Assembly (NCBI RefSeq): GCF_000526375.1
Contig: NZ_JAFY01000002.1
Coordinates: 992,001 to 1,056,000 of the forward strand
DNA from: Aminiphilus circumscriptus DSM 16581
Lineage (GTDB): Bacteria > Synergistota > Synergistia > Synergistales > Aminiphilaceae
Direction of reading: 5' to 3'
Length of the DNA stretch: 64,000 nucleotides
The position numbers and the translations under genes were made by a program. Positions within the stretch are counted from its first letter, which is position 1, and each line of letters starts with the position of its first letter. Below are positions 1 to 64,000 of the stretch, in pieces. The notes beneath the pieces were generated by a model, which did not search any database, had not been told where the DNA came from, and saw only the letters and a list, made by a program, of their open reading frames with translations.

Positions 1-111
1 TTCATGCTCATGCGACGGATCGCCTTCCCGAAATAGCTTCCGGTTGCGTGCGGCGCGGAGAACAAGGGCGTGTTTTTCACACTGTCCGGCGCTTTCCAGA
101 GGTCCGTTGTG

Positions 112-645
112 TCAGGATCGCATGCTCTGTGACGGGAGGCTCCCCGGAACGTAGAGCAGGATTTCCGCGCCCTCGGGCGTGGGCGGAAGTGCTTTTTCGA
201 AACGGAGTCCCAGCTTTTCGAGCAGGTGAATGGACGTGGCGTTGTCCTTCGAAACGATGGCCACGATTTTTTCGAGACCGAGCGTCCCATAGCCGTAGCC
301 CAGGGTGGCGTCGGCGGCTTCGAAGCCGAACCCCTTTCCCTCGAATTCGGGGAGGAAGGCGAGACCGAGATCCACATCTTCCAGCGTGTCCCGCTTCAGC
401 AAACCACAGATGCCGATGGGAGTACACGCCTCTCGAAGCTCCACCAGAAAGAGGCCGAAGCCGTGACGTCCGTAACTCGCGAGAGGCCCTTCCTCGATGT
501 AGCGGCGGGCGTCCTCTTCCGTGCGGACTCCCTTGTCTCCGATGAAGCGGAGAAACGACGGCTGATTGAGCAGTCGGACGATGAACGCCGCGTCGTCGGT
601 CGTCATGCGGCGAAGTGCGAGCCGTGCCGTTTCGATGAGAAACAT
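112..645 (-). CDS. GNAT-family N-acetyltransferase (RimJ/RimL-like)
   Basis: A 177-residue protein with the layout of the RimJ/RimL branch of GNAT acetyltransferases, which move an acetyl group from acetyl-CoA to an amine, often a protein N-terminus. It starts with the typical IETARLALRRMT strand, has the central acceptor strand DVDLGLAFLPEFEGKGFGFEA, where the GKGFG stretch corresponds to the acetyl-CoA pyrophosphate loop, and ends with the NATSIHLLEKLGLRFEK helix-strand usual in this family. Length is normal. It stands alone: the next gene (von Willebrand protein) diverges from it. The substrate cannot be told from sequence. Confidence 0.85.
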   Translation of the reverse strand: MFLIETARLALRRMTTDDAAFIVRLLNQPSFLRFIGDKGVRTEEDARRYIEEGPLASYGRHGFGLFLVELREACTPIGICGLLKRDTLEDVDLGLAFLPEFEGKGFGFEAADATLGYGYGTLGLEKIVAIVSKDNATSIHLLEKLGLRFEKALPPTPEGAEILLYVPGSLPSQSMRS

Positions 646-894
646 GAAGGATCATCCTTTCGACATGTCGGTTTCTGTCCGGTCCATGCCTGCGTTCTTT
701 CCGGCCTGGTCGGAGACATCCATCTCCGGTCGTGCCGCCCGCTCCCCACCGCGGTGCCCTCGCGGGGATCGCGTTCCGCATCGGGCGGAATCCTGGGATG
801 TGCTCATAGTTTACATCCTCGTGACAAGCTTCTGACATGGCCATGACACATCCTCCCGTTCTCGGGCGTACCCTTTTCCCGGGAGGTGAGGGGT

Positions 895-2316
895 ATGAAG
901 GGAAAAGGTTTTCTGCGGTTCGGGTTGGGTTTGGGGGTGGCGGCGGTGCTGGCGGTCTTTGCCGGAAATCCCGGCGCGGTTTTTGCGGAAGAGACTGTTC
1001 CGGTTTGTTTTGAGGTACAGCCGGACACGCCGGTGGTGGAGAGTGGAAGCGGGCGGCGGGTGATCGTGCGGGCCCTGGTGCGGTCCGATGGAAGCGTGAA
1101 AAGCAGGCGGGCGCCGCTGGCGGTGGCGCTCGTGCTGGACAAGTCGGGGTCTATGGCGTCGGACCGCAAGATGGAAAACGCCAAGATCGGAGCGATGGAG
1201 GTGCTTCGGATGCTCCTGCCGAGCGATGCGGTGACCGTGGTGGCCTACGACGACGAAGCCCGGGTCCTGTTCCCCGGAAGGGAAGTCGGCAGGGGAGCGG
1301 AGGACACACGGCTGTCCCGGTCGATCCGTCGTCTGCAGCCCGGCGGCTCCACGGCCTTGTACGATGGCGTGCTCACCGGGGCAGAGGAGCTGCGATCCTT
1401 CGTGGAGGAGGGGTTTCTTCCCCGGATTCTTCTTCTGTCGGACGGCATCGCCAACGTAGGCCCCTCGTCTGCGGAGGAACTGGCCCGGCTCGGAAGAAAA
1501 CTTGCCCGGGAGGAGATGACCATCACCACCATCGGGCTCGGGCTGGATTACAATGAAGACCTGATGACCGCCCTTGCGGCGGCGAGTGGAGGCAATGCCT
1601 ACTTTGCCCGGCACGCGGAGATGCTTCCGGATATCTTCGCCCGGGACATGCAGGACGCGGTGACCGTGACGGCGAGGAAGGTGAGGCTTCGGCTCCGGTG
1701 CGCCGACGGTGTGCGTCCGCTGGGGATTCTCGGACGGGAGGGGACGCGGGATGCGGTGAGCATGGAAACGGTCATCGACAACTTGTACGCCACGGGCGAG
1801 AAATACGCCCTCTTCGAGCTTGAGCTGCCCCGGGGCGAGGCAGGAACGGTCCTTGACGCCGCGACGGTGGAGCTTGAGTATGTGGATGCGACCACGGGCG
1901 CTTCCCGCCGGATGACGCTGCCTGTGAAAGTGACCTTCACGAAGGACGCGAAAGAAGTGGCAGCGAACCTGGACCGCAACATTCTGGCCCAGGCGGAACT
2001 TGCGAAGAACGCCGAAGTCCGTGAGGAGGCCATCCGTCTCGTCGACGAGGGGCGCGCCGGAGACGCCGCGGACCTACTGAAGAAGCGCAAGGGAGTGCTG
2101 AGCGCTCTGCTTCCGAGCGTCGGCGCCGCCGCACCGATGATGGAAAAGGAGGCGGGTTTCTTCGAGGAACTTGCGGAGAACCTTCTCTCCATGGGAAGCC
2201 TTTCTTCCTACGAGCGCAAGCATGTCATGAACGAGGCCTACGTGCAGAAAAACCAGCAGGCACCGCTGAACCTCAGCGACGACGTGAGCGGTGATGTGAG
2301 CCCGGACCTGCACTGA
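895..2316 (+). CDS. Exported von Willebrand factor A domain protein
   Basis: Starts at ATG 895 behind GGGAGGTGAG (881-890); a GTG at 886 lies inside that ribosome site and is less likely. The first ~30 residues form a signal peptide (basic start, hydrophobic FGLGLGVAAVLAVFA, cleavage near FAEE). Residues ~70-240 are a vWA domain: the MIDAS motif is LDKSGSMAS, with a later Thr in GGSTALYDG and Asp in LLSDGIANVG, so metal-dependent ligand binding looks intact. The C-terminal part is beta-rich, then helical and charged. Family proteins of this type (YfbK-like) are extracytoplasmic; the role here is unknown. A sensor kinase starts 30 bases downstream, so co-transcription is likely. Confidence 0.85.
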   Translation: MKGKGFLRFGLGLGVAAVLAVFAGNPGAVFAEETVPVCFEVQPDTPVVESGSGRRVIVRALVRSDGSVKSRRAPLAVALVLDKSGSMASDRKMENAKIGAMEVLRMLLPSDAVTVVAYDDEARVLFPGREVGRGAEDTRLSRSIRRLQPGGSTALYDGVLTGAEELRSFVEEGFLPRILLLSDGIANVGPSSAEELARLGRKLAREEMTITTIGLGLDYNEDLMTALAAASGGNAYFARHAEMLPDIFARDMQDAVTVTARKVRLRLRCADGVRPLGILGREGTRDAVSMETVIDNLYATGEKYALFELELPRGEAGTVLDAATVELEYVDATTGASRRMTLPVKVTFTKDAKEVAANLDRNILAQAELAKNAEVREEAIRLVDEGRAGDAADLLKKRKGVLSALLPSVGAAAPMMEKEAGFFEELAENLLSMGSLSSYERKHVMNEAYVQKNQQAPLNLSDDVSGDVSPDLH

Positions 2317-2346
2317 TTTCCGTCCGGGTCGGAAGGCGGTAAGAGC

Positions 2347-4395
2347 ATGGCGAGAATGGGGCAAAGGCGAAGGAGGTTCTCTCTGGCGGTGGTGTTTGTA
2401 CTGGCCGTACTGGGGCCCAGTGTCGGATTGAGCCTGCTTGCCCTCCGTGCGGCGAGCCGAGAGGCCCTTTTCGTGGAACGGCGTTTCGAAGGCTCGCTGC
2501 TCGCCGAGGTGAACCACGCTGCGGCCCGGATTGCCGAGGTCCTCCAGGTCGTGATGGAGGACCTCGCCGCCGAAGCGGAACGGATTGATTCCGACGTGGC
2601 GGCCCTTGCCCGCTGGAAGAAAGAAGAACCATTGGTGAGCGTACCTTTTCTGCTGCAGGATGGTCGCGTCACGATTTCCGATGCCGAGGGTGACGGAGGG
2701 GCTGCATTTCTCGCCACCTTCGGTCCTTTCCTGGAGGGGAGGTCGAATCTGCCGGTCTACGACGACATTGCCGACGTGTACCGGAAACAGATGCGGGCTG
2801 ATGTTTCGGATGGGGACGGCGTTTCCGCCGGTGCCGTCCCGTTTCCGTACGACACGCCGGGGCGCAGGAACGATGGAGGAAAAGGGCAGGAAAGCGCCGC
2901 CCACGAGGAAACCGAAGGGGCGGAATTTCTCCTGGCTCCGGCGAGGGAATCGCTGTCCACCGCCGGAAAGACGGAAGCTCCCGTTTTCGAGGCGTTTGCT
3001 CCCGATCCGAGGGCAAAAATGGTCGCTCCGAAAGGTTTTGTGCAACAGCTGGTGTCGGGGTTCCTGAAAAACGACGCGGCGGTGGAGGAGGAGACCTACC
3101 AGAAGGCCGTTCGGGAAGGGTTTCAGATGCTGGAGAGAAATGTTCTTCCCCAGGCGGCGCTGCAGGCTCCGGCGCTCTTCATGGAGCGTGCAGCGCCGGT
3201 TCGTTCCAAGACGGTCGTTCAGGGGCGTCTCTTCGCCGATCTCCGGCGGGAAGGGCCGAGCGGCATCCTCCCCCGTCTTTCCGACGAAGGGTTGGAACTG
3301 CTCTTCTGGACACGGGGGCGAGAGAAGGACGGCGTGACGGGCTGCACGCTCAACATGCACCTTCTTCGGGAGCGTTTCGTCGCCGCGCTGCCGGAGATTC
3401 TTTCGGACGTGCGGGTGCTCACGGTGCTGAACGAGGCGGGAGAGCCCCTTTTCGTTCCCCCCGGAGCGGGCGGGCTGGAGTGGAAAAAACCCTTCGTGGC
3501 CCGGGAGATTTCGTCCCTGTTGCCCCGCTGGGAGGTGGGGGCCTGGCTCGTCGATCCCGGCATGATCGCTTCTCTGGCGCGGACGACGAACCTCGCGGTC
3601 TGGCTTCTCGTGGCGGTCCTCCTCGTCACCGTCGCGACGGGAGGGACCGTGGTGCTCCGCACACTCTCCGCGGAGATGCGGCTGGCGCGGCAGAAAACCA
3701 CCTTTGTGGCCAACGTCTCCCATGAGCTGAAAACACCTCTCACCTCGATCCGGCTTTTCGCGGAGATGCTGCTGCAACACCGCCAGCCCGACGAGGCACG
3801 GCGCGACGACTATCTCCGTACCATGGTGTCCGAGGCGGAGCGCCTTTCCAGGTTGGTGGACAATGTGCTCACCTTTTCCCGACGTGACGCGGACAACCCG
3901 GACTGTATCAAAGAACGGTTGAATCTGGCGGAGCTGGTGCGGGAGACGGTGGAACAGCTCCGTCCCCATCTGATCCTGCATGGTTTTTCGCTCCGGGTGG
4001 AAGCGCCGGAGATGCTGCCCGTTCAGGGACACGCGGAAGGGTTGCGGCAGGTGCTGATGAACCTGCTCTCCAACGCCGAGAAATACTCCGAGGGTTGTCG
4101 CGAAGTGACGGTCATCGTATGCTCCGAAGGAGACGAGGCAGTGGTGGAGGTGGCGGACCGGGGCGTCGGCGTGCCGCCCTCCCAGGCGGCGCGGATTTTC
4201 GAGGAATTCTACCGGGGCGACGATTCGCTGACCTCCACGCGGCGGGGAACGGGGCTCGGGCTTTCCATCGCACGGCACATCGCCCGCAAACACGGCGGCG
4301 ACGTGACCTTCAGGCCGAGGGACGGAGGCGGCAGTGTCTTTTCCCTGCGGATACCAGCGGGGAATGACGCGACGCGGAAGGGAGCGGGGGCGTGA
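2347..4395 (+). CDS. Membrane sensor histidine kinase with large extracytoplasmic domain
   Basis: A 682-residue two-component sensor. A membrane helix near residues 12-34 and a second near 415-440 (VWLLVAVLLVTVATGG) bracket an extracytoplasmic region of almost 380 residues with no domain I recognise. The HisKA box NVSHELKTPLTS carries the phospho-acceptor His459, followed by an HATPase domain with N-box NLLSNAEKYSE, D-box ADRGVGVP and G-box GTGLGLSIARHIARKHGG. All catalytic motifs are present. It overlaps the response-regulator start by four bases, so the two are a translationally coupled pair, and it follows the vWA gene by 30 bases, suggesting that the vWA protein may take part in sensing (inference). 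Confidence 0.93.
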   Translation: MARMGQRRRRFSLAVVFVLAVLGPSVGLSLLALRAASREALFVERRFEGSLLAEVNHAAARIAEVLQVVMEDLAAEAERIDSDVAALARWKKEEPLVSVPFLLQDGRVTISDAEGDGGAAFLATFGPFLEGRSNLPVYDDIADVYRKQMRADVSDGDGVSAGAVPFPYDTPGRRNDGGKGQESAAHEETEGAEFLLAPARESLSTAGKTEAPVFEAFAPDPRAKMVAPKGFVQQLVSGFLKNDAAVEEETYQKAVREGFQMLERNVLPQAALQAPALFMERAAPVRSKTVVQGRLFADLRREGPSGILPRLSDEGLELLFWTRGREKDGVTGCTLNMHLLRERFVAALPEILSDVRVLTVLNEAGEPLFVPPGAGGLEWKKPFVAREISSLLPRWEVGAWLVDPGMIASLARTTNLAVWLLVAVLLVTVATGGTVVLRTLSAEMRLARQKTTFVANVSHELKTPLTSIRLFAEMLLQHRQPDEARRDDYLRTMVSEAERLSRLVDNVLTFSRRDADNPDCIKERLNLAELVRETVEQLRPHLILHGFSLRVEAPEMLPVQGHAEGLRQVLMNLLSNAEKYSEGCREVTVIVCSEGDEAVVEVADRGVGVPPSQAARIFEEFYRGDDSLTSTRRGTGLGLSIARHIARKHGGDVTFRPRDGGGSVFSLRIPAGNDATRKGAGA

Positions 4396-5099
4396 ACGAG
4401 CGCATTCTGGTGGTGGAGGACGATCCGGCGATCTGCACGGGGCTCGTTGATCTGCTGCGAAGCGAGGGGTACGAGGTGGAGAGAGCCCGGGACGGGGTGG
4501 GCGCTCTCGAACGCTTTCGTTCCTTTTGCCCCGACCTGGTGCTTCTGGACATCATGATCCCTCGCATGAGCGGCTACGATGTGTGCCGTTCCATTCGAAA
4601 AGAGGACCGGGTCACTCCGGTGGTGATGCTCACCGCCAAGGGGCAGGAAGTGGACAAGGTGGTCGGACTGGAGCTGGGGGCTGACGATTATGTGGTGAAA
4701 CCCTTCGGCATCTCGGAACTGCTCGCTCGGGTACGGTCGGCCCTGCGTCGGGGGGCACTCGCGAAGACCGCATCGGGAGAACGCGCAGCGGAGATCTCCG
4801 AGGTTTCCTTCGGGGACGTGCGGATCGATTTCAACGGCATGTGCGGCATCAAAGGCAATGTGCACTTCCCGCTGACGCCGAAGGAAGCGGCATTGCTGCG
4901 TTTTCTCTTCGTCCACGAGGGCAGGGTGCTCGACCGCGCCACCCTGCTCGATCACGTGTGGGGCATTTCCTGCGACGTCACCACCCGCACGGTGGATCAG
5001 CATGTGGTGCGCCTGCGGCAGAAGATCGAGGACGATCCCGCGGAACCCCGCTTTCTCGTCACCGTCCATGGGGCGGGATACCGGTTCTCCCGTTCCTGA
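4392..5099 (+). CDS. OmpR-family response regulator
   Basis: Starts at GTG 4392 within the kinase stop codon (GTGA overlap). Residues 1-120 form a receiver domain with acidic pocket EDD (9-11), phospho-acceptor Asp53 in LLDIMIPRMSG, Thr81 in MLTAKG and Lys in VVKPFG. Residues ~135-235 form a winged-helix DNA-binding domain of OmpR/PhoB type ending in the recognition helix and wing TRTVDQHVVRLRQKIE and GAGYRF. It is the cognate partner of the upstream kinase. Targets are unknown. Its stop codon is immediately followed by a decayed exporter gene, which may be what the pair used to regulate (inference). Confidence 0.95.
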   Translation: MNERILVVEDDPAICTGLVDLLRSEGYEVERARDGVGALERFRSFCPDLVLLDIMIPRMSGYDVCRSIRKEDRVTPVVMLTAKGQEVDKVVGLELGADDYVVKPFGISELLARVRSALRRGALAKTASGERAAEISEVSFGDVRIDFNGMCGIKGNVHFPLTPKEAALLRFLFVHEGRVLDRATLLDHVWGISCDVTTRTVDQHVVRLRQKIEDDPAEPRFLVTVHGAGYRFSRS

Positions 5100-5100
5100 C

Positions 5101-5442
5101 ATGAACGACCTTCACGCGCTCCTCGCCGCCTCGGAGTTTCTCTTTCAGGTCATCAAATGGGCCGGTGTGGCCTTTCTTGGCCTTCGACTCCTCGGATCCG
5201 AAGGGGTCGTTCCGCTGCTCCCTCAGTTCGTTGTGGTGGAGATGCCTTGGCCTCCGCAATACCTTGTGCTCGGCGCCGTCTTCGGCGTGGTGGACTTTCT
5301 GGTGATGCTCGGATACGCCTTCCTGGGCAGGCAGGCGAGCCGCATGTGTTCTCCCCGGGGAGTTCCATGGCTGGAGCGCCTTTGCGGCGGCGTGTTCTTC
5401 ATTCTCTCCGCATCGCTTGCCCTGTACCGCCGTCAGGGATGA
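5101..5442 (+). pseudogene. LysE/RhtB-family exporter remnant (N-terminus and middle deleted)
   Basis: A 113-codon reading frame beginning at the ATG directly after the regulator's stop. Its sequence matches two separate blocks of LysE-type amino-acid exporters: ALLAASEFLFQVIKWAG (end of the second helix and third helix), then, after LRLLG, the piece PLLPQF which in the family lies beyond the NPKA loop, and the C-terminal half with LGYAFLGRQASR and LERLCGGVFFILSASLALYRR. The first ~60 residues and an internal ~40-residue segment including the conserved NPKA motif are missing, without a frameshift. It is therefore probably non-functional, although it could make a small membrane peptide. Confidence 0.65.
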
Positions 5443-5522
5443 GGGCTTTGCGCCTCCACTCCGCTCCCGGCCGATCCGTGGAGTTGACCTTGACGGAGCA
5501 AGCTGCTGTTGCGACGTGACCG

Positions 5523-5558
5523 AAAGCCCCCTCGCCCTTTACGGGCGAAGGGGCTTTT
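5523..5558. terminator. Bidirectional intrinsic terminator
   Basis: A 15-base arm (AAAGCCCCCTCGCCC) and its near-perfect complement around a TTTAC loop, with a T run on one side and an A run on the other, lying between convergent genes (LysE remnant and M20 peptidase). Confidence 0.8.
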
Positions 5559-5565
5559 CGAGATT

Positions 5566-6771
5566 TCAGCGTTCCGCTCCGAGGGAGGAGACCAGAAAGT
5601 CGTACAGTACTTCCGCGGTCTTCGTCACCGTGTCGATCTCCACGTACTCATCGGGGCTGTGGTAGTTGGCACCTTTTGGGCCAAAGACGAGCGTTGGGAT
5701 GCCGAGACGTGTGCCGAGATAATTGAAATCTCCCACGCTCGAGAAATAGGTCGGCTTCGGTTCCTTTTTCGTGACGGCGACGATGCTCCTGCGGAACGCC
5801 GACGTCCAGGGGTTGTCCTCGTCCACCACATAGGGGAGAAAACCGTCGCATTCCGGGTAGGGAGCGTTCCGAAAGGCAAGGCAGACATCTCCGGAGAGTC
5901 CGGCCCGTTCGATGGCGGCGGAGACCTCCCGCAGGATCGTCTCCTTGTTCTCGCCGGGAATCACATGGCGAAAAACGGAAAAAGACGCTTGGTCCGGCAC
6001 GGAGAGCGGTGCGCCGCCGCCGGAAAAGCCCAGGGGGCAGATCGAACCGGGGCCGAGTTTTTCGTGGGTGGCGAGGGGTGTTTTCTCGATCTCCAGCAAA
6101 ACCTTCGCGGCCTCGACGACGGCGTTGATGCCCAGTTCTGGATTTGCGCCATGGGCGGCGCGTCCCTTGAGAGAGACCGTGTAGTTCCATCCCCCCCGGG
6201 CGCCGAGGCCCAGATCGGGAAAGTCGCATCCGGCGAAAGCGCTGGAGGGCTCCGTCACCACCGCCACGTCCGCACCCTCCAGGAGACCGTCCCGGATCAA
6301 CGCATCCGTTCCCAGGCCGAAGGGACCTTCCTCGTCGCTCACAAGGGTGTAGCACACGGATCCGCGAAAGCGCCTCACCGTTTTCGCAAAGGCTTTCATG
6401 GCGAGAAGGATTGCGGCGCATCCTCCCTTCATGTCCAGTGCACCCAGTCCGTAGAGGCGGTTCCCTTCCATTTCCGCCCCGTAGGGGTCCCGGGTCCACC
6501 CCTCGCAGAGGTCCACCGAATCCAGGTGACCGTTGAGGACGATGCGAGGCCCTGCCTCAGCCCCTTCAAGCGTTCCGAGGATGTTGACGCCGTGAAAATC
6601 GTAGATGGGCTTCACGTGGTAACGGTGCTTTTCCGCGGGAAGGCCGTGTTCGTGAAGCCAGGAGAAAGTGAAGTCCATGATCGCCTCTTCCCGGAAGAAG
6701 GGGCTTGGAATGCGCACCAGTTCCGCGAGGAGAGCGCGGCTGGCCGCGTCGGAGAAAAGAGAACCGTTCAT
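5566..6771 (-). CDS. M20-family metallopeptidase (ArgE/DapE/YgeY-like)
   Basis: Starts at ATG 6771, preceded by GGGAGGTG about ten bases upstream; a longer frame upstream of it has no ribosome site. The ~401-residue product is a di-zinc hydrolase of the ArgE/DapE/CPG2 clan: the first metal His-x-Asp is in LNGHLDSVDL, the bridging Asp in GLGALDMKGG, and the catalytic Glu pair in VSDEEGPFG. These enzymes remove acyl groups or cleave dipeptides and carbamoyl amino acids. The final metal His is in GPKGANYHSPDEYVE. It is cytoplasmic (no signal peptide). It diverges from the LivJ-type binding-protein gene, with a palindrome between them, fitting a role in amino-acid or peptide use. Exact substrate unknown. 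Confidence 0.88.
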   Translation of the reverse strand: MNGSLFSDAASRALLAELVRIPSPFFREEAIMDFTFSWLHEHGLPAEKHRYHVKPIYDFHGVNILGTLEGAEAGPRIVLNGHLDSVDLCEGWTRDPYGAEMEGNRLYGLGALDMKGGCAAILLAMKAFAKTVRRFRGSVCYTLVSDEEGPFGLGTDALIRDGLLEGADVAVVTEPSSAFAGCDFPDLGLGARGGWNYTVSLKGRAAHGANPELGINAVVEAAKVLLEIEKTPLATHEKLGPGSICPLGFSGGGAPLSVPDQASFSVFRHVIPGENKETILREVSAAIERAGLSGDVCLAFRNAPYPECDGFLPYVVDEDNPWTSAFRRSIVAVTKKEPKPTYFSSVGDFNYLGTRLGIPTLVFGPKGANYHSPDEYVEIDTVTKTAEVLYDFLVSSLGAER

Positions 6772-6922
6772 CGGAGGAACGCACCTCCCGGTGGTGGAAT
6801 ACGCCGCGGAGAAATACAGGCGGCATTTTACCGTGTCCATCATAGCGCAAAGACGTCGGCTGAACATGTTCTTTGGTGGTGTCTTCGTATCTTTTTTCGA
6901 AGTGTCAGCATGTCGGTTCCAA

Positions 6923-6952
6923 TTGACATCATGATGTCATGTCTCATAGAAT
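6923..6952 (+). promoter_or_regulatory. Promoter with overlapping 16-bp palindromic operator
   Basis: TTGACA (6923-6928), an 18-base spacer and TAGAAT (6947-6952) form a good sigma-70-type promoter pointing at the binding-protein gene 220 bases downstream. A perfect palindrome TGACATCATGATGTCA (6924-6939) covers the -35 box, as expected for a repressor operator. The rest of the 404-base divergent region 6772-7175 holds no gene that I can see. Confidence 0.55.
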
Positions 6953-7175
6953 GCTCGTCAGCTTCGGGTTGAACAACGGTTTTTGCCGGAAGGAAATGTG
7001 CCTTTTTATGCGATGGTCACGTCTTTGACGAGCCGATGGGTTCAAGGGTGGTGGTGCGGCGTTCGAAAGGGTTTGGGCCCAAGACGGAAAAGGACGGTTC
7101 GTATGTCGGTGGTCTGCATGCCGGAGGAAGGAGAATCGGCCGCTCTCGGGCGGCATATCCAAAGGAGGAAGAACG

Positions 7176-8336
7176 ATGAGAAGAGTTCTTGGAGTTCTTG
7201 CGGTGATCAGCGTTCTGCTCGGTGCTTGTGTGGCCTGGGGTGCGGAGGAACCCATCCGTATCGGTTATCTCGCCACACTCACGGGAGAGGGTTCTACCTG
7301 GGGCCAACACGAGCGAGACGGCGCCGTGATGGCGGTGGAGGAGATCAACGCCGCGGGCGGCCTTCTGGGGCGGAAGGTGGAACTCGTCATCTACGACGTG
7401 AAGGGAAGGGCGGAGGATGCCATCAATGCCGCGCGTCGGCTCGTGACCCAGGACAAGGTCGTCGCCATCGGCGGCACGAACTACAGCTCTCTGAACATTG
7501 CCGCCCGACCCATCATCCAGGAGGCGCAGGTTCCCATGATTGGCAGTGCCACCACAAATCCCGTGGTGACCGTGAACCCCGACACGAATGAACCCTGGCC
7601 CTACAGCTTCCGCATCTGCTTCACCGATCCCTACCAGGGGTTGGTCATGGCTTCCTACCTGTATCAGAAGCTCGGGCTCAAGACGGCGGCCATCATCGGT
7701 GACGTGGGCAGCGACTATTCCGAAGGGATGAAGCAGTATTTCATCGAGACCTTCGAGAAATTGGGCGGAACCGTTGTGGGTTCCTGGGGATTCCGCGGCG
7801 GCGATGTTGACTTCCGCGCTCAGCTCACGGAGATCAAGGCGAAGGCACCCCAGGCACTGGCCATGCCGTATCTTTACAAGGAAATGGCCCTCACCATCAA
7901 GCAGGCGGCGGAGCTTGATTTTCACCCCGTTTTCATTGGCGGCGACGGCTACAGTCCAAACATGTACGAAATTGCCGGGGACGCAATGGAAGGATCTTGG
8001 TGGGTCTCCCACTTCGACTACGACGATCCGGTTCTCCAGCCCATTCTGGAGAAATACCGGAAGCGCTACGGCAAGGACGCCACGGAAATCGGCAACGTGG
8101 TCTTCGCCTATGACATCGTTTACTGGATCGCCGATGCGATCCAGCGCGCCGGCAAGGCCGAAGGCCCCGCGGTGCGGGACGCCCTGGAGAGCACCAAGGA
8201 TCTCAAGCTGGCGCATTTTACCCTCACCCTTGACCCGAAGACCCACAATCCTCTCAACAAGCCCGCGGCAATTCTCCAGTTCCGCAAGGGCAAGCCGGTC
8301 TACGTGGAGACCTGGCAGCCTCAGGTGACGTTCTGA
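7176..8336 (+). CDS. LivJ-type ABC substrate-binding protein (copy 1)
   Basis: 386 residues, ATG 7176 behind AAAGGAGG. The N-terminus is a signal sequence ending in a lipobox-like LLGAC, so it may be a membrane-anchored lipoprotein, unlike its paralogue at 11066. The mature part is a type I periplasmic-binding fold of the Leu/Ile/Val family: IRIGYLATLTGEGS at the start, GGLLGRKVELVIYD, AIGGTNYSS and the repeated DVGSDYSEGMKQYF segment. These proteins capture branched-chain or related amino acids or amides for a LivHMGF permease; no permease gene is in the window. A terminator follows at once, so it is likely a single-gene transcript. Confidence 0.9.
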   Translation: MRRVLGVLAVISVLLGACVAWGAEEPIRIGYLATLTGEGSTWGQHERDGAVMAVEEINAAGGLLGRKVELVIYDVKGRAEDAINAARRLVTQDKVVAIGGTNYSSLNIAARPIIQEAQVPMIGSATTNPVVTVNPDTNEPWPYSFRICFTDPYQGLVMASYLYQKLGLKTAAIIGDVGSDYSEGMKQYFIETFEKLGGTVVGSWGFRGGDVDFRAQLTEIKAKAPQALAMPYLYKEMALTIKQAAELDFHPVFIGGDGYSPNMYEIAGDAMEGSWWVSHFDYDDPVLQPILEKYRKRYGKDATEIGNVVFAYDIVYWIADAIQRAGKAEGPAVRDALESTKDLKLAHFTLTLDPKTHNPLNKPAAILQFRKGKPVYVETWQPQVTF

Positions 8337-8352
8337 GCGACGTCCTTGATCG

Positions 8353-8383
8353 GCGCCTCCCGCGACTATGCCGCGGGAGGCGC
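8353..8383 (+). terminator. Intrinsic terminator-like hairpin
   Basis: A perfect 12-bp GC stem (GCGCCTCCCGCG) around a 7-base loop, 16 bases after the binding-protein stop, followed a few bases later by TTTTT. Confidence 0.7.
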
Positions 8384-8595
8384 TATCCGGTTTTTCACCA
8401 TTCGCTGCAGCATGCTCGGCAAAAACAGTTGTGATGCGTTCCCGATGCGGCTATCATGGAGCAGGTTTCTGTGGTGCCTCCGAAAAAAAACGAGGTGCCT
8501 GCGGAGCTGTTTTTCGACGGAATCCCTGCTGCTGGAAAGGACCATGGCGATGTGAAGCCGTGGCGGAGGCAAGGAGAAAAGAGGACGACAGAAGG

Positions 8596-10242
8596 ATGGA
8601 CGCGAAAGAGACGAAAAAAGCCGCAGCGGAAAGACTTGCCCTCGTGAACGGGCGAGTGATCACTATGGATGAGGATCTCCCGGAGGCGGAGGCGATTTTG
8701 TTCGAGGGCGGGCGCGTTCGTGCCGTTGGGGGATCGTCGGAGATCCGGCTTCTCGCCGGGGCCGGGGCGGAGGTGGTGGATCTCCGGAAAAGAACGGTTC
8801 TTCCCGGTTTTTGCGATACCCACATGCATCTCTTGGCCTACGGCTTCTCCCGGGAGCAGGTGGACCTGAACGGCTGCCGTTCCGTGGAGGAGCTGGTCCG
8901 TCGCGGCCAGGACCATCTTCGGATGAACCCGATCTCTCCGGGAACGTGGCTTTTCGGGAGAGGCTGGAACCAGGATTTGTTCGCGGAGAGGCGTCTTCCC
9001 TCCAAAGAGGATCTGGACCGCATTTCTCCGGCGCATCCCATCCTCTTCTCCCGCACCTGCGGACACGTGGCGGCGGTCAATTCCGCGGCGCTTCGGGAGG
9101 CACACATCACGGCGGACCTCTCGGTTCCCGGTGGCGTGGTGGAGAAGAACGAGGCGGGAGAGCCCTCGGGTATTCTCCAGGAAGCAGTGGTCTTCGAGTG
9201 GATGGAGCGGTTCATTCCGGATCCTTCCCTGGAGGAGATGGTCCGGATTCTCGAAAAGAGCGCCGCAGAGGCGCTTTCCCAAGGGCTCACCACTGTGCAC
9301 AGCGACGACTTTGGTGCGGGGAGAGGAGCGCGTGTTCTGGAGGCGTATCGCCTGCTCGCCGATTCGGGGCGCCTTGGGTTGCGGATTCGGGAGGAGTGTC
9401 TGTTGCCTCGCCGAGATGCGCTCGCCGGTTTTCTGGAAAAAGGTCTTCGTACCGGAGACGGGGACGACTGGTTCCGCGTCGGTCCAGTGAAAATCCTCGC
9501 CGACGGATCTCTCGGAGGCCGGACTGCGGCGCTTCGCGCTCCCTATGTGGATGATCCCTCCACATCCGGAGTGCCTATTCTTTCCCGGGAGGAGCTGACG
9601 GAGCTGGTTTCCCTCGCCCACGAGGCAGGCATGCAGGTGGCGATTCACGCCATCGGAGACCGGACCATCGAACTCTGCCTCGATGTCTTTGAAGAGATTC
9701 TGACGTCCCTTCCTCGGGAGGCGAGGCACCGCATTGTGCACGTGCAGTGCGGACATCCCGACCTGTTCCGGAGAATGGCCCGACTGGGTGTGTTGGGAGA
9801 TATACAGCCCGTCTTCACCGCCTCGGACTGGCCCATGGCGGCCCCCAGGCTGGGGCCGGAGCGGGCCCGTTGGTACAATGCCTGGAAAACCATGAGGGAG
9901 TGCGGTGTCCATCTCTCCGGTGGCAGCGATGCTCCCGTGGAGCCGTTCAATCCCCTCTGGGGTCTTGCCGCCGCAGTGACCCGAAAGGACCGGAACGGCG
10001 ATCCCTCCGGAGGATTTCAGCCCCAGGAGTGCCTTTCCCTGATGGAGGCACTGGAACTCGTCACCACGGGAGGAGCCTTCGCCTCCTTCGAGGAGAACAC
10101 GAAGGGCAAACTCCTTCCCGGCATGTTTGGGGATGCGGTGATTCTGAACGAGGACCCCTTTACGGTGCCTCCCGAGATGATCAAGGATCTTGCCGTGGAT
10201 CTCACGGTGAGCGGTGGTGTCGTTCGTTACTGCAGAACCTGA
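8596..10242 (+). CDS. YtcJ-like amidohydrolase (metal-dependent, family 3)
   Basis: Start ATG 8596 with GACAGAAGG upstream; about 548 residues. Composite architecture of the amidohydrolase superfamily, YtcJ branch: an N-terminal beta-sandwich segment (LALVNGRVITMDEDLPEAEA), the metal-binding HMHL in GFCDTHMHLLAYG, NGCRSVEEL, DGSLGGRTAALRAPY, the HAIGD histidine (QVAIHAIGDRTIE), HVQCGH, and the distal Asp in HLSGGSDAPVEPFNPL. Family members hydrolyse N-formyl or acyl groups of exotic amides; substrate not predictable. It lies between two paralogous amino-acid binding proteins and just upstream of an ATC-hydrolase-family gene, suggesting joint use of an imported amide or thiazoline-like compound (inference). 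Confidence 0.9.
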   Translation: MDAKETKKAAAERLALVNGRVITMDEDLPEAEAILFEGGRVRAVGGSSEIRLLAGAGAEVVDLRKRTVLPGFCDTHMHLLAYGFSREQVDLNGCRSVEELVRRGQDHLRMNPISPGTWLFGRGWNQDLFAERRLPSKEDLDRISPAHPILFSRTCGHVAAVNSAALREAHITADLSVPGGVVEKNEAGEPSGILQEAVVFEWMERFIPDPSLEEMVRILEKSAAEALSQGLTTVHSDDFGAGRGARVLEAYRLLADSGRLGLRIREECLLPRRDALAGFLEKGLRTGDGDDWFRVGPVKILADGSLGGRTAALRAPYVDDPSTSGVPILSREELTELVSLAHEAGMQVAIHAIGDRTIELCLDVFEEILTSLPREARHRIVHVQCGHPDLFRRMARLGVLGDIQPVFTASDWPMAAPRLGPERARWYNAWKTMRECGVHLSGGSDAPVEPFNPLWGLAAAVTRKDRNGDPSGGFQPQECLSLMEALELVTTGGAFASFEENTKGKLLPGMFGDAVILNEDPFTVPPEMIKDLAVDLTVSGGVVRYCRT

Positions 10243-10263
10243 GTTCTTCTCATCCTGCTGGCG

Positions 10264-10312
10264 TTGACCGAAGGGGGCGGATGGATTATACTGAATTAAC
10301 AGAATATAATCC
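10264..10312 (+). promoter_or_regulatory. Promoter overlapped by an inverted repeat
   Basis: TTGACC (10264-10269), 17-base spacer and TATACT (10287-10292) form a near-consensus promoter for the ATC-hydrolase-like gene. GGATTATA (10283-10290) and TATAATCC (10305-10312) are inverted arms that straddle the -10 box and start point, a typical repressor-site position. Confidence 0.55.
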
Positions 10313-10399
10313 GTCGTCGCCACGGTCGCTGAATAATTCGAAAACTCTGAGCGGCCCGGAGTGTCCGGGTTCTCGGAAACACGAAGGAGGAAACGTTCC

Positions 10400-10927
10400 A
10401 TGTCCGTAACCGTGGAGGCGCTGCGCGACAAAAACCGTTTCACCATCACCGAAAAGGGCACTACGGATCTCCGCAATGCCATTGAGCATCGGGCCACGTG
10501 GTTTTACCTGCTGCTTGACGAAGCCAGAAAAAAAGGACTTTCCTGGGACGAATTCGCCCGGGCCGCCATCTTTCGCTGCGGCCGTTTTCATGGAGAACAT
10601 AAATTTTCTCCGACGGACTCGCTCGTGCAGTTCGCCCGGGAGTTCGCGAACGAGGACGTGCGGAAGATTTTCGAGATGGACGTCAAGGAATCCACGGAGG
10701 AGCGGTTTGTCGTGGAATTTCACTATTGTCCGCTCCTTTCGGCATGGCTCAAGCAGGAGGTTTCCGCCGAGGATGCGGCGCATCTTTGCGATATCGCCAT
10801 GGATGGGGACCGGGGGATTCTCGACGCCTTCCCCGCGTTTGCCTTCGATCTCCAGTGCACGCTTGCGCAAGGTGCGGAGGTCTGCCGGGTTGTGGTGACC
10901 CGGCGCTCCTCAACTTCTTCAAAATGA
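10400..10927 (+). CDS. L-2-amino-thiazoline-4-carboxylate (ATC) hydrolase-family protein
   Basis: ATG 10400 with GAAGGAGG upstream gives 175 residues. The pattern WFYLLLDEARKKGLSWDEF at the start, the central acidic and Cys-containing RCGRFHGEH, and the conserved FHYCPLLSAW followed by CDIAMDGDRGI match the small ATC-hydrolase-like family. The founding Pseudomonas enzyme opens the thiazoline ring of ATC on the way to cysteine, but most family members are uncharacterised, so the reaction is tentative. It has its own promoter and inverted repeat and sits upstream of the second binding protein, 138 bases away, probably in one transcript. Confidence 0.75.
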   Translation: MSVTVEALRDKNRFTITEKGTTDLRNAIEHRATWFYLLLDEARKKGLSWDEFARAAIFRCGRFHGEHKFSPTDSLVQFAREFANEDVRKIFEMDVKESTEERFVVEFHYCPLLSAWLKQEVSAEDAAHLCDIAMDGDRGILDAFPAFAFDLQCTLAQGAEVCRVVVTRRSSTSSK

Positions 10928-11065
10928 TACGGCAATTTTGTGGTGTAGGGGAGGAGGTGAAGGCCACTCGAGACGGGCGCGTGCAGTTCGTTGAAACGTT
11001 GTCCGTTCCAGCCGGGCCGGGGGATTTCTGATCCCGTCGGCGTGTTTTCGGAAAATGGAGGTGCC

Positions 11066-12226
11066 ATGTTGATGATGAAGAAAATTCTTGTCCTGTCCTT
11101 CTGCCTTCTGCTTCTCGCCTCCGCGGCCTTCGCCGCGGACCCCATCAAGATCGGGTATCTGGCCAACCTGACGGGTGACGCCGCCACGTGGGGCACTCAC
11201 GAGCGGGACGGCGCCATTCTCGCCGTCGAGGAGATCAACGCCGCAGGCGGCGTGCTCGGACGTCCCCTGGAACTCATTGTCTACGATGTCCGCGCTCGTG
11301 CGGAGGATGCCATCAATGCGGCCCGGCGCCTTGTCCAGGAGGACAAGGTGGTCGCCATCGGCGGCACGAACTTCAGTGGGCTCAACATTGCCACGTACCC
11401 CATCGTTGCCGAGGCGAAGGTTCCCCAGATCGGCAGTTTCCCCACGAATCCCGCCGTCACGGTGGACCCGGCGACGGGACAGGCACGGCCTTATTCCTTC
11501 CGCATCTGCTTCACCGACCCCTATCAGGGCAAGGTCATGGCGGAATATCTCTTCAACAAGCTGGGTGTCAAGAAGGCCGCGATCATCCGCGACGTGGGCA
11601 GTGACTATTCGGAAGGGCTTTCCGAGTATTTCGTGAAGACCTTCGAGGGACTCGGCGGCACGGTGGCGGCGAACGAAGCCTTCCGCGGTGGTGACGTGGA
11701 CTTCCGTGCGCAGCTCACGAACATGAAGAACAGCGGCGCCGAGGCCGTGGCCATGCCCCTTCTCTACAAGGAAATGGCCCTCATCATGAAGCAGGCCGCG
11801 GAACTGGGCTGGAAGCCGATCTTCATCGGTGGCGACGGCTACAGTGCCAACATGCACGAGATCGCCGGCGACGCCATGGTGGGAAGCTATTGGGTCTACC
11901 ACCTCAGCTTCGACGATCCCATGCTGGAGCCTCTGAAGGCAAAGTTCGAGAAACGTTTCGGTGCGGCGCCCACGGAAGTTGTAAACACCGTGGCGGCCTA
12001 CGACATCATCTACTGGATCGCCGACGCCATCAAGCGCGCCGGCAAGGCGGAGGGTGAGGCCGTCCGGGATGCCATCGAAGACACGAAGGACCTGAAGCTC
12101 TTCCACTTCACTCTCACGGTGGACAAGGCGACTCACAATCCGCTCAACAAGCCTGCGGCTATTTTGCAGTTCAAGGACGGCTCCGCGAAATTCCTCGAGA
12201 TGTACGCGCCGCAGTCCGAGTTCTAA
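11066..12226 (+). CDS. LivJ-type ABC substrate-binding protein (copy 2)
   Basis: 386 residues from ATG 11066 behind GGAGGTG. It is a close paralogue of the protein at 7176, same length and largely identical through long blocks (for example RICFTDPYQGK, SDYSEGLSEYF and FRGGDVDFRAQLT). Unlike copy 1 it has an ordinary signal peptide with an AFAAD cleavage site and no lipobox Cys, so it is probably soluble in the periplasm. Binding residues may differ: the region after GGDGYS reads ANMHEIAGDAMVGSYWVYH against SNMYEIAGDAMEGSWWVSH in copy 1. No permease or ATPase genes are nearby; it would have to use a transporter encoded elsewhere. Confidence 0.9.
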   Translation: MLMMKKILVLSFCLLLLASAAFAADPIKIGYLANLTGDAATWGTHERDGAILAVEEINAAGGVLGRPLELIVYDVRARAEDAINAARRLVQEDKVVAIGGTNFSGLNIATYPIVAEAKVPQIGSFPTNPAVTVDPATGQARPYSFRICFTDPYQGKVMAEYLFNKLGVKKAAIIRDVGSDYSEGLSEYFVKTFEGLGGTVAANEAFRGGDVDFRAQLTNMKNSGAEAVAMPLLYKEMALIMKQAAELGWKPIFIGGDGYSANMHEIAGDAMVGSYWVYHLSFDDPMLEPLKAKFEKRFGAAPTEVVNTVAAYDIIYWIADAIKRAGKAEGEAVRDAIEDTKDLKLFHFTLTVDKATHNPLNKPAAILQFKDGSAKFLEMYAPQSEF

Positions 12227-12252
12227 GTCCGGGACGGATCTTTTTTAAAGAC

Positions 12253-12313
12253 ACGCACGGCAAAAGGGGCGCCTTCTGAAAAAGGCGCCCCTTTTGCCGT
12301 GCGTGCGTTTTTT
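12253..12313. terminator. Strong bidirectional intrinsic terminator
   Basis: A perfect 21-bp stem (12253-12273 with 12284-12304) around a 10-base loop, then GCGTTTTTT, between the convergent binding-protein and aminotransferase genes. Confidence 0.9.
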
Positions 12314-12324
12314 CGCCGTTTGGG

Positions 12325-13503
12325 TCAGTGTTCTTTGACGAGCCCCGCCAGGCGGGTGATGCCTTCCCGGATGCGATCCTCGGGCATGTAGGAGAAATTG
12401 AGGCGCATGGTGTTGCTCCCGCCGCCGTTGGCGTGGAAGGGTTCACCGGGAACGTAGGCCACTTTCCGGGAGATGCTCTCCGCGAGAAGCGCTTTTGTGT
12501 CGATTCCCTCGGCGAGGCGGAGCCAGAGAAAAAGGCCGCCTTGGGGAAAGGGGAAGGATGCGGCGTTTCCCATGGTTTCCCTGATCGCCTCGGCCATGCA
12601 GTTTCTTCTGGTTTTGTAGAGTGCCCGAATTCTGGCGACCTGAGCGTTCACGTCGAATCGCTCCAGGTAGGTGTCGATCTGCATTTGGCTGATGGTGGAG
12701 GGCTGGAGATCCGCCGCCTGCTTGGCGAGGATGATCTGTTCCAGAATGGCGGGAGGTGCGATGAGCCACGCCACCCGTAATCCTGGAGCGAGAATTTTCG
12801 AGAAGGTTCCGAGGCTGATCGTGAGATCCGGATTGCCCAGAGCGCGGAGGGAGGGAAGAAACTCTCCCTCGAAGCGGAGTTCTCCATAGGGGTTATCTTC
12901 CACGACGGGGACACCGAAACGGTCCGCCAGGTCGGTCAAGGCTCTGCGCCGTTCCAGGGACCAGGAACGCCCCGTGGGATTTTGAAAGTCGGGAATGACA
13001 TAGATGAACCGTGCCTGTTTTTCCGAGGCGAGCTTTTTCTCCAGATCGTCCGGGAGCATCCCCTCGTCGTCGGTGGCGACGTCGACGAAGCGGGGGCCGT
13101 AGGCCCGGAAGGCGGAGAGTGCCGCGAGATAGGTAGGGTTCTCGCAGAGGACCACATCGCCCTCATCAAGGAAGATCTTCCCGAGAAAGTCCAGTGCCTG
13201 CTGGGAGCCGCTGACGATCTGAACATCCTCCATGCGGGTGTTTGCGTTCCAGAGTGCGCAGGATCTTTCGGCGATCTTTCGCCGCAGCGAGGGGAGTCCT
13301 TCCGCGAGGGAGTACTGCAGCGCCTTCGTTCCCGCGGTTTCCAGAACGATGGACACAGCTTCGCGGAGTTCCTCCACGGGGAAGGCTTCCGAAGCGGGAA
13401 GACCTCCCGCGAAGGAGATGATCTCGGGATTCTCCGTTACCTTGAGGATCTCCCGTATTTCCGATCTGTTCATGTGTTTCATGCGGCGTGCAAAATGAAT
13501 CAT
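12325..13503 (-). CDS. PLP-dependent aminotransferase, class I/II (2-aminoadipate/aromatic type)
   Basis: The most likely start is ATG 13503 (MIHFARRMKHMNRS), with GGGGAG eight bases upstream; 392 residues. It has the complete fold type I set: ISFAGGLPASEAFP at the start, SGSQQALDFLGKIF, VVEDNPYGELRF (PLP-binding Asp and Tyr) and SLGTFSKILAPGLRVAW with the Schiff-base Lys. It resembles the LysN/KAT II-like enzymes that transaminate aromatic, branched or aminoadipate substrates with 2-oxoglutarate. The divergent neighbour is a MocR regulator containing the same fold, and direct repeats lie between them, so it is the probable regulatory target. Confidence 0.9.
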   Translation of the reverse strand: MIHFARRMKHMNRSEIREILKVTENPEIISFAGGLPASEAFPVEELREAVSIVLETAGTKALQYSLAEGLPSLRRKIAERSCALWNANTRMEDVQIVSGSQQALDFLGKIFLDEGDVVLCENPTYLAALSAFRAYGPRFVDVATDDEGMLPDDLEKKLASEKQARFIYVIPDFQNPTGRSWSLERRRALTDLADRFGVPVVEDNPYGELRFEGEFLPSLRALGNPDLTISLGTFSKILAPGLRVAWLIAPPAILEQIILAKQAADLQPSTISQMQIDTYLERFDVNAQVARIRALYKTRRNCMAEAIRETMGNAASFPFPQGGLFLWLRLAEGIDTKALLAESISRKVAYVPGEPFHANGGGSNTMRLNFSYMPEDRIREGITRLAGLVKEH

Positions 13504-13574
13504 GTCCGTATCTCCCCGCCTTTCCGTTGTCTCTTTTTGCATCCGTAAAATTCCTTTCCGCGGAGTTCCCTCTT

Positions 13575-13596
13575 GTCTGTGAAATTGTCCGTGAAA
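13575..13596. promoter_or_regulatory. Tandem direct repeat, candidate MocR operator
   Basis: GTCTGTGAAA (13575-13584) and GTCCGTGAAA (13587-13596) are two 10-base direct repeats, 12 bases apart, in the 369-base region between the divergent aminotransferase and MocR genes. MocR/PdxR/GabR proteins bind direct repeats. No gene is seen in 13504-13872. Confidence 0.45.
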
Positions 13597-13872
13597 GCTC
13601 TTTGCAGAGAAAAAACTCTTCTTAAATTGACAGCATAGTGGGAATCTCGGAAAATAACAGATACAGATTTTTTGGGAAAGGACAAAACAGAAGGAGAGCT
13701 TTTCTCCGGAGGAGATGCGAAAGAAGGGATATCTTCCCGTCTTTTCCGGAAAACAATCGCACGCCTTCCGCGACAGGAAAAAGAGGTGTCGTTTCGACTG
13801 TGACGTGACAGGGCACAGGATGGGGCTCTCGGATGAAAAGGACGGGACCTTCCGGTGGAACGGAGGCAGCGG

Positions 13873-15300
13873 ATGGAGAAGAATTTCCTCTACATGGGCG
13901 TGGCGGAGGAATTGGCAGCACGGATCCGGGGCGGCGAATTCGCCGTGGGAGACCGGCTTCCCTCTTTACGGGAACTGCGCCGCCGGACCGGCTTCGGATT
14001 GGCTACGGTCTATCAGGCGTATCTGGAACTGGAGCGGCGCGGACTGGTCGTTTCCCGTCCCCGGTCGGGGTTCGTCGTGGAAGGAGGGCGTCCTTCGCTT
14101 CCGTTGCCCGAGACGTTCCGTGGTGTTCCCGATCCCCTTCACCCCACGCGGAGCGCTCTCGCCGCAGCGGTGGTGGAAGCGGCGGCGACGCCCTCCATTC
14201 TTCCCCTCGGAGGGGCGTCCCCGTCGCCGGAATTGATGCCCAGGGCTTTTCTCGCACGCCTCACGCGAGAGGTCTTGCGCCAGGAGATGGATTCCGTCGT
14301 GGGATACGAACACCCCAAGGGCTATCCGGAGTTGCGGCGCCGCATTGCTCGGAGATGCCTGGGACGGGCCGGATTTTTGTCTCCGGAGGAAATTGTCATC
14401 ACCAATGGCGCGACGGAGGCGGTTTCCCTCTGTCTTCGGGCCGTGACGCAACCGGGAGATGCGGTGCTCGTGGAGAGTCCGGCCTATCACGGTTTTCTGC
14501 AGATCATGGAGGATTTGGGACTCTTTGCCCTGGAAGTGCCCGCCCGCCCTGACCGGGGGCTTGATCCTGCCCAGGTCGAAGCCGTTCTGGCGCAACGAAA
14601 GGTCGCGGCCTGTCTGGTTGTGCCGAATGTGAACAATCCACAGGGCTTCATCATGAAGAATGAGGACAAGGAAGCTCTGGTGGAAATTCTCACCCGTCGT
14701 GACATTCCCGTCATTGAGGACGATACCTACGGAGAGCTGGCCTACGGAGAGGAGCGTCCGCGCATGCTTCGGGCCTTCGACCGCAGAGGCTTGGTCCTTT
14801 CCTGTTCGACCTTCTCCAAGACGCTCGCCGCGGGAATGCGTCTGGGGTGGGCAGCGGCGGGGCGTTTTTCCGAGAAGGTGGCGCGGTTCAAGCTCAACGC
14901 AAGCGTGGGGACGGGAAGCCTGCATCAGCGGGTAGTGGCGTCGGTGCTCGAGAAGGAGCCTACCTTCGAGCGGCACCTGCGGCATCTGCGGAACACCTTC
15001 CGCCGCTCCATCGATCTCGCGAGGCGCGGTGTGGAGCGGCATTTTCCCGAGGGAACGCGTCTTTCGGCGCCCCAGGGAGGCGCTCTCCTCTGGGTGGAAC
15101 TTCCTCCCGGCGGCGATTCCCTCGAACTCTACAGGCGGGCGCTCGAGTCCCGCATCGCCATTCTCCCGGGCCTGATCTGTTCCACCACCGATGCGTACCG
15201 GAGATACATCCGTCTGAACTGCGGGCATTTCTGGAGCGAGGAGTTCGACGAGGGAGTGCGTGTTCTCGGGGGTATCGCCCACACGTTCGCGAAAGCGTGA
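13873..15300 (+). CDS. MocR-family transcriptional regulator (GntR winged helix fused to aminotransferase fold)
   Basis: ATG 13873, seven bases after GGAGG; an in-frame GTG at 13855 is less likely. About 475 residues. Residues ~1-75 are a GntR-type winged helix (AARIRGGEFAVGDRLPSLRE, then GLATVYQAYLELERRGLV). After a linker, residues ~110-475 have the class I aminotransferase fold with VIEDDTYGELAYG and SCSTFSKTLAAGMRLGW, so the PLP Lys is kept. Family members (PdxR, GabR, TauR) sense PLP or an amine-PLP adduct and are usually activators. Divergent to the aminotransferase at 12325-13503, which it probably controls through the direct repeats between them. Confidence 0.9.
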   Translation: MEKNFLYMGVAEELAARIRGGEFAVGDRLPSLRELRRRTGFGLATVYQAYLELERRGLVVSRPRSGFVVEGGRPSLPLPETFRGVPDPLHPTRSALAAAVVEAAATPSILPLGGASPSPELMPRAFLARLTREVLRQEMDSVVGYEHPKGYPELRRRIARRCLGRAGFLSPEEIVITNGATEAVSLCLRAVTQPGDAVLVESPAYHGFLQIMEDLGLFALEVPARPDRGLDPAQVEAVLAQRKVAACLVVPNVNNPQGFIMKNEDKEALVEILTRRDIPVIEDDTYGELAYGEERPRMLRAFDRRGLVLSCSTFSKTLAAGMRLGWAAAGRFSEKVARFKLNASVGTGSLHQRVVASVLEKEPTFERHLRHLRNTFRRSIDLARRGVERHFPEGTRLSAPQGGALLWVELPPGGDSLELYRRALESRIAILPGLICSTTDAYRRYIRLNCGHFWSEEFDEGVRVLGGIAHTFAKA

Positions 15301-15370
15301 GTGCCTTTCGGGAGGAGTCGCGTTGTCGCGTTCATTTTCCAGTGTGGTGTAGCGCGGTTTTTCCGGAAAT

Positions 15371-15415
15371 CACGCCGGGGAGAGCGGTGGCGTATGCACT
15401 CTTCCCCCCGGCGTG
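15371..15415. terminator. Possible terminator hairpin between convergent genes
   Basis: CACGCCGGGG and CCCCGGCGTG form a perfect 10-bp stem with a 25-base loop between the MocR gene and the convergent protease gene. There is no clear T run, so termination is only probable. Confidence 0.45.
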
Positions 15416-15428
15416 GGTTCTGTGGCGG

Positions 15429-17090
15429 TCAGCGTCGCCGGAAGAGGAGAAGGAGCGGAAGGGCGAGCAGCAGCGCGCCCGCGGTTTCCCCTCCGAGAAC
15501 GCATCCTCCGCCTCCGGATCCGCCCGGGCCCGGCGTGAGCGTCGGTGTGGTGCTTCCCGTCCCGGCAAAGGCCTTGAGGCACACGTTTGCGTTTCCGCTG
15601 ATCGTGGTGAGATCATCCCAGTCGCCGCCGGTGCCGGTGGTGCTGACAAAGCTTTGTCCTGGTTGGGCGGTGGCCTTGTCGGAGTATCCTGCAACGGAAT
15701 ATTCCACGGGGATGAGCGTGTCGCAACCGGGAGTGGCAAGTTTTACCACGACAGAAAATTTCTCTCCCGCCGCAAGGGAGATGGGGTGAGCGAGGGGAAT
15801 CGTGCGATAGCCGGGGACAGCAAGAGTACCTGCGGTATGTGCTTCTGAAACCCTTGTTCCGGAGACGGGGTCGTCGGCCATGACTCCGGTGTAGAGGTCG
15901 ATCTCGTAGGTTGTGTTCGGAACGTCGGTGTAGAAGGCAACTTCCCTGATCGGTTCGGAGGATGTGGCGGTGAAGATGTTGGCGAACCACGCCGTGGAAA
16001 AGCCGGGAGAGAAGAGCTGGCCTACCCATCCGAGGGGATCGTACTGATAGATGGTTATGTCATGGGTGGCCGGTTCCGAGACATAGGCCACCACCTCGGA
16101 GGTGTTCAGGGGAGCGTCTTCATAGGAGAGCCAGAAGTACCCCGCGTTGCCCCAGGCACTTCCCCAACTGTTCTTGATGAGCCAGGCCCCATCGGAGGCG
16201 GGGGTATTTCGACCGAAATTTTCTTTGGGGAAGGCGTCGTCCCAGCCCACCACCAATACCTGGTGATCCAGATCTTCGGATCCGCCCGAGGCAACATAGA
16301 GGGCGTTGGTGACGCTGTTCCAGGAATCGGGATCTGCGGTGGCCATGTACACCGCCACGGAAAGTGCGCCGTAGGTCATGAGAGCCTGCTTCATTCTGGC
16401 TATATTGTAGCTTGATCCGTTCCGGATCGGCAGATAGAGTGCGTCCCGCACGCGAACCCGGGGAGCGCGGCTCGTGGCCGCACCGGGCAGTCCCGAATAA
16501 GGGTCGTCGCTCTCCAGGACGGGGCCGGTTCCGCGGGCGACGAGCGCGACGGATCTCCACGAATCACCTCCCATGTTGTAGGGATCGCAGGGGGCATCGC
16601 AGGTGAAAGCTGGGAGGGTGACGGTACCGGTGTCCTCGTCGGAATATCCGAACCAGGAGTGGTGTCGCTCGGAGAGGTCCAGCGTTGCTTCGCCGTTTTT
16701 GAGCAGATTGGACTCCACGGAGCCAAGGGCCGCGAAGGCCCAGCAGGTACCGTAGGCGCCCTGGTCGCGCACGGCGGTCACGTAGCTCGTTCCTCCCACG
16801 TTCCGCAGGTCGTAGCTGGCGGGGAGACTTTTTACACGGAGGTCCAGGGCCGTTTCGGAGAGGGTCGTGATGTGGCGCAGGTTCACCGGCGAGGGGACAT
16901 ACCCCTTTCCGTGCTCGCCTGCCGTCCGTGTGGCAAGCGTTTCTGTTTCTCCCGCCGCTTGCCATTTCAGAAAGGCCGGATTTTGGGGGGCGAAGCGAAA
17001 CGGCGTCTCTGCGAAGGATGGCTGGGTCGGGAACATAAGAAGGGTGAGGAACGAGAAAAGCAACAGAGATGCTCCAATCCGGTTTCGCAT
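15429..17090 (-). CDS. Secreted papain-like (C1) cysteine protease with Synergist-CTERM-type tail
   Basis: 553 residues; ATG 17090 behind AAGGAGCGTG. Signal peptide at 1-27 (LLLFSFLTLLMF, cleavage near FAET). The C1 peptidase domain (~85-330) has the catalytic Cys116 in DQGAYGTCWAFA, His276 in DLDHQVLVVGWDD and Asn307 in WLIKNSWGSAWGNAGYFWLSY. It is followed by a beta-rich domain (~330-500) like the lectin-like domain seen after bacterial C1 peptidases. The end is a Thr/Pro linker, GGSGGGGCVLGG, a hydrophobic run and RRR, matching the tripartite Synergist-CTERM pattern (Cys-containing motif, membrane helix, basic end). It is likely exported, then anchored or processed at the surface, and may digest protein for amino-acid fermentation. 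Confidence 0.9.
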   Translation of the reverse strand: MRNRIGASLLLFSFLTLLMFPTQPSFAETPFRFAPQNPAFLKWQAAGETETLATRTAGEHGKGYVPSPVNLRHITTLSETALDLRVKSLPASYDLRNVGGTSYVTAVRDQGAYGTCWAFAALGSVESNLLKNGEATLDLSERHHSWFGYSDEDTGTVTLPAFTCDAPCDPYNMGGDSWRSVALVARGTGPVLESDDPYSGLPGAATSRAPRVRVRDALYLPIRNGSSYNIARMKQALMTYGALSVAVYMATADPDSWNSVTNALYVASGGSEDLDHQVLVVGWDDAFPKENFGRNTPASDGAWLIKNSWGSAWGNAGYFWLSYEDAPLNTSEVVAYVSEPATHDITIYQYDPLGWVGQLFSPGFSTAWFANIFTATSSEPIREVAFYTDVPNTTYEIDLYTGVMADDPVSGTRVSEAHTAGTLAVPGYRTIPLAHPISLAAGEKFSVVVKLATPGCDTLIPVEYSVAGYSDKATAQPGQSFVSTTGTGGDWDDLTTISGNANVCLKAFAGTGSTTPTLTPGPGGSGGGGCVLGGETAGALLLALPLLLLFRRR

Positions 17091-17251
17091 GGGCGGTCAC
17101 GCTCCTTGGATGAGGTGGGTGTTTCTGGAGCTTACGTTCTGTGCGCTCTTTGTGCAAGGGGGAGAAATAAGTTATCCCGAGGCTACCCGGCGGGGCTGTT
17201 TCGGCTGCGGAGAGAGACGGGGAAACTCCGGGACGGGAAATTCCGCAGAGG

Positions 17252-17343
17252 ATAATGAGCACATGGACGACCTCGTTCTCAGGAACGAATTCCCCTCCGG
17301 GGAATATCCCAAAGCGCGTATAATGAGCATATGGACGACCTCG
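17252..17343. repeat. 24-bp direct repeat pair upstream of cation-efflux gene
   Basis: ATAATGAGCA(C/T)ATGGACGACCTCG occurs at 17252-17275 and 17320-17343 with a single mismatch, 68 bases apart, just before the CDF transporter gene. The intergenic stretch 17091-17392 has no gene I can support. The repeats could be binding sites for a metal regulator or a local duplication. Confidence 0.7.
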
Positions 17344-17392
17344 CTCCCTGCTCCGGAATGGACATCTACAGCATGAGGTGGTGGAGTGGTAC

Positions 17393-18403
17393 ATGAAAAC
17401 GAAAGACCATGCGGCATTTTCGGGGGAAGCCGAAGACGCCGGGCGGGAATCCCTCCGGAACGCCCCGAATCGGGAGGAACTTCTCGTGCGGCGTGCCCGG
17501 ACAGCGTCGCGGATCGGTACCCAGGGGCTCCTGTTGAATCTCTTTCTCACTCTGTTCAAATATCTTGCCGGGTATGTGGGACGAAGCGCCGCCATGATTG
17601 CCGACGCGACGCATTCCCTCTCGGATCTTCTCACGGATGTGGTTGTGGTGCTCGGGTTTCGCTTCGTGCAGAGGCCCGAGGACGAAGGACACGATTTCGG
17701 TCACGGAAGGATCGAGACCGTTCTCGCCCTGCTTTGCGGTGCCTTTCTGGCTCTTGTGGGTGTGGGCATTTTCTGGACCGCCGCAGTGCGGCTCCTCGAA
17801 ATCCGCCGGGGTGTGCTTCCGGCCGCTCCGGGAGGCATTGCGCTGTTCGCGGCCGTTCTGTCCGTCGTGTCCAAGGAGTGGCTCTACCGCTACACACTTC
17901 TCTGGGGGCGCCGCCTCGACAGCAGCGTGCTCGTGGCGAAGGCCTGGGATCATCGCTCGGACGCTCTTTCCTCCGTGGGAACCCTGGTGGGCATCGGCGG
18001 CGCCTTTTTTCTCGGAGAGCAATGGCGCTTGCTCGATCCCCTGGCGGCGCTGGTCGTGAGCGTCTTCGTCGTCCGAGCATCGCTGCCCATTCTTCGGGAG
18101 AGCCTCCACGAACTGACGGACGGCTCTCTGGACAACGAACTGGAGACGCGCATCACCAACGTGATCCGCAATACCCCTCTCGTGACCGATTGCCACGCCC
18201 TGCGCACGCGGCGTCTCGGCTCCTACGTGGCCCTGGAGGCTCATGTTCTTGTAGGGCGGCATCTTTCCATCGTGGAAGCCCACGACGTCACCGAAGAAAT
18301 CGAGGTTCGCCTCCGCCGCATGTTGGGAGAGGCGAGCCTCGTGAACCTTCATGTGGAGCCCGAACCGCAGGAAAGAGAATCCGTCCCGTCGAAGGGGACG
18401 TAG
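17393..18403 (+). CDS. Cation diffusion facilitator (CDF) metal efflux transporter
   Basis: ATG 17393 behind GGTGGAG; 336 residues. It has six hydrophobic segments in the first ~220 residues and a soluble C-terminal ferredoxin-like domain. The metal-site signatures of the family are intact: DATHSLSDLLTD in helix 2 and KAWDHRSDALSS (HxxxD) in helix 5, plus the FGHGRIE loop after helix 2. The cytoplasmic domain contains HALRTRRLGSYVALEAHVLV. CDF proteins exchange Zn, Fe, Mn or Co for protons across the inner membrane; the metal here cannot be assigned. Two near-identical 24-base repeats precede it and may be regulatory. Confidence 0.93.
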   Translation: MKTKDHAAFSGEAEDAGRESLRNAPNREELLVRRARTASRIGTQGLLLNLFLTLFKYLAGYVGRSAAMIADATHSLSDLLTDVVVVLGFRFVQRPEDEGHDFGHGRIETVLALLCGAFLALVGVGIFWTAAVRLLEIRRGVLPAAPGGIALFAAVLSVVSKEWLYRYTLLWGRRLDSSVLVAKAWDHRSDALSSVGTLVGIGGAFFLGEQWRLLDPLAALVVSVFVVRASLPILRESLHELTDGSLDNELETRITNVIRNTPLVTDCHALRTRRLGSYVALEAHVLVGRHLSIVEAHDVTEEIEVRLRRMLGEASLVNLHVEPEPQERESVPSKGT

Positions 18404-18445
18404 TTCGACATAGCCCCCGGTTCGGATCGCGAAAAAAGCGAGCTG

Positions 18446-19324
18446 TCACTTCACGGATGGCATGTTTCCCGCCTGGTTTTCGGCGTGGTTCCCGCCTCTC
18501 TCGATTTCACGTTCCGCTGCGGAGCGCACTTCCGCCGCAATGTCCTTTGCCCTGGAGGAAGCTGCGGCCACGGCCTTCATGAATGCCGTTCGGATACGGC
18601 TTTCCTCCAGTTCGTACAATCCCTCGATGGTGACGCCTCCCGGCGTCGTGACCTGGTCGCGCAGTTCTGCAGGGTGTTTCCCCGATGCGAGGAGGAGCTG
18701 TGACGCGCCGATGGCGGTATGCGCTGCGGCGCGGAGTGCAATGTCCCGGGGAAGTCCGACCCGGAGGGCACCGTTGATCATGGATTCCACCACGGTGTAG
18801 ATATAGGCTGGCCCGGATCCCGACATGGCGGTGAGTACGTCCAGGAACTGTTCGTCCACCTGTTCGCATTCACCCAGACATGCGAAGGCCGCCCGGGCGA
18901 GCGTCATGTCCTCCTCCGTCGTTCGGTCGTCACGGCAGAAGACCGTGTATCCCCGTCGCACGAGCACGGCGGTGTTGGTCATGGCCCGCATCAATCTCGC
19001 TTCCGACGTCGCCTTTTTCATGAGTTCGAGCGTGACGGCCGCGGCGAAGGAGACCACGAGTTTTCCCGCACAGGCCGGAGCGATGTTCCGAAGCACGGGG
19101 ATCACCTGGCCCGGCTTGACGGCCAGGATGACCAGATCGGCTTTCTCCGCCGCACTCAGATTGTTCGGAGTGATTTCCGCGCCCTTTTGCCGCAATCTCT
19201 CCAGCCTGTCTACTTTCCTTCGCGTGGCCGTAACCGTGCAGTAGGGGAGCAATGCCTCGGTGATGGCACCTCCGATGACGCCCGCTCCGATGACTGCGAT
19301 CTTTCTGTTTCGAAACCGTTCCAT
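18446..19324 (-). CDS. proC: Pyrroline-5-carboxylate reductase
   Basis: The start ATG 19324 (MERFRNRK) lies six bases after GGAGGG; the frame remains open further upstream without a ribosome site. 292 residues. The NAD(P)-binding Rossmann segment is KIAVIGAGVIGGAITEALL. The C-terminal dimerisation and active-site signature is SGSGPAYIYTVVESMING and VTTPGGVTIEGLYELEE. The enzyme reduces P5C to proline, the last step of proline synthesis, or runs in reverse for proline/ornithine fermentation. It is convergent with the CDF gene and is followed upstream by the beta-helix gene on the same strand, 232 bases away. Confidence 0.95.
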   Translation of the reverse strand: MERFRNRKIAVIGAGVIGGAITEALLPYCTVTATRRKVDRLERLRQKGAEITPNNLSAAEKADLVILAVKPGQVIPVLRNIAPACAGKLVVSFAAAVTLELMKKATSEARLMRAMTNTAVLVRRGYTVFCRDDRTTEEDMTLARAAFACLGECEQVDEQFLDVLTAMSGSGPAYIYTVVESMINGALRVGLPRDIALRAAAHTAIGASQLLLASGKHPAELRDQVTTPGGVTIEGLYELEESRIRTAFMKAVAAASSRAKDIAAEVRSAAEREIERGGNHAENQAGNMPSVK

Positions 19325-19556
19325 GCCCATCCCTCCGAAGACGATTCCCCGGAGGAGCGACGGACGTTTGCAGCCCGAGCTCCTCCGGGGCGTTGGCGTG
19401 TCGATATTGCGGAAGTATAGCACTCCGAGAGAAGGGGAATGTCGTGGATATTGCATATCCGGCGGGGTGTCCGGGCATGGTGCAAAAATGTCACCGCGCT
19501 TTTGAAAATGTGCGGAAACGTTCATTGTTCATCATGCGGTAAGCGGATCATTCGCG

Positions 19557-21866
19557 TCATCGGCGCTTCTTTTCGGCCCTCCGGGACGCCGGGCGCCGAA
19601 GGAGAAAGCCGAGGGGAATGCTCCATGGAAACAGTGTTCCCGGGCCGATATGGCAGCCGCCTCCTCCGGTGGCATTGCTCGCGGGAGCTTCTGAGATGGG
19701 CGGGGAGGGGGAGGTGGGAGGAGTCGGCGTGCCGGACGGCACGGAGGTGATGGGTGGCGTAACGGATGGAAAGGACGTCGGTGTTCCGGTCGGCGTTCCT
19801 GTCACGTTCGGAAGCGGAGAGAAAGTGGCACGAAGCGTGTGGTCTCCGTGGAGTTCTTCGAGGTTGACGCCCAGATGTGTTTCCGCCCTCTCTACGGGAA
19901 CGGAGAGACGCAGGGGAGACTGGTCCAGAAAAACCGCATCGATGCGATATCCCTGGGAGGCTGAAACGGCAAAGCGTTGTTTCTCGCCGAATCGACCTCG
20001 TATTCTTCCCGATGGGGTGATGGTTCCTCCCTGACCGGCTTCGGCGATGACGAGCCAACCCGGAGCGAACAATGCCCGTACGTACCGGTCTCGGTCGAGA
20101 AGAAGGTTCACGGACGGGCTCGTTCCCGTCACGTCGCCGCTCCATCCGTCGAAGAGCGGAATGTATTCCGCTGCGACGGCAAGGCCGATCAGGCTTCCCG
20201 CTTCATAGCTCAGGGAGTTTCTGCGCGGGTCCACTCCGGAGAACAAGTGGTCCGCCTCTTTCGCGGCGAGCGGCGGAAGAAGAGATCTCGTTTCGCGGTT
20301 TTCCGTGAAGGAATCCCCCGGCAGGCTGCGTTCCACTTCTCCCGTGCCGGAGATGCCGAGAGTGAGAATTTTTCTGTGCCAGGACTGGTAGGCCCCGATG
20401 TCGGGAGAGATTGCCTCGGGGCGTGCAACACCTCGTTGGTCGCTCGACACGACCTCCGGGGAATCGGAAATGCCCCTCGCCACAGCGGCGCTTTCCGGGA
20501 GAAGCGCACATGTCCTGGTGGGGCCGCCGTTCCAGTTCGGCGTATCCAGCAGGGGGTCGGCACCACTGTTGCCCGTGCCTCCGTAATTTCCTTCGACGAT
20601 GCAGTATTCCACGACGGGCGCGGTTCCCGCATGCCGGATCTGCCCCTTGTCGTTGCTCCAGAGAATGTTGTTCCGGAGTTGTGCCGTTCCCCCGAGAATG
20701 TACAGCCCGCCGCCGTTTCCGGCGATATTTTCCACCAACGTACAGTGTCGCAGGCGTAGCGTGCCGTTCTGCTCGTAGACCGCTCCACCGGCCGAAGAGG
20801 CGCGGTTTCTGGTGAAGGTGGTGTTCACCGCGTCGAGAGTGCCCTTTGCGAGGAAAAAAGCGCCCCCGACGGAACTCGATCCCGAAGAGGCGTTTGCCAT
20901 GAAATGACTGCTTTCGACGGAGAAATTCCCTCCTGAGGAGGCCGCGCCTCCACCCCTGGCGGACAGATTGTTCCGAAGAGTACAGTCTTTCAGAAGAGGC
21001 GATCCGCTTTCGTTAAAAAAGGCACCGCCTTGGCCGGAGGATGCAACAGTCGTGTTCCCGGAGAAGGTGCAGCGTGCCAGAATGGGTTGGCCGGAACTGG
21101 TGTATGCGCCACCGCCACGCTTGCCCGCAGTGTTGTCCGAAAAGAGACACCCCGAGAGCACCGGTTTCCCCGAGTGTGTGTAAAATCCGCCGCCGTAGTC
21201 ACCGGCACGGTTTCCAAAGAAAAGACATGTTTCGATCATGGGGCTGCCGGTGTCGGTGTACATGCCGCCCCCGAAATTGTTCGCGGCGTTCCCCACGAAC
21301 ACGCAGTTGCGGATGACCGGGCTTCCCTGGGCGCTTGTGCACCCTCCTCCCGAGACGGAGGCATTTCCGCCGGTGACCACGAAACCGTCGAGGATCGTTG
21401 TCGCGTCGGCGCCGGTGACCATCGTCACCACGGTGTTGCTGTTTGCTCCGCGGACGCAGTCCGCGCTGACGGTGATTCCTCCCTCGACGCAGAGGTCATC
21501 GCCGGCGAGGTCCCCCGTGAGGATGGTGGTATGACGCCTCCAGTCCCTCTGGTCCCGGTCCGTCTCGTTTCCCGCGAAGCCGCCGTAGAGAGCGACGTTT
21601 TTCTTGAGGAGAAACGTCCTGTTCCGGTTCATTTCCAGGGAAGGGCGGTAGGTCCCCTGGGCGATGCGGAATTCGTAGGCTGTTTCTCCCCCGGCGTTCA
21701 CGGCGGCAAGCGCATCGTGGAGTTCCGCCTCACCGAGGGCATTGCTCCAGTCGACGCCATTTCGCGCACCGCCGCCGGATGGAGTGACGTATCGCACCAG
21801 CGCTTCGGCAAAAACGGCGGAGGAAAAGGCCGAAGCCAGCCAGAGGAAGGCGAAGAGGATTTTCAT
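19557..21866 (-). CDS. Exported right-handed beta-helix surface protein with Synergist-CTERM-type tail
   Basis: Start taken as ATG 21866 (MKILFAFLWLASAFSSAVFAEA), a clean signal peptide preceded by AAAGAGGT; 769 residues. Residues ~20-480 are a polymorphic-outer-membrane/right-handed beta-helix region: repeated units such as NCVFVGNAANNFGGGMY, FSDNTAGKRGGGAYT and CTFSGNTTV, each a beta-helix turn. This is followed by Ig-like strands, a linker rich in Thr, Pro and Ser (TPTGTPTSFPSVTPP), and an end with GGGGCHIG, a hydrophobic segment and RRPASRR. The tail resembles that of the protease at 15.4 kb, so both may be handled by the same sorting enzyme. Probable adhesin or surface glycan-binding protein; function unproven. 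Confidence 0.85.
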   Translation of the reverse strand: MKILFAFLWLASAFSSAVFAEALVRYVTPSGGGARNGVDWSNALGEAELHDALAAVNAGGETAYEFRIAQGTYRPSLEMNRNRTFLLKKNVALYGGFAGNETDRDQRDWRRHTTILTGDLAGDDLCVEGGITVSADCVRGANSNTVVTMVTGADATTILDGFVVTGGNASVSGGGCTSAQGSPVIRNCVFVGNAANNFGGGMYTDTGSPMIETCLFFGNRAGDYGGGFYTHSGKPVLSGCLFSDNTAGKRGGGAYTSSGQPILARCTFSGNTTVASSGQGGAFFNESGSPLLKDCTLRNNLSARGGGAASSGGNFSVESSHFMANASSGSSSVGGAFFLAKGTLDAVNTTFTRNRASSAGGAVYEQNGTLRLRHCTLVENIAGNGGGLYILGGTAQLRNNILWSNDKGQIRHAGTAPVVEYCIVEGNYGGTGNSGADPLLDTPNWNGGPTRTCALLPESAAVARGISDSPEVVSSDQRGVARPEAISPDIGAYQSWHRKILTLGISGTGEVERSLPGDSFTENRETRSLLPPLAAKEADHLFSGVDPRRNSLSYEAGSLIGLAVAAEYIPLFDGWSGDVTGTSPSVNLLLDRDRYVRALFAPGWLVIAEAGQGGTITPSGRIRGRFGEKQRFAVSASQGYRIDAVFLDQSPLRLSVPVERAETHLGVNLEELHGDHTLRATFSPLPNVTGTPTGTPTSFPSVTPPITSVPSGTPTPPTSPSPPISEAPASNATGGGGCHIGPGTLFPWSIPLGFLLRRPASRRAEKKRR

Positions 21867-22138
21867 GACCTCTTTCGTGCGTCTGGAAAAGTGGCCTGTG
21901 TGGAGGATCCTCATTTTGACTTCTTCGTAAAGAGATGCGGCGGGCACATTGACGGAAAATTTCGGAAATTGAAGAGACCGCAAGGGGATCCCTCGTTTCC
22001 TCTGTGATTTCTATCGTGATCAGTATAGCAGATACCTTGAAAATACTGGAAAAACTGGATTTAAGAGAATTTCAGTAGGGTTTTAAAAAAACATCCTGAA
22101 TGCTGGCTACGTGGAGGTCATGCCTTGTAAAAGAGTCG

Positions 22139-22233
22139 AAATACGTATTTTGGAGGGGGTGTTGACGTATTCCTGTGCTGTTGTCTGGAAATTTACATAG
22201 CATGTTGACACGACGAATAGCATGCACAATAAT
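22139..22233 (+). promoter_or_regulatory. Glutamate dehydrogenase promoter region
   Basis: TTGACA (22205-22210), 17-base spacer and AATAAT (22228-22233) form a good promoter, leaving a leader of about 140 bases before the gdh start. A perfect 12-base palindrome AAATACGTATTT (22139-22150) lies ~55 bases upstream of the -35 box, an activator-like position. The intergenic region 21867-22377 is AT-rich against its surroundings and has no gene. Confidence 0.5.
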
Positions 22234-22377
22234 GAGTGTCGCGATTTTTCCAGAAGTTCAACGGTTTATGGCACACGGACTCCGGCATTTTGCGAGTTGT
22301 CGGGAGATGGACGAATCGCTGCGGGATGTGGGGGAGAAGTTCCGGCATATCGTGGAAACGAATCGGGAGGTGTTAGG

Positions 22378-23733
<1,356 letters not shown>

Positions 23734-23776
23734 GCGAACCGGTTTTCCTGTTGTTGCGGTTACGGAAGAAACGAGC

Positions 23777-23806
23777 AAGGGCCTCCCGAAATTCGGGAGG
23801 CCCTTT
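23777..23806 (+). terminator. Intrinsic terminator of gdhA
   Basis: AAGGGCCTCCCGAA and TTCGGGAGGCCCTT form a perfect 14-bp stem ending in TTTT, 44 bases after the gdhA stop. Confidence 0.9.
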
Positions 23807-23830
23807 TGCGGTTCTGTCGCGTGTTTTGTC

Positions 23831-24145
23831 TTATGCCGTGGTGTCCACATGTCGTCCGGAAGGTGCGTCCCCGTCGCTTTCGTCGGAGGCGTACACGTTT
23901 TGCCATGCCGGATTCCAGGCAGTTGGGCCGACCTGTTTTTTCTTTTTTCGGAATGTTTCCTGGAGAGCGTCTTCTTCGTCCCGAAAATCCTCCCTGCCCT
24001 CGTCTCGGGAAAAGTGTTCACGGAACACGTCATCCCAGGGACGGTTTTTCCGGGGGTCCTTCTTCTGTCCCTTCGGGTTCACTCGCCTCGGATTGACGGG
24101 GTCCACAGGAGCGATTGCAGTAACGCCGTCGATGCGCCGTTCCAT
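23831..24145 (-). CDS. Small charged hypothetical protein
   Basis: The ATG at 24145 has an excellent ribosome site (AAAAGGAGGTGCGAGGC), which is the main reason to call it real; 104 residues. The N-terminal part MERRIDGVTAIAPVDPVNP is mildly hydrophobic and proline-containing; the rest is very rich in Arg, Lys, Asp and Glu (KGQKKDPRKN, EHFSRDEGREDFRDEED, RKKKK), so largely helical or disordered. No signal peptide or membrane helix. I do not recognise the family. It is convergent with gdhA and divergent from the pyr operon leader. Confidence 0.55.
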   Translation of the reverse strand: MERRIDGVTAIAPVDPVNPRRVNPKGQKKDPRKNRPWDDVFREHFSRDEGREDFRDEEDALQETFRKKKKQVGPTAWNPAWQNVYASDESDGDAPSGRHVDTTA

Positions 24146-24329
24146 GCCTCGCACCTCCTTTTCGAGGGATTGCAAAGAGGCAACACCTCTTCCCAGAGAA
24201 TGTATCGGTTCTTGCCCGAATGGACCGAAGCTGTTTACAAAAATGAGTCTCAAGGCCCATGCAAACATGGATGAAATATGATAGGGTCTTCCGCTAGAAA
24301 GATAAAGGATATTGTGCCAGGATCAGCAC

Positions 24330-24360
24330 CCTTTAATCGGGTTCCGTGAGGCCCGGAAGG
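24330..24360 (+). promoter_or_regulatory. PyrR-binding RNA hairpin in pyr leader
   Basis: GGTTCCGTGAGGCC (24340-24353) matches the PyrR-binding consensus RRUCCNGNGAGGYY at 13 of 14 positions (only the fourth base differs). It is closed by CGGG (24338-24341) and CCCG (24352-24355), with an outer CCTT/AAGG stem beyond an internal bulge, the expected hairpin shape. The outer 3' strand is part of the leader ORF's Shine-Dalgarno. Confidence 0.75.
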
Positions 24361-24371
24361 AGGAAAACGCA

Positions 24372-26023
<1,652 letters not shown>

Positions 26024-26027
<4 letters not shown>

Positions 26028-27382
26028 GCACGGAACGCATGGAACACTACTGCGGCGGAGAAGTGCCGCTGCTGCTCAAAGGTGGACGCATTTTCGACGG
26101 GGAACGGTTTCTCGACGGCGTTACGGACGTCCTTCTCGAGGATGGACGCGTGCGTGCCCTGGGAAAGGACCTGCCCTCCCCGGAAGGGGCGAAGGAACTT
26201 CACCTCTCCGGACTTCTGATCTGCCCCGGTTTCATCGACCTGCACGGACACTTCCGAGATCCCGGGCAGACCTGGTGCGAGGATCTCGTCTCCGGATCCC
26301 TCGCCGCGGCGGCGGGTGGCTATGCCGTTGCGGTGGCCATGCCCAATACCCTGCCTCCCCTCGACAACGATGCGCTCGTGCGGGACGTGATGGAGCGGGG
26401 GCGACGGGCCGGAGGCGCCCGTATTCTTCCCGCTGGGTGCGTGAGCAAGGAGCGTAAGGGAGAAGAGATGGCGGAACTCGCCGCCATGGCCGACGCGGGG
26501 GCGGTGTTCTTCACCGACGACGGTGCTCCCGTGCTGCGGGCGCGGCTGCTCCGGAACGCCCTGCTCTATACGAAGGATCTGGGCGTGCGGGTCCTGGAAC
26601 ACCCCGAGGAAAAGGATCTCACGAAGAGCGCCCAGGTGACGGAAGGGCGCTGTTCCGCCCTGAGCGGCATGCGTGGGTTTCCGATCTCCGCGGAAGTCCT
26701 TGGCGTCCTGCGCGCCCTTGTTCTTGCCAGGGAGACGAACTGTGCGGTGCACCTCACTCATGTGAGCACCGCCGCGGCGCTGGAGGCAATCCGTGCCGCC
26801 AAGGCGGACGGAGTGGATGTGACCTGCGACGTGACGCCTCATCACCTGGTCCTCTCCGAGGAGGATGTGCTTCGGAGCAATCTCAACGCCGCCTTCAAAG
26901 TGAACCCGCCGCTGCGGAGTGCCGCCGACCGGGATGCGCTTTGGCGGGGCATCGCCGACGGAACCGTGGATGCCATTGCCACGGATCATGCTCCCTGGCA
27001 CGAGGATGAAAAGGATCTTCCCTTCCAGGAGGCCAATTTCGGCATCGCTTCTTACGAATGCGCCGTTGGTGCGGTGCTGGACTATCGGCGGAACGCCGAG
27101 CCGGAGGTTCCTCTCGAGCGGCTGCTTGCGCTCTGGACCTCCCGCCCCGGCGCACTGATTCCCCAGAGCGCGGCGTTTCCGGGGCGACTTGCGGAGGGGC
27201 TTCCCGCCCATGTGACGGTGGTGGATCCCGAGAGTGCTTTCCGGGTGGACCCCACGCTCTGGAGGAGCAAGGCCCGCATCACGCCCTACAAAGGAAGACA
27301 TTTCACGGGGCGCCCCGTGCTCACCGTCGTGGCGGGAAGCATCGTCTTCTCCGCTCTTGAGGGAGGCGCGGTGCGTGTGTAG
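26024..27382 (+). CDS. pyrC: Dihydroorotase
   Basis: 452 residues, overlapping pyrB by four bases. Type I dihydroorotase of the amidohydrolase superfamily: metal ligands in FIDLHGHFRDPGQ, the His in ehPEEK-like LEHPEEKDL, VHLTHVST, and the catalytic Asp in AIATDHAPWHEDEK. The usual HxH reads HGH. The bridging carboxylated Lys of some classes appears to be replaced by an Asp in FFTDDG, as in the Aquifex/Bacillus-type enzymes. It cyclises carbamoyl-aspartate to dihydroorotate. The 3' end overlaps the pyrK start. Confidence 0.96.
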
Positions 27383-28184
27383 CGGCACGGTGGAGGAGCG
27401 CTCGGCCAGGCTGGTGGCGCGCACCTTTCTGGGGGGCGGAGCGGCCCGGGAACGCGGGCCGCTCCTTCTGGAACTGGACGCTCCGGAGATCGCCGCGAAG
27501 TCCCTGCCTGGGCAGTTTCTGCTCGTCACCTGCGGTGAGGGAAGCGACCCTTTTCTCCTGCGGCCTCTCGCCGTGGCGGGCGTCCAGGGTGAGGTTCTCT
27601 CCCTGCTCGTCCAGGTCCGAGGGGAGGGAACGCGGCGCCTCGCCGCTCTTGCGCCGGGGAGTGTACTGCGGCTTCGGGGCCCGTTGGGTACTCCCTTCAC
27701 CACGCCGAAGGAAGCGGAGCGGCTTTTGTGCATCGCCGGGGGTGTGGGTGCGGCACCGCTTCTTTTTCTGGCGGAACGGTGGGGCGGTTCCGTGCTCCTT
27801 GGGGTTCCCGACGCGTCCTGGGAGGGACTTGTCCGTCACTGTGTCTCGAGAATCGGTTCCTCGAAGGTGACGGTTCTCTCTGATGACGGCAGCCTCGGCG
27901 AAAAAGGAAATCCCTGCTCGTTCCTCGCCTCCGAAAAAGGCTCCGCGTTGCTCGCGTTTCCGAACACGCGGATCTGTGCCTGTGGCCCTACAGGAATGCT
28001 TGCTGCCCTTGCGGAGGCGCTTCCTCCCTCCCTGCCCTACGAAGCGAGCCTCGAAACCCGCATGGGGTGCGGTTACGGCGGTTGTCTCGGCTGTGTCGTT
28101 CCGACGGAACGGGGGCGTCTCCGGGCCTGCGTGGAGGGGCCTGTCTTTGCCGGAAGAGAGGTGCGCTGGCATGAGCTGGGATGA
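27375..28184 (+). CDS. pyrK: Dihydroorotate dehydrogenase B electron-transfer subunit
   Basis: Likely GTG 27375, overlapping the pyrC stop by eight bases, with GGGAGG upstream; a later GTG at 27390 is possible. About 269 residues. An N-terminal FAD-binding barrel (LPGQFLLVTCGEG, PFLLRPLAVAG) is followed by an NAD-binding region (CIAGGVGAAPLLFLAE) and a C-terminal [2Fe-2S] site with MGCGYGGCLGCVVP plus a later Cys in RLRACVEGP. It passes electrons from PyrD to NAD+. The pairing with a type 1B PyrD next door is the standard Firmicute-like arrangement. It overlaps pyrD by 14 bases. Confidence 0.94.
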   Translation: MCSGTVEERSARLVARTFLGGGAARERGPLLLELDAPEIAAKSLPGQFLLVTCGEGSDPFLLRPLAVAGVQGEVLSLLVQVRGEGTRRLAALAPGSVLRLRGPLGTPFTTPKEAERLLCIAGGVGAAPLLFLAERWGGSVLLGVPDASWEGLVRHCVSRIGSSKVTVLSDDGSLGEKGNPCSFLASEKGSALLAFPNTRICACGPTGMLAALAEALPPSLPYEASLETRMGCGYGGCLGCVVPTERGRLRACVEGPVFAGREVRWHELG

Positions 28185-29136
28185 CGTCTGTGGAAAAAGC
28201 GAACCCGGGGTGCGCCTTTCCGTGTGTTTGGGAGGCGTGACCTTGGCCTCGCCGGTTCTTTTGGCCTCGGGAGTCTGGCCCATGGACCCCTCCCTCTGGC
28301 CGGTTCAGACCCTTCGTGGCGTCGGGGGCATCTGCTCCAAGGGACTGACCCTGGAAGCCCGGGAGGGGAATTCCGGCATCCGCATTTGGGAGACTCCCTG
28401 CGGCGTTCTGAACAGTATCGGTCTTCAGAACCGGGGTGTACGTGTCTTCGTGGAGGAAGAGTTGCCCCGCATGGCTGCGACGGGGATTCCCGTGATCGCC
28501 AACGTGGCGCCTGCGGGAAGTGCGGAGATGGAACCCCTTTTGGCGCCCCTGCGCAGTGCGGGGGCGTCTGTTGCGGCGGTGGAACTCAACCTTTCCTGCC
28601 CCAATGTGGCCGACGGCGGCATGGCCTGGGGCAAGACCCCCGAGGGCATACGGGAGGCGGTGCGAGCGGCTCGGGTGCGCTGGCCCGGCCCTCTGTGGGT
28701 GAAGCTCACGCCCCAGGCGCCCGACATGGCGGCGGCGGTGCGCGCTGCTGAAGACTGCGGTGCCGATGCGGTGGTGGTGGCCAATACCTGGCTCGGCGCC
28801 GCCATGGATCTGAAACGGCGCCGTCCCGTCTTCGATCGGGTCGTCGCGGGTCTTTCCGGCCCCGCCGTCTTTCCACTCTCTCTGCGGTGCGTCTGGGAGG
28901 CCGCGGGAGCGACGACGGTGCCGCTCATCGGCTCCGGCGGCATCGCGTCCTGGGAGAATGCCGCGGCAATGCTCCTCGCCGGGGCGACGGCGGTGCAGGT
29001 CGGCTCGGGACTCTTCCGGGACCTGGATCTTCCCGGAAAAATCGTGGACGGGCTCGCCGCCTACACGGCATCCTCGGGCTTCGGAGAAATTTCCGACCTC
29101 GTCGGAGCGGGAAGAAAATATTCCGAATATCGGTGA
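28171..29136 (+). CDS. pyrD: Dihydroorotate dehydrogenase, catalytic subunit (type 1B)
   Basis: ATG 28171; 321 residues. FMN TIM-barrel: substrate-loop ELNLSCPNVADGG with Cys as the active-site base, which marks class 1B; GLTLEAREGNSG, PCGVLNSIGLQNRG, VKLTPQAPDMAA, and phosphate-binding GSGGIASWENAAAMLLAGATAVQVGS. It oxidises dihydroorotate to orotate and works with PyrK. Followed by a 163-base gap before pyrF, the only sizeable gap in the operon, in which no promoter or terminator is obvious. Confidence 0.96.
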   Translation: MSWDDVCGKSEPGVRLSVCLGGVTLASPVLLASGVWPMDPSLWPVQTLRGVGGICSKGLTLEAREGNSGIRIWETPCGVLNSIGLQNRGVRVFVEEELPRMAATGIPVIANVAPAGSAEMEPLLAPLRSAGASVAAVELNLSCPNVADGGMAWGKTPEGIREAVRAARVRWPGPLWVKLTPQAPDMAAAVRAAEDCGADAVVVANTWLGAAMDLKRRRPVFDRVVAGLSGPAVFPLSLRCVWEAAGATTVPLIGSGGIASWENAAAMLLAGATAVQVGSGLFRDLDLPGKIVDGLAAYTASSGFGEISDLVGAGRKYSEYR

Positions 29137-29299
29137 ACACCCATGTTTCCTCTTGGGTGTCTCGACCGGTGTCGTTCCTTGATGTTCTTGCGTCGGAGGA
29201 ACGTTCTTCGAGGAGCGGTTCTTTCCGTTGCTTTGGCGGCCGGTGGTGTTCCCGGCGGGAAATGGAGAGACGTGTGTCCGTGAAAGGCAGGTGCGACGC

Positions 29300-30040
29300 A
29301 TGAGCAACGGGCATGGGATAGCGAAGATCATTGCGGCGCTGGATCTCCCGACGGGAGAGGCGGCGCTGCGTTTTCTCGAAAAAATGGTTTGCGGAACAAA
29401 TGCCGGGGCGTGTGTCCCCCTCGAGTACGTGAAGGTGGGTCCCCGCCTCTTTGCCCTTGAGGGACGGCGGTTCGTGGAAGGATTGGTACGGGATGGGTAC
29501 AAGGTCTTTCTCGACCTGAAACTGCACGATATTCCCAACACCGTCGCGGGTGCCGTGGACGCCCTTGCGGGCCTGGGGCTCTGGGCGTTGACGCTTCACT
29601 CCGGAGGCGGTCGCGAGATGCTTGTCGCTGCGGCGAATGCCCGGGATGCGGCGGGGAGCGCCATGCATCTTTTGGGCGTCTCCGTGTTGACCAGCGTGGA
29701 CGACGCGACCTGGAAGAGTGTCGGTGGGGGCGGCTCCGTGGCCGAAACGGTGGTCTTGCGGGCCCGGCTTTGCGCCGATGCGGGCGTGGACGGTCTTGTC
29801 TGCTCTCCAAGGGAGTTGGAAGCGGTCCGACAGGCTGTGGGAGGAGCGCTTCTGACCGTCGTGCCCGGAATCCGCCCGGTCGCGGGAGGAGACGACCAGA
29901 AACGCACCGCCTCGGCGGGAATCGCCGTTCGGAACGGTGCGGACTATCTCGTGGTGGGACGTCCGCTCCTGGCGGCGGAGGATCCAGTCCTGACCTGGAA
30001 GGAACTGCAGCGCGACATGGAGGAGGCGGAAACACGATGA
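29300..30040 (+). CDS. pyrF: Orotidine-5'-phosphate decarboxylase
   Basis: ATG 29300 behind GAAAGGCAGGTG; 246 residues, normal for the bacterial enzyme. The catalytic DxKxxD charge relay is DLKLHDIPNTVAGAV, after KVGPRLF. The phosphate-binding end is VVPGIRPVAGGDDQKR and GADYLVVGRPLL. It decarboxylates OMP to UMP, the last step of the pathway. It overlaps pyrE by four bases, so the final two enzymes of UMP synthesis are translationally coupled. Confidence 0.96.
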   Translation: MSNGHGIAKIIAALDLPTGEAALRFLEKMVCGTNAGACVPLEYVKVGPRLFALEGRRFVEGLVRDGYKVFLDLKLHDIPNTVAGAVDALAGLGLWALTLHSGGGREMLVAAANARDAAGSAMHLLGVSVLTSVDDATWKSVGGGGSVAETVVLRARLCADAGVDGLVCSPRELEAVRQAVGGALLTVVPGIRPVAGGDDQKRTASAGIAVRNGADYLVVGRPLLAAEDPVLTWKELQRDMEEAETR

Positions 30041-30696
30041 ACGGCAGAGAAGAGTCCAGCGACGGTTGTCATTGTCACGAGGGTATGGCCTGCGGTAGTG
30101 ATTCCTGTTCTCGCGGTTCCGACGACGAAGCACAGCTCCAGAAACTCTTCGTGGAGACCGGAGCGCTTCTCTCGGGACATTTTCTTCTGACCTCAGGGCT
30201 TCATAGCGGCAGTTACATGCAGTGCGCGCTTCTTCTGCGCTATCCCGAGCACGCGGCTTTTGCAGGGGTGCGTCTGGCCCGGGCACTGGCGCACCTCAAG
30301 CCCGACCTTGTGGCGGCACCGGCCCTTGGCGGGCTTCTCATCGGCCATGAGACGGCCCGGGCTCTCGGTGTGCCCTTTCTCTTCTGCGAGCGCGAGGAGG
30401 GGCGCATGGTGCTTCGCCGTTTTGCCCACCCGGGAAAGGTGAGGGTCGTGGTTGTGGAGGATGTGGTCACCACGGGCGGCTCCCTTCGTGAGGTGGGGGA
30501 GCATTTCGCCCAGGGAGGGGCCGACTGGGTCGGCTCGGGGTGTATCGTCGACCGGAGCGCGGGACGCGCCGCTTTTCCGCATTCCCTCACGAGTCTGCTT
30601 CGGGTCTCATTTCCCGTCTATGAGCCTGCGTCCTGTCCTCTCTGTGTCCAGGGACTTCCCCTTGTCAAGCCCGGAAGCCGGACCGGAAAGCGATAA
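30037..30696 (+). CDS. pyrE: Orotate phosphoribosyltransferase with Cys/His-rich N-terminal extension
   Basis: Starts in the pyrF stop; 219 residues. The enzyme core begins near residue 32 with LQKLFVETGALLSGHFLLTSG and has the orotate site SGLHSGSYMQC and the PRPP motif VVVVEDVVTTGGSLREVG. Before it lies an unusual ~30-residue segment with GCHCHEGMACGSDSCSRG (four Cys and two His), which could bind metal; a short C-terminal CPLC is also present. The extension is in frame with the coupled start and no good internal start is seen. Last gene of the pyr operon. Confidence 0.94.
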   Translation: MNGREESSDGCHCHEGMACGSDSCSRGSDDEAQLQKLFVETGALLSGHFLLTSGLHSGSYMQCALLLRYPEHAAFAGVRLARALAHLKPDLVAAPALGGLLIGHETARALGVPFLFCEREEGRMVLRRFAHPGKVRVVVVEDVVTTGGSLREVGEHFAQGGADWVGSGCIVDRSAGRAAFPHSLTSLLRVSFPVYEPASCPLCVQGLPLVKPGSRTGKR

Positions 30697-30792
30697 ACGG
30701 CGGATGGACGAATGCCGCCTCTTCTGCCAGACTAAGAGGGCTCTTCGACGGCATTGAGGACGGAGGAGAGATTCCGGAGGAGGAGATGCGGC

Positions 30793-31512
30793 ATGGTGCA
30801 GCAGAGAAACGGATTTTCCGCCGGGAGCGCGTCGCTTCGCCCCTCCCGGGCGACGGGAGTGCGACGAGGCCGGGGAGTTCTCTCCCTGATGATTGTGCTG
30901 TGTGTGCTGGCGGGGGTGTTCTACGGAGGAAGCAGGGTCTACGGCTTGCTCACGGCGGCACGGAACGCCGGGGTGCCGTCGGCGGAAGACGGGGCCGTTT
31001 CCGCTCCGTCCGTCGTGCTTTCCTCCGACGCGCAGCCGGACAGGATCGCCGCGGGTCTTCCCGCTTCGCCCGACGTGCCCCTCGGTGCCGTGGTGGAGGG
31101 CAAAAAGGAGAGCTACTGGATCCGTATCGTGAAGAGTACTTATTCCCTGCACCTGTACAAGGGAAACCAGCTCGTGAAGACGTATCCCATCGCCATAGGG
31201 GAAAACCCCGGCAACAAGGCCCGGGTGGGAGACCGACGCACTCCCGAGGGGGAGTTTTCGGTGGAACAGATCCAGAACTCCTCCGCCTGGGTTCACGACT
31301 TCGGAGACGGCAAGGGCCCCATCGCCGGCGCCTACGGTCCCTGGTTCATCCGGCTCAAGACGGGATGGAAGGGCATCGGCATTCACGGTACCCATGATCC
31401 GTCCTCCATCGGCAAAATGATTACCGAAGGATGCATTCGTCTCCGCAACGATCATGTGGAGGAAGTGAAGGCCCGTCTCGCCCTCAAGGCCAGAGTGGTC
31501 ATCGAACCCTGA
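30793..31512 (+). CDS. Membrane-anchored L,D-transpeptidase (YkuD domain)
   Basis: ATG 30793 behind GGAGGAGGAG; 239 residues. One N-terminal membrane helix (LSLMIVLCVLAGVFYGG) preceded by Arg residues, so it is an inner-membrane anchor with an outward domain. Residues ~108-239 are a YkuD domain starting at YWIRIVKSTYSLHLYKGNQL and ending in the active site IGIHGTHDPSSIG and TEGCIRLRNDHVEEV (catalytic His and Cys). These enzymes form 3-3 crosslinks or attach lipoproteins to peptidoglycan. It follows pyrE by 97 bases and could be read from the pyr transcript. Confidence 0.92.
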   Translation: MVQQRNGFSAGSASLRPSRATGVRRGRGVLSLMIVLCVLAGVFYGGSRVYGLLTAARNAGVPSAEDGAVSAPSVVLSSDAQPDRIAAGLPASPDVPLGAVVEGKKESYWIRIVKSTYSLHLYKGNQLVKTYPIAIGENPGNKARVGDRRTPEGEFSVEQIQNSSAWVHDFGDGKGPIAGAYGPWFIRLKTGWKGIGIHGTHDPSSIGKMITEGCIRLRNDHVEEVKARLALKARVVIEP

Positions 31513-31539
31513 GCGGCGGCTTCCGCCATTTCGGAAATT

Positions 31540-31557
31540 CCCCCTCGGGGGTTTTTT
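31540..31557 (+). terminator. Weak intrinsic terminator
   Basis: CCCCC-TC-GGGGG followed by TTTTTT, 27 bases after the transpeptidase stop. The stem is short but the T run is good. Confidence 0.5.
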
Positions 31558-31679
31558 CTTTCATGGTATCATGGGCTGCGGTGTAGACATTCCGCGGCCC
31601 TTTTCGTCGTCGTCAACGGGATGACGGCGAAGCGAGGTGAGGCGAGACGAGAGCCGAACGTTCAGGGAGGGGTTTGTAC

Positions 31680-33350
31680 ATGGTGTTGTCGGATCTGGAA
31701 ATCGCACAGGCGGCAAAGCTGAAGCCCATCGGGGAGATCGCGGCGAAGCTCGGTATTCCCACAGAGTATCTCATTCCCTATGGGCACGACAAAGCGAAGG
31801 TCGATCTCCGGTTCATGAAGACTCTTGCGGACCGTCCCGACGGGCAGCTCATCCTCGTCACCGCCACGACGCCTACCGCCGCCGGAGAGGGGAAGACCAC
31901 CAACACCATCGGTCTCACCCAGGCACTGGTGAAACTGGGGAAAAAGGCGATGATCTGTCTGCGGGAGCCCTCGCTCGGTCCCTGTTTCGGCGTCAAGGGA
32001 GGTGCCGCCGGAGGCGGCTATTCCCAGGTGCTGCCCATGGAAGAGATCAATCTTCACTTCACGGGGGACATTCACGCCGTGGGCGCGGCCCACAATCTCC
32101 TGGCCGCCATGCTGGACAACCACCTGCAACAGGGAAACGCCCTCGATCTGGACCCCCAAAGGATCGTGTTCCGCCGCGTGATGGACATGAACGAGCGGGC
32201 GCTCCGGAACATCGTTCTCGGCCTCGGCGGCAAGGCCAACGGTATTCCCCGGGAGTCCGGCTTCGACATCACCGTTTCCTCGGAGGTCATGGCCATCCTT
32301 TGCCTTGCCCGGGATCTGACGGACCTGAAGGAGCGCCTCGGCCGCATCGTCGTGGGATACAGCCGGAGCGGCACTCCCGTCACCGCGGCGGATCTCAAGG
32401 CGGCGGGAGCCATGGCGGCCCTCCTGAAGCAGGCGCTGAATCCGAACCTGGTACAGACCATCGAACACGTTCCCGCCTTCGTCCACGGCGGCCCCTTCGC
32501 CAACATCGCTCACGGCACGAACTCCCTGGCGGCCACCAAGATGGCCCTCAAACTTGCGGAGTACGCCGTGGTCGAGGCTGGATTCGCCTCCGACCTCGGC
32601 GGAGAGAAATTCATGGACATCGCCTGCCGCTATGGTGGATTCCACCCCTCGGCGGTGGTCCTCGTCACCACCGTGCGGGCGCTGAAGCTCCACGGCGGTG
32701 TCGCGAAGGAGGCGCTCCGGGAGGAAAACCTGCCTGCCCTGGAAAGGGGTATCGAGAACCTGGAGGCGCATCTGGACAACCTGAACCAGTTCGGCGTTCC
32801 CGTGGTGGTCGCTCTGAACCGCTTCATCACAGACACCGACGCGGAGCTTGCTCTTGTACGCCGCACCGCGGAGGGGCGTGGTGCACGCATCGCTCTCTCC
32901 GAGGTGTGGGAAAAGGGAGGCGAGGGTGGACTGGAGCTCGCCCGTGAAGTCCTGGCGGCCATCGACAGGGGTGAGACCTATCGCCCTCTCTACGATTCCG
33001 AGCTGCCTCTTCGGGAGAAAATTCTCCGCGTCGCGACGAGCGTCTACGGTGCGGACGGGGTGGACTTCACCCCCGGTGCGGCGAAGACGCTGGAGGAGCT
33101 GGAGACCCGAGGGTACGGAACGCTTCCGGTGTGCATGGCAAAGACGCAGATGTCTCTCTCCGACGACGCGGAGTTGAAGGGACGCCCCAGGGGATTCCGC
33201 GTCACCGTGCGGGAAGTGCGGCTCTCCGCGGGAGCGGGCTTCGTCGTCCCCATCTGCGGCGCCATCATGACCATGCCGGGCTTGCCCAAGCGCCCCGCCG
33301 CGGAGAACATCGACATCGACGCCGAAGGCAACATCACAGGGCTGTTCTAG
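31680..33350 (+). CDS. fhs: Formate-tetrahydrofolate ligase
   Basis: ATG 31680 behind GGGAGGGG; 556 residues, the standard length. P-loop-like ATP motif [18 protein letters not shown], then [18 protein letters not shown] and the long conserved [22 protein letters not shown]-terminal signature [21 protein letters not shown] is intact. It makes 10-formyl-THF from formate, ATP and THF, or runs in reverse to gain ATP from C1 units released by glycine, serine or histidine breakdown. It stands as a single-gene unit, ended by a 28-bp near-palindrome. Confidence 0.98.
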
Positions 33351-33373
33351 GCGGTCTCGTCGAGAGAAGTGAA

Positions 33374-33401
33374 GAAACGGCGCGTGTGCACGCGCCGTTT
33401 C
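33374..33401. repeat. 28-bp palindrome after fhs
   Basis: GAAACGGCGCGTG (33374-33386) and its exact complement (33389-33401) flank a two-base centre. No T run follows, so it may be a poor terminator or a protein-binding site; it lies 28 bases before the next start codon. Confidence 0.7.
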
Positions 33402-33428
33402 CCATTTCGGGAAGGTGCGGTCTCTTCC

Positions 33429-34328
33429 ATGATTGGAGCACTGGTCGGCGATATTCTCGGCTCTCCCTTCGAACGACGCCCCGTCAAACGGGAGGATGTT
33501 CCTCTCTTCGGAGCGGGAACGTGCTTTACCGACGATTCACTTCTCACCGTCGCCGTGGCGGCGACGTTCCTCTCCGGGAGGGACACGGAGGAGCGGTACG
33601 CGGCTTTTTTTCGCGAGTACGGCTCGCGCTATCCCGAGTGCGGTTTCGGAAGATCCTTCCGCGCCTGGCTCAGAGGCGAGGGGGTTCCCGGGGGCAGTTT
33701 CGGCAACGGATCGGCCATGCGTGTCAGTCCTGTCGGATACGCTTTCGAGACGCTTGAAGAGGTTCTCGACGGTGCCCGGCGGAGCGCGGCGCCCAGTCAT
33801 GGGCATCCCGAGGGGATCAAGGGCGCCCAGGCCGTGGCCGCTGCGGTGTTTCTCGCCAGGAAAAGCGTCTCTCGCGACGGGATCGCCTCTTTTCTGCAGG
33901 AACGCTTCGGCTACGATCTGTCCCGCCCTCTCTCCCTTGTCCGCCAGAGCTACACCTTCGACGCCACCTGTCCCGGAAGCGTTCCCGAGGCGCTGCTCGC
34001 CTTTCTGGAATCCACAAGTTTCGAGGATGCGGTCCGCAAGGCCATTTCCCTCGGCGGCGACGCGGACACCCAGGCGTGCATCGCCGGAGCGGTGGCGGAG
34101 GCGTGGTACGGAGGCATTCCCGAGGCCATGGCCCTGCAGGCGCTCGCGTTGCTCCCGGAGGAACTGCTCCGGGTGACCGCGGCCTTTGCGGCGCGTTTTC
34201 TGCCGCATTGGCGCACTTTCCCCCTTTTCGTCGCCCTCGCCGGGAAAAAGGACGCAGAAGAGGAGAAAGAGGACAAGATGGAGCGGCTCTTCTCTGGGGA
34301 ATTTTCAGGAGAGGAGAGGGACGCATGA
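33429..34328 (+). CDS. ADP-ribosylglycohydrolase family protein
   Basis: ATG 33429 (MIGALVGDILG); 299 residues. Typical DraG/ARH fold with two Mg sites: GDILGSPFERRP, FTDDSLLTVAVA (acidic pair) and, near the C-terminus, ISLGGDADTQACIAGAVAEAW. Family enzymes remove ADP-ribose from Arg or other residues, or hydrolyse related ADP-ribosyl compounds. Unexpectedly it is coupled by a four-base overlap to the first radical-SAM gene of the haem cluster, so it is probably co-expressed with it. No ADP-ribosyltransferase is nearby; the target is unknown. Confidence 0.9.
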   Translation: MIGALVGDILGSPFERRPVKREDVPLFGAGTCFTDDSLLTVAVAATFLSGRDTEERYAAFFREYGSRYPECGFGRSFRAWLRGEGVPGGSFGNGSAMRVSPVGYAFETLEEVLDGARRSAAPSHGHPEGIKGAQAVAAAVFLARKSVSRDGIASFLQERFGYDLSRPLSLVRQSYTFDATCPGSVPEALLAFLESTSFEDAVRKAISLGGDADTQACIAGAVAEAWYGGIPEAMALQALALLPEELLRVTAAFAARFLPHWRTFPLFVALAGKKDAEEEKEDKMERLFSGEFSGEERDA

Positions 34329-35449
34329 TTCCCGTGACGCGGTTTCTCCTCGGCCGTTCCGGCGGAGGAGACGGGCTTCGTTTTTCCAGGCCAGGGGCTC
34401 CCGTGGTGGTGTGGCACCTCACGCCCCGGTGTGATCTCCGCTGCCGTCACTGTTACGCCGCAACGGAGGATCGGGGTGAGCTGACGCCGCAGGAAGAGCG
34501 GCGCCTTCTGGATGAACTCGCCGCGCTGGGCGTGCCGGTTTTGCTTCTCTCGGGAGGCGAGCCGCTGCTCCATCCCCGATTCTGGACGATCCTCGACGAG
34601 GCTCGGCGCAGAGGCCTGCGGGTCGCCCTCTCGACCAACGGCGTACACATCGATGGAGAAACCGCACGGCGTCTCGGCGATGCGGGCATCGTCTACGCCG
34701 GAGTGAGCATCGACGGTGACGAGCGCACTTCCGATGCCTTCCGGGGTGTACGGGGTGCGTTCCGCCGTGCCGAGCGGGGTATCGTCGCCCTCACCGAGGC
34801 GAGAGTTCGCACGGGCTTGCGCTTCACCCTCGCCCGCTCCACCGCGGGGGCGCTGGAGGCGGTGTTCTCCCTTGCGGGGCAATGGAATGCGGCACGCCTT
34901 TGCGTCTATCATTTCGTTCCCGCGGGGCGGGGTGCGGCGGACCGGGCGGAGATGCTCTCCCGGAGTGAAACCCGTGCTGCGCTGACCCGTCTTGCGGCCC
35001 TTGCCGAAGGGGCGCCGGATCTGGAAGTCCTCACGGTGGACAATGCCGCGGACGGCATTTTCTTCGCGCTCTCCCTGTTGCGGCGGGGCGAGAAGGAAAG
35101 GGCCGGCGCGGTGTTGGAACTCCTGCGACGAAGCGGGGGTAACCGGAGCGGTGAGCACATCGTTTCCCTCCGGTGGGACGGGTTCCTCTTTCCCGATCAG
35201 TTTTCCTGGGGGCATCCGCTCGGCCGTTTCCCGGAACAATCCCTTGAGGATGCGCTGAGGAGAAGCGCGTTCCCCCTTGCCATCATGCTCCGGGACAGAA
35301 AATCCTTCGTGAAAGGGCGCTGCCGGGAGTGCCGGTGGTTCGACTGCTGCAACGGCAACCTGCGCGCCCGGGCCGAGGCGTTGACGGGGGATTTCTGGGG
35401 CGAGGACGGAGGCTGCCCTCTGGAGGACGGCGAGATTCGCTCGGCCTGA
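34325..35449 (+). CDS. ahbC: Radical SAM protein of the alternative haem pathway (AhbC-like)
   Basis: ATG 34325 overlapping the previous stop; 374 residues. SAM-cluster motif CDLRCRHCYAA (CxxxCxxC) near residue 38-45, then LLSGGEPLLHPRF and STNGVHIDGETA. The C-terminal extra cluster region KGRCRECRWFDCCNGNLRARAEALTGDFWGEDGGCPL carries the Cys pattern of the NirJ/AhbC group. AhbC removes two acetate side chains of 12,18-didecarboxysiroheme to give Fe-coproporphyrin. Assignment to AhbC rather than NirJ rests on the partner genes and on the lack of haem d1 genes. Confidence 0.8.
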   Translation: MIPVTRFLLGRSGGGDGLRFSRPGAPVVVWHLTPRCDLRCRHCYAATEDRGELTPQEERRLLDELAALGVPVLLLSGGEPLLHPRFWTILDEARRRGLRVALSTNGVHIDGETARRLGDAGIVYAGVSIDGDERTSDAFRGVRGAFRRAERGIVALTEARVRTGLRFTLARSTAGALEAVFSLAGQWNAARLCVYHFVPAGRGAADRAEMLSRSETRAALTRLAALAEGAPDLEVLTVDNAADGIFFALSLLRRGEKERAGAVLELLRRSGGNRSGEHIVSLRWDGFLFPDQFSWGHPLGRFPEQSLEDALRRSAFPLAIMLRDRKSFVKGRCRECRWFDCCNGNLRARAEALTGDFWGEDGGCPLEDGEIRSA

Positions 35450-35473
35450 CCGCAGAAGATGGGAGGAGGAGTC

Positions 35474-36445
35474 ATGCTCATTTCCTGGAACTGTACCAAC
35501 GCATGTAATCTTTCCTGTCCCCATTGCTCCCGAGACGCCGGGCAGGCCGCTCCGAGAGAACTTTCCTTTCAGGAGGGACAGAAGCTCATCGACGGAGCGG
35601 CGCGGGCGGGATTTCGTCTTTTCATCTTCAGCGGCGGTGAGGCTCTTCTGCGCTCGGATCTTCCGGAGTTGGTGCGTTACACCGCCTCCCGGGGAATGCG
35701 CCCTGTTCTCGGTTCCAACGGGACGCTCCTCGATGAGCCCCTTGCCCGGACGCTTCAAAGAGCGGGGCTTGCCCGGGCGGGGTTCAGCCTCGACAGCGTT
35801 TACCCGAAAGCGCACGATCTCTTCCGGGGTGTCGATGGCGCCTGGGACGCCACCGTGGCGGCCTGTCGCCGGTGTGCCTCCCTCGGCCTTCCCTTTCAGG
35901 TACACATGACCCTCCTCGACTGGAACGCGTCGGAACTTTCCGCCATGCACGATCTGGCGCTCGGACTGGGTGCCGCGGCGCTCCATCTGTTTTTCCCCGT
36001 CCGCACCGGACGAGGTCGGGACGCCCGGGGCATCGTGGAGTCTCCCGAGGCATACCGGACGCTCCTTGAGGAGATCGCCGTCTTGGCGGCGAAAGGCGCC
36101 CTGGACGTGAAGGCCGTCTGTGCGCCCCAGATCACGACGCTCCTCCCCCCGGAACATCGTTTCGGCAAAGGATGCCTCGCGGGAAAATCCTACTGTGTGG
36201 TGACTCCCTCGGGAGAGGTGCGTCCCTGCGCCTATCTCGACCAGGTCGCCGGAAACGTGTTGGACACGCCCTTCGAGGACCTCTGGCGGAATGCGCCGCT
36301 TTTTCGGGCCATGCGCACTCCGGAGTACCCTGGCGGTTGCGGCGGCTGTTTGTGGAGCGAACTCTGCGGAGGGTGCCGCGCCCGGGCGTTTGCCGAATCG
36401 GGAAATGCCCAGGGAAGGGACCCGCTCTGCTGGATGCCGTTATGA
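35474..36445 (+). CDS. ahbD: Radical SAM haem synthase (AhbD-like)
   Basis: ATG 35474 behind GGGAGGAGG; 323 residues. SAM cluster CNLSCPHCSRDAG, glycine-rich IFSGGEALLRSDLPEL, and a SPASM-like C-terminus with CLAGKSYCVVTPSGEVRPC and GGCGGCLWSELCGGCRARAF, typical of AhbD. AhbD converts the two propionates of Fe-coproporphyrin III to vinyls, giving haem b. It follows ahbC by 24 bases and overlaps ahbA by four. Together they form a complete core for siroheme-to-haem conversion. Confidence 0.82.
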   Translation: MLISWNCTNACNLSCPHCSRDAGQAAPRELSFQEGQKLIDGAARAGFRLFIFSGGEALLRSDLPELVRYTASRGMRPVLGSNGTLLDEPLARTLQRAGLARAGFSLDSVYPKAHDLFRGVDGAWDATVAACRRCASLGLPFQVHMTLLDWNASELSAMHDLALGLGAAALHLFFPVRTGRGRDARGIVESPEAYRTLLEEIAVLAAKGALDVKAVCAPQITTLLPPEHRFGKGCLAGKSYCVVTPSGEVRPCAYLDQVAGNVLDTPFEDLWRNAPLFRAMRTPEYPGGCGGCLWSELCGGCRARAFAESGNAQGRDPLCWMPL

Positions 36446-36912
36446 CGCCGGGCGAGCTGGAGGACCGTCTTCTCTCGTGCCTTCAGGGCGACGGACTGCC
36501 TCTTTCTCCCGTTCCCTATGCCGACCTCGCCGAAGAGCTGGGGGTTGCCGAGGAAGAGGTGCTTCAAGCGATGGAGCGGCTTATCGGATCGGGCCTGGTG
36601 CGCTTCTTCGGCGGCTTTTTCGATGCGACGGCGCTCGGCATGCAGGGAGTGCTCTGTGCTCTCGCCGTGCCGGAAGATCGCGTCGAGGTCGTAGCGGCTC
36701 TCGTGGACGCCCATCCCGAGGTGACACACGACTACCAGCGCGAGGGAGACTATGCGCTCTGGTTCACTCTGAACGCCGGATCCTCCGGGGAGCTGGACCG
36801 GGTTCTCACCGAGATCGAGGAGGAGACGGAATGCACCGTGGCGCTGCGCCTGCCGTCGCAAGAGGTGTGGAAGCTGCGCACCGACTTCCGTCTTCCCGGG
36901 AGCCGGTCATGA
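36442..36912 (+). CDS. ahbA: Siroheme decarboxylase subunit (AhbA-like)
   Basis: ATG 36442 in the ahbD stop; 156 residues. Lrp/AsnC-like fold: winged helix (PYADLAEELGVAEEEVLQAM, ERLIGSGLVRFFGGFF) and a RAM-type ligand domain with the family motif HPEVTHDYQREGDYALWFTL. The His in VTHDYQR is expected near the substrate. With AhbB it decarboxylates siroheme to 12,18-didecarboxysiroheme. The two subunits are coupled by a four-base overlap. A purely regulatory Lrp role is less likely, given the linked radical SAM genes. Confidence 0.85.
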   Translation: MTPGELEDRLLSCLQGDGLPLSPVPYADLAEELGVAEEEVLQAMERLIGSGLVRFFGGFFDATALGMQGVLCALAVPEDRVEVVAALVDAHPEVTHDYQREGDYALWFTLNAGSSGELDRVLTEIEEETECTVALRLPSQEVWKLRTDFRLPGSRS

Positions 36913-37400
36913 TCCTTTCATTCTTCGAGCGACGCGTCTTGGAGGCGCTGCAACGGGAATTCCCTCTGGAACGGCGTCCCTTCGCGGCGATCGCTTCCCG
37001 CCTCGACGCCACGGAAGAACAGGTTCTGGACGCAGTGCGCTCCCTTCGCGAGCGGGGCGTCCTGCGCCGTATCGGCGTGTCCGTGCGCCATCTCCGGGCG
37101 GGGTACACCGCCAACGCTCTTGTCTGCTGGCGCGTCGAGGAGGAGCAATTTCCCCTTTTCCGGGATCTCCTCCGGAACATGTCCGAGGTGAGCCACTGCT
37201 ATCGTCGCGGAACCACCCCGACCTGGCCCTACAACCTCTATACGGTCTTTCACGGCACCTCCAGGGATACGGTGGAGCGCAGCATCGCCGCCTTCGCGAA
37301 CCGCCTTGGAGATCCCGAACACCGAGTCCTCTTTTCCATTCGGGAGTTCAAAAAAAGCCGTCGCCTGCTGGCACGAGACCAGGGCGACGGCTCGGCATAG
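36909..37400 (+). CDS. ahbB: Siroheme decarboxylase subunit (AhbB-like)
   Basis: ATG 36909, overlapping ahbA by four bases; 163 residues. Same Lrp-like architecture: winged helix RPFAAIASRLDATEEQVLDA, then the AhbB-specific motif VSHCYRRGTTPTWPYNLYTVFHG, and a C-terminal FSIREFKKSRRLL. Distinct from AhbA by the SHCYRR and WPYN segments. Last gene of the cluster. No siroheme-synthesis genes (cysG, sirC) are in the window, so they must be elsewhere. Confidence 0.87.
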   Translation: MILSFFERRVLEALQREFPLERRPFAAIASRLDATEEQVLDAVRSLRERGVLRRIGVSVRHLRAGYTANALVCWRVEEEQFPLFRDLLRNMSEVSHCYRRGTTPTWPYNLYTVFHGTSRDTVERSIAAFANRLGDPEHRVLFSIREFKKSRRLLARDQGDGSA

Positions 37401-37606
37401 CAGGCTGTTTCTGAATCGGATCGTTCTGTAAAAGGCTGTCACGAGACTGCGAAGGATTGCCCGAGAGAGAGCGGAACTGCGGGTACTTTCAACTCCGCAG
37501 GGTCGGTCTTCTGCAAGGGAGGTGCGGTATGGGGCTCTCCGTTGCGGCGAGGTCTCGTCCGGGTTGCGTTCAGAGATGTCCTGTACGGACAAGGGGGGGG
37601 ATGCGT

Positions 37607-38158
37607 ATGGCCTGCGGGTTGGTCCTGGTGGATGTGCAGAACGATTATTTTCCGGGAGGGAGCATGGAATTGGCGGGAATGGAGGAGGCGGCCCGGAACG
37701 CGGCGGAGGTGCTCGCGTCTTTCCGGAGGACGGCTGCGCCGGCCTTTCACATACGACATGTGGCGACGCGTCCGGGATCGACCTTCTTTCTTCCCGGCAC
37801 GGCGGGGGCGGACATCGCCGAAATCGTGGTGCCCCTGAAGGGAGAACCGGTGCTGGAAAAGCACTTTCCCAACAGTTTTCGGGAAACGACGCTGGCGGAC
37901 CTTCTTCGGGAGAACGACGTGGAGGAAATTGTGTTCTGCGGAGCCATGACCCACATGTGCATTGACACCACCGTTCGGGCGGCCTTCGACCTCGGATTTC
38001 GCTGTGTCGTGGTGGGCGATGCCTGTGCGACGCGAAATCTCCGCTTCGGAGACGTTTTGGTGGAGGCGGCACAGGTGCAGGCCGCCTTTCTTGCGGCTCT
38101 TGCGTCGCCCTTCGCCAGGGTGATCTCCACGACGGAGCTTCTGCGGGAGCGGGCGTAG
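37607..38158 (+). CDS. Cysteine hydrolase (isochorismatase/nicotinamidase fold)
   Basis: ATG 37607, six bases after a G run (GGGGGGGG); ATG 37601 is alternative. 183 residues. The catalytic triad is visible: Asp in LVLVDVQNDYFPGGSM, Lys in VLEKHFPNSF and Cys in FCGAMTHMCIDTTVRAAFDLG. A cis-peptide-forming segment precedes the Cys. The family includes nicotinamidases and isochorismatases; absence of the nicotinamidase metal triad DxHxxxH argues against nicotinamide as substrate. Stand-alone gene. The 206 bases before it hold nothing I recognise. Confidence 0.85.
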   Translation: MACGLVLVDVQNDYFPGGSMELAGMEEAARNAAEVLASFRRTAAPAFHIRHVATRPGSTFFLPGTAGADIAEIVVPLKGEPVLEKHFPNSFRETTLADLLRENDVEEIVFCGAMTHMCIDTTVRAAFDLGFRCVVVGDACATRNLRFGDVLVEAAQVQAAFLAALASPFARVISTTELLRERA

Positions 38159-38205
38159 CGTTTCCGCCGCCGGGATGTTCTCCGCACTTCCGAAAACGCT
38201 TTTTT

Positions 38206-38241
38206 ACGAGGCGGTGCCCTTTTGGGGGGATGCCGCCTCGT
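38206..38241. terminator. Hairpin between convergent genes
   Basis: ACGAGGCGG and CCGCCTCGT can pair around an 18-base G/T-rich loop, between the hydrolase and YibE/F genes, with a short T run only on the upstream side. Function is tentative. Confidence 0.4.
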
Positions 38242-38249
38242 GCGTTTGC

Positions 38250-39374
38250 CTATTTTCCGACGAGAAGGAGTCCACCGGCGAGGGCGGTGAGAGGTGCCAC
38301 GGTAACCAGGCCGAAGCTGCCCACGAGGGTGTTGAGGATCTCCGCCGCCACGTACTGCATGTTCAGGATGTTCGCCAGGGGAATTCCCTGGGCGATGAAG
38401 GCCATGAGCAGGCTCGAATAGCTTCCCGTGTAGGCCAGGAGGAGTGTTGTCGTCATGGTGCCCACCACGGCGCGTCCCACGGAAAAGCCTGAGAGAACGA
38501 GCTCTTTTCTGGTGATGTTCGGATTCTTGCTTCGAATCTCCGTCATGGCCGCTGCCACATCCATGGCGAGATCCATGACGGCTCCGGAAGAGGCGAGAAA
38601 AATTCCCCCGAGGAAGATCTTTGTCAAGTCCAGATGGGCGAAACCGCTGTAGAGAAGTGTCTCCGAGAAGGGTTTCACCGCGCCGTGAATGCGAAAGGCG
38701 GAGCCGAAGACAAGAGCGAGGACGCAGGTGATGCCGATTCCAGCCATGGAGCCCGCGAAAGCCACCGCGCCGCGTCTGTTCATGCCTCCCACGAGAAGGA
38801 TGATGGCTGCCGTGAGAGCCGCCACGACCCCCAGAGAGGTGAGGACCGGATCCCATCCCCGCAACATCCCGGGCAGGAAGACCTTCCAGATCATCAGAGC
38901 AGTGAAGAGAAAGGACAGAAGCGCCTTCGCTCCGGTCCATCCCGCGAAGACCAGAAGGAAAAGACTGAACAGAGCCAGAACGACTAGTTCGATGTCCATG
39001 CGATAGAAATCCAGCACGTTCGCCTTGGCGACGGCACTGCCGCTCTCGTCGGGATCCAGGACGACGAAGGCCTTGTCCCCGGGCGCGAAAACCTTGTCCA
39101 ACTCCAGTCGCCCCATGAGGTGATTCACTGCCTCCAGTTCCTGCCCGGCGAAACGGCCTGAAAGAACGCGGATGGTGAGTCCCTGATCGCCGGTTCGGAC
39201 AATGCTGAACTGCCGCATGTTCGAATCGTCGGTTTGGAGGATCAGCGCTTTTTCTCGTTCGGCTCCGCCCGTTCCTTCGGAACGCCCCCCGAATCCCGAG
39301 GGCAGAAGGGCGAGTCCGGCAGTGAGCAGCGCCAGAAAAAGCACGAAGAGCATGTCCTTTCGCGTGGTTCCCAC
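38250..39374 (-). CDS. YibE/F-family multi-pass membrane protein
   Basis: GTG 39374 behind GGGAGGGAT; 374 residues. A signal-anchor helix (MLFVLFLALLTAGLALL), an extracytoplasmic beta domain of ~90 residues, then seven or more membrane helices with the YibE/F signatures LVVLALFSLFLLVFAGWTGA, FLGGIFLASSGAVMDLAMDV and TMTTTLLLAYTGSYSSLLMAF. The family is widespread and functionally unassigned, with a suggested role in transport or in regulating the membrane. The phosphatase gene is upstream on the same strand, but a long hairpin (39408-39451) and a MITE copy lie between. Confidence 0.9.
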   Translation of the reverse strand: MGTTRKDMLFVLFLALLTAGLALLPSGFGGRSEGTGGAEREKALILQTDDSNMRQFSIVRTGDQGLTIRVLSGRFAGQELEAVNHLMGRLELDKVFAPGDKAFVVLDPDESGSAVAKANVLDFYRMDIELVVLALFSLFLLVFAGWTGAKALLSFLFTALMIWKVFLPGMLRGWDPVLTSLGVVAALTAAIILLVGGMNRRGAVAFAGSMAGIGITCVLALVFGSAFRIHGAVKPFSETLLYSGFAHLDLTKIFLGGIFLASSGAVMDLAMDVAAAMTEIRSKNPNITRKELVLSGFSVGRAVVGTMTTTLLLAYTGSYSSLLMAFIAQGIPLANILNMQYVAAEILNTLVGSFGLVTVAPLTALAGGLLLVGK

Positions 39375-39407
39375 GAAGCGATCCCTCCCGGAGAGTGGAT
39401 GTAACCG

Positions 39408-39451
39408 AAGGACGGCCCGAAGGCGACGTTCGATGCCTTTGGGCCGTCCTT
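39408..39451. other. Long stable hairpin upstream of YibE/F gene
   Basis: A 17-bp stem (39408-39424 with 39435-39451, one G-U pair) around a 10-base loop. It lies 34 bases upstream of the YibE/F start and downstream of the phosphatase on that strand, so it may end the phosphatase transcript or fold in the YibE/F leader. The rest of 39375-39579 has no certain gene. Confidence 0.6.
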
Positions 39452-39579
39452 TCGTCTGTCGTTATTGCGTTTGGTTGTTCCTTCTCCACCCGGGTGGCCT
39501 TTTCGGCGCCGGAGGGAGGAAGGTGCGTCGTTTTGTTTTCGGGGAGCGGTGGAGCTCCCTTCGAGCGACCGGCTAGTTA

Positions 39580-39682
39580 GGGAATCTCTGAATAAGGCTG
39601 CGTCAGCCCCGCAGGGCGCCTCGCAGAGCCTGATGCGACCCGAATCTCAAGAGAAAGCGAAAGGCCTTTATTCAAAGCTTCC
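39580..39682. mobile_element. MITE-like repeat, copy 1 (103 bp)
   Basis: Nearly the same sequence as 50882-50994. Ends are imperfect inverted repeats (GGGAATCTCTGAATAAGGC against the complement of GCCTTTATTCAAAGCTTCC), and the interior can fold on itself (GCGTCAG with CTGATGC). It is flanked by a TTA duplication (39577-39579 and 39683-39685). The right TTA is the complement of the TAA stop of the phosphatase gene. Confidence 0.8.
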
Positions 39683-41242
39683 TTAGTGCTTCACGCCAAG
39701 GATGGACATGGTCTTCCAGGCCACGTCGGTGTTGTCATAGTAGCCGAGGAAAAGTTCCGCGCCCACACCCATGGCGAAGAGAGGAACGGGAATTCCCGTG
39801 TGGGCGTAGGATGTCCAGCCGATGCCCGCCTTCTGGTTCAGAATATGGGTCGTCTTGACAGTGAGGGGCTCGTAGCCGCCGTAGAGAAGATAGGTCTGCT
39901 CGTCCTTGGAGCGCTCCTGCTCACCCTTCATGCTCCGGGCAAAGGCATCCTGAAGCTGCTGGAGTTCGAGTTCGGAGAGATTCATGGCGAGAAGCTTTTT
40001 CGCCTCTTTGTCGCCGCCCTTGGCCTTTTCTTCCAGCGTCTTCGCTTCGTCGGCGGGCAGGTTGGTGAGGCCGAAGACTTCCGTGATCTGGGGGAAGAAT
40101 GCGTCGAAGGAGGCCTTGTCGGGGGCGTTGTTCTTTCTGAAGTCCGCCACGCGCTTGTCGAAGGCGAGGTAGGATTCCTTCTGGAAGCCGATCTTGTTGA
40201 AGAAAGTCTCGTACTGAGTTCCGGCGAAGCCGATGCTCATGCCGCCCGTCTCGTGGTCTCCCACAACGACGATGAGCGTCTCGTTGGGATGCTTTTCCGC
40301 GAAGAGCACCGCTTCCTGCACTGCGTCGGCAAAGGCGAAGGTGTCCTGAATGGCCGTGGCGGCGTCATTGGCGTGGCAGGCCCAGTCGATCTTGCCTCCC
40401 TCGACCATCATGAAGAAACCCTTGGGGTTGTCGAGAAGCTCAATGGCCTTTTTCGTGAACTCCGCGAGAGAAAGTTCCTTATCGGTACGGTCGATGTCGT
40501 AGGGCATGGCGCTGTCCGCGTCGAGAACGGGGTTTACCGCGATGATCTTTCCGTCGCCGGGCTTGAGGGCCAGGATCTCCTCCCGGGTTCGGACGACCTT
40601 GTATCCCTTGGAGGCAGCCAGTTCGTACGCGTCGGGCTGGGGTTCCTCCTTCTTGTTGCCCTTGGCCTTGTGAATGCCGCCGCCGCCGAAGAAGTCGAAA
40701 TTGCTATCGAACATCTGGAGCGCGATGCCGTAGTAGTCGTTCCGGGAAGGGACGGAGGCGTAGAAGGATGCGGGGGTTGCGTGGTTCAGCGACACGGAGG
40801 TGAGAATGCCTACCTTCTGTCCCTTGTCGCGGGCCATCTGGGCTACGGTGGTGAATTTCTTTGTCTTGCCGGGATCCATGCCGATAACACCGTTGTCCGT
40901 CTTGTAGCCCGAGGCCAGTGATGTCGCCGCAGGGGCCGAATCGGTGATGAAGGAGTTCGACGAATAGGTAGTGATCATGCCCTGAACGGGGAACTGGGTG
41001 AAGGAAAGTTTCTTGATGCTGGGATTGGCGTTGCCGCCCTCGACGGAACCTGACCCGCGGTAGATTTCCGCGGCGTTCACCTGCTGCAGAGCCATGCCGT
41101 CACCGATGAACAGAAAGACATACTTGGCCTGCTCGCCTTTCCACTCGTTGTTCGTCGTCTGCCCCGAAGCCCCCCATGCGGCTCCGCAGAGCAGAAACAT
41201 CGTTGCCATCACCACGCCGATTCCCTTGAGATGTCGCTTCAC
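39683..41242 (-). CDS. Exported alkaline phosphatase (PhoA-type)
   Basis: Start taken as GTG 41242 (MKRHLKGIG...), eight bases after GAGGAGGG; a farther upstream frame lacks a site. 519 residues. Signal peptide to about residue 25 (VVMATMFLLCGAAWGAS). Alkaline phosphatase superfamily metal and catalytic residues are present: FLFIGDGMALQQ, the nucleophile Ser in SFITDSAPAATSLASGYKT, VGDHETGGMSIGF and SYAHTGIPVPLFAMG. A helical insertion (~residues 355-450) rich in Lys and Glu is unusual. It releases phosphate from monoesters in the periplasm. MITE copy 1 is inserted right at its stop codon. Confidence 0.92.
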   Translation of the reverse strand: MKRHLKGIGVVMATMFLLCGAAWGASGQTTNNEWKGEQAKYVFLFIGDGMALQQVNAAEIYRGSGSVEGGNANPSIKKLSFTQFPVQGMITTYSSNSFITDSAPAATSLASGYKTDNGVIGMDPGKTKKFTTVAQMARDKGQKVGILTSVSLNHATPASFYASVPSRNDYYGIALQMFDSNFDFFGGGGIHKAKGNKKEEPQPDAYELAASKGYKVVRTREEILALKPGDGKIIAVNPVLDADSAMPYDIDRTDKELSLAEFTKKAIELLDNPKGFFMMVEGGKIDWACHANDAATAIQDTFAFADAVQEAVLFAEKHPNETLIVVVGDHETGGMSIGFAGTQYETFFNKIGFQKESYLAFDKRVADFRKNNAPDKASFDAFFPQITEVFGLTNLPADEAKTLEEKAKGGDKEAKKLLAMNLSELELQQLQDAFARSMKGEQERSKDEQTYLLYGGYEPLTVKTTHILNQKAGIGWTSYAHTGIPVPLFAMGVGAELFLGYYDNTDVAWKTMSILGVKH

Positions 41243-41419
41243 TACGCTCACCCTCCTCAAAATGGTTGTTCGGGAAAAGCGTACCAGCGCCATGTAACAA
41301 GGCCGAGAAAAAACCGTGTCATTTGTCCGATGGATTTACACTTCAACCGCAACAAGGGTGAGGTACGTTGAAAATATCGGACACCAAAGTTACTATCCAA
41401 CCAAAACGGAGGTGTCTGA

Positions 41420-41737
41420 ATGGCAAAGAACGCAACGAACGGTCGCTATTCGAAAGAATTTCGGCATGAAGCCGTCAACATGATCATTGAAGGCGGCTTG
41501 ACAGCATATGAAGCATCGCGTCAACTCTCCCTGCCCAAGTCGACCCTGGAAAACTGGGTGAGAGCGTACAAGGCCGGAAAACTTTCCGATATTGGCGGCG
41601 AGCAGCGGCCTCTCACTCAGGTTGAGGAGGAGCTTGAGCGCGTCAAACGAGAGCTTGCTCAAGTAAAACAGGAGCGCGATATCTTAAAAAAAGCCGCAGC
41701 GTACTTTGCCTGGGAGTCGCTGCCCGGTACGCGGTAA
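41420..41737 (+). CDS. IS3-family transposase OrfA
   Basis: 105 codons from ATG 41420 behind ACGGAGGTG. Helix-turn-helix of the IS3/IS911 OrfA type: YSKEFRHEAVNMIIEGGLTA, YEASRQLSLPKSTLENWVRA, and a C-terminal leucine-zipper-like coiled coil (LERVKRELAQVKQERDILKKAAAYF). An A7G slippery stretch (41686-41693), the usual site of -1 frameshifting into orfB, lies 42 bases before its stop. The reading frame is intact, but the partner is destroyed. Confidence 0.88.
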   Translation: MAKNATNGRYSKEFRHEAVNMIIEGGLTAYEASRQLSLPKSTLENWVRAYKAGKLSDIGGEQRPLTQVEEELERVKRELAQVKQERDILKKAAAYFAWESLPGTR

Positions 41738-42060
41738 TCAGGCGGTTTCGATCGAAGTATCCGGTTCCTCGGCTATGTCGGGTTCTGGAGGTTTCAACCA
41801 GTGGCTACTACGCCTGGCTGAAACGACCGGATTCTCCCCGGAATCAAGAGGAAAAACGGCTCGAACTCGAAATCATAGCGGCTCATAAAAGAACGGAAGA
41901 AACCTACGGTCCGGAACGTCTGCAGAAAGAGCTTGCCTGCCACGGCGTTCACATTGGAGTTCACCGGATCAAACGGATTCGCAGGAAACTGGGGCTTCGC
42001 TGCAAACAGGTCAAAACGTTCGAGGCAACCACAAGCTGCCGGTTGCCACAAATCTTTTAG
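41692..42060 (+). pseudogene. IS3-family OrfB remnant (catalytic core missing)
   Basis: Read in the -1 frame from the A7G site: residues such as RYAVIRRFRSKYPVPRLC, VSTSGYYAWLKRPDSP, and the HTH_21 segment TYGPERLQKELACHGVHIG are typical of the OrfB N-terminus. At FEATTSCRLPQIF the frame stops; pieces of the following sequence (LPVATNLLE, EQNFVT) appear in the other two frames, so small frameshifts precede the loss of the whole integrase core. Confidence 0.75.
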
Positions 42061-42160
42061 AATAGAACAAAACTTTGTCACGGGAAGGACCAGGGGCCCG
42101 ACAGAGGACCCTTTTGAACATCCGGACAGAGCACAACCCTGAACGAGGCGGGAAACGACG

Positions 42161-43615
42161 ATGACTCCCAAAGAAACGGGCTCGACGGAACGACACGGCG
42201 AAACGGAGAAGACGGCTCCTCCGGGGCGGGCGCGGGAGAGTGCGCCGCCGGGTGTGGAGGCGGTGCGGCGGGGAGAACGAAGCAGCAGGCGATGCGGACG
42301 GACAATGACGGCCTATGAGGCGGCGTCGGACACCCCGGCGGAGTGCGCCTGCGGTGCCGGCAACGCGGACGGAACGGGGCCGTCCGGGTTGGACTCCCGG
42401 AATTTCCGGGATGCTGTGGAAGGTGGCGCCGGGATGTCTTCGGGCGGCCCTTCCGGCGAGGCCCTTCCGTCCTTCGAGGGGTGCGACCCCGCCTGCCTCG
42501 GATGCCTCGCGGGGCGGCTTTCTTCCGCCGCGTTGGAAGAGCGTAAGGTCGCCCGGGCGCGCCGGGCTCTCGCTCCCTGGGCGGAACGCCTGGCTCCGCT
42601 GGTGACGGCCCCACCGGAGCGGCAGCTCGCCTACCGGGACCGGGTTGCCCTTGCGGCGCGCCACGACCCCGAGGCGGGGTGGCGCTTCGGCATGGAGGGG
42701 ACCGCCGACCGTCGCGACGCACATCGGCGGGCCGGCGGGAGCCGCGCACGCCCTTTCGTCTCGTTGATGGACTGCCCGCTCCATTCCCTCCGGGTGAAGG
42801 CGGTGCTGCGCCTCCTCGGCGACGCCCTCTCCGCTGCGGACCCCGGAGGAGCGCTGCCTCTGGCCTTCGTCGTCCTCTCGGGCGGGCAGGCCACGCTCGT
42901 TCTCAAGAGCGCCCGCGATCCCGGCGACGCGGCCCTGGGGCTTCCGCGGCTCCGGGATTCCCTCGCGGCGGCGGGCGGAGACGGGCTCTGGCTGCACCTG
43001 CATCCCGCGGCGGGGGTGCGCCTTTTCGCCAGGAACGGGTGGCGCCTTCTCTGGGGAACGCCCCGCTCCAGGGACGAGCGGGGGCTGCGCCACGGTCCGA
43101 CGGCCTTCGCCCAGCTTCTTCCGGAGCTGCACGATGCGTCCCTCGCGGCGGCGGCGGACTTTCTCCGTCCCGAGCCCGGGGACCGCGTGGCGGACCTCTA
43201 CTGCGGCATCGGGGCGAGCCTCGCCCTGTGGCGCGCCCGGGGCGCCGAAGCCCTCGGCGTGGAGACCTCCCGAGAGGCCCTCGACTGCGCCGCCAAGAAC
43301 GCCCCGGGGATCACGCTCCTGCGCGGAACCTGCGCGGCGCGCCTTCCCCAGATCCGTCCGTGGCTGGAGGCGGCGCCTCCCGACCGGCGCCTCGTCTACG
43401 CAAATCCCCCCCGGTCCGGGCTCGAACCGGGCCTTGCGGAGGGGCTCGCCGCCTGTCGCCCCCAGCGCATGGCCTACCTGGCCTGCAGTCCCGGCACGCT
43501 CGCCCGGGATCTGCGCCTCTTCGAGGCGCTGGGCTTCGGCGTGGCGCGCCTTCTCCCCTACGACTTCTTTCCCCGCACCGACGCCGTGGAGGTGCTGGCC
43601 CTGCTGGAGCGCTGA
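42161..43615 (+). CDS. Class I SAM RNA (uracil-5-)-methyltransferase, TrmA/RlmC/RlmD family
   Basis: Longest frame starts at ATG 42161; the first ~105 residues are low-complexity (Gly, Arg, Glu), so the real start may be ATG 42305 or 42434. The conserved part has a Cys cluster (GCDPACLGC, and DCPLHS later) like the [4Fe-4S] site of RlmC/RlmD; SAM motif VADLYCGIGASLALW; catalytic NPPRSGLEPG and YLACSPGTLARDL with the Cys nucleophile; and the end signature FFPRTDAVEVLALLE. It would methylate C5 of uracil in 23S rRNA or tRNA. RNA target and exact subfamily unclear. Confidence 0.85.
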   Translation: MTPKETGSTERHGETEKTAPPGRARESAPPGVEAVRRGERSSRRCGRTMTAYEAASDTPAECACGAGNADGTGPSGLDSRNFRDAVEGGAGMSSGGPSGEALPSFEGCDPACLGCLAGRLSSAALEERKVARARRALAPWAERLAPLVTAPPERQLAYRDRVALAARHDPEAGWRFGMEGTADRRDAHRRAGGSRARPFVSLMDCPLHSLRVKAVLRLLGDALSAADPGGALPLAFVVLSGGQATLVLKSARDPGDAALGLPRLRDSLAAAGGDGLWLHLHPAAGVRLFARNGWRLLWGTPRSRDERGLRHGPTAFAQLLPELHDASLAAAADFLRPEPGDRVADLYCGIGASLALWRARGAEALGVETSREALDCAAKNAPGITLLRGTCAARLPQIRPWLEAAPPDRRLVYANPPRSGLEPGLAEGLAACRPQRMAYLACSPGTLARDLRLFEALGFGVARLLPYDFFPRTDAVEVLALLER

Positions 43616-43963
43616 GAAAGCGTCGCTTCCTCCAGATGGCCGTCCCCTTGCGAAACAGGTCCTCGATGGCGGTACGCGTGGCTGCCGCCTTCATCCGGAG
43701 TGTGGCGAGAAGATCCCCGAACAGCGCTTCCCGTCGCGTTTCTGCCTCCTCGAGCGAGTCCGGCCCCAGGTCCAGATGGATTCCAGCGAAGGAAAAGCCC
43801 GAGAAGAAGCGGAGCAGGCTGAACAGGTCGTTCCGTGAGGCGGAGAGAATCCACTCGGGGTCGCCGTGAGCAGCAGCAGAAGCAGAGGTGCGGGAGCGCA
43901 ACGCCGTGCGCCGCGTGCGAGTGCGAAGCCCGGCGGGTCCTGTCCCATTCCGGCCATGTCCAC
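43602..43963 (-). pseudogene. Possible frameshifted small gene of unknown family
   Basis: A good ribosome site (GGAAGGAG) precedes GTG 43963 and a frame reading [18 protein letters not shown]. Protein-like sequence then continues in another frame ([57 protein letters not shown]), suggesting one shift near 43900. The end cannot be fixed, because the second frame stays open into the antisense of the methyltransferase. Not recognised. The rest of 43616-44291 shows nothing else. Confidence 0.3.
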
Positions 43964-44291
43964 GAACACTCCTTCCTCCGCGGGGGCGGTGGGTGGAGCC
44001 TTTCAGAGTGCATGCTACGCAAAAAAAGCGTTTTCACAAGCGTTTCGGAAGATTCTTCCGCTCCGGAATTCCCTGCGGCCGGACAGGGCGGGTGTGACCC
44101 GCTTGTGGAACCCCGCGCCGGAGAAGGCCGGAGAACGGGGCCAGAAACCCTGCCGAAGAAGTCCCGTCTGGTCCGTTCCAGATGTGTTCCGAAAGAGCCC
44201 GTTCCTGGTACTTTTCCCTCCGTGCCGTCCCGGAGAGAATGGGGTGCGTGACGGGCCCGTCGCGCAAGACAGATCCGAGAGGAGCGACGTG

Positions 44292-45338
44292 ATGATGAAC
44301 CTGAACGTACATGCGCGGGAAGAGCGGAACGGCGGCGCGGCGGGTGACGCAGGCATGGGTGGAGATGGAGATGCGGCAGTGCCGCGGGCGGCGCGATGCG
44401 ACGCGTACCCCTCCGGAAACGGGCGCCCCGGAGAGGACGATCCGTCGCCTCCCCGGGTGCGCCGGGGAACGGAGACGCTCAAGGAGGGATTGGCCCGCAT
44501 GCAGGTGGGGGGCGTCATCATGGACGTGACGAACGCCGAGCAGGCCCGCATCGCCGAGAGCGCCGGAGCGGTGGCGGTCATGGCGCTGGACAGGGTTCCC
44601 TCGGAACTCCGCAAGGCCGGGGGTGTGGCCCGCATGGCCGCTCCGGAGCGCATTCTGGAGATCCGGGAGGCCGTCTCCATTCCCGTCATGGCCAAGGCGC
44701 GGATTGGCCACTTTGTGGAGGCGCAGATTCTCGAAGCCCTCGGCGTGGACTGCATCGACGAGAGCGAGGTCCTCACCCCCGCGGACGAGGAGGTGCACAT
44801 CGACAAGCATGCCTTCTCGGTGCCCTTCGTCTGCGGCTGCCGGAATCTCGGCGAGGCTCTGCGGCGCATCGCCGAAGGAGCGGCCATGATTCGCACCAAG
44901 GGAGAGGCGGGAACGGGAAACGTGGTGGAGGCGGTGCGCCATGTCCGGGCCGTCGCCAGGGACCTGCGCCGGGTTCTCGCCGCCGACGGTGAGGAGCTCG
45001 TGTCGCTGGCCCGGGAACTCGGCGTGCCGGTGGCGCAGCTCCTCCGGTGCCGGGAGGCGGGGCGGCTTCCCGTGGTGCAGTTCGCCGCGGGGGGCATCGC
45101 CACGCCCGCGGACGCGGCGCTCATGATGCGGCTGGGGTGCGACGGCGTTTTCGTGGGAAGCGGTATCTTCACCTCCTCGGATCCGCGCCGTCGCGCCGAG
45201 GCCATTGTGGAGGCCGTGGCGCACTACGACGATCCGTCGGTCCTCGCCCGGGTTTCCTCGGGGATCGGCGAGGCCATGGCGGGAACGGACGTGCGCCGTC
45301 TCGCGCCGGAGGAGCGCCTGCAGGAGCGGGGGGTGTGA
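44292..45338 (+). CDS. pdxS: Pyridoxal 5'-phosphate synthase, PdxS subunit (with N-terminal extension)
   Basis: ATG 44292 has GAGAGGAGCG eight bases upstream, giving 348 residues, about 55 more than normal; an in-frame GTG at 44457 would give the usual 293 but has no close ribosome site. The extra part is Gly/Asp/Arg-rich and likely disordered. The TIM barrel is complete: [20 protein letters not shown] (Asp), [15 protein letters not shown] with the ribose-binding Lys, [11 protein letters not shown] with the second Lys, and [16 protein letters not shown] for phosphate. It forms PLP from ribose-5-P, glyceraldehyde-3-P and ammonia from PdxT. Overlaps pdxT by four bases. Confidence 0.95.
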
Positions 45339-45961
45339 CGGTGCGGATCGGTGTCGTGGCCTTTCAGGGAGCCTGGAGGGAGCATCTCCGTCTGCTGGAG
45401 CGGCTCGGTGCGGAGGGGTTTCCCCTCCGTTCGGGGCCGCTGCCGGAGGATCTGGCTGGGGTGGTGCTCCCCGGCGGGGAGAGCACCGTCATCGGAAGGC
45501 ACCTTGCGGCCTCGGGACTTTCCGCTGCGCTGGCGGCCGGGATCGACGCGGGACTTCCCGCGCTTGGGACCTGCGCCGGGGCCATTCTCCTCGCCCGGCG
45601 CCTGGAGGGACCTGCGCCGGAGGGACGCATCCCCCGCGTGCCTTTTCTGGTCCGCCGCAACGCCTGGGGCGGTGGCGCGCCCCAGAGCGGAACCCAGCGG
45701 GACAGTTTCGAGGGCGTTCTTTCCTGGAACGACGGAAAAAGCTCCCGGGGCGTCTTCATCCGGGCGCCCCGCTTCGACGAGCCGGAGGAGGGCGTGACGG
45801 TGCTCGCTCGCTTCGGGGAAGAACCCGTGGCCCTGCGGTGGCGGAACCTCTTCGTCGCCGCCTTCCACCCCGAACTGGACGGCGGCGGGTCGCTCTATTT
45901 CCTCTTTCTGGACGCCTGTCGCCGCTTCGGGAACAACGCCGCCGTTCCGCGGAGGACGTGA
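45335..45961 (+). CDS. pdxT: Pyridoxal 5'-phosphate synthase, PdxT glutaminase subunit
   Basis: GTG 45335 (GTGA overlap with pdxS); 208 residues. Triad of class I glutaminases: Cys in [12 protein letters not shown], His and Glu in FHPELDGGG; oxyanion and Gln-site motif [11 protein letters not shown]. Starts with [15 protein letters not shown] as in the family. The segment [21 protein letters not shown] has about eight extra residues where PdxT usually reads RNA(F/Y)GRQxDSFE, an insertion near the PdxS interface. It delivers ammonia to PdxS through a channel. Confidence 0.93.
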
Positions 45962-46020
45962 CGGCGGCGTCTCTTCGGTCCGTCGGTCCGTCATCCCGGG
46001 CTTTCGCCAGGGCGTTGCCC

Positions 46021-46932
46021 TCACCGGACGAGGATCTCCCGGGGCGGCCTGAGATCGGCGTGGATGGCGTAGTCGCACCGAAGGGAATCGAAGAAACGGT
46101 CGGGATCCGCCGAAAAGGCCGCAACCCTGTCCAGCAGGTCGATGTCGTTCCTCGAGAGTTCCTCGTCCGTGCAATGCACCAGCCGCCAGGGATGCCACGT
46201 CAGATGTTTTTCGAGACGTACCAGAAAGGGAACGGGTTCGGACTTGTTCAGCGCCGCCACATCGCGCAGAAGGTTTCCCCTGACGAACCACATGCCGTAA
46301 AGGGAATCCAGGCCGAAACGGGTGGGGTCGGCGGAGATGCCGAAGCTGCCGGGATCCCGGCGGCCGTCTCTGCACATGTTCCACGCTTTTCCCCCGGGGA
46401 TGAAGTGCGTGTCGGGCACGTCGAGAGGATCGAAATCCGCACGGAGGAAACTCTGCTGGTAGGGGTCGATCTGGGGATCGACCATGATCCACCGCTCCGT
46501 GCGGTCGCACCAGTATTCGCAGGCCCAATGGTCCTCGTAGCGTCCGGGTACCGCGAAGTAGGTCGCAAAGCCGCAGCGGGCCCGCGCCGGTATGCCCTTT
46601 GCGCGCAGCAGGGCGCACAGGAGAAGGGCGTATTCTCTGCAGCAGGCGATGACCCTCTTTTCCGGCGGGCGGGGAACGGCCGGGGAACGCGGATCCAGGA
46701 CGAAGGCTCTGTCGAGGAGGTCCTCCGCAAAGGCGATGTGCCCCGGGTAGTGTTGCGCCGCCGTTTCCACGGTCCCGTATCTTTCGAGCCACCTGTCGTG
46801 GACGATCAGCCCCTGAACGACCTGGAAGAGTGCCCGCACGTCGTCCGTCAGCCACGCGGCGAGATGGGCGTGCTTTCCGAGACGGGTGGTTTCCGTCGGC
46901 GTCGCGTAGAAGTCGAGAATGTCCTTTTGCAT
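46021..46932 (-). CDS. Transglutaminase-like domain protein
   Basis: ATG 46932; 303 residues, no signal peptide. The papain-like transglutaminase core is visible: Cys in VIACCREYALLLCALLRAKG, followed by IPARARCGFATYF, His in EDHWACEYWCD and Asp in WIMVDPQID. The sequence after it (~170-303) is specific and helical. Bacterial relatives are often cysteine proteases or inactive folds; substrate unknown. It is convergent with pdxT and 78 bases downstream of the EamA remnant on the same strand. Confidence 0.85.
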   Translation of the reverse strand: MQKDILDFYATPTETTRLGKHAHLAAWLTDDVRALFQVVQGLIVHDRWLERYGTVETAAQHYPGHIAFAEDLLDRAFVLDPRSPAVPRPPEKRVIACCREYALLLCALLRAKGIPARARCGFATYFAVPGRYEDHWACEYWCDRTERWIMVDPQIDPYQQSFLRADFDPLDVPDTHFIPGGKAWNMCRDGRRDPGSFGISADPTRFGLDSLYGMWFVRGNLLRDVAALNKSEPVPFLVRLEKHLTWHPWRLVHCTDEELSRNDIDLLDRVAAFSADPDRFFDSLRCDYAIHADLRPPREILVR

Positions 46933-47009
46933 TGCATGATCATTCCTTTCAGCGGAGTGTGAAAAGCGGCGGCGTCACCTGTCGTGCCTTCGCGGACGGA
47001 AACGGTGTC

Positions 47010-47519
47010 TCAGGGGCGGTGGTCCTTTCGCGGCGCGAGCAGTCCCGTGGTGAGGGCCGTGCCGAGGAGGATCACCGCGGCGCCGCCGAGCATGCCCGAG
47101 GTGACCTTCTCTCCCAGGAAGACGGCGCCCCAGAGCATGCCGAAGACGGGAATGAGATAGGTCACCGCGACGGTCTTGGACGGACCGACGGTGTCCACGA
47201 GGCGGTAGAAGAGCACGTAGGCCATGCCGGGGCACACCACGCCGAGCAGCAGGGCGGAGATCCACGCTCCCGCCGGCGGGGTGACCGCAGGCCACGTCCA
47301 GACCGCCGCGGGAAGGAGCAGGAGCGCCGAGCCCAGCATGCTGCCTCCGCTGAGCACCAGCGAATCAACCCCGGCGAGGTGCTTCTTGGCGACGTTCACG
47401 CCCACGCCGTAGCAGAGGGTCGCCCCAAGTGAGGCCGCCACGGCGAGGATGCCCGCGCCGGAGGAAAAGCTTCCCTTGCTCCACACCAGCAGGATCACGC
47501 CGAAAAATCCCAGAGGCGC
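47010..47519 (-). pseudogene. EamA/DMT-family transporter remnant (C-terminal half only)
   Basis: About 170 codons that match the second EamA repeat: GILAVAASLGATLCYGVGVN, ISALLLGVVCPGMAYVLFYRLV, and GPSKTVAVTYLIPVFGMLWG with FLGEKVTSGMLGGAAVILLG. The usual first repeat (~135 residues) is missing; in-frame upstream residues APLGFFGV overlap the 3' end of ogt and are the last trace of the first half. It could in principle start at GTG 47498 and make a half-size, five-helix protein, but a deletion is the simpler explanation. Confidence 0.7.
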
Positions 47520-48016
47520 GTCTCTTCCCCCCGGAGAATCCGCCGCTCGAACTCCAGGAGCGCGTGTTTCAGCGCCGTTCCCGCGGCAAACCCCCGGAGT
47601 GTGCCGTCCCGGCCGAGAACGCGGTGGCAGGGAAGCAGCAGGAGCAGGGGGTTTCTGCCCACCGCGGCGCCAACGGCCCGGTATGCGGCGGGTGCGCCGA
47701 TTCGTGAGGCAAGTTCCCCGTAGGAGACGGTGTCACCGAAGGGAAGGCGTTGCAACGCTTCCCAGACGCGCTCCCGAAAGGGAGTGCCCCTCGGGGCGAG
47801 GGGCAGGGTGAACTGTCGCAGTGCCCCTCCGCAGAAAGCGTCCACCTGTCTCCGCAGCTCGCGGAACAGGGGGCGGGCGTCGTCGCGCCGCCACTCCCCG
47901 CTCCGGGCGGGGGCGAAGCGCTGTCCCTCCCGGTACAGTCCGACGAGTGCCGTTCCGTCGGACAGCGCAGTGAGGAGACCCAGGGGGCTTGTCCATGTCG
48001 TGGCATGGATGGTCAT
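47495..48016 (-). CDS. ogt: Methylated-DNA-protein-cysteine methyltransferase
   Basis: ATG 48016 behind GGAGGAAGA; 173 residues. Active site PCHRVLGRDGTLRGFAAG with the acceptor Cys, preceded by the helix-turn-helix VSYGELASRIGAPAAYRAVG and Arg finger. It takes alkyl groups from O6-alkylguanine onto the Cys in a suicide reaction. It overlaps the stop of the Ada/AlkA fusion gene by four bases, so the two are one repair operon. Its last codons overlap the EamA remnant. Confidence 0.96.
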   Translation of the reverse strand: MTIHATTWTSPLGLLTALSDGTALVGLYREGQRFAPARSGEWRRDDARPLFRELRRQVDAFCGGALRQFTLPLAPRGTPFRERVWEALQRLPFGDTVSYGELASRIGAPAAYRAVGAAVGRNPLLLLLPCHRVLGRDGTLRGFAAGTALKHALLEFERRILRGEETRLWDFSA

Positions 48017-49443
48017 TCTTCTTCCTCCAATCCGCACCAGAGGTGCATGACCGCGTAGGCACGCCAGGGGCGCCACTGTTCGTCCCCGGCGGTGTCGGAA
48101 AGGCGTTCCATTGCCCGGCGTACCGCGAGATCCGTGTCGGGAAAGGCGTCGGGCCAGGCCAGGGCGCGCATGGCGATGTACTGGGCCGTCCAGGGTCCCA
48201 CTCCCGGAATGCGTTGCAGCGCGTCGAGGGTCCGCTCCACGTCGGGGCCGGGGTCCAGCGAGAACCGTTCCTCCACGAGTGCCCTGGCGAGAGCGACGAG
48301 CGTCTCCGCCCGCCGGGACGTGATCCCCAGGGAGGAAAACTCTTCCTGCGTCGCTCCCGCCACGCGCTCGGGAAGCGGAAAGAGGTGTGTCACTTCCGCA
48401 TCGGCGGAGGGAAGCCGCTCGCCGAAGCGGGCGACGAAATGTCCCGCGAGGGTTCGTGCGGCTTTCACGGAGATCTGCTGTCCCAGTATGGCACGGACCG
48501 CCATCTCGAAGCCGTCGAAGGCGCCGGGGACCCGAAGTCCCGGCCTCGGTGCCGCGAGAGGGCCGAGCACCGTCTCCACCTGGTCCGGCGTGCAACCCAG
48601 GTCGAAGAGTCGCCGCACCCGGAGGAGAACCTGGGGCAGACCACCCAGAAGACTCGAGTCGAGGGCGAGTTCCAAAGCATGTCCTGTTGCCGCGGGACGA
48701 ACTTCCAGCTTTCCCGCGAGGTGTTTTCCCCGGAAGGAAAGCCGTACCGATCGCCGGTAGTGTCTCTCGTCTCCCGCCTCCACGCCGGGAATGCTCCGTT
48801 TGGCCAGAAAAAGCGCGAGGCGCCGCCAATCCAGGGGTGGGCGATAGGCGAGGCGCAGTACCAGTGCCTGCGGGCGTGCGGGAGTCCCTTTGCGGAGTTC
48901 CGTGGGCGTCATGCCGTAGCGCTGCCGAAAGAGCGCATGGAAGCGGCGGAGGCTCGAAAAGCCGCTGGAGAACGCCACATCCGTTACGGGAAGACTCGTC
49001 TCCGTCAGAAGCCGTTTGGCAAGGAGGAGACGCTGGGTCTGGGCGTAGGCCACGGGGGCCACGCCGAAGGCGCGGGTGAAGAGGCGCCGCAGATGCCGCG
49101 GTGTCATGCCCATGCGTGACGCGATTCCCTCCAGTCCTTCTTCGTCGAAGACGCCCGCGTCGATGAGATCCGCGGCGAGCCGGGACAGGCGGGCTTCCTC
49201 TCCGGCGGGAGCGGCCGTTCCGGAGGGCGCCGTCTCGGGGCGGCAGCGCAGGCAGGGGCGGAACCCCGCGTGCTCCGCCGCCGCCGCGCTGGGAAAGAAA
49301 CGGCAGTTCGTCGCCCGGGGCGTGCGGGAGGGACATATGGGGCGACAGTAGACTCCCGTGGAGGTGACGCCCACGAAAAAGCGTCCGTCAAACCGGGAAT
49401 CCCGCGCCTTGAGGGCCTGGTAGAGTGCATCCGCGTTCATCAT
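48013..49443 (-). CDS. Fused Ada regulator/AlkA DNA-3-methyladenine glycosylase
   Basis: Start ATG 49443 or the adjacent ATG 49440 (MNADALYQALK), with a weak ribosome site. About 476 residues. Residues ~1-75: Ada N-terminal zinc domain with the methyl-accepting Cys pattern (GVYCRPICPSRTP, CLRCRPE). ~85-185: AraC-type HTH (IASRMGMTPRHLRRLFTRAFG, DVAFSSGFSSLRRFHALFRQRYG). ~195-476: AlkA fold with HhH-GPD glycosylase motif IPGVGPWTAQYIAMRALAWPDAFPDTD (catalytic Asp). It senses methylphosphotriesters, activates transcription and excises alkylated bases, and is paired with ogt. Confidence 0.95.
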   Translation of the reverse strand: MMNADALYQALKARDSRFDGRFFVGVTSTGVYCRPICPSRTPRATNCRFFPSAAAAEHAGFRPCLRCRPETAPSGTAAPAGEEARLSRLAADLIDAGVFDEEGLEGIASRMGMTPRHLRRLFTRAFGVAPVAYAQTQRLLLAKRLLTETSLPVTDVAFSSGFSSLRRFHALFRQRYGMTPTELRKGTPARPQALVLRLAYRPPLDWRRLALFLAKRSIPGVEAGDERHYRRSVRLSFRGKHLAGKLEVRPAATGHALELALDSSLLGGLPQVLLRVRRLFDLGCTPDQVETVLGPLAAPRPGLRVPGAFDGFEMAVRAILGQQISVKAARTLAGHFVARFGERLPSADAEVTHLFPLPERVAGATQEEFSSLGITSRRAETLVALARALVEERFSLDPGPDVERTLDALQRIPGVGPWTAQYIAMRALAWPDAFPDTDLAVRRAMERLSDTAGDEQWRPWRAYAVMHLWCGLEEEE

Positions 49444-49626
49444 GGAAGGAGTATAGGTGTTTTTACGATGTTTCGCTCGCCGTTTTCGGACAGAGGGGTA
49501 CGGCCTCGTCGGTGGTGGTGATAGTATATGAAAAAATTCGGAGCAGGTGCGTGTCCCCGTGTTTCGCTCCGGTGACGCGCCGTCGTGTTGCTCCGGAGAG
49601 AACCCGAAGGAGGCGTTTCGCCCGTG

Positions 49627-50805
49627 ATGCGCTATGAGGAACTTGTTTCGCTCCTGGACCGGAACATCGCCGCGCTGTCCGGAAAGGCCTGCGCCCTGTC
49701 GGACTGGATGGCGGCAAATCCGGAGCTGTCCGGAGAGGAATTCGAGAGCAGTCGCAGGATCGTCGGAATTCTCTCCGAGGCGGGGTTTGCCGTGGAGTTT
49801 CCCTACGGGGATCTGCCCACGGCCTTCCGGGCGGTGGCGGGCCCGGGGACGGGGTCGCAGGTGGCGATCCTCGTCGAGTACGATGCCCTGCCCGAGATGG
49901 GACACGCCTGCGGTCACTGCGTCTCCGGCGCCATGTCCGTGCTGGCGGCGCTGGCCCTTGCGGACCTTGTGGGCGAGGCGGGGGGAACTCTCTCCGTGGT
50001 GGGCACCCCCGCGGAGGAGGTGGACGGCGCGAAGTGCTCCATGGCGGACAAGGGACTCTTCGACGGGTACGACCTGGCCATCATGATTCACGCCGACGCG
50101 GCGACGAGCAGCCCCGCCTTCCGCTCCCTCGCCATGGACGGCTATCGCTTCACCTTCCGGGGCAGGCCCGCCCACGCCGCCGCGGCACCCTGGGAGGGCG
50201 TGAACGCCCTCAACGGAGTACAGCTTCTGTTCCACGCGCTGGACATGCTGCGCCAGCACATACGTCCCGAGGCGCGGATTCACGGCGTCATCGACGCGGG
50301 AGGCGCCGCGCCCAACATCGTTCCCGAGGTCGCCCGGTGCCGTTTCGAGTTCCGGGCACCCACCCTGGACTACCTGAACGGCCTTCGGGAGCGCTGTCTC
50401 GACTGCGCCCGGGGAGCGGCCCTCGCCACGGGAACGGAGGTCTTCTGGGAGACCTTCGAGGCGAGCTTCGACGAAATCGTGCCCAATCCGGCGGGGGAGC
50501 GCATGATCGAGGAGATCTTCCGGGAGCTGGGCATTTCCTTTGTGCCGCCCTCTCTGCCGTCGGGCTCCACGGACATGGGCAACACGAGCCGGCGCTGCCC
50601 CGCCCTGCATCCCCTGCTCGCCATCACGCCCCGAAAGGTTGCGCTCCACACCAGGGACTTCGCCGCTGCCGTCACCGAGCCCGAGGCACACCAGGCGCTC
50701 GTGGCGGGGGCCCGGGCCATCGGTCGGGCGGTGCTGCGCACCTTCACCGACGGGGAGCTTCGGAGGGCCATGCGTGCCGTTGTGCCGCCCCGTCCCGTCG
50801 CGTAG
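49627..50805 (+). CDS. M20-family amidohydrolase (aminoacylase / p-aminobenzoyl-glutamate hydrolase-like)
   Basis: ATG 49627, or the GTG at 49624 which is better spaced from AAGGAGG (49607-49613); ~392 residues. Metal/catalytic motifs: VEYDALPEMGHACGHC (first His pair), TPAEEVDGAKCSM (Glu pair), and a final GNTSRRCPALHPLLAIT segment. The dimerisation domain begins at SLAMDGYRFTFRGRPAHAAA. It belongs to the AbgB/HipO-like clan that deacylates N-acyl amino acids or cleaves aminobenzoyl-glutamate; substrate unknown. Stand-alone gene; it diverges from the alkylation-repair operon. Confidence 0.88.
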   Translation: MRYEELVSLLDRNIAALSGKACALSDWMAANPELSGEEFESSRRIVGILSEAGFAVEFPYGDLPTAFRAVAGPGTGSQVAILVEYDALPEMGHACGHCVSGAMSVLAALALADLVGEAGGTLSVVGTPAEEVDGAKCSMADKGLFDGYDLAIMIHADAATSSPAFRSLAMDGYRFTFRGRPAHAAAAPWEGVNALNGVQLLFHALDMLRQHIRPEARIHGVIDAGGAAPNIVPEVARCRFEFRAPTLDYLNGLRERCLDCARGAALATGTEVFWETFEASFDEIVPNPAGERMIEEIFRELGISFVPPSLPSGSTDMGNTSRRCPALHPLLAITPRKVALHTRDFAAAVTEPEAHQALVAGARAIGRAVLRTFTDGELRRAMRAVVPPRPVA

Positions 50806-50881
50806 GCGGCGGGCGGGACCGCCCGTTTGAAGCGGCACTGCACGCGGAGAATCCGGGCGGCCTGGGCGGAAACGCATCATA

Positions 50882-50994
50882 GGGAATCTCTGAATAAGGC
50901 TACGTCAGCCCCGCAGGGCGCCCCGCAGGGCGCCCCGCAGAGCCTGATGCGACCCGAGTCAAGGGAAAGCGAAAGGTCTTTATTCAGGGCTTCC
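50882..50994. mobile_element. MITE-like repeat, copy 2 (113 bp)
   Basis: Matches 39580-39682 over its whole length, with one extra 12-base GGGCGCCCCGCA unit in the middle. The same imperfect terminal inverted repeats are present. Flanks are an ATA duplication (50879-50881 and 50995-50997). It lies between the M20 amidohydrolase and the broken PNPOx-like gene. No transposase is encoded. Confidence 0.82.
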
Positions 50995-51084
50995 ATAGGC
51001 TTAAGGAAATCCTGATCAAGTAGGAATCGCCCTCTCTCGATTTTCGATTGCATCGCGTTTTTCCGAGATCGGCGTGGCATTTTT

Positions 51085-51237
51085 TCAAATGTCGAAGGAG
51101 CTGATGCCGTTGTGTTCCCTCGGCTTGAGCATGGCCTTCAGATTCGGAAACCCCTCGTCGTCCACGGAGGCGATGAAAGCCCTTCCGCTTTTTTCGATCA
51201 CGGCGAGAGCCGCTTTCGACAGGTCCCTTGTCGTCAT
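51085..51237 (-). pseudogene. Pyridoxamine 5'-phosphate oxidase-fold protein, N-terminal remnant
   Basis: A 50-codon frame from ATG 51237 behind CGGGAGGG. The start reads like a small FMN-binding split-barrel protein: AALAVIEKSGRAFIASVDDE, then GFPNLKAMLKPREHNGISSFD. In family members this is followed by the TNTSSxR segment and another ~100 residues; here TGA stops the frame. Sequence beyond (KNATPISEKRDAIENRERA) still weakly resembles that segment, down to the MITE at 50994, so the 3' part has been lost. The adjacent stretch 51240-51720 has no gene. Confidence 0.6.
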
Positions 51238-51724
51238 GGATCCCTCCCGTTGCTTCAAATGTTTTTCCGAAGCGCACTTTTCCGCTCTTTTTTCGCCGGA
51301 GACGACCTTACAAATCGATGGAAGAATTCAGAAAAGTTCGTGATCAGGAAACCGGAAAAAAATCCTTTCTCCGCGGTGCAGCGCCGGGGGGCGCGCGTCG
51401 TTGTAAAACGGAAAATCCTTCCGGGAGAGGTGTTGGAGAGGCGTTGCTGTGTTTCTTGCCTGGGACACCGCGAAACAGTGTCGTGCTCTGGCGGCAATCT
51501 GTCAAGATGAAAATATATCCTGATTGTTGCGTTTTGAAGGCCCGAAAAGAACGCGTTTTCGCTGGTGGTTTTTTCGGAAAGAAAAAAGAAACGACGGCGA
51601 GAAAAGATCTTCTATGAAAAAAATACTCTTGTGGAATAAAAAAGAGCAAGAGGGGAGGCTGTGGGTGTTTATTTTCAATAATTTTTTAAAAGAAATCGGG
51701 CGAGGGATTTGCGAATTGTAAAAA

Positions 51725-51753
51725 TTGAGAACGCATGGAAAGTGCGCTATACT
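51725..51753 (+). promoter_or_regulatory. Promoter of chemoreceptor gene
   Basis: TTGAGA (51725-51730), 17-base spacer and TATACT (51748-51753), 71 bases before the GTG start, in an AT-rich stretch (about 51500-51760). Confidence 0.65.
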
Positions 51754-51824
51754 GAGTCAAAAATATGGGGCGTATGCAGTGGGCAATCTCCGAAAAACAT
51801 TTCAGAGAAACGGAGGAGTGTCGC

Positions 51825-53579
51825 GTGCGAAAAAGTCTTGTCGCAAAGATCGCCCTTCTCGTTGTTGCAGGTGTGACGGTTTTGTCGGGTTCGCTCATTT
51901 TTCTTGCGGCACGGGGGCTTCAGGACATGGGGACTTCCCTGGCGAGATCCGCGGAGGTGCTTCTCGACAAGGAAAACGAAAACAAACGGGCGAGCAACGA
52001 ACACTCCCTTACTGCCTACGGCGAGACGCTGGCCCAGTATCTCGCCTGGATCTCCGCAAATCCTCTCTGGAACTTCACGCTGGACATTCTCGAAGAGTAC
52101 ACGAAGGGCATGGAGCAGCTTCCGAACCTTGCCTACGCGGTGGTCTACGACGACAAGGGAAATGTTGCCGCGGGAGCGGCCAAAAGCGGCCAGGGGATCC
52201 GTTCCTTCTCGAAGGAGGTCGTTCAGAACGGCAAAGTCCTCGGCAAGGCCGAGATCGGCATGGACGTCTCCTACCTTGAGACGCTTCACCGGGAGAACGT
52301 GGCCACCAAGGAGGCCCTCGTGAAGACCTTCGTGGGTGGCGCGGAGGAGGCCCGAAAGGCGCTCTTCTGGAAAATTCTCCTTGTGGCTCTCGCCGGAACG
52401 GGCGGAGTCATCGCCGTCGTCATGGCGGTGTTGCTCCGCATGGTTGCGCCGCTTCGAAGGATGACGGGCATCGTGGAGGACCTCGGTCAGGGCGAGGGCG
52501 ACCTCACGGTGCGCCTGCTGCTTCGTTCCGAGGACGAGGTCGGGCGCCTTGCGGCATCGCTGGACCTGTTCCTCGACAAGCTCTCCGAGCTGGTGCGGCG
52601 CATTGTGGAGATCGCCGAGGAAGTGGGTGGAGACTCGGGCCGCTTGGACGAGCTGGCCCGGAAATCCCTTGCGGCGGTGGAGAAGGTCACCGAAGCGGTG
52701 GAGCAGATCTACGTCCTTTCCGAGTCCAACGCCGCCGCCGTCGAGGAGACCAGCGCGGGCGTCCAGGAAGTGGCGGCCAACGCGAACGCCGCGGCGCGCT
52801 CGGCGGAGCAGGGGGCCGCATCCTCCGCGAAGGCCACCTCCTTCACCCAGGACGTAGTTGGGCGCATGAAGGACGTGGTGACCGCCCTGGACCGGGTGGA
52901 GAACAGTTCCACGGAGAACCGGACCAAGATCGGAACACTCTCCAAAGGGGTGGACACCATCACGGGGCTTGTGGGCGCCATCACGCAGATCGCGGACCAG
53001 ACGAACCTTCTGGCCCTGAACGCCGCCATCGAGGCGGCCCGGGCGGGCGAGGCGGGGCGGGGCTTCGCCGTGGTCGCCGAAGAGGTGCGGAAACTGGCGG
53101 AGGAATCCAACCGGGCGGCCCAGGAGATCCGGGGAATCATCGCGCCGCTCCGCGCTTCCGCGGAAGAGGCGATTTCCGCCGCGTCGGAGACGGAACGGAT
53201 TCTCGGAGGGGTTTCCTCCTCCGCGAGAGACGTGCAGGAAAAACTCACCGCCAGTCTCGGCGAGATCGCCGGCGTCAACGAGGTGATGCAGAACATCGCC
53301 GCCGTGGCGGCCATGCAGTCCGCGGCGAGCGGCGAAATGGCCAAGGCCATCGACGGCATCGCCAAATCCACCTCGCAGACGGTGGAACATCTGGGCGGCA
53401 TCCGCGAGTCCGCGGGGGCCACCGCCGAGGCCTTCGAGGCGGTGGTGGAAGGGGCCGGAACGCTTTCCGAGAGCGTCGCGGGACTTCGGGAGCTGCTCGG
53501 ACAGTTCAAAATCGCGAAGGAACAGCCCGGCGGAAAACAGGAGCTGCGGGCCCTTCCTCCCGCGTCGAGGCGGGGCTGA
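51825..53579 (+). CDS. Methyl-accepting chemotaxis protein
   Basis: GTG 51825 behind ACGGAGGAG; 584 residues. Membrane helix at ~5-30 ([21 protein letters not shown]), an extracytoplasmic sensor of ~150 residues (a single Cache-like segment with [16 protein letters not shown]), a second helix near 185-210, HAMP, and a cytoplasmic signalling coiled coil. The hairpin tip [47 protein letters not shown] is the conserved receptor-kinase contact. It clusters with CheA/CheW and biases the flagella. Ligand unknown. A polar amino-acid binding protein gene follows, which might supply ligand (speculative). Confidence 0.94.
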
Positions 53580-53859
53580 GCGGAACCGGGCTGGCTCTCT
53601 CGGAACGGCCCGTGCTCCGGAGCACCTGCGGAATACCCCGGGTGCGGGAAATCCTCACCGGAAGAGAACGGCGCCTCCTCCGCGGGAGGCAATGCCGAAG
53701 AGAGCAAGGGGGGATGTCCGGGATTGTGGCGAAAGGCGGCGCACGCCTCTGCGGTGGTGGTTTGCGGCTCGAAGAATCGTTTCATCGTTTCTTTGCGGCG
53801 GGAGGGTTTTTGTCGTGCCCGGCAGACCGGGCACCGAGAGCGATGGAGGTGACGCGGGG

Positions 53860-54603
53860 ATGGTACGGCGCATTCTGTTGGCGTTGCTTGTGGTAATCCT
53901 GTCGGCAGGTTTCTGCTTCGCGGAGACGAAGACCATTACGGCGGCTTCCGATCCGTGGCCCCCCTTCATGGACCCCAATTCCCCCACACAGGGGCTGGCC
54001 ATGGAGATCGTCCGGGCCGCCTTTGCGACCCAGGGCTACGAGGTCACCATGGAGTTCATGCCCTGGGCCCGGGCGGAGGACGGCGTGAAGGCCGGGACCT
54101 ACGACATTCTGCCCAACACGTGGATGACCGAGTCGCGCAAGGCCTATCTGCTCTACAGCGAGCCCTACGCGGCAAACCAGGTGAAGTTCGTGAAGCGCAA
54201 GGGGGACCCTTTCGAATTTCAGGGCATGGAGAGCCTCAAGGGCAAGACCGTGGGAATCATCAAGGACTACGGCTACGGCGATGACTTCATGAACAACCCC
54301 GACTTCAAGCGCGATCCCGTGCCGGATTTCGTCACCAACGTGAAAAAGCTCGTGGCGGAGCGCATCGACCTCACCCTGGAGGACGAGATCGTGGCGAGGA
54401 ATGCCATTACGGCGGCGGATCCCGCGCTGCTCGACCAGATCGAGTTCACACAGAACGCGCTCAGCGAGAACTGGCTGCACGTCACGAGCGGCCTGAAGAA
54501 CCCCCGGTGCCAGGAGATCATCGACGCTTTCAACAAGGGGCTCGCCGAGATCAAGGCCAACGGTACCTTCGACGAGATTTTCGCCCGCTACGGTCTGAAG
54601 TAG
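53860..54603 (+). CDS. Periplasmic amino-acid-type substrate-binding protein (SBP_bac_3 family)
   Basis: ATG 53860 after GGAGGTG; 247 residues. Signal peptide to FAE (LLALLVVILSAGFCFAET). The mature protein has the type II binding fold of family 3: ITAASDPWPPFMDPNSPTQG, AMEIVRAAFATQGYEVTMEF, LPNTWMTESRKAYLLYSEPY, and VGIIKDYGYGDDF, ending in NGTFDEIFARYG. Such proteins bind polar amino acids; this one lacks the usual permease and ATPase genes next door. It may serve transport or feed the upstream chemoreceptor. The preceding 280 bases (53580-53859) hold no gene. Confidence 0.88.
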   Translation: MVRRILLALLVVILSAGFCFAETKTITAASDPWPPFMDPNSPTQGLAMEIVRAAFATQGYEVTMEFMPWARAEDGVKAGTYDILPNTWMTESRKAYLLYSEPYAANQVKFVKRKGDPFEFQGMESLKGKTVGIIKDYGYGDDFMNNPDFKRDPVPDFVTNVKKLVAERIDLTLEDEIVARNAITAADPALLDQIEFTQNALSENWLHVTSGLKNPRCQEIIDAFNKGLAEIKANGTFDEIFARYGLK

Positions 54604-54706
54604 TTCTTCAAGAGCCTTTCCGCAGCGCGCGCGTCCTTTTGTGACGTCGCAGATGGGAGGCTCTTGAGCGTGTTCTTTTCGTCGGGGCGGCGATAACGCC
54701 ACCGGG

Positions 54707-54752
54707 CGCGACCGGGAGAAGCCCGCCAGGGGTCTCCCGGTCGCGTTTTTTT
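54707..54752 (+). terminator. Strong intrinsic terminator
   Basis: A perfect 13-bp GC stem (CGCGACCGGGAGA with its complement) followed by seven T residues, 103 bases after the binding-protein stop. The remainder of 54604-55009 includes a 33-codon frame of doubtful value and a TTGACA-like box near 54863. Confidence 0.9.
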
Positions 54753-55009
54753 GCCCGGCCCAGCGGGGAGAACACGAGCGCTCCGGCCTTTCCCTCCTTC
54801 CGGAGGTGAAGCCCCCGGCATGGACCGGTCGGATTCTCGCCGCCGAAGACCATGGAACCCTTTTGACACACCTGATGCGCACGGTTGGGCATTCCGGCGT
54901 GGTACCATTGGCGCATAAGCGCAGGGTGCCCTGCGTGCGCCTGCGGCCGTGCGGAGCGAAGGCGGCGCGGTGCAGTGCATTTCGACGACACATCAAGGAG
55001 GCGATCTTC

Positions 55010-55801
55010 CTGTCTTTCGTGGCCGGAGTGGATGTGGGGTCCATGGGGACCAAGGCGGTGCTCTACGACGGAGCACTGGTGGACGCCGTGACGATTCCCA
55101 CGGGTTGGAACTCCCGGGAGGCGGCGGAACGGGCTCTCGGAGATCTTCTCGCGCCCCGCGGGCTCTCCCGGGGCGATCTGGGCCACCTGGTGGCCACCGG
55201 ATACGGCCGGGGCGCCGTGGCCGAGGCGGACGCCCGGATCACGGAGATCACCTGTCACGCCCTCGGGGCGGCGCATCTTTTTCCAAAGGTGCGCTTTGTG
55301 CTCGACATCGGCGGGCAGGACAGCAAGGTCATTGCCCTCGACGGCGCGGGGCGCGTGACGGATTTTCTCATGAACGACAAGTGCGCCGCCGGAACGGGCC
55401 GGTTTCTCCAGGTCATGGCGGCCCACCTGGAGTACGAGCTGGAGGATTTCAGCCGTCTGCCCGACGACCTGGAGCCGCTGGCCGTGTCCAGCATGTGCAC
55501 GGTCTTCGCCGAGTCGGAAGTGGTGGGACTGCTGGCGGGAGGCGCGGACAAGGCCGCCCTCGCCCTGGGGCTGCTTGATGCCGTGGCCGGACGGGCCTGC
55601 GGCATGCTCGCCAAGCTGGGAGTGCGGGATGCCGTGGCCTTCACGGGGGGCGTCTCGAAGAGCCGCAATCTCGCGGCGCTTCTCGAACGGCGACTCGGGC
55701 TTCCCGTTCTCACCTCGCCGCATTCCCAGATCGCCGGCGCGCTCGGCGCGGCCCTGGCCGCCTTCGCCCGGACGCAGGAAGGCTCCGGGACCCGGGCGTG
55801 A
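55010..55801 (+). CDS. 2-hydroxyacyl-CoA dehydratase activase (BcrAD/BadFG ATPase family)
   Basis: The frame is open far upstream; AAGGAGG (54995-55001) points to CTG 55010 or GTG 55019 as start, giving ~261-263 residues, the family size. ASKHA ATPase motifs: GVDVGSMGTKAVLYDG, LDIGGQDSKVIALD, and TGGVSKSRNLAALLE. The bridging [4Fe-4S] ligands are in MNDKCAAGTGRFLQVMA and SMCTVFAESEVVGLL. It uses ATP to push an electron onto a dehydratase or reductase. The likely partner is the HgdB-like protein at 56981, with trmO between. Such pairs ferment amino acids or reduce other substrates. Confidence 0.9.
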   Translation: MSFVAGVDVGSMGTKAVLYDGALVDAVTIPTGWNSREAAERALGDLLAPRGLSRGDLGHLVATGYGRGAVAEADARITEITCHALGAAHLFPKVRFVLDIGGQDSKVIALDGAGRVTDFLMNDKCAAGTGRFLQVMAAHLEYELEDFSRLPDDLEPLAVSSMCTVFAESEVVGLLAGGADKAALALGLLDAVAGRACGMLAKLGVRDAVAFTGGVSKSRNLAALLERRLGLPVLTSPHSQIAGALGAALAAFARTQEGSGTRA

Positions 55802-55924
55802 GGACGTGGAACGCCGCACCCGGCCTTCCTCTGCATGCCCCTGCATGCCCCTCGTCGCATCGCTCCTTTTTGTGGGCTTTTCACTTCCGGGTGGGACGAG
55901 ATTCTTCGAGGAGGATGTGCCGTG

Positions 55925-56473
55925 ATGGGGAAGGCGAAGGACAAGAGTGACGACACGCGGAACGACAAGGATGTTTCGACGGAAGAGGCCCTTGGAACGG
56001 CGTGTCCGTCCTCCCGTGACGCCGGGAGGGAGAACGTTTCCCGGAGCGGGACCGGCGAGGCCGCCGGAGACTTTGTCCTGCGCCCCGTGGGAGTGGTGCG
56101 GTCGCCCCTGACGCGCCGGGAGGACTGCCCTCCCCAGGGATTCGAGGGAGCGCCCGCCGCGGAGATCCACCTCGACCCCGCCTTCGCGGAGGGGCTCGAT
56201 GGCATCGAGCCGGGGCAATGGGTGATCGTTCTCACCTGGTTCCACCTCGCCCGGCGGGATCTGCTGCGCGTCCATCCCCGGGGAGACGCGACGCGTCCGC
56301 TTCGGGGCGTCTTCGCCACCCGCTCTCCGGCCCGTCCCAATCCCATCGGCCTGCATCGGGTGGAGGTGCTCTCCCTCGAAGGATGTCGCCTCCGGGTGCG
56401 TCCTCTGGAAGCGCTCTCCGGCACGCCCGTTCTGGACATCAAGCCCGTCCTCGCCGCCTCTCCCGATTTCTGA
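55925..56473 (+). CDS. tRNA (adenine-N6)-methyltransferase TrmO-like (TsaA/YaeB family)
   Basis: ATG 55925 (or GTG 55922) behind AGGAGG; 182 residues. After a ~45-residue low-complexity, charged N-terminus comes the UPF0066/TsaA beta-barrel: LRPVGVVRSPLTRREDCPPQG, GQWVIVLTWFHLARRD, and the SAM-site signature FATRSPARPNPIGLHRVEVL. The known E. coli member methylates t6A37 of tRNAThr. The C-terminal domain of E. coli TrmO is absent; shorter versions are common. Lies between the dehydratase activase and its probable partner, but the link is probably accidental. Confidence 0.85.
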   Translation: MGKAKDKSDDTRNDKDVSTEEALGTACPSSRDAGRENVSRSGTGEAAGDFVLRPVGVVRSPLTRREDCPPQGFEGAPAAEIHLDPAFAEGLDGIEPGQWVIVLTWFHLARRDLLRVHPRGDATRPLRGVFATRSPARPNPIGLHRVEVLSLEGCRLRVRPLEALSGTPVLDIKPVLAASPDF

Positions 56474-56980
56474 AGCCCGCTTCGGACCGCCGCGATCGTC
56501 GGGTCGGATTCGGAGTGGCACCCTCGTTCGTCGCGGTCCAGACCTGCTCGTGTCGCTTTGCCCGCAGCGATGCCCTCCGTTCTGCCGCTCTTTTCTGTGG
56601 AACCTCTGCACAAAGCGTTGCGTGCGTTCTGCCTGCGCAAAAAGGGTTTCATGGTGTTCGGCGGCCGTCTGCGGCGATTAGCCGCACTTTTCCAGGAGTG
56701 CCTTTTTGTGTTCGAGCGACAGGCCCATGCCTGAGGTAGCGGGGAGGGGCTGGGCTCCAGCCACGCCTCGGAGATTTCGACGCACAGTGCCCGTATCAGG
56801 CGCTGACATGCCTCCGCCATATGCATCGTTTGTAGCGGTTCGGACCGTCCGGACCTCGCGCAGTGGAAAGCCCTTTGTCCGTCACGAGAAGCCCGCCTGT
56901 CCTTTTCGCGCCGCCGGTTTCGTGCTATGCTTTTATGCAATACTCTGTATTCCAAAACGTGCGAGGGGGGGAATGGAAAC

Positions 56981-58261
56981 ATGGCGGACTATCACGGCAT
57001 GTGGCAGGGGCTCGGCATGGACCTGGAGACGCACGACAAGCTCTGCGACGCGCTTCCGGCTCTGTTCGGGGAGGCTTTCCTCGAACAAAAGAACCGCCCG
57101 GCGGGGATGGACTACTACAACATGGTCATCGCCGAGGTGCATGGCCTGCGGATTGCGGAGCTTCTCGCCCACAAGGAGCAGGGGGGCAAGGTGGTGGGGT
57201 CCTTCTGCATCTATGTTCCGGAGGAGATCGTCCTCGCCCTGGAGGGAATTCTCGTGGGGCTCTGCGCGGGATCTCGGTTCTGGGTGCCCGCGGGCGAGGC
57301 GGTGCTGCCCCGCAACCTCTGCGCGCTCATCAAGGCGGGCCTGGGAGCCAAACTGTCCAAAACCTGTCCCTACTTCCAGTCCGTGGATCTCATCGTGGGA
57401 GAGAACACCTGCGACGGCAAGAAGAAGGCCTGGGAGATTCTGGGGGACTACGCACCCCTGTACGTCATGGACATGCCCAATCGCAAAAGCCCGGCGGGTT
57501 TCACCCTCTTCCGGGAGGAACTCGGCGCCCTGGCCCGGCGTCTGGAGGAGCTGACGGGAAAAACGCTCACCGCCGAGGGCCTGCTTCGGGGATGTGCGCT
57601 GGTGGACCGGAAACGGCGGGTTCTCGACCGCCTCTACGCCCTGCGCAAGGCCGATCCCGTGCCCCTCTCCGGTCGGGACGCGTTGCTTGTGAGCCAGATC
57701 GCCTTCTACGACGATCCCGAGCGGTTCATCGCCCAGACGGAAGCCCTTGCGGCGGAGTGCGAAGCCCGGGTTGCCAGGGGTGAGGGCGTCTTTCCCAAGG
57801 GAGCGCCGCGGATCCTCGTGACGGGAACGCCCATCGTGGTGCCCAACTGGAAGTTCCATACCATCGCCGAGACGAGCGGCCTCGCCGTGGTGGTGGAGGA
57901 GAACTGCACGGGCACCCGCTACTTCGAGCAGAAGGTGGCCCTTCCCGAGACGAAGGACGTGTCCTCCCTCCTCGACGCGCTGGCCCACCGCTATTTCGAC
58001 GGCATCAATTGCGCCTGTTTCTCCCCCAACGAAGCGCGCCTCGACGACGTGGTGCGCCTTGCCCGGGAATACCGCGCCGACGGCGTGGTGAACCTTTCCC
58101 TGAGCTTCTGCACTACCTACCAGGTGGAGGAAGAGCGCCTCCGGAAGCGCCTCGCCGCCGAGGGGATCCCCTTTCTCTCCCTGGAGACGGACTACGCGCC
58201 GGGCGACGAAGAGCAGCTCAAGACCCGCATCGAAGCCTTCGGCGAGAGCCTGCGCCGCTAG
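56981..58261 (+). CDS. 2-hydroxyacyl-CoA dehydratase D-component-type protein (YjiM/HgdB family)
   Basis: ATG 56981 behind GCGAGGGGGGG; 426 residues. HgdB-like fold with a repeated Rossmann-type core: GKVVGSFCIYVPEEIVLALEG, TCPYFQSVDLIVGENTCDGK and CACFSPNEARLDD with GVVNLSLSFCTTYQ, containing Cys residues that may bind [4Fe-4S]. Only one subunit is present, as in the YjiM/YjiL pair, rather than the usual HgdA-HgdB heterodimer. The activase at 55010 is the probable electron donor. Substrate unknown; relatives dehydrate 2-hydroxyacyl-CoA or act on disulfides. The 507 bases upstream (56474-56980) contain no gene that I can support. Confidence 0.85.
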   Translation: MADYHGMWQGLGMDLETHDKLCDALPALFGEAFLEQKNRPAGMDYYNMVIAEVHGLRIAELLAHKEQGGKVVGSFCIYVPEEIVLALEGILVGLCAGSRFWVPAGEAVLPRNLCALIKAGLGAKLSKTCPYFQSVDLIVGENTCDGKKKAWEILGDYAPLYVMDMPNRKSPAGFTLFREELGALARRLEELTGKTLTAEGLLRGCALVDRKRRVLDRLYALRKADPVPLSGRDALLVSQIAFYDDPERFIAQTEALAAECEARVARGEGVFPKGAPRILVTGTPIVVPNWKFHTIAETSGLAVVVEENCTGTRYFEQKVALPETKDVSSLLDALAHRYFDGINCACFSPNEARLDDVVRLAREYRADGVVNLSLSFCTTYQVEEERLRKRLAAEGIPFLSLETDYAPGDEEQLKTRIEAFGESLRR

Positions 58262-58280
58262 CGGCGCGTCGCGGCGAACC

Positions 58281-58514
58281 GTGCCTCCTCCGTCCGTTCC
58301 GTGGGTTTACGCGCTCTTCGTCACCGCCTCGGACGGCATGCGTCTCGCGGCTGAACTGAAGCGGCGCGGCACGACGTGCACCCTCTGCCCCACGCCGCGC
58401 CATCTCTCCAGAAGCTGCGGCCTCGCCCTCCGCTTTGCTCCGGAGGACGAGGCCGCGGTGCGCGCCGCCGCATCCTCCGTCGCCGTCGAGGCCCGGTACG
58501 TGCGGGAAAAATAA
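58281..58514 (+). CDS. DUF3343 small protein (putative Se/S carrier)
   Basis: 77 residues from GTG 58281, 19 bases after the dehydratase-like gene, without an obvious ribosome site. The core matches DUF3343: ALFVTASDGMRLAAELKRRG, then CTLCPTPRHLSRSCGLALRF with the invariant Cys-Pro-Thr-Pro-Arg and Ser-Cys-Gly-Leu. This family is found beside selenium and sulfur-transfer genes and HgdB-like proteins, and the two Cys are thought to carry S or Se. Context here suggests a link with the upstream dehydratase-type protein (inference). Confidence 0.75.
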   Translation: MPPPSVPWVYALFVTASDGMRLAAELKRRGTTCTLCPTPRHLSRSCGLALRFAPEDEAAVRAAASSVAVEARYVREK

Positions 58515-58547
58515 ATTGCTTGCAGCACCTATTTGCTGACCGGATAG

Positions 58548-59450
58548 TTCACTCCCCAGAGCGCCGCTGCCGCGGCGCTCTGCATCACCGCTCTCCTTCT
58601 CGCCCGGCAGGGCAAAACCCTCGTCGTCACAGAGGATCCGGTGCACCTCCATTTCCAGCAGACGCTGCGCCTCGCCGGGGCGGAGCTGTACCCCCTCTCC
58701 GTGGATGAAGCGGGACTACGCACGGACGAACTGCCCCGGAACGTTCGCCCCGGAGCGGTCTTCCTCACTCCCTCGCACCAGTTTCCCCTGGGAGGGACCC
58801 TCTCCGTCCAGCGGCGCATCGACCTCGTCGCCTACGCGGCGGCCACGGAATGTCTCCTCATCGAGGACGACTACGAGAGCGAGTTCCGCTTCGAAGGGCT
58901 GCCCGTGAGTTCCCTTCGGGAGCTTGCCCCGTCCGCGACGGTGTACATCGGCTCCTTCAGCAAGATTCTCTCCCCCGCCCTCCGCCTGGGCTACGCCATC
59001 GTTCCGGCGCACCTCGGGGAGGTCTTCCGGCGGATCAAGTACGACGTGAGCAACCACACCTCCTCGGTGGAGCAGCGGATCGTGGCGGACCTGCTCGACG
59101 AGGGAGTGGTGGAGCGACACATCGCCCGGATGAAACGCTTCTATCGGGAGGGACGAAAGCGGCTCGTCCGAAACCTGGCCGACGCCTTTCCCGGGCGGCA
59201 CGAGATCAGGAGTGCCGGGGCCGGGGCCGGGTTGCACCTGGTGGTACGCTTTCCCGGCCTCGTCTTCGACGCGGAGCGTTGTTCCCGCATCGAGGCCAGG
59301 GGTGTGCGGATCCATCCCGTGGAGGGGCACGCGATTCGCAAGGGGCATTACGGGGAGTGGGTCATCCTCGGCTACGGCAACCTTTCCTTCGATGCCATGG
59401 ACGAGGGTGTCGCACGTCTTCGGGCCGCCCTGGACGCGGAGATGGCCTGA
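58548..59450 (+). pseudogene. MocR-family regulator remnant (DNA-binding domain lost)
   Basis: The frame enters at TPQSAAAALCITALLLARQG, within the aminotransferase-like domain, right after an in-frame TAG; the N-terminal ~140 residues including the winged helix are absent. The rest is well preserved: VFLTPSHQFPLGGTLSVQRR, LIEDDYESEFRFEG, YIGSFSKILSPALRLGYAI (PLP Lys kept) and a normal C-terminus. An internal GTG 58641 could yield a 269-residue fragment. As MocR/PdxR proteins often control pdxST, it may have done so once; pdxST is 12 kb away. Confidence 0.75.
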
Positions 59451-59487
59451 GACGGCGAAAAACAGGAGGCGCGGCGTCACAACAAAA

Positions 59488-59518
59488 CGCCACGGCGGTG
59501 CGGAGCACCGCCGTGGCG
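59488..59518. terminator. Hairpin between convergent units
   Basis: CGCCACGGCGGTG and its exact complement around a CGGAG loop, between the MocR remnant and the nuclease gene. No T run. Confidence 0.55.
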
Positions 59519-59541
59519 GAGAAGTACCGTTTCGTTCCGAG

Positions 59542-60579
59542 CTATTTGGTTCGATACTCGCGGAGACGCGTGTGCGTCACGAGTCGGTCGAGTGTCTTGA
59601 GCGTGAAAACCTTGCCTCGTGTCGCGAGGAGCATCTTTTTCATGTCTTCCCTTCTGACACCGAAGCCTCGGCCGCCAATGCACGCGATGACCTCGAATTT
59701 CGGGTCGTTCGGATCTCGACCCAAGATGCTCAGCTCGCCGAGATGTTGTATGCGAGTGACCTTGTCGCGGGCCGTGCCGTCGTCCTCGGTGATCTTCGCT
59801 TCGATGACGACCTTGGGAGCAAATTCGTCCGGGATGACGAAATCTGGAGTTTGGTCGAATCCGGGGAGCCTCTCGGCTCTCTTGGTTTTTCGGAAGCTGA
59901 TGCCCTTGGCGGTGAGAACTCCTTCGATGGCGGATTCAAGGCCGTCTCCGACCAGCTCGCTCACGGAATCACGATGTCCCGCGAAGGGTCTTCCCAAAAA
60001 ACGTTCATAGAGCAACATGGCATAGGGTGCGCCAAGATCGGCGAGAGTGCCGACGCTTTCCGCGCCGTGTTTTGTGTCGGCTTTGTCAAGGCGATGAAGG
60101 TGCTCCCCGTCAACGTCGGGTGCCCCCGTTTCGATCAAGCGACACGCTGTCTCCACAAGCGCTTCAATTCGTGCCGACGTTCCTTCGGAGAGGTTGAGCG
60201 GTTCGGTGGGGCGCATTCTGATTTTTCGGTCGAGAGTGCGAATGAATCCCTGGGGTGTCGAAACGCCCGTTCTTTGCGAGGTCACGTATCCCCATTCTGG
60301 GGGCGTGAAGCCGAGCATGGTACGCAAGACGAGAAAAGCGAGTGGAATCCGAAGGACCGCAGAGAGAACCTTCTCTGTCGAAAAGTTCCGAAAACCGGAT
60401 GTGGCGCTTTTCAATGCCTCGTATCCTTCGCTGAAGACAGGATAGGTGATGAATCCCGTCCCTTTGGGCATGACGAGAAACTCTGATTCGAGGCATGAAA
60501 AAACGGCGTCCACGTAGCTTTCAGGGTTCTGCAGCAGCTCCTCCGGGGTTGCTTCAAAAGGAAATGTCGGTGTCGTCAT
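59542..60579 (-). CDS. PD-(D/E)xK nuclease-like protein, partner of methyltransferase
   Basis: ATG 60579 with AAGGAGC upstream; 345 residues; the start overlaps the methyltransferase end by 26 bases. The C-terminal half has the signature of restriction-endonuclease-like cores: DGLESAIEGVLTAKGISF (helix with Glu216), FDQTPDFVIP (Asp246), VVIEAKIT (Glu260-x-Lys262), then RDKVTRIQHLGEL. The N-terminal half (~1-205) is helical and not recognised; it may read DNA. Codon and base composition differ from the GC-rich neighbours, as does the partner gene. A restriction or repair role beside a methyltransferase is inferred. Confidence 0.7.
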   Translation of the reverse strand: MTTPTFPFEATPEELLQNPESYVDAVFSCLESEFLVMPKGTGFITYPVFSEGYEALKSATSGFRNFSTEKVLSAVLRIPLAFLVLRTMLGFTPPEWGYVTSQRTGVSTPQGFIRTLDRKIRMRPTEPLNLSEGTSARIEALVETACRLIETGAPDVDGEHLHRLDKADTKHGAESVGTLADLGAPYAMLLYERFLGRPFAGHRDSVSELVGDGLESAIEGVLTAKGISFRKTKRAERLPGFDQTPDFVIPDEFAPKVVIEAKITEDDGTARDKVTRIQHLGELSILGRDPNDPKFEVIACIGGRGFGVRREDMKKMLLATRGKVFTLKTLDRLVTHTRLREYRTK

Positions 60580-62770
60580 GGTCGGCTCCTTGTTCATCCG
60601 GTCGCTTCCGGAAAAAGTTTCGTGGTTCGTGGAGACGGGAGAGATTTGCGGTATTGAGGTGAGCCTCCGTGGCCGGAGGGATGCCGAATTGCCGTGTCCA
60701 GGCATCGATGATGCTGAGTTTTTCTTCCGTGTCGATGTGACTGTCCCAGCTTTTTCGAAGGTACCACACCGCGAGCCGGATGAGATGGCCGTAGATGAGA
60801 CATCGCACATCACCCAGCGTCGGCGTGACGCCGCCTTGACGAAGGTGTTCGATGTCCCTTCGGATCAGAGGAAAAAGTTCTTCCGAAGAGTCGGGAAGAC
60901 TGTATCTCGAAACGGTGCCAGTGGTCCGGCAGACGAAGACCGTGTCGATGATCGACGATCCTGTTCCGTTGATGTGGATGGAAGCACCCATCTCCGCGGG
61001 GCAGGGGAGGGAGGCCGAGCAGGTCAGGCCCGCGTCGAGAAGAGCCGCTGCGATGGGGAAATAGGCTTCCAGCGAGTTGTGGTGATAGGTGAAGGCCAGC
61101 GGTGCGCCTGGTTTGAGTGCATAAGCCATACGTCGGAAGACGGCGGAGAGTCCTTCCGCGAAATGGGGTAAGCCTCTTCCTTGCTCCTGGTTTCCTGTCA
61201 ATTCCCTGTCGTGTCGAGTCGATACGGGAGCAAAAAAAGCGCGTTCGGTTCCGACGAGGCGACGGAGCCAGACATAGCAGAAATCAATCAGTTCCGCGTA
61301 TTGGACGTTCCCGAAATAGGGGGGATCGGTGAACACACCATCGAGAGAGGACTCGGGAATATCGAGTTCCGCTGCGTCCATACAGTGGAGAGAGACCTGT
61401 CGTCCCTCCGTGAAAGGTGCGTTTCCACCGGCCATTTCAATCTTTTCCCCGGTGATGGAAACCGTTTCTTTGTTGCGTCCCCGGTGGCGGATTTCGAAGG
61501 GGGTGAAACAATAGGTCTTTGCCTTGCGGTATTTCTCAATGATGTTTCTCCATCCCCCGCTGCCGATGCAGGATTCCTTCGCTTGGGCGGAAATCCCCAG
61601 GATGTTTGATTCGCACTGAACCAGTCCCACCGGAAAACCGTGTACCGAGAAGATGTCAAGGGACTTCAACGCCGACGTGTCGTACCGACAGAGCATGTTC
61701 TGATAGCGCAGGAGATCCGAAAGATTTGTGGCCAGTGCGTTTCGAAGGGGCGGGTCGGTGACCGCCGCGATGTATCTGGCCGAGAGTTCGAGGCCGAGCA
61801 ACTGGCGGGCATTGAACATTTCCCGGTAGTGTCGATACCCCCAGCGGTGAAGACGGTTCGTTTCGTCCCCGGGTGGAATGGTGTCGTCCGGGACAAAGCG
61901 GGGGGATATCTTTCGCCACCGATCTTCACACTCTTCGAGACGGGAAAGATCTTGCTGGTCCGGGCTCTTGAAGAACCGGCCGGCATGTCCTGGCTTGCAG
62001 GCAGGACAGTGGTATTCGAGAGCGAAGAGACGATGAGAGGGGGGATTCGTCGCGTCCTGGGAAAACGAATTCCTGTCTCCGCAATGGGCACATTCGAAAG
62101 TGTTGCGGTGAGTCGTTCCCTTTGTGGAAAGCCTTTCGCCGCAATGAATGCAGTGTCCCGGTTCGTTGCGGTCGGCTGTCTCCGTCAGTTTTCCGCAGAC
62201 GGAGCAGACGAAGACGTTTTTGGGATGCCGAGCGTTTCCGGCGAGGAGATAGCCGGGAAACAAGTCGGTCACCTTGCCACAGGTGCGGCAGGAGGCGGTT
62301 TTTACCCAGAGAAAATACTTTACATGCGCCTCCTCGTTGCCGCAGAGAGTGCATCGGGTGCGGTAGAGATGGCCGACTTCATCCTCAAGATGCAGAAGGA
62401 GGTCGCGTGCGGCATCCGCATAGGCCGCGAGGTCGAGAAACGCCATTTCCTGCTCCACGATCCAACAGGACATGGGGTTGATGTCGCAGCCTGTGGTGTT
62501 ACATCCGATTCTGTTCGCTTCCAAAAGGGGTGTGCCGCCGCCCATGAAAGGGTCGGCGATGTTCAGTTCGTGAAACTTGTGCGGGGCGTAGAACGTCTCT
62601 CTCAAAGGGTTGCCGGCGAACTCCGCCAGCATAAGGCCCCGAAACAGTGTTCCCGGTCGCCGGGCAAACCATTTGTGAACTGCAATGATCGGTCTGTAGT
62701 TCTGTTGAATCTGTTTTTCCCGTAGTGCAAGGTCTGCGATAAAGGGGATGTCGAAATGCTTTTCAATCAT
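60554..62770 (-). CDS. DUF1156-type DNA methyltransferase with multiple zinc knuckles
   Basis: ATG 62770 behind CAGGAGG; 738 residues. The N-terminus matches DUF1156: REKQIQQNYRPIIAVHKWFARRPGTLFRG (21-49). SAM motif I is IADPFMGGGTPLLEANRIG (71-89). Six CxxC pairs follow (140-143, 161-164, 189-192, 207-210, 227-230, 255-258), i.e. about three zinc ribbons inserted between motif I and the catalytic DPPY (482-485, in VFTDPPYFGNVQYAELIDF). Motif I before DPPY is the order of the alpha/gamma N6-adenine (or N4-cytosine) classes. Base modified is unknown. It is less GC-rich than its surroundings, suggesting transfer. Confidence 0.82.
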   Translation of the reverse strand: MIEKHFDIPFIADLALREKQIQQNYRPIIAVHKWFARRPGTLFRGLMLAEFAGNPLRETFYAPHKFHELNIADPFMGGGTPLLEANRIGCNTTGCDINPMSCWIVEQEMAFLDLAAYADAARDLLLHLEDEVGHLYRTRCTLCGNEEAHVKYFLWVKTASCRTCGKVTDLFPGYLLAGNARHPKNVFVCSVCGKLTETADRNEPGHCIHCGERLSTKGTTHRNTFECAHCGDRNSFSQDATNPPSHRLFALEYHCPACKPGHAGRFFKSPDQQDLSRLEECEDRWRKISPRFVPDDTIPPGDETNRLHRWGYRHYREMFNARQLLGLELSARYIAAVTDPPLRNALATNLSDLLRYQNMLCRYDTSALKSLDIFSVHGFPVGLVQCESNILGISAQAKESCIGSGGWRNIIEKYRKAKTYCFTPFEIRHRGRNKETVSITGEKIEMAGGNAPFTEGRQVSLHCMDAAELDIPESSLDGVFTDPPYFGNVQYAELIDFCYVWLRRLVGTERAFFAPVSTRHDRELTGNQEQGRGLPHFAEGLSAVFRRMAYALKPGAPLAFTYHHNSLEAYFPIAAALLDAGLTCSASLPCPAEMGASIHINGTGSSIIDTVFVCRTTGTVSRYSLPDSSEELFPLIRRDIEHLRQGGVTPTLGDVRCLIYGHLIRLAVWYLRKSWDSHIDTEEKLSIIDAWTRQFGIPPATEAHLNTANLSRLHEPRNFFRKRPDEQGADHDDTDISF

Positions 62771-62884
62771 CGAGGGCCTCCTGAATGTCGTGTTCGGCGG
62801 GTCCACTGCGTTCGGGAAGGATCATAACACGAATTTCAGAGCCCCCGCGGTGTGTCGCGTTCGGAGGGATGCCGTCCGTTTCCG

Positions 62885-64000
62885 CTATCCCACAAGCCAG
62901 AGCGCGAGGCCGGGATAGCGGATGAGCAGGGCGATCATGACGAAGAGCATGGCCACGAAGGGGATGATCCAGACCGCGAGGTCGGAGATGGAACCCCGCT
63001 GGCGCACGCCCTGGATGACGTAGAGGTTCAGCCCCACCGGTGGAGTGATGAGCGCCATCTGGATCAGGAGGATGAGGAGAATGCCAAACCAGATGGGGTC
63101 GTAGCCCAGGCTTTGGATGATGGGGTGCACCACGGGAATGGTGAGTACCATGAGCGAGAGGGTCTCGATGAAGAATCCAAGAACCACGTACATGGCGATG
63201 ATGATCATAAGGGTGACGAAGGGCGTCATGCCCAGGCTGCCCACGAGCTGGGTGATCTGCTGGGAGAGTCCCAGGAAGACGAGGATGAAGTTCAGGAAGT
63301 TCGCCGCCAGAAGGATGAGCATGATCATGCCCGTGGTTTTCATGGTGCCCTTCATGGAATCCACGAGAATCTGCCAGGAGATCCTCCGGTACCACAGGGC
63401 GATGAAGAACGCCGCGAGCACCCCCAGCGCCGCCGATTCAGTGGGGGTGGCGAACCCCGTGTAGACCGACCCGATGACCACGGAGAAGATGATCCCCACG
63501 GGGAGGAGGTCTTTCAGGCTGTGCACGCGCTCGCGCCAGGACGTGCTCCGTCGGACGCCGCCCAATTCGGGCTTCACCACGCAGGCTCCCAGGATGAAGA
63601 GCATGAAGAGCACCGTGAGAATCACGCCGGGGACGATGCCCGCCACGAAGAGCTTGGGGATGGACGTGTTGGTCATGAAGCCGTAGACGATCATGTTGAT
63701 CGAGGGAGGGATGAGGATTCCCAGGGTGCCGCCGGAGGCGATGCTGGCGGCGAAGAGGCCGTCGTGGTAGCCGAATTTCTTCGCCTGGGGCATGGCCACG
63801 GTGCCCATGGTGGCCGCGGTGGCCACGCTGGAGCCGGACGTGGCGGCGAAGAGGGCGCAGGTGGCGACATTGGCGTGCATGAGTCCGCCGGGCAGCCCGC
63901 AGAGCCAGGTGTCCACCGCCTTGTAGGTGCGGTCGGCGATGCCCGAATGAACGAGAAACTGACCCAGCAGGATGAAGAGGGGGATTGCAAAGAGGGTGAA
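62885..64000 (-). CDS. TRAP transporter large permease (DctM-like), partial
   Basis: The gene runs off the window end: reading the minus strand from 64000, FTLFAIPLFILLGQFLVHSG continues in frame into DTWLCGLPGGLMHANVATCAL. About 371 codons are seen. Multiple membrane helices with DctM signatures: AATSGSSVATAATMGTVAMP, FAASIASGGTLGILIPPS, ATPTESAALGVLAAFFIALW, and TPPVGLNLYVIQGV. DctM is the proton/sodium-driven channel subunit that works with DctP and DctQ, which would lie outside. The 114 bases between it and the methyltransferase hold no gene. Confidence 0.93.
   Translation of the reverse strand, partial: FTLFAIPLFILLGQFLVHSGIADRTYKAVDTWLCGLPGGLMHANVATCALFAATSGSSVATAATMGTVAMPQAKKFGYHDGLFAASIASGGTLGILIPPSINMIVYGFMTNTSIPKLFVAGIVPGVILTVLFMLFILGACVVKPELGGVRRSTSWRERVHSLKDLLPVGIIFSVVIGSVYTGFATPTESAALGVLAAFFIALWYRRISWQILVDSMKGTMKTTGMIMLILLAANFLNFILVFLGLSQQITQLVGSLGMTPFVTLMIIIAMYVVLGFFIETLSLMVLTIPVVHPIIQSLGYDPIWFGILLILLIQMALITPPVGLNLYVIQGVRQRGSISDLAVWIIPFVAMLFVMIALLIRYPGLALWLVG

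Follow-up and report, generated by a model that had tools for sequence, protein, structure and literature searches.

A conserved gene pair of a zinc-rich DNA methyltransferase and a predicted PD-(D/E)xK nuclease is probably a compact Type II restriction-modification system

Introduction

Type IIP restriction-modification (R-M) systems with PD-(D/E)xK nucleases, among them BstEII, BsoBI and EcoT38I, have a separate methyltransferase (MTase) and endonuclease encoded in a two-gene locus. MTases with an N-terminal DUF1156-like region (COG1743) occur in the Hma, DUF1156/DUF499 and BREX-related systems; these enzymes carry zinc fingers in an insert (PMC12839542, PMC7641849), and the BREX-related DUF1156 methylases have one, sometimes two, in this position (PMC12839542). 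Also relevant is the TPD, or CDAN1-interacting nuclease, family (PF14811), with its TPD(F) active-site motif.

Here we analyze a pair of genes, M and R, in a 64,000-nucleotide stretch of the Aminiphilus circumscriptus DSM 16581 genome (the window). The locus resembles the Type IIP systems in its two genes, its separate MTase and nuclease and the predicted fold of R, but sequence comparison detects no similarity between R and any solved structure, and R carries a helical N-terminal part of ~200 residues. M is distantly related to the MTases of the Hma, DUF1156/DUF499 and BREX-related systems, but M and R come without an ATPase or helicase, and the partner of M is a simple nuclease. R shares the TPD(F) motif with PF14811, but its match falls below the Pfam gathering cut-off and its genes are linked to an MTase gene. 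We conclude that M and R very probably (at a rough probability of 0.88) make up a complete, stand-alone Type II R-M system that forms one mobile two-gene unit; the pair is real, widespread and mechanistically ordinary as R-M, and is not a pared-down DUF1156 defence cluster.

Results and discussion

The features of the locus are collected in Table 1. A preliminary description of the window had reported a 26-base overlap of two genes less GC-rich than their surroundings, and both points are correct: the overlap has exactly that length, and the GC content of M and R is 56–57%, compared with 62–70% in the stretch to the left. A TRAP permease gene stops 114 bp ahead of the M start, a gap in which no promoter-like site was found, and the hairpin that follows R is taken as the putative end of the operon.

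Table 1. Coordinates of M, R and associated features in the window
Feature	Position	Strand	Remarks
M, DNA methyltransferase, 738 aa	60554..62770	minus	ATG 62770, stop ends 60554
SAM motif I, DPFMGGG, M residues 73-79	62534..62554	minus	
Zinc-rich insert of M, C140 to C258	61997..62353	minus	six CxxC pairs, three predicted Zn sites
Catalytic DPPY (predicted), M residues 482-485	61316..61327	minus	invariant in 77 homologues
M/R overlap, 26 bp	60554..60579	minus	R 'FPFE' codons encode M stop
R ribosome-binding sequence AAGGAG	inside M, ends 6 nt before R ATG	minus	
R, restriction endonuclease (predicted), 345 aa	59542..60579	minus	ATG 60579, stop ends 59542
PD...ExK active-site segment (predicted), R residues 245-262	59794..59847	minus	
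D-x-GTARDK family signature, R residues 266-273	59761..59784	minus	D266, G268-K273 invariant in 78/78
Terminator-like hairpin, 14-bp stem, T-rich tail	59488..59518	minus	23 bp past R stop

M has the alpha-like order of motif I, zinc-rich insert and DPPY, and both motifs, the SAM and catalytic motifs expected of a Type II MTase, are invariant in 77 homologues. All six of the CxxC pairs placed earlier between D73-PFMGGG and D482-PPY could be located (C140/143, 161/164, 189/192, 207/210, 227/230 and 255/258). Cysteines C140, C161, C164, C189, C192, C227 and C230 are invariant in the same homologues, C207/C210 are present in 76 of the 77, and C143, C255 and C258 are missing jointly in 11, a pattern which argues that the first and last pairs share one zinc. 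This pairing predicts three zinc sites in the window M and two in those 11 homologues; two are predicted, for example, for the L085 homologue. As the BREX-related enzymes have one or two, the three predicted sites of M are an elaboration, at the upper end, of a trend known in this methylase class.

Fold searches with M returned generic SAM-dependent methyltransferases only, none with E < 0.001, and sequence searches for solved relatives gave only SAM-fold fragments and chance matches to zinc proteins. The earlier label of a DUF1156-type methylase holds for its methyltransferase part; the DUF1156 part is weak, since M scores 17.5 bits with the Pfam DUF1156 model, under the 24-bit gathering cut-off. 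The HmaB and PglXI models likewise match M weakly.

GTDB genomes were scanned, yielding 363 encoded R relatives, of which the best 80 were retained. M lies directly upstream of R on the same strand in every informative locus among these 80 (79/79); the remaining locus (L095) begins at a contig edge and has no sequence upstream of R. The register of the two genes is identical to that of the window in 73 of the 79, the exceptions being L059, L069, L070, L083, L087 and the frameshifted L082. This register is locked because TTTCCTTTTGAA reads as FPFE in R and as SF-stop in M, while the position of the R start codon varies, mostly between 17 and 32 nt ahead of the M stop. Distances among M and among R proteins are closely correlated (Mantel r 0.83, a value reached in none of 999 permutations). 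The named hosts belong to at least 18 bacterial phyla. In the 187 other genomes of the host phylum that were searched, R was not found and relatives of M were only distant. The R tree tracks host phylum only loosely, and the pair is also found on viral contigs (L002, L003, L005 and L006), which indicates that it has moved by horizontal transfer.

Clustering of the neighbouring ORFs identified no third conserved gene, no other gene occurring in more than four surveyed loci, and no small controller ORF recurred among them. Hence no ATP-dependent translocase subunit accompanies the pair, as is expected for Type II. The preliminary description had remarked that only two proteins are present, where related methylases are known from larger clusters. 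It might be supposed that M and R descend from a multi-gene DUF1156 system of the Hma or BREX-related kind, as a remnant or minimal version left after loss of the ATPase and helicase: M does match the HmaB, PglXI and DUF1156 models weakly, and the genome has a complete Hma system 18 kb from the pair. However, the two-gene unit is kept in 18 named phyla with neither an ATPase nor a helicase as neighbour, so no ATPase was lost in the window, and the HmaB model gives M 77 bits as against 1523 for the true HmaB of the same genome. On the neighbourhood survey we reject the lost-ATPase hypothesis and regard descent of this kind as most improbable; nor does the locus have the HmaA helicase and HmaC ATPase that accompany an HmaB-type MTase.

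R is predicted to consist of a helical N-terminal part (residues ~1–200) and a PD-(D/E)xK domain (~201–320). The nuclease-like set Asp246 and Glu260-x-Lys262 described earlier in R is present as P245-D246 and E260-A-K262. Every one of 78 homologues keeps D246, E260 and K262 (one plasmid protein, L004, was excluded from the alignment); the occurrence of the motif is thus not due to chance. An AlphaFold model of R (77 sequences, pLDDT 88, pTM 0.63) places D...ExK on an alpha/beta core, as in the PD-(D/E)xK superfamily, with the predicted order helix 201–224, strand 247–249, strand 257–263, helix 267–285 and strand 296–302. R would thus be a separate endonuclease with conserved catalytic residues. 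In a Foldseek search with this model the top PDB match was BstEII with DNA, a marginal one (E 1.6e-3, probability 1.00, low TM-scores of 0.37/0.42), with BsoBI ranked seventh and EcoT38I ninth. The modelled fold therefore appears compatible with a Type II nuclease, although the BstEII match is not strong.

The recurrent Pfam matches of R, all below threshold, are all to nuclease families: TPD in 74 of 77 sequences, EcoRII-C in 38 and PDDEXK_11 in 26. A search of a viral structure library gave just weak TPD/CDIN1-like and PD-(D/E)xK matches, no useful match by sequence to a solved structure was found, and PADLOC gave no restriction-enzyme match. The R family is without a name in Pfam, PADLOC and NCBIfam.

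Further comparisons showed that such methylases and nucleases exchange partners. On a Microbacterium plasmid (L004) and a 130-kb viral contig (L007), distant R homologues lie downstream of another MTase, a small PF01555 enzyme, and these homologues keep the overall layout of R. Conversely, on another viral contig (L172, 5902–8889), a zinc-rich relative of M (28% identity), of a related MTase class with a zinc-binding insert, stands beside a Type II restriction enzyme; here the partner belongs not to the R family but to the ScaI family (PF09569, 2.7e-72) and is encoded convergently, on the opposite strand. Partner swapping of this kind, with recognised restriction enzymes included, matches what an R-M system predicts.

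The swaps also bear on whether R owes its specificity to the zinc-rich region of M, the two proteins working as a single complex. The constant overlap register and the tight M-R covariation would suit such a complex, but linkage alone would also yield the covariation, and R homologues of the same layout pair with an unrelated small MTase, from which R probably has its own specificity. We therefore consider a joint complex unlikely, and the same holds for its fuller form, one enzyme that is an ATP-independent analogue of the multi-subunit systems, with the three-zinc region specifying R and the overlap setting the subunit ratio. Less likely still is a Pgl-like arrangement, suggested by the distant similarity of M to PglXI, in which M would mark invading and not self DNA and R would be an abortive nuclease or a modification-dependent (Type IV-like) one. 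Among the neighbouring genes there is no recurrent kinase, PglZ or other partner, and the gene order and methylase-partner swaps fit R-M.

Two further loci deserve mention. On L025 (1945–8813) an XhoI R-M system is followed by the M/R pair and then by a second copy of a small methylase and a truncated M, a tandem duplication in which the pair was partly duplicated. A viral contig (L011, 5956–8160) encodes a relative of M (49%) without R, near a tyrosine recombinase, a case that speaks against the R-M reading; this relative may be a self-protection methylase.

The reading of the pair as a methyltransferase and a PD-(D/E)xK nuclease is supported by the invariant catalytic residues, the stable linkage and the predicted fold. 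Gene order, linkage, catalytic-residue conservation, a Type II-compatible predicted fold and the lack of other partners were all established by computation. From these we infer a Type II system in which, on a shared transcript, M would be made first and R translated via the fixed overlap. M would act at a specific sequence, methylating an exocyclic amino group that is probably adenine N6, and its target recognition region would be the large zinc-rich insert. R, with its own helical N-terminal part, would cut the same sequence when unmethylated, and this cleavage would destroy incoming phage or plasmid DNA. When 916 kb of host sequence were surveyed for avoided palindromes, many proved depleted, none in a way attributable to M/R; GGTNACC, at 0.98 of expectation, was not among them.

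The partner of an unnamed restriction-enzyme family is thereby secured, its boundaries are set and its likely active site is located. Zinc-rich DUF1156-like methylases, known mainly from large defence clusters that use ATP, would also serve compact two-gene R-M systems, and such systems appear to move between phyla and on viral contigs. The hundreds of homologues (363 in one genome scan) can be drawn on in practice for enzymes and for comparing specificities.

The surroundings of the pair were compared with a congeneric genome (G017). The MocR gene next to R had been described as broken, and it is; the G017 copy is intact (473 aa). The break corresponds to a ~1.9 kb deletion relative to G017, at 58508/58574, in which the beginning of MocR was lost together with an EamA-like transporter gene in divergent orientation. 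It lies at the far end of MocR, ~0.95 kb from the R-M genes, and insertion of these was therefore not its cause. G017 and the window are 95–98% identical through MocR, the match stopping ~6 bp past its stop codon, ~170 bp before the G017 contig ends, and homology resumes ~8 kb on. The idea of an inserted module is thus only partly borne out: G017 has no R-M after MocR, but the difference, at ~8 kb, also includes the TRAP operon.

Elsewhere, the same genome encodes the complete Hma-type system mentioned above (G000:C2:1073127-1083008; L129, L130), with scores of 956 bits for HmaA, 1523 for HmaB and 1150 for HmaC, and a second three-gene cluster (L131, G000:C5:278000-292000) of a PLD-helicase, a DUF1156 methylase and an HmaC/DUF499 ATPase.
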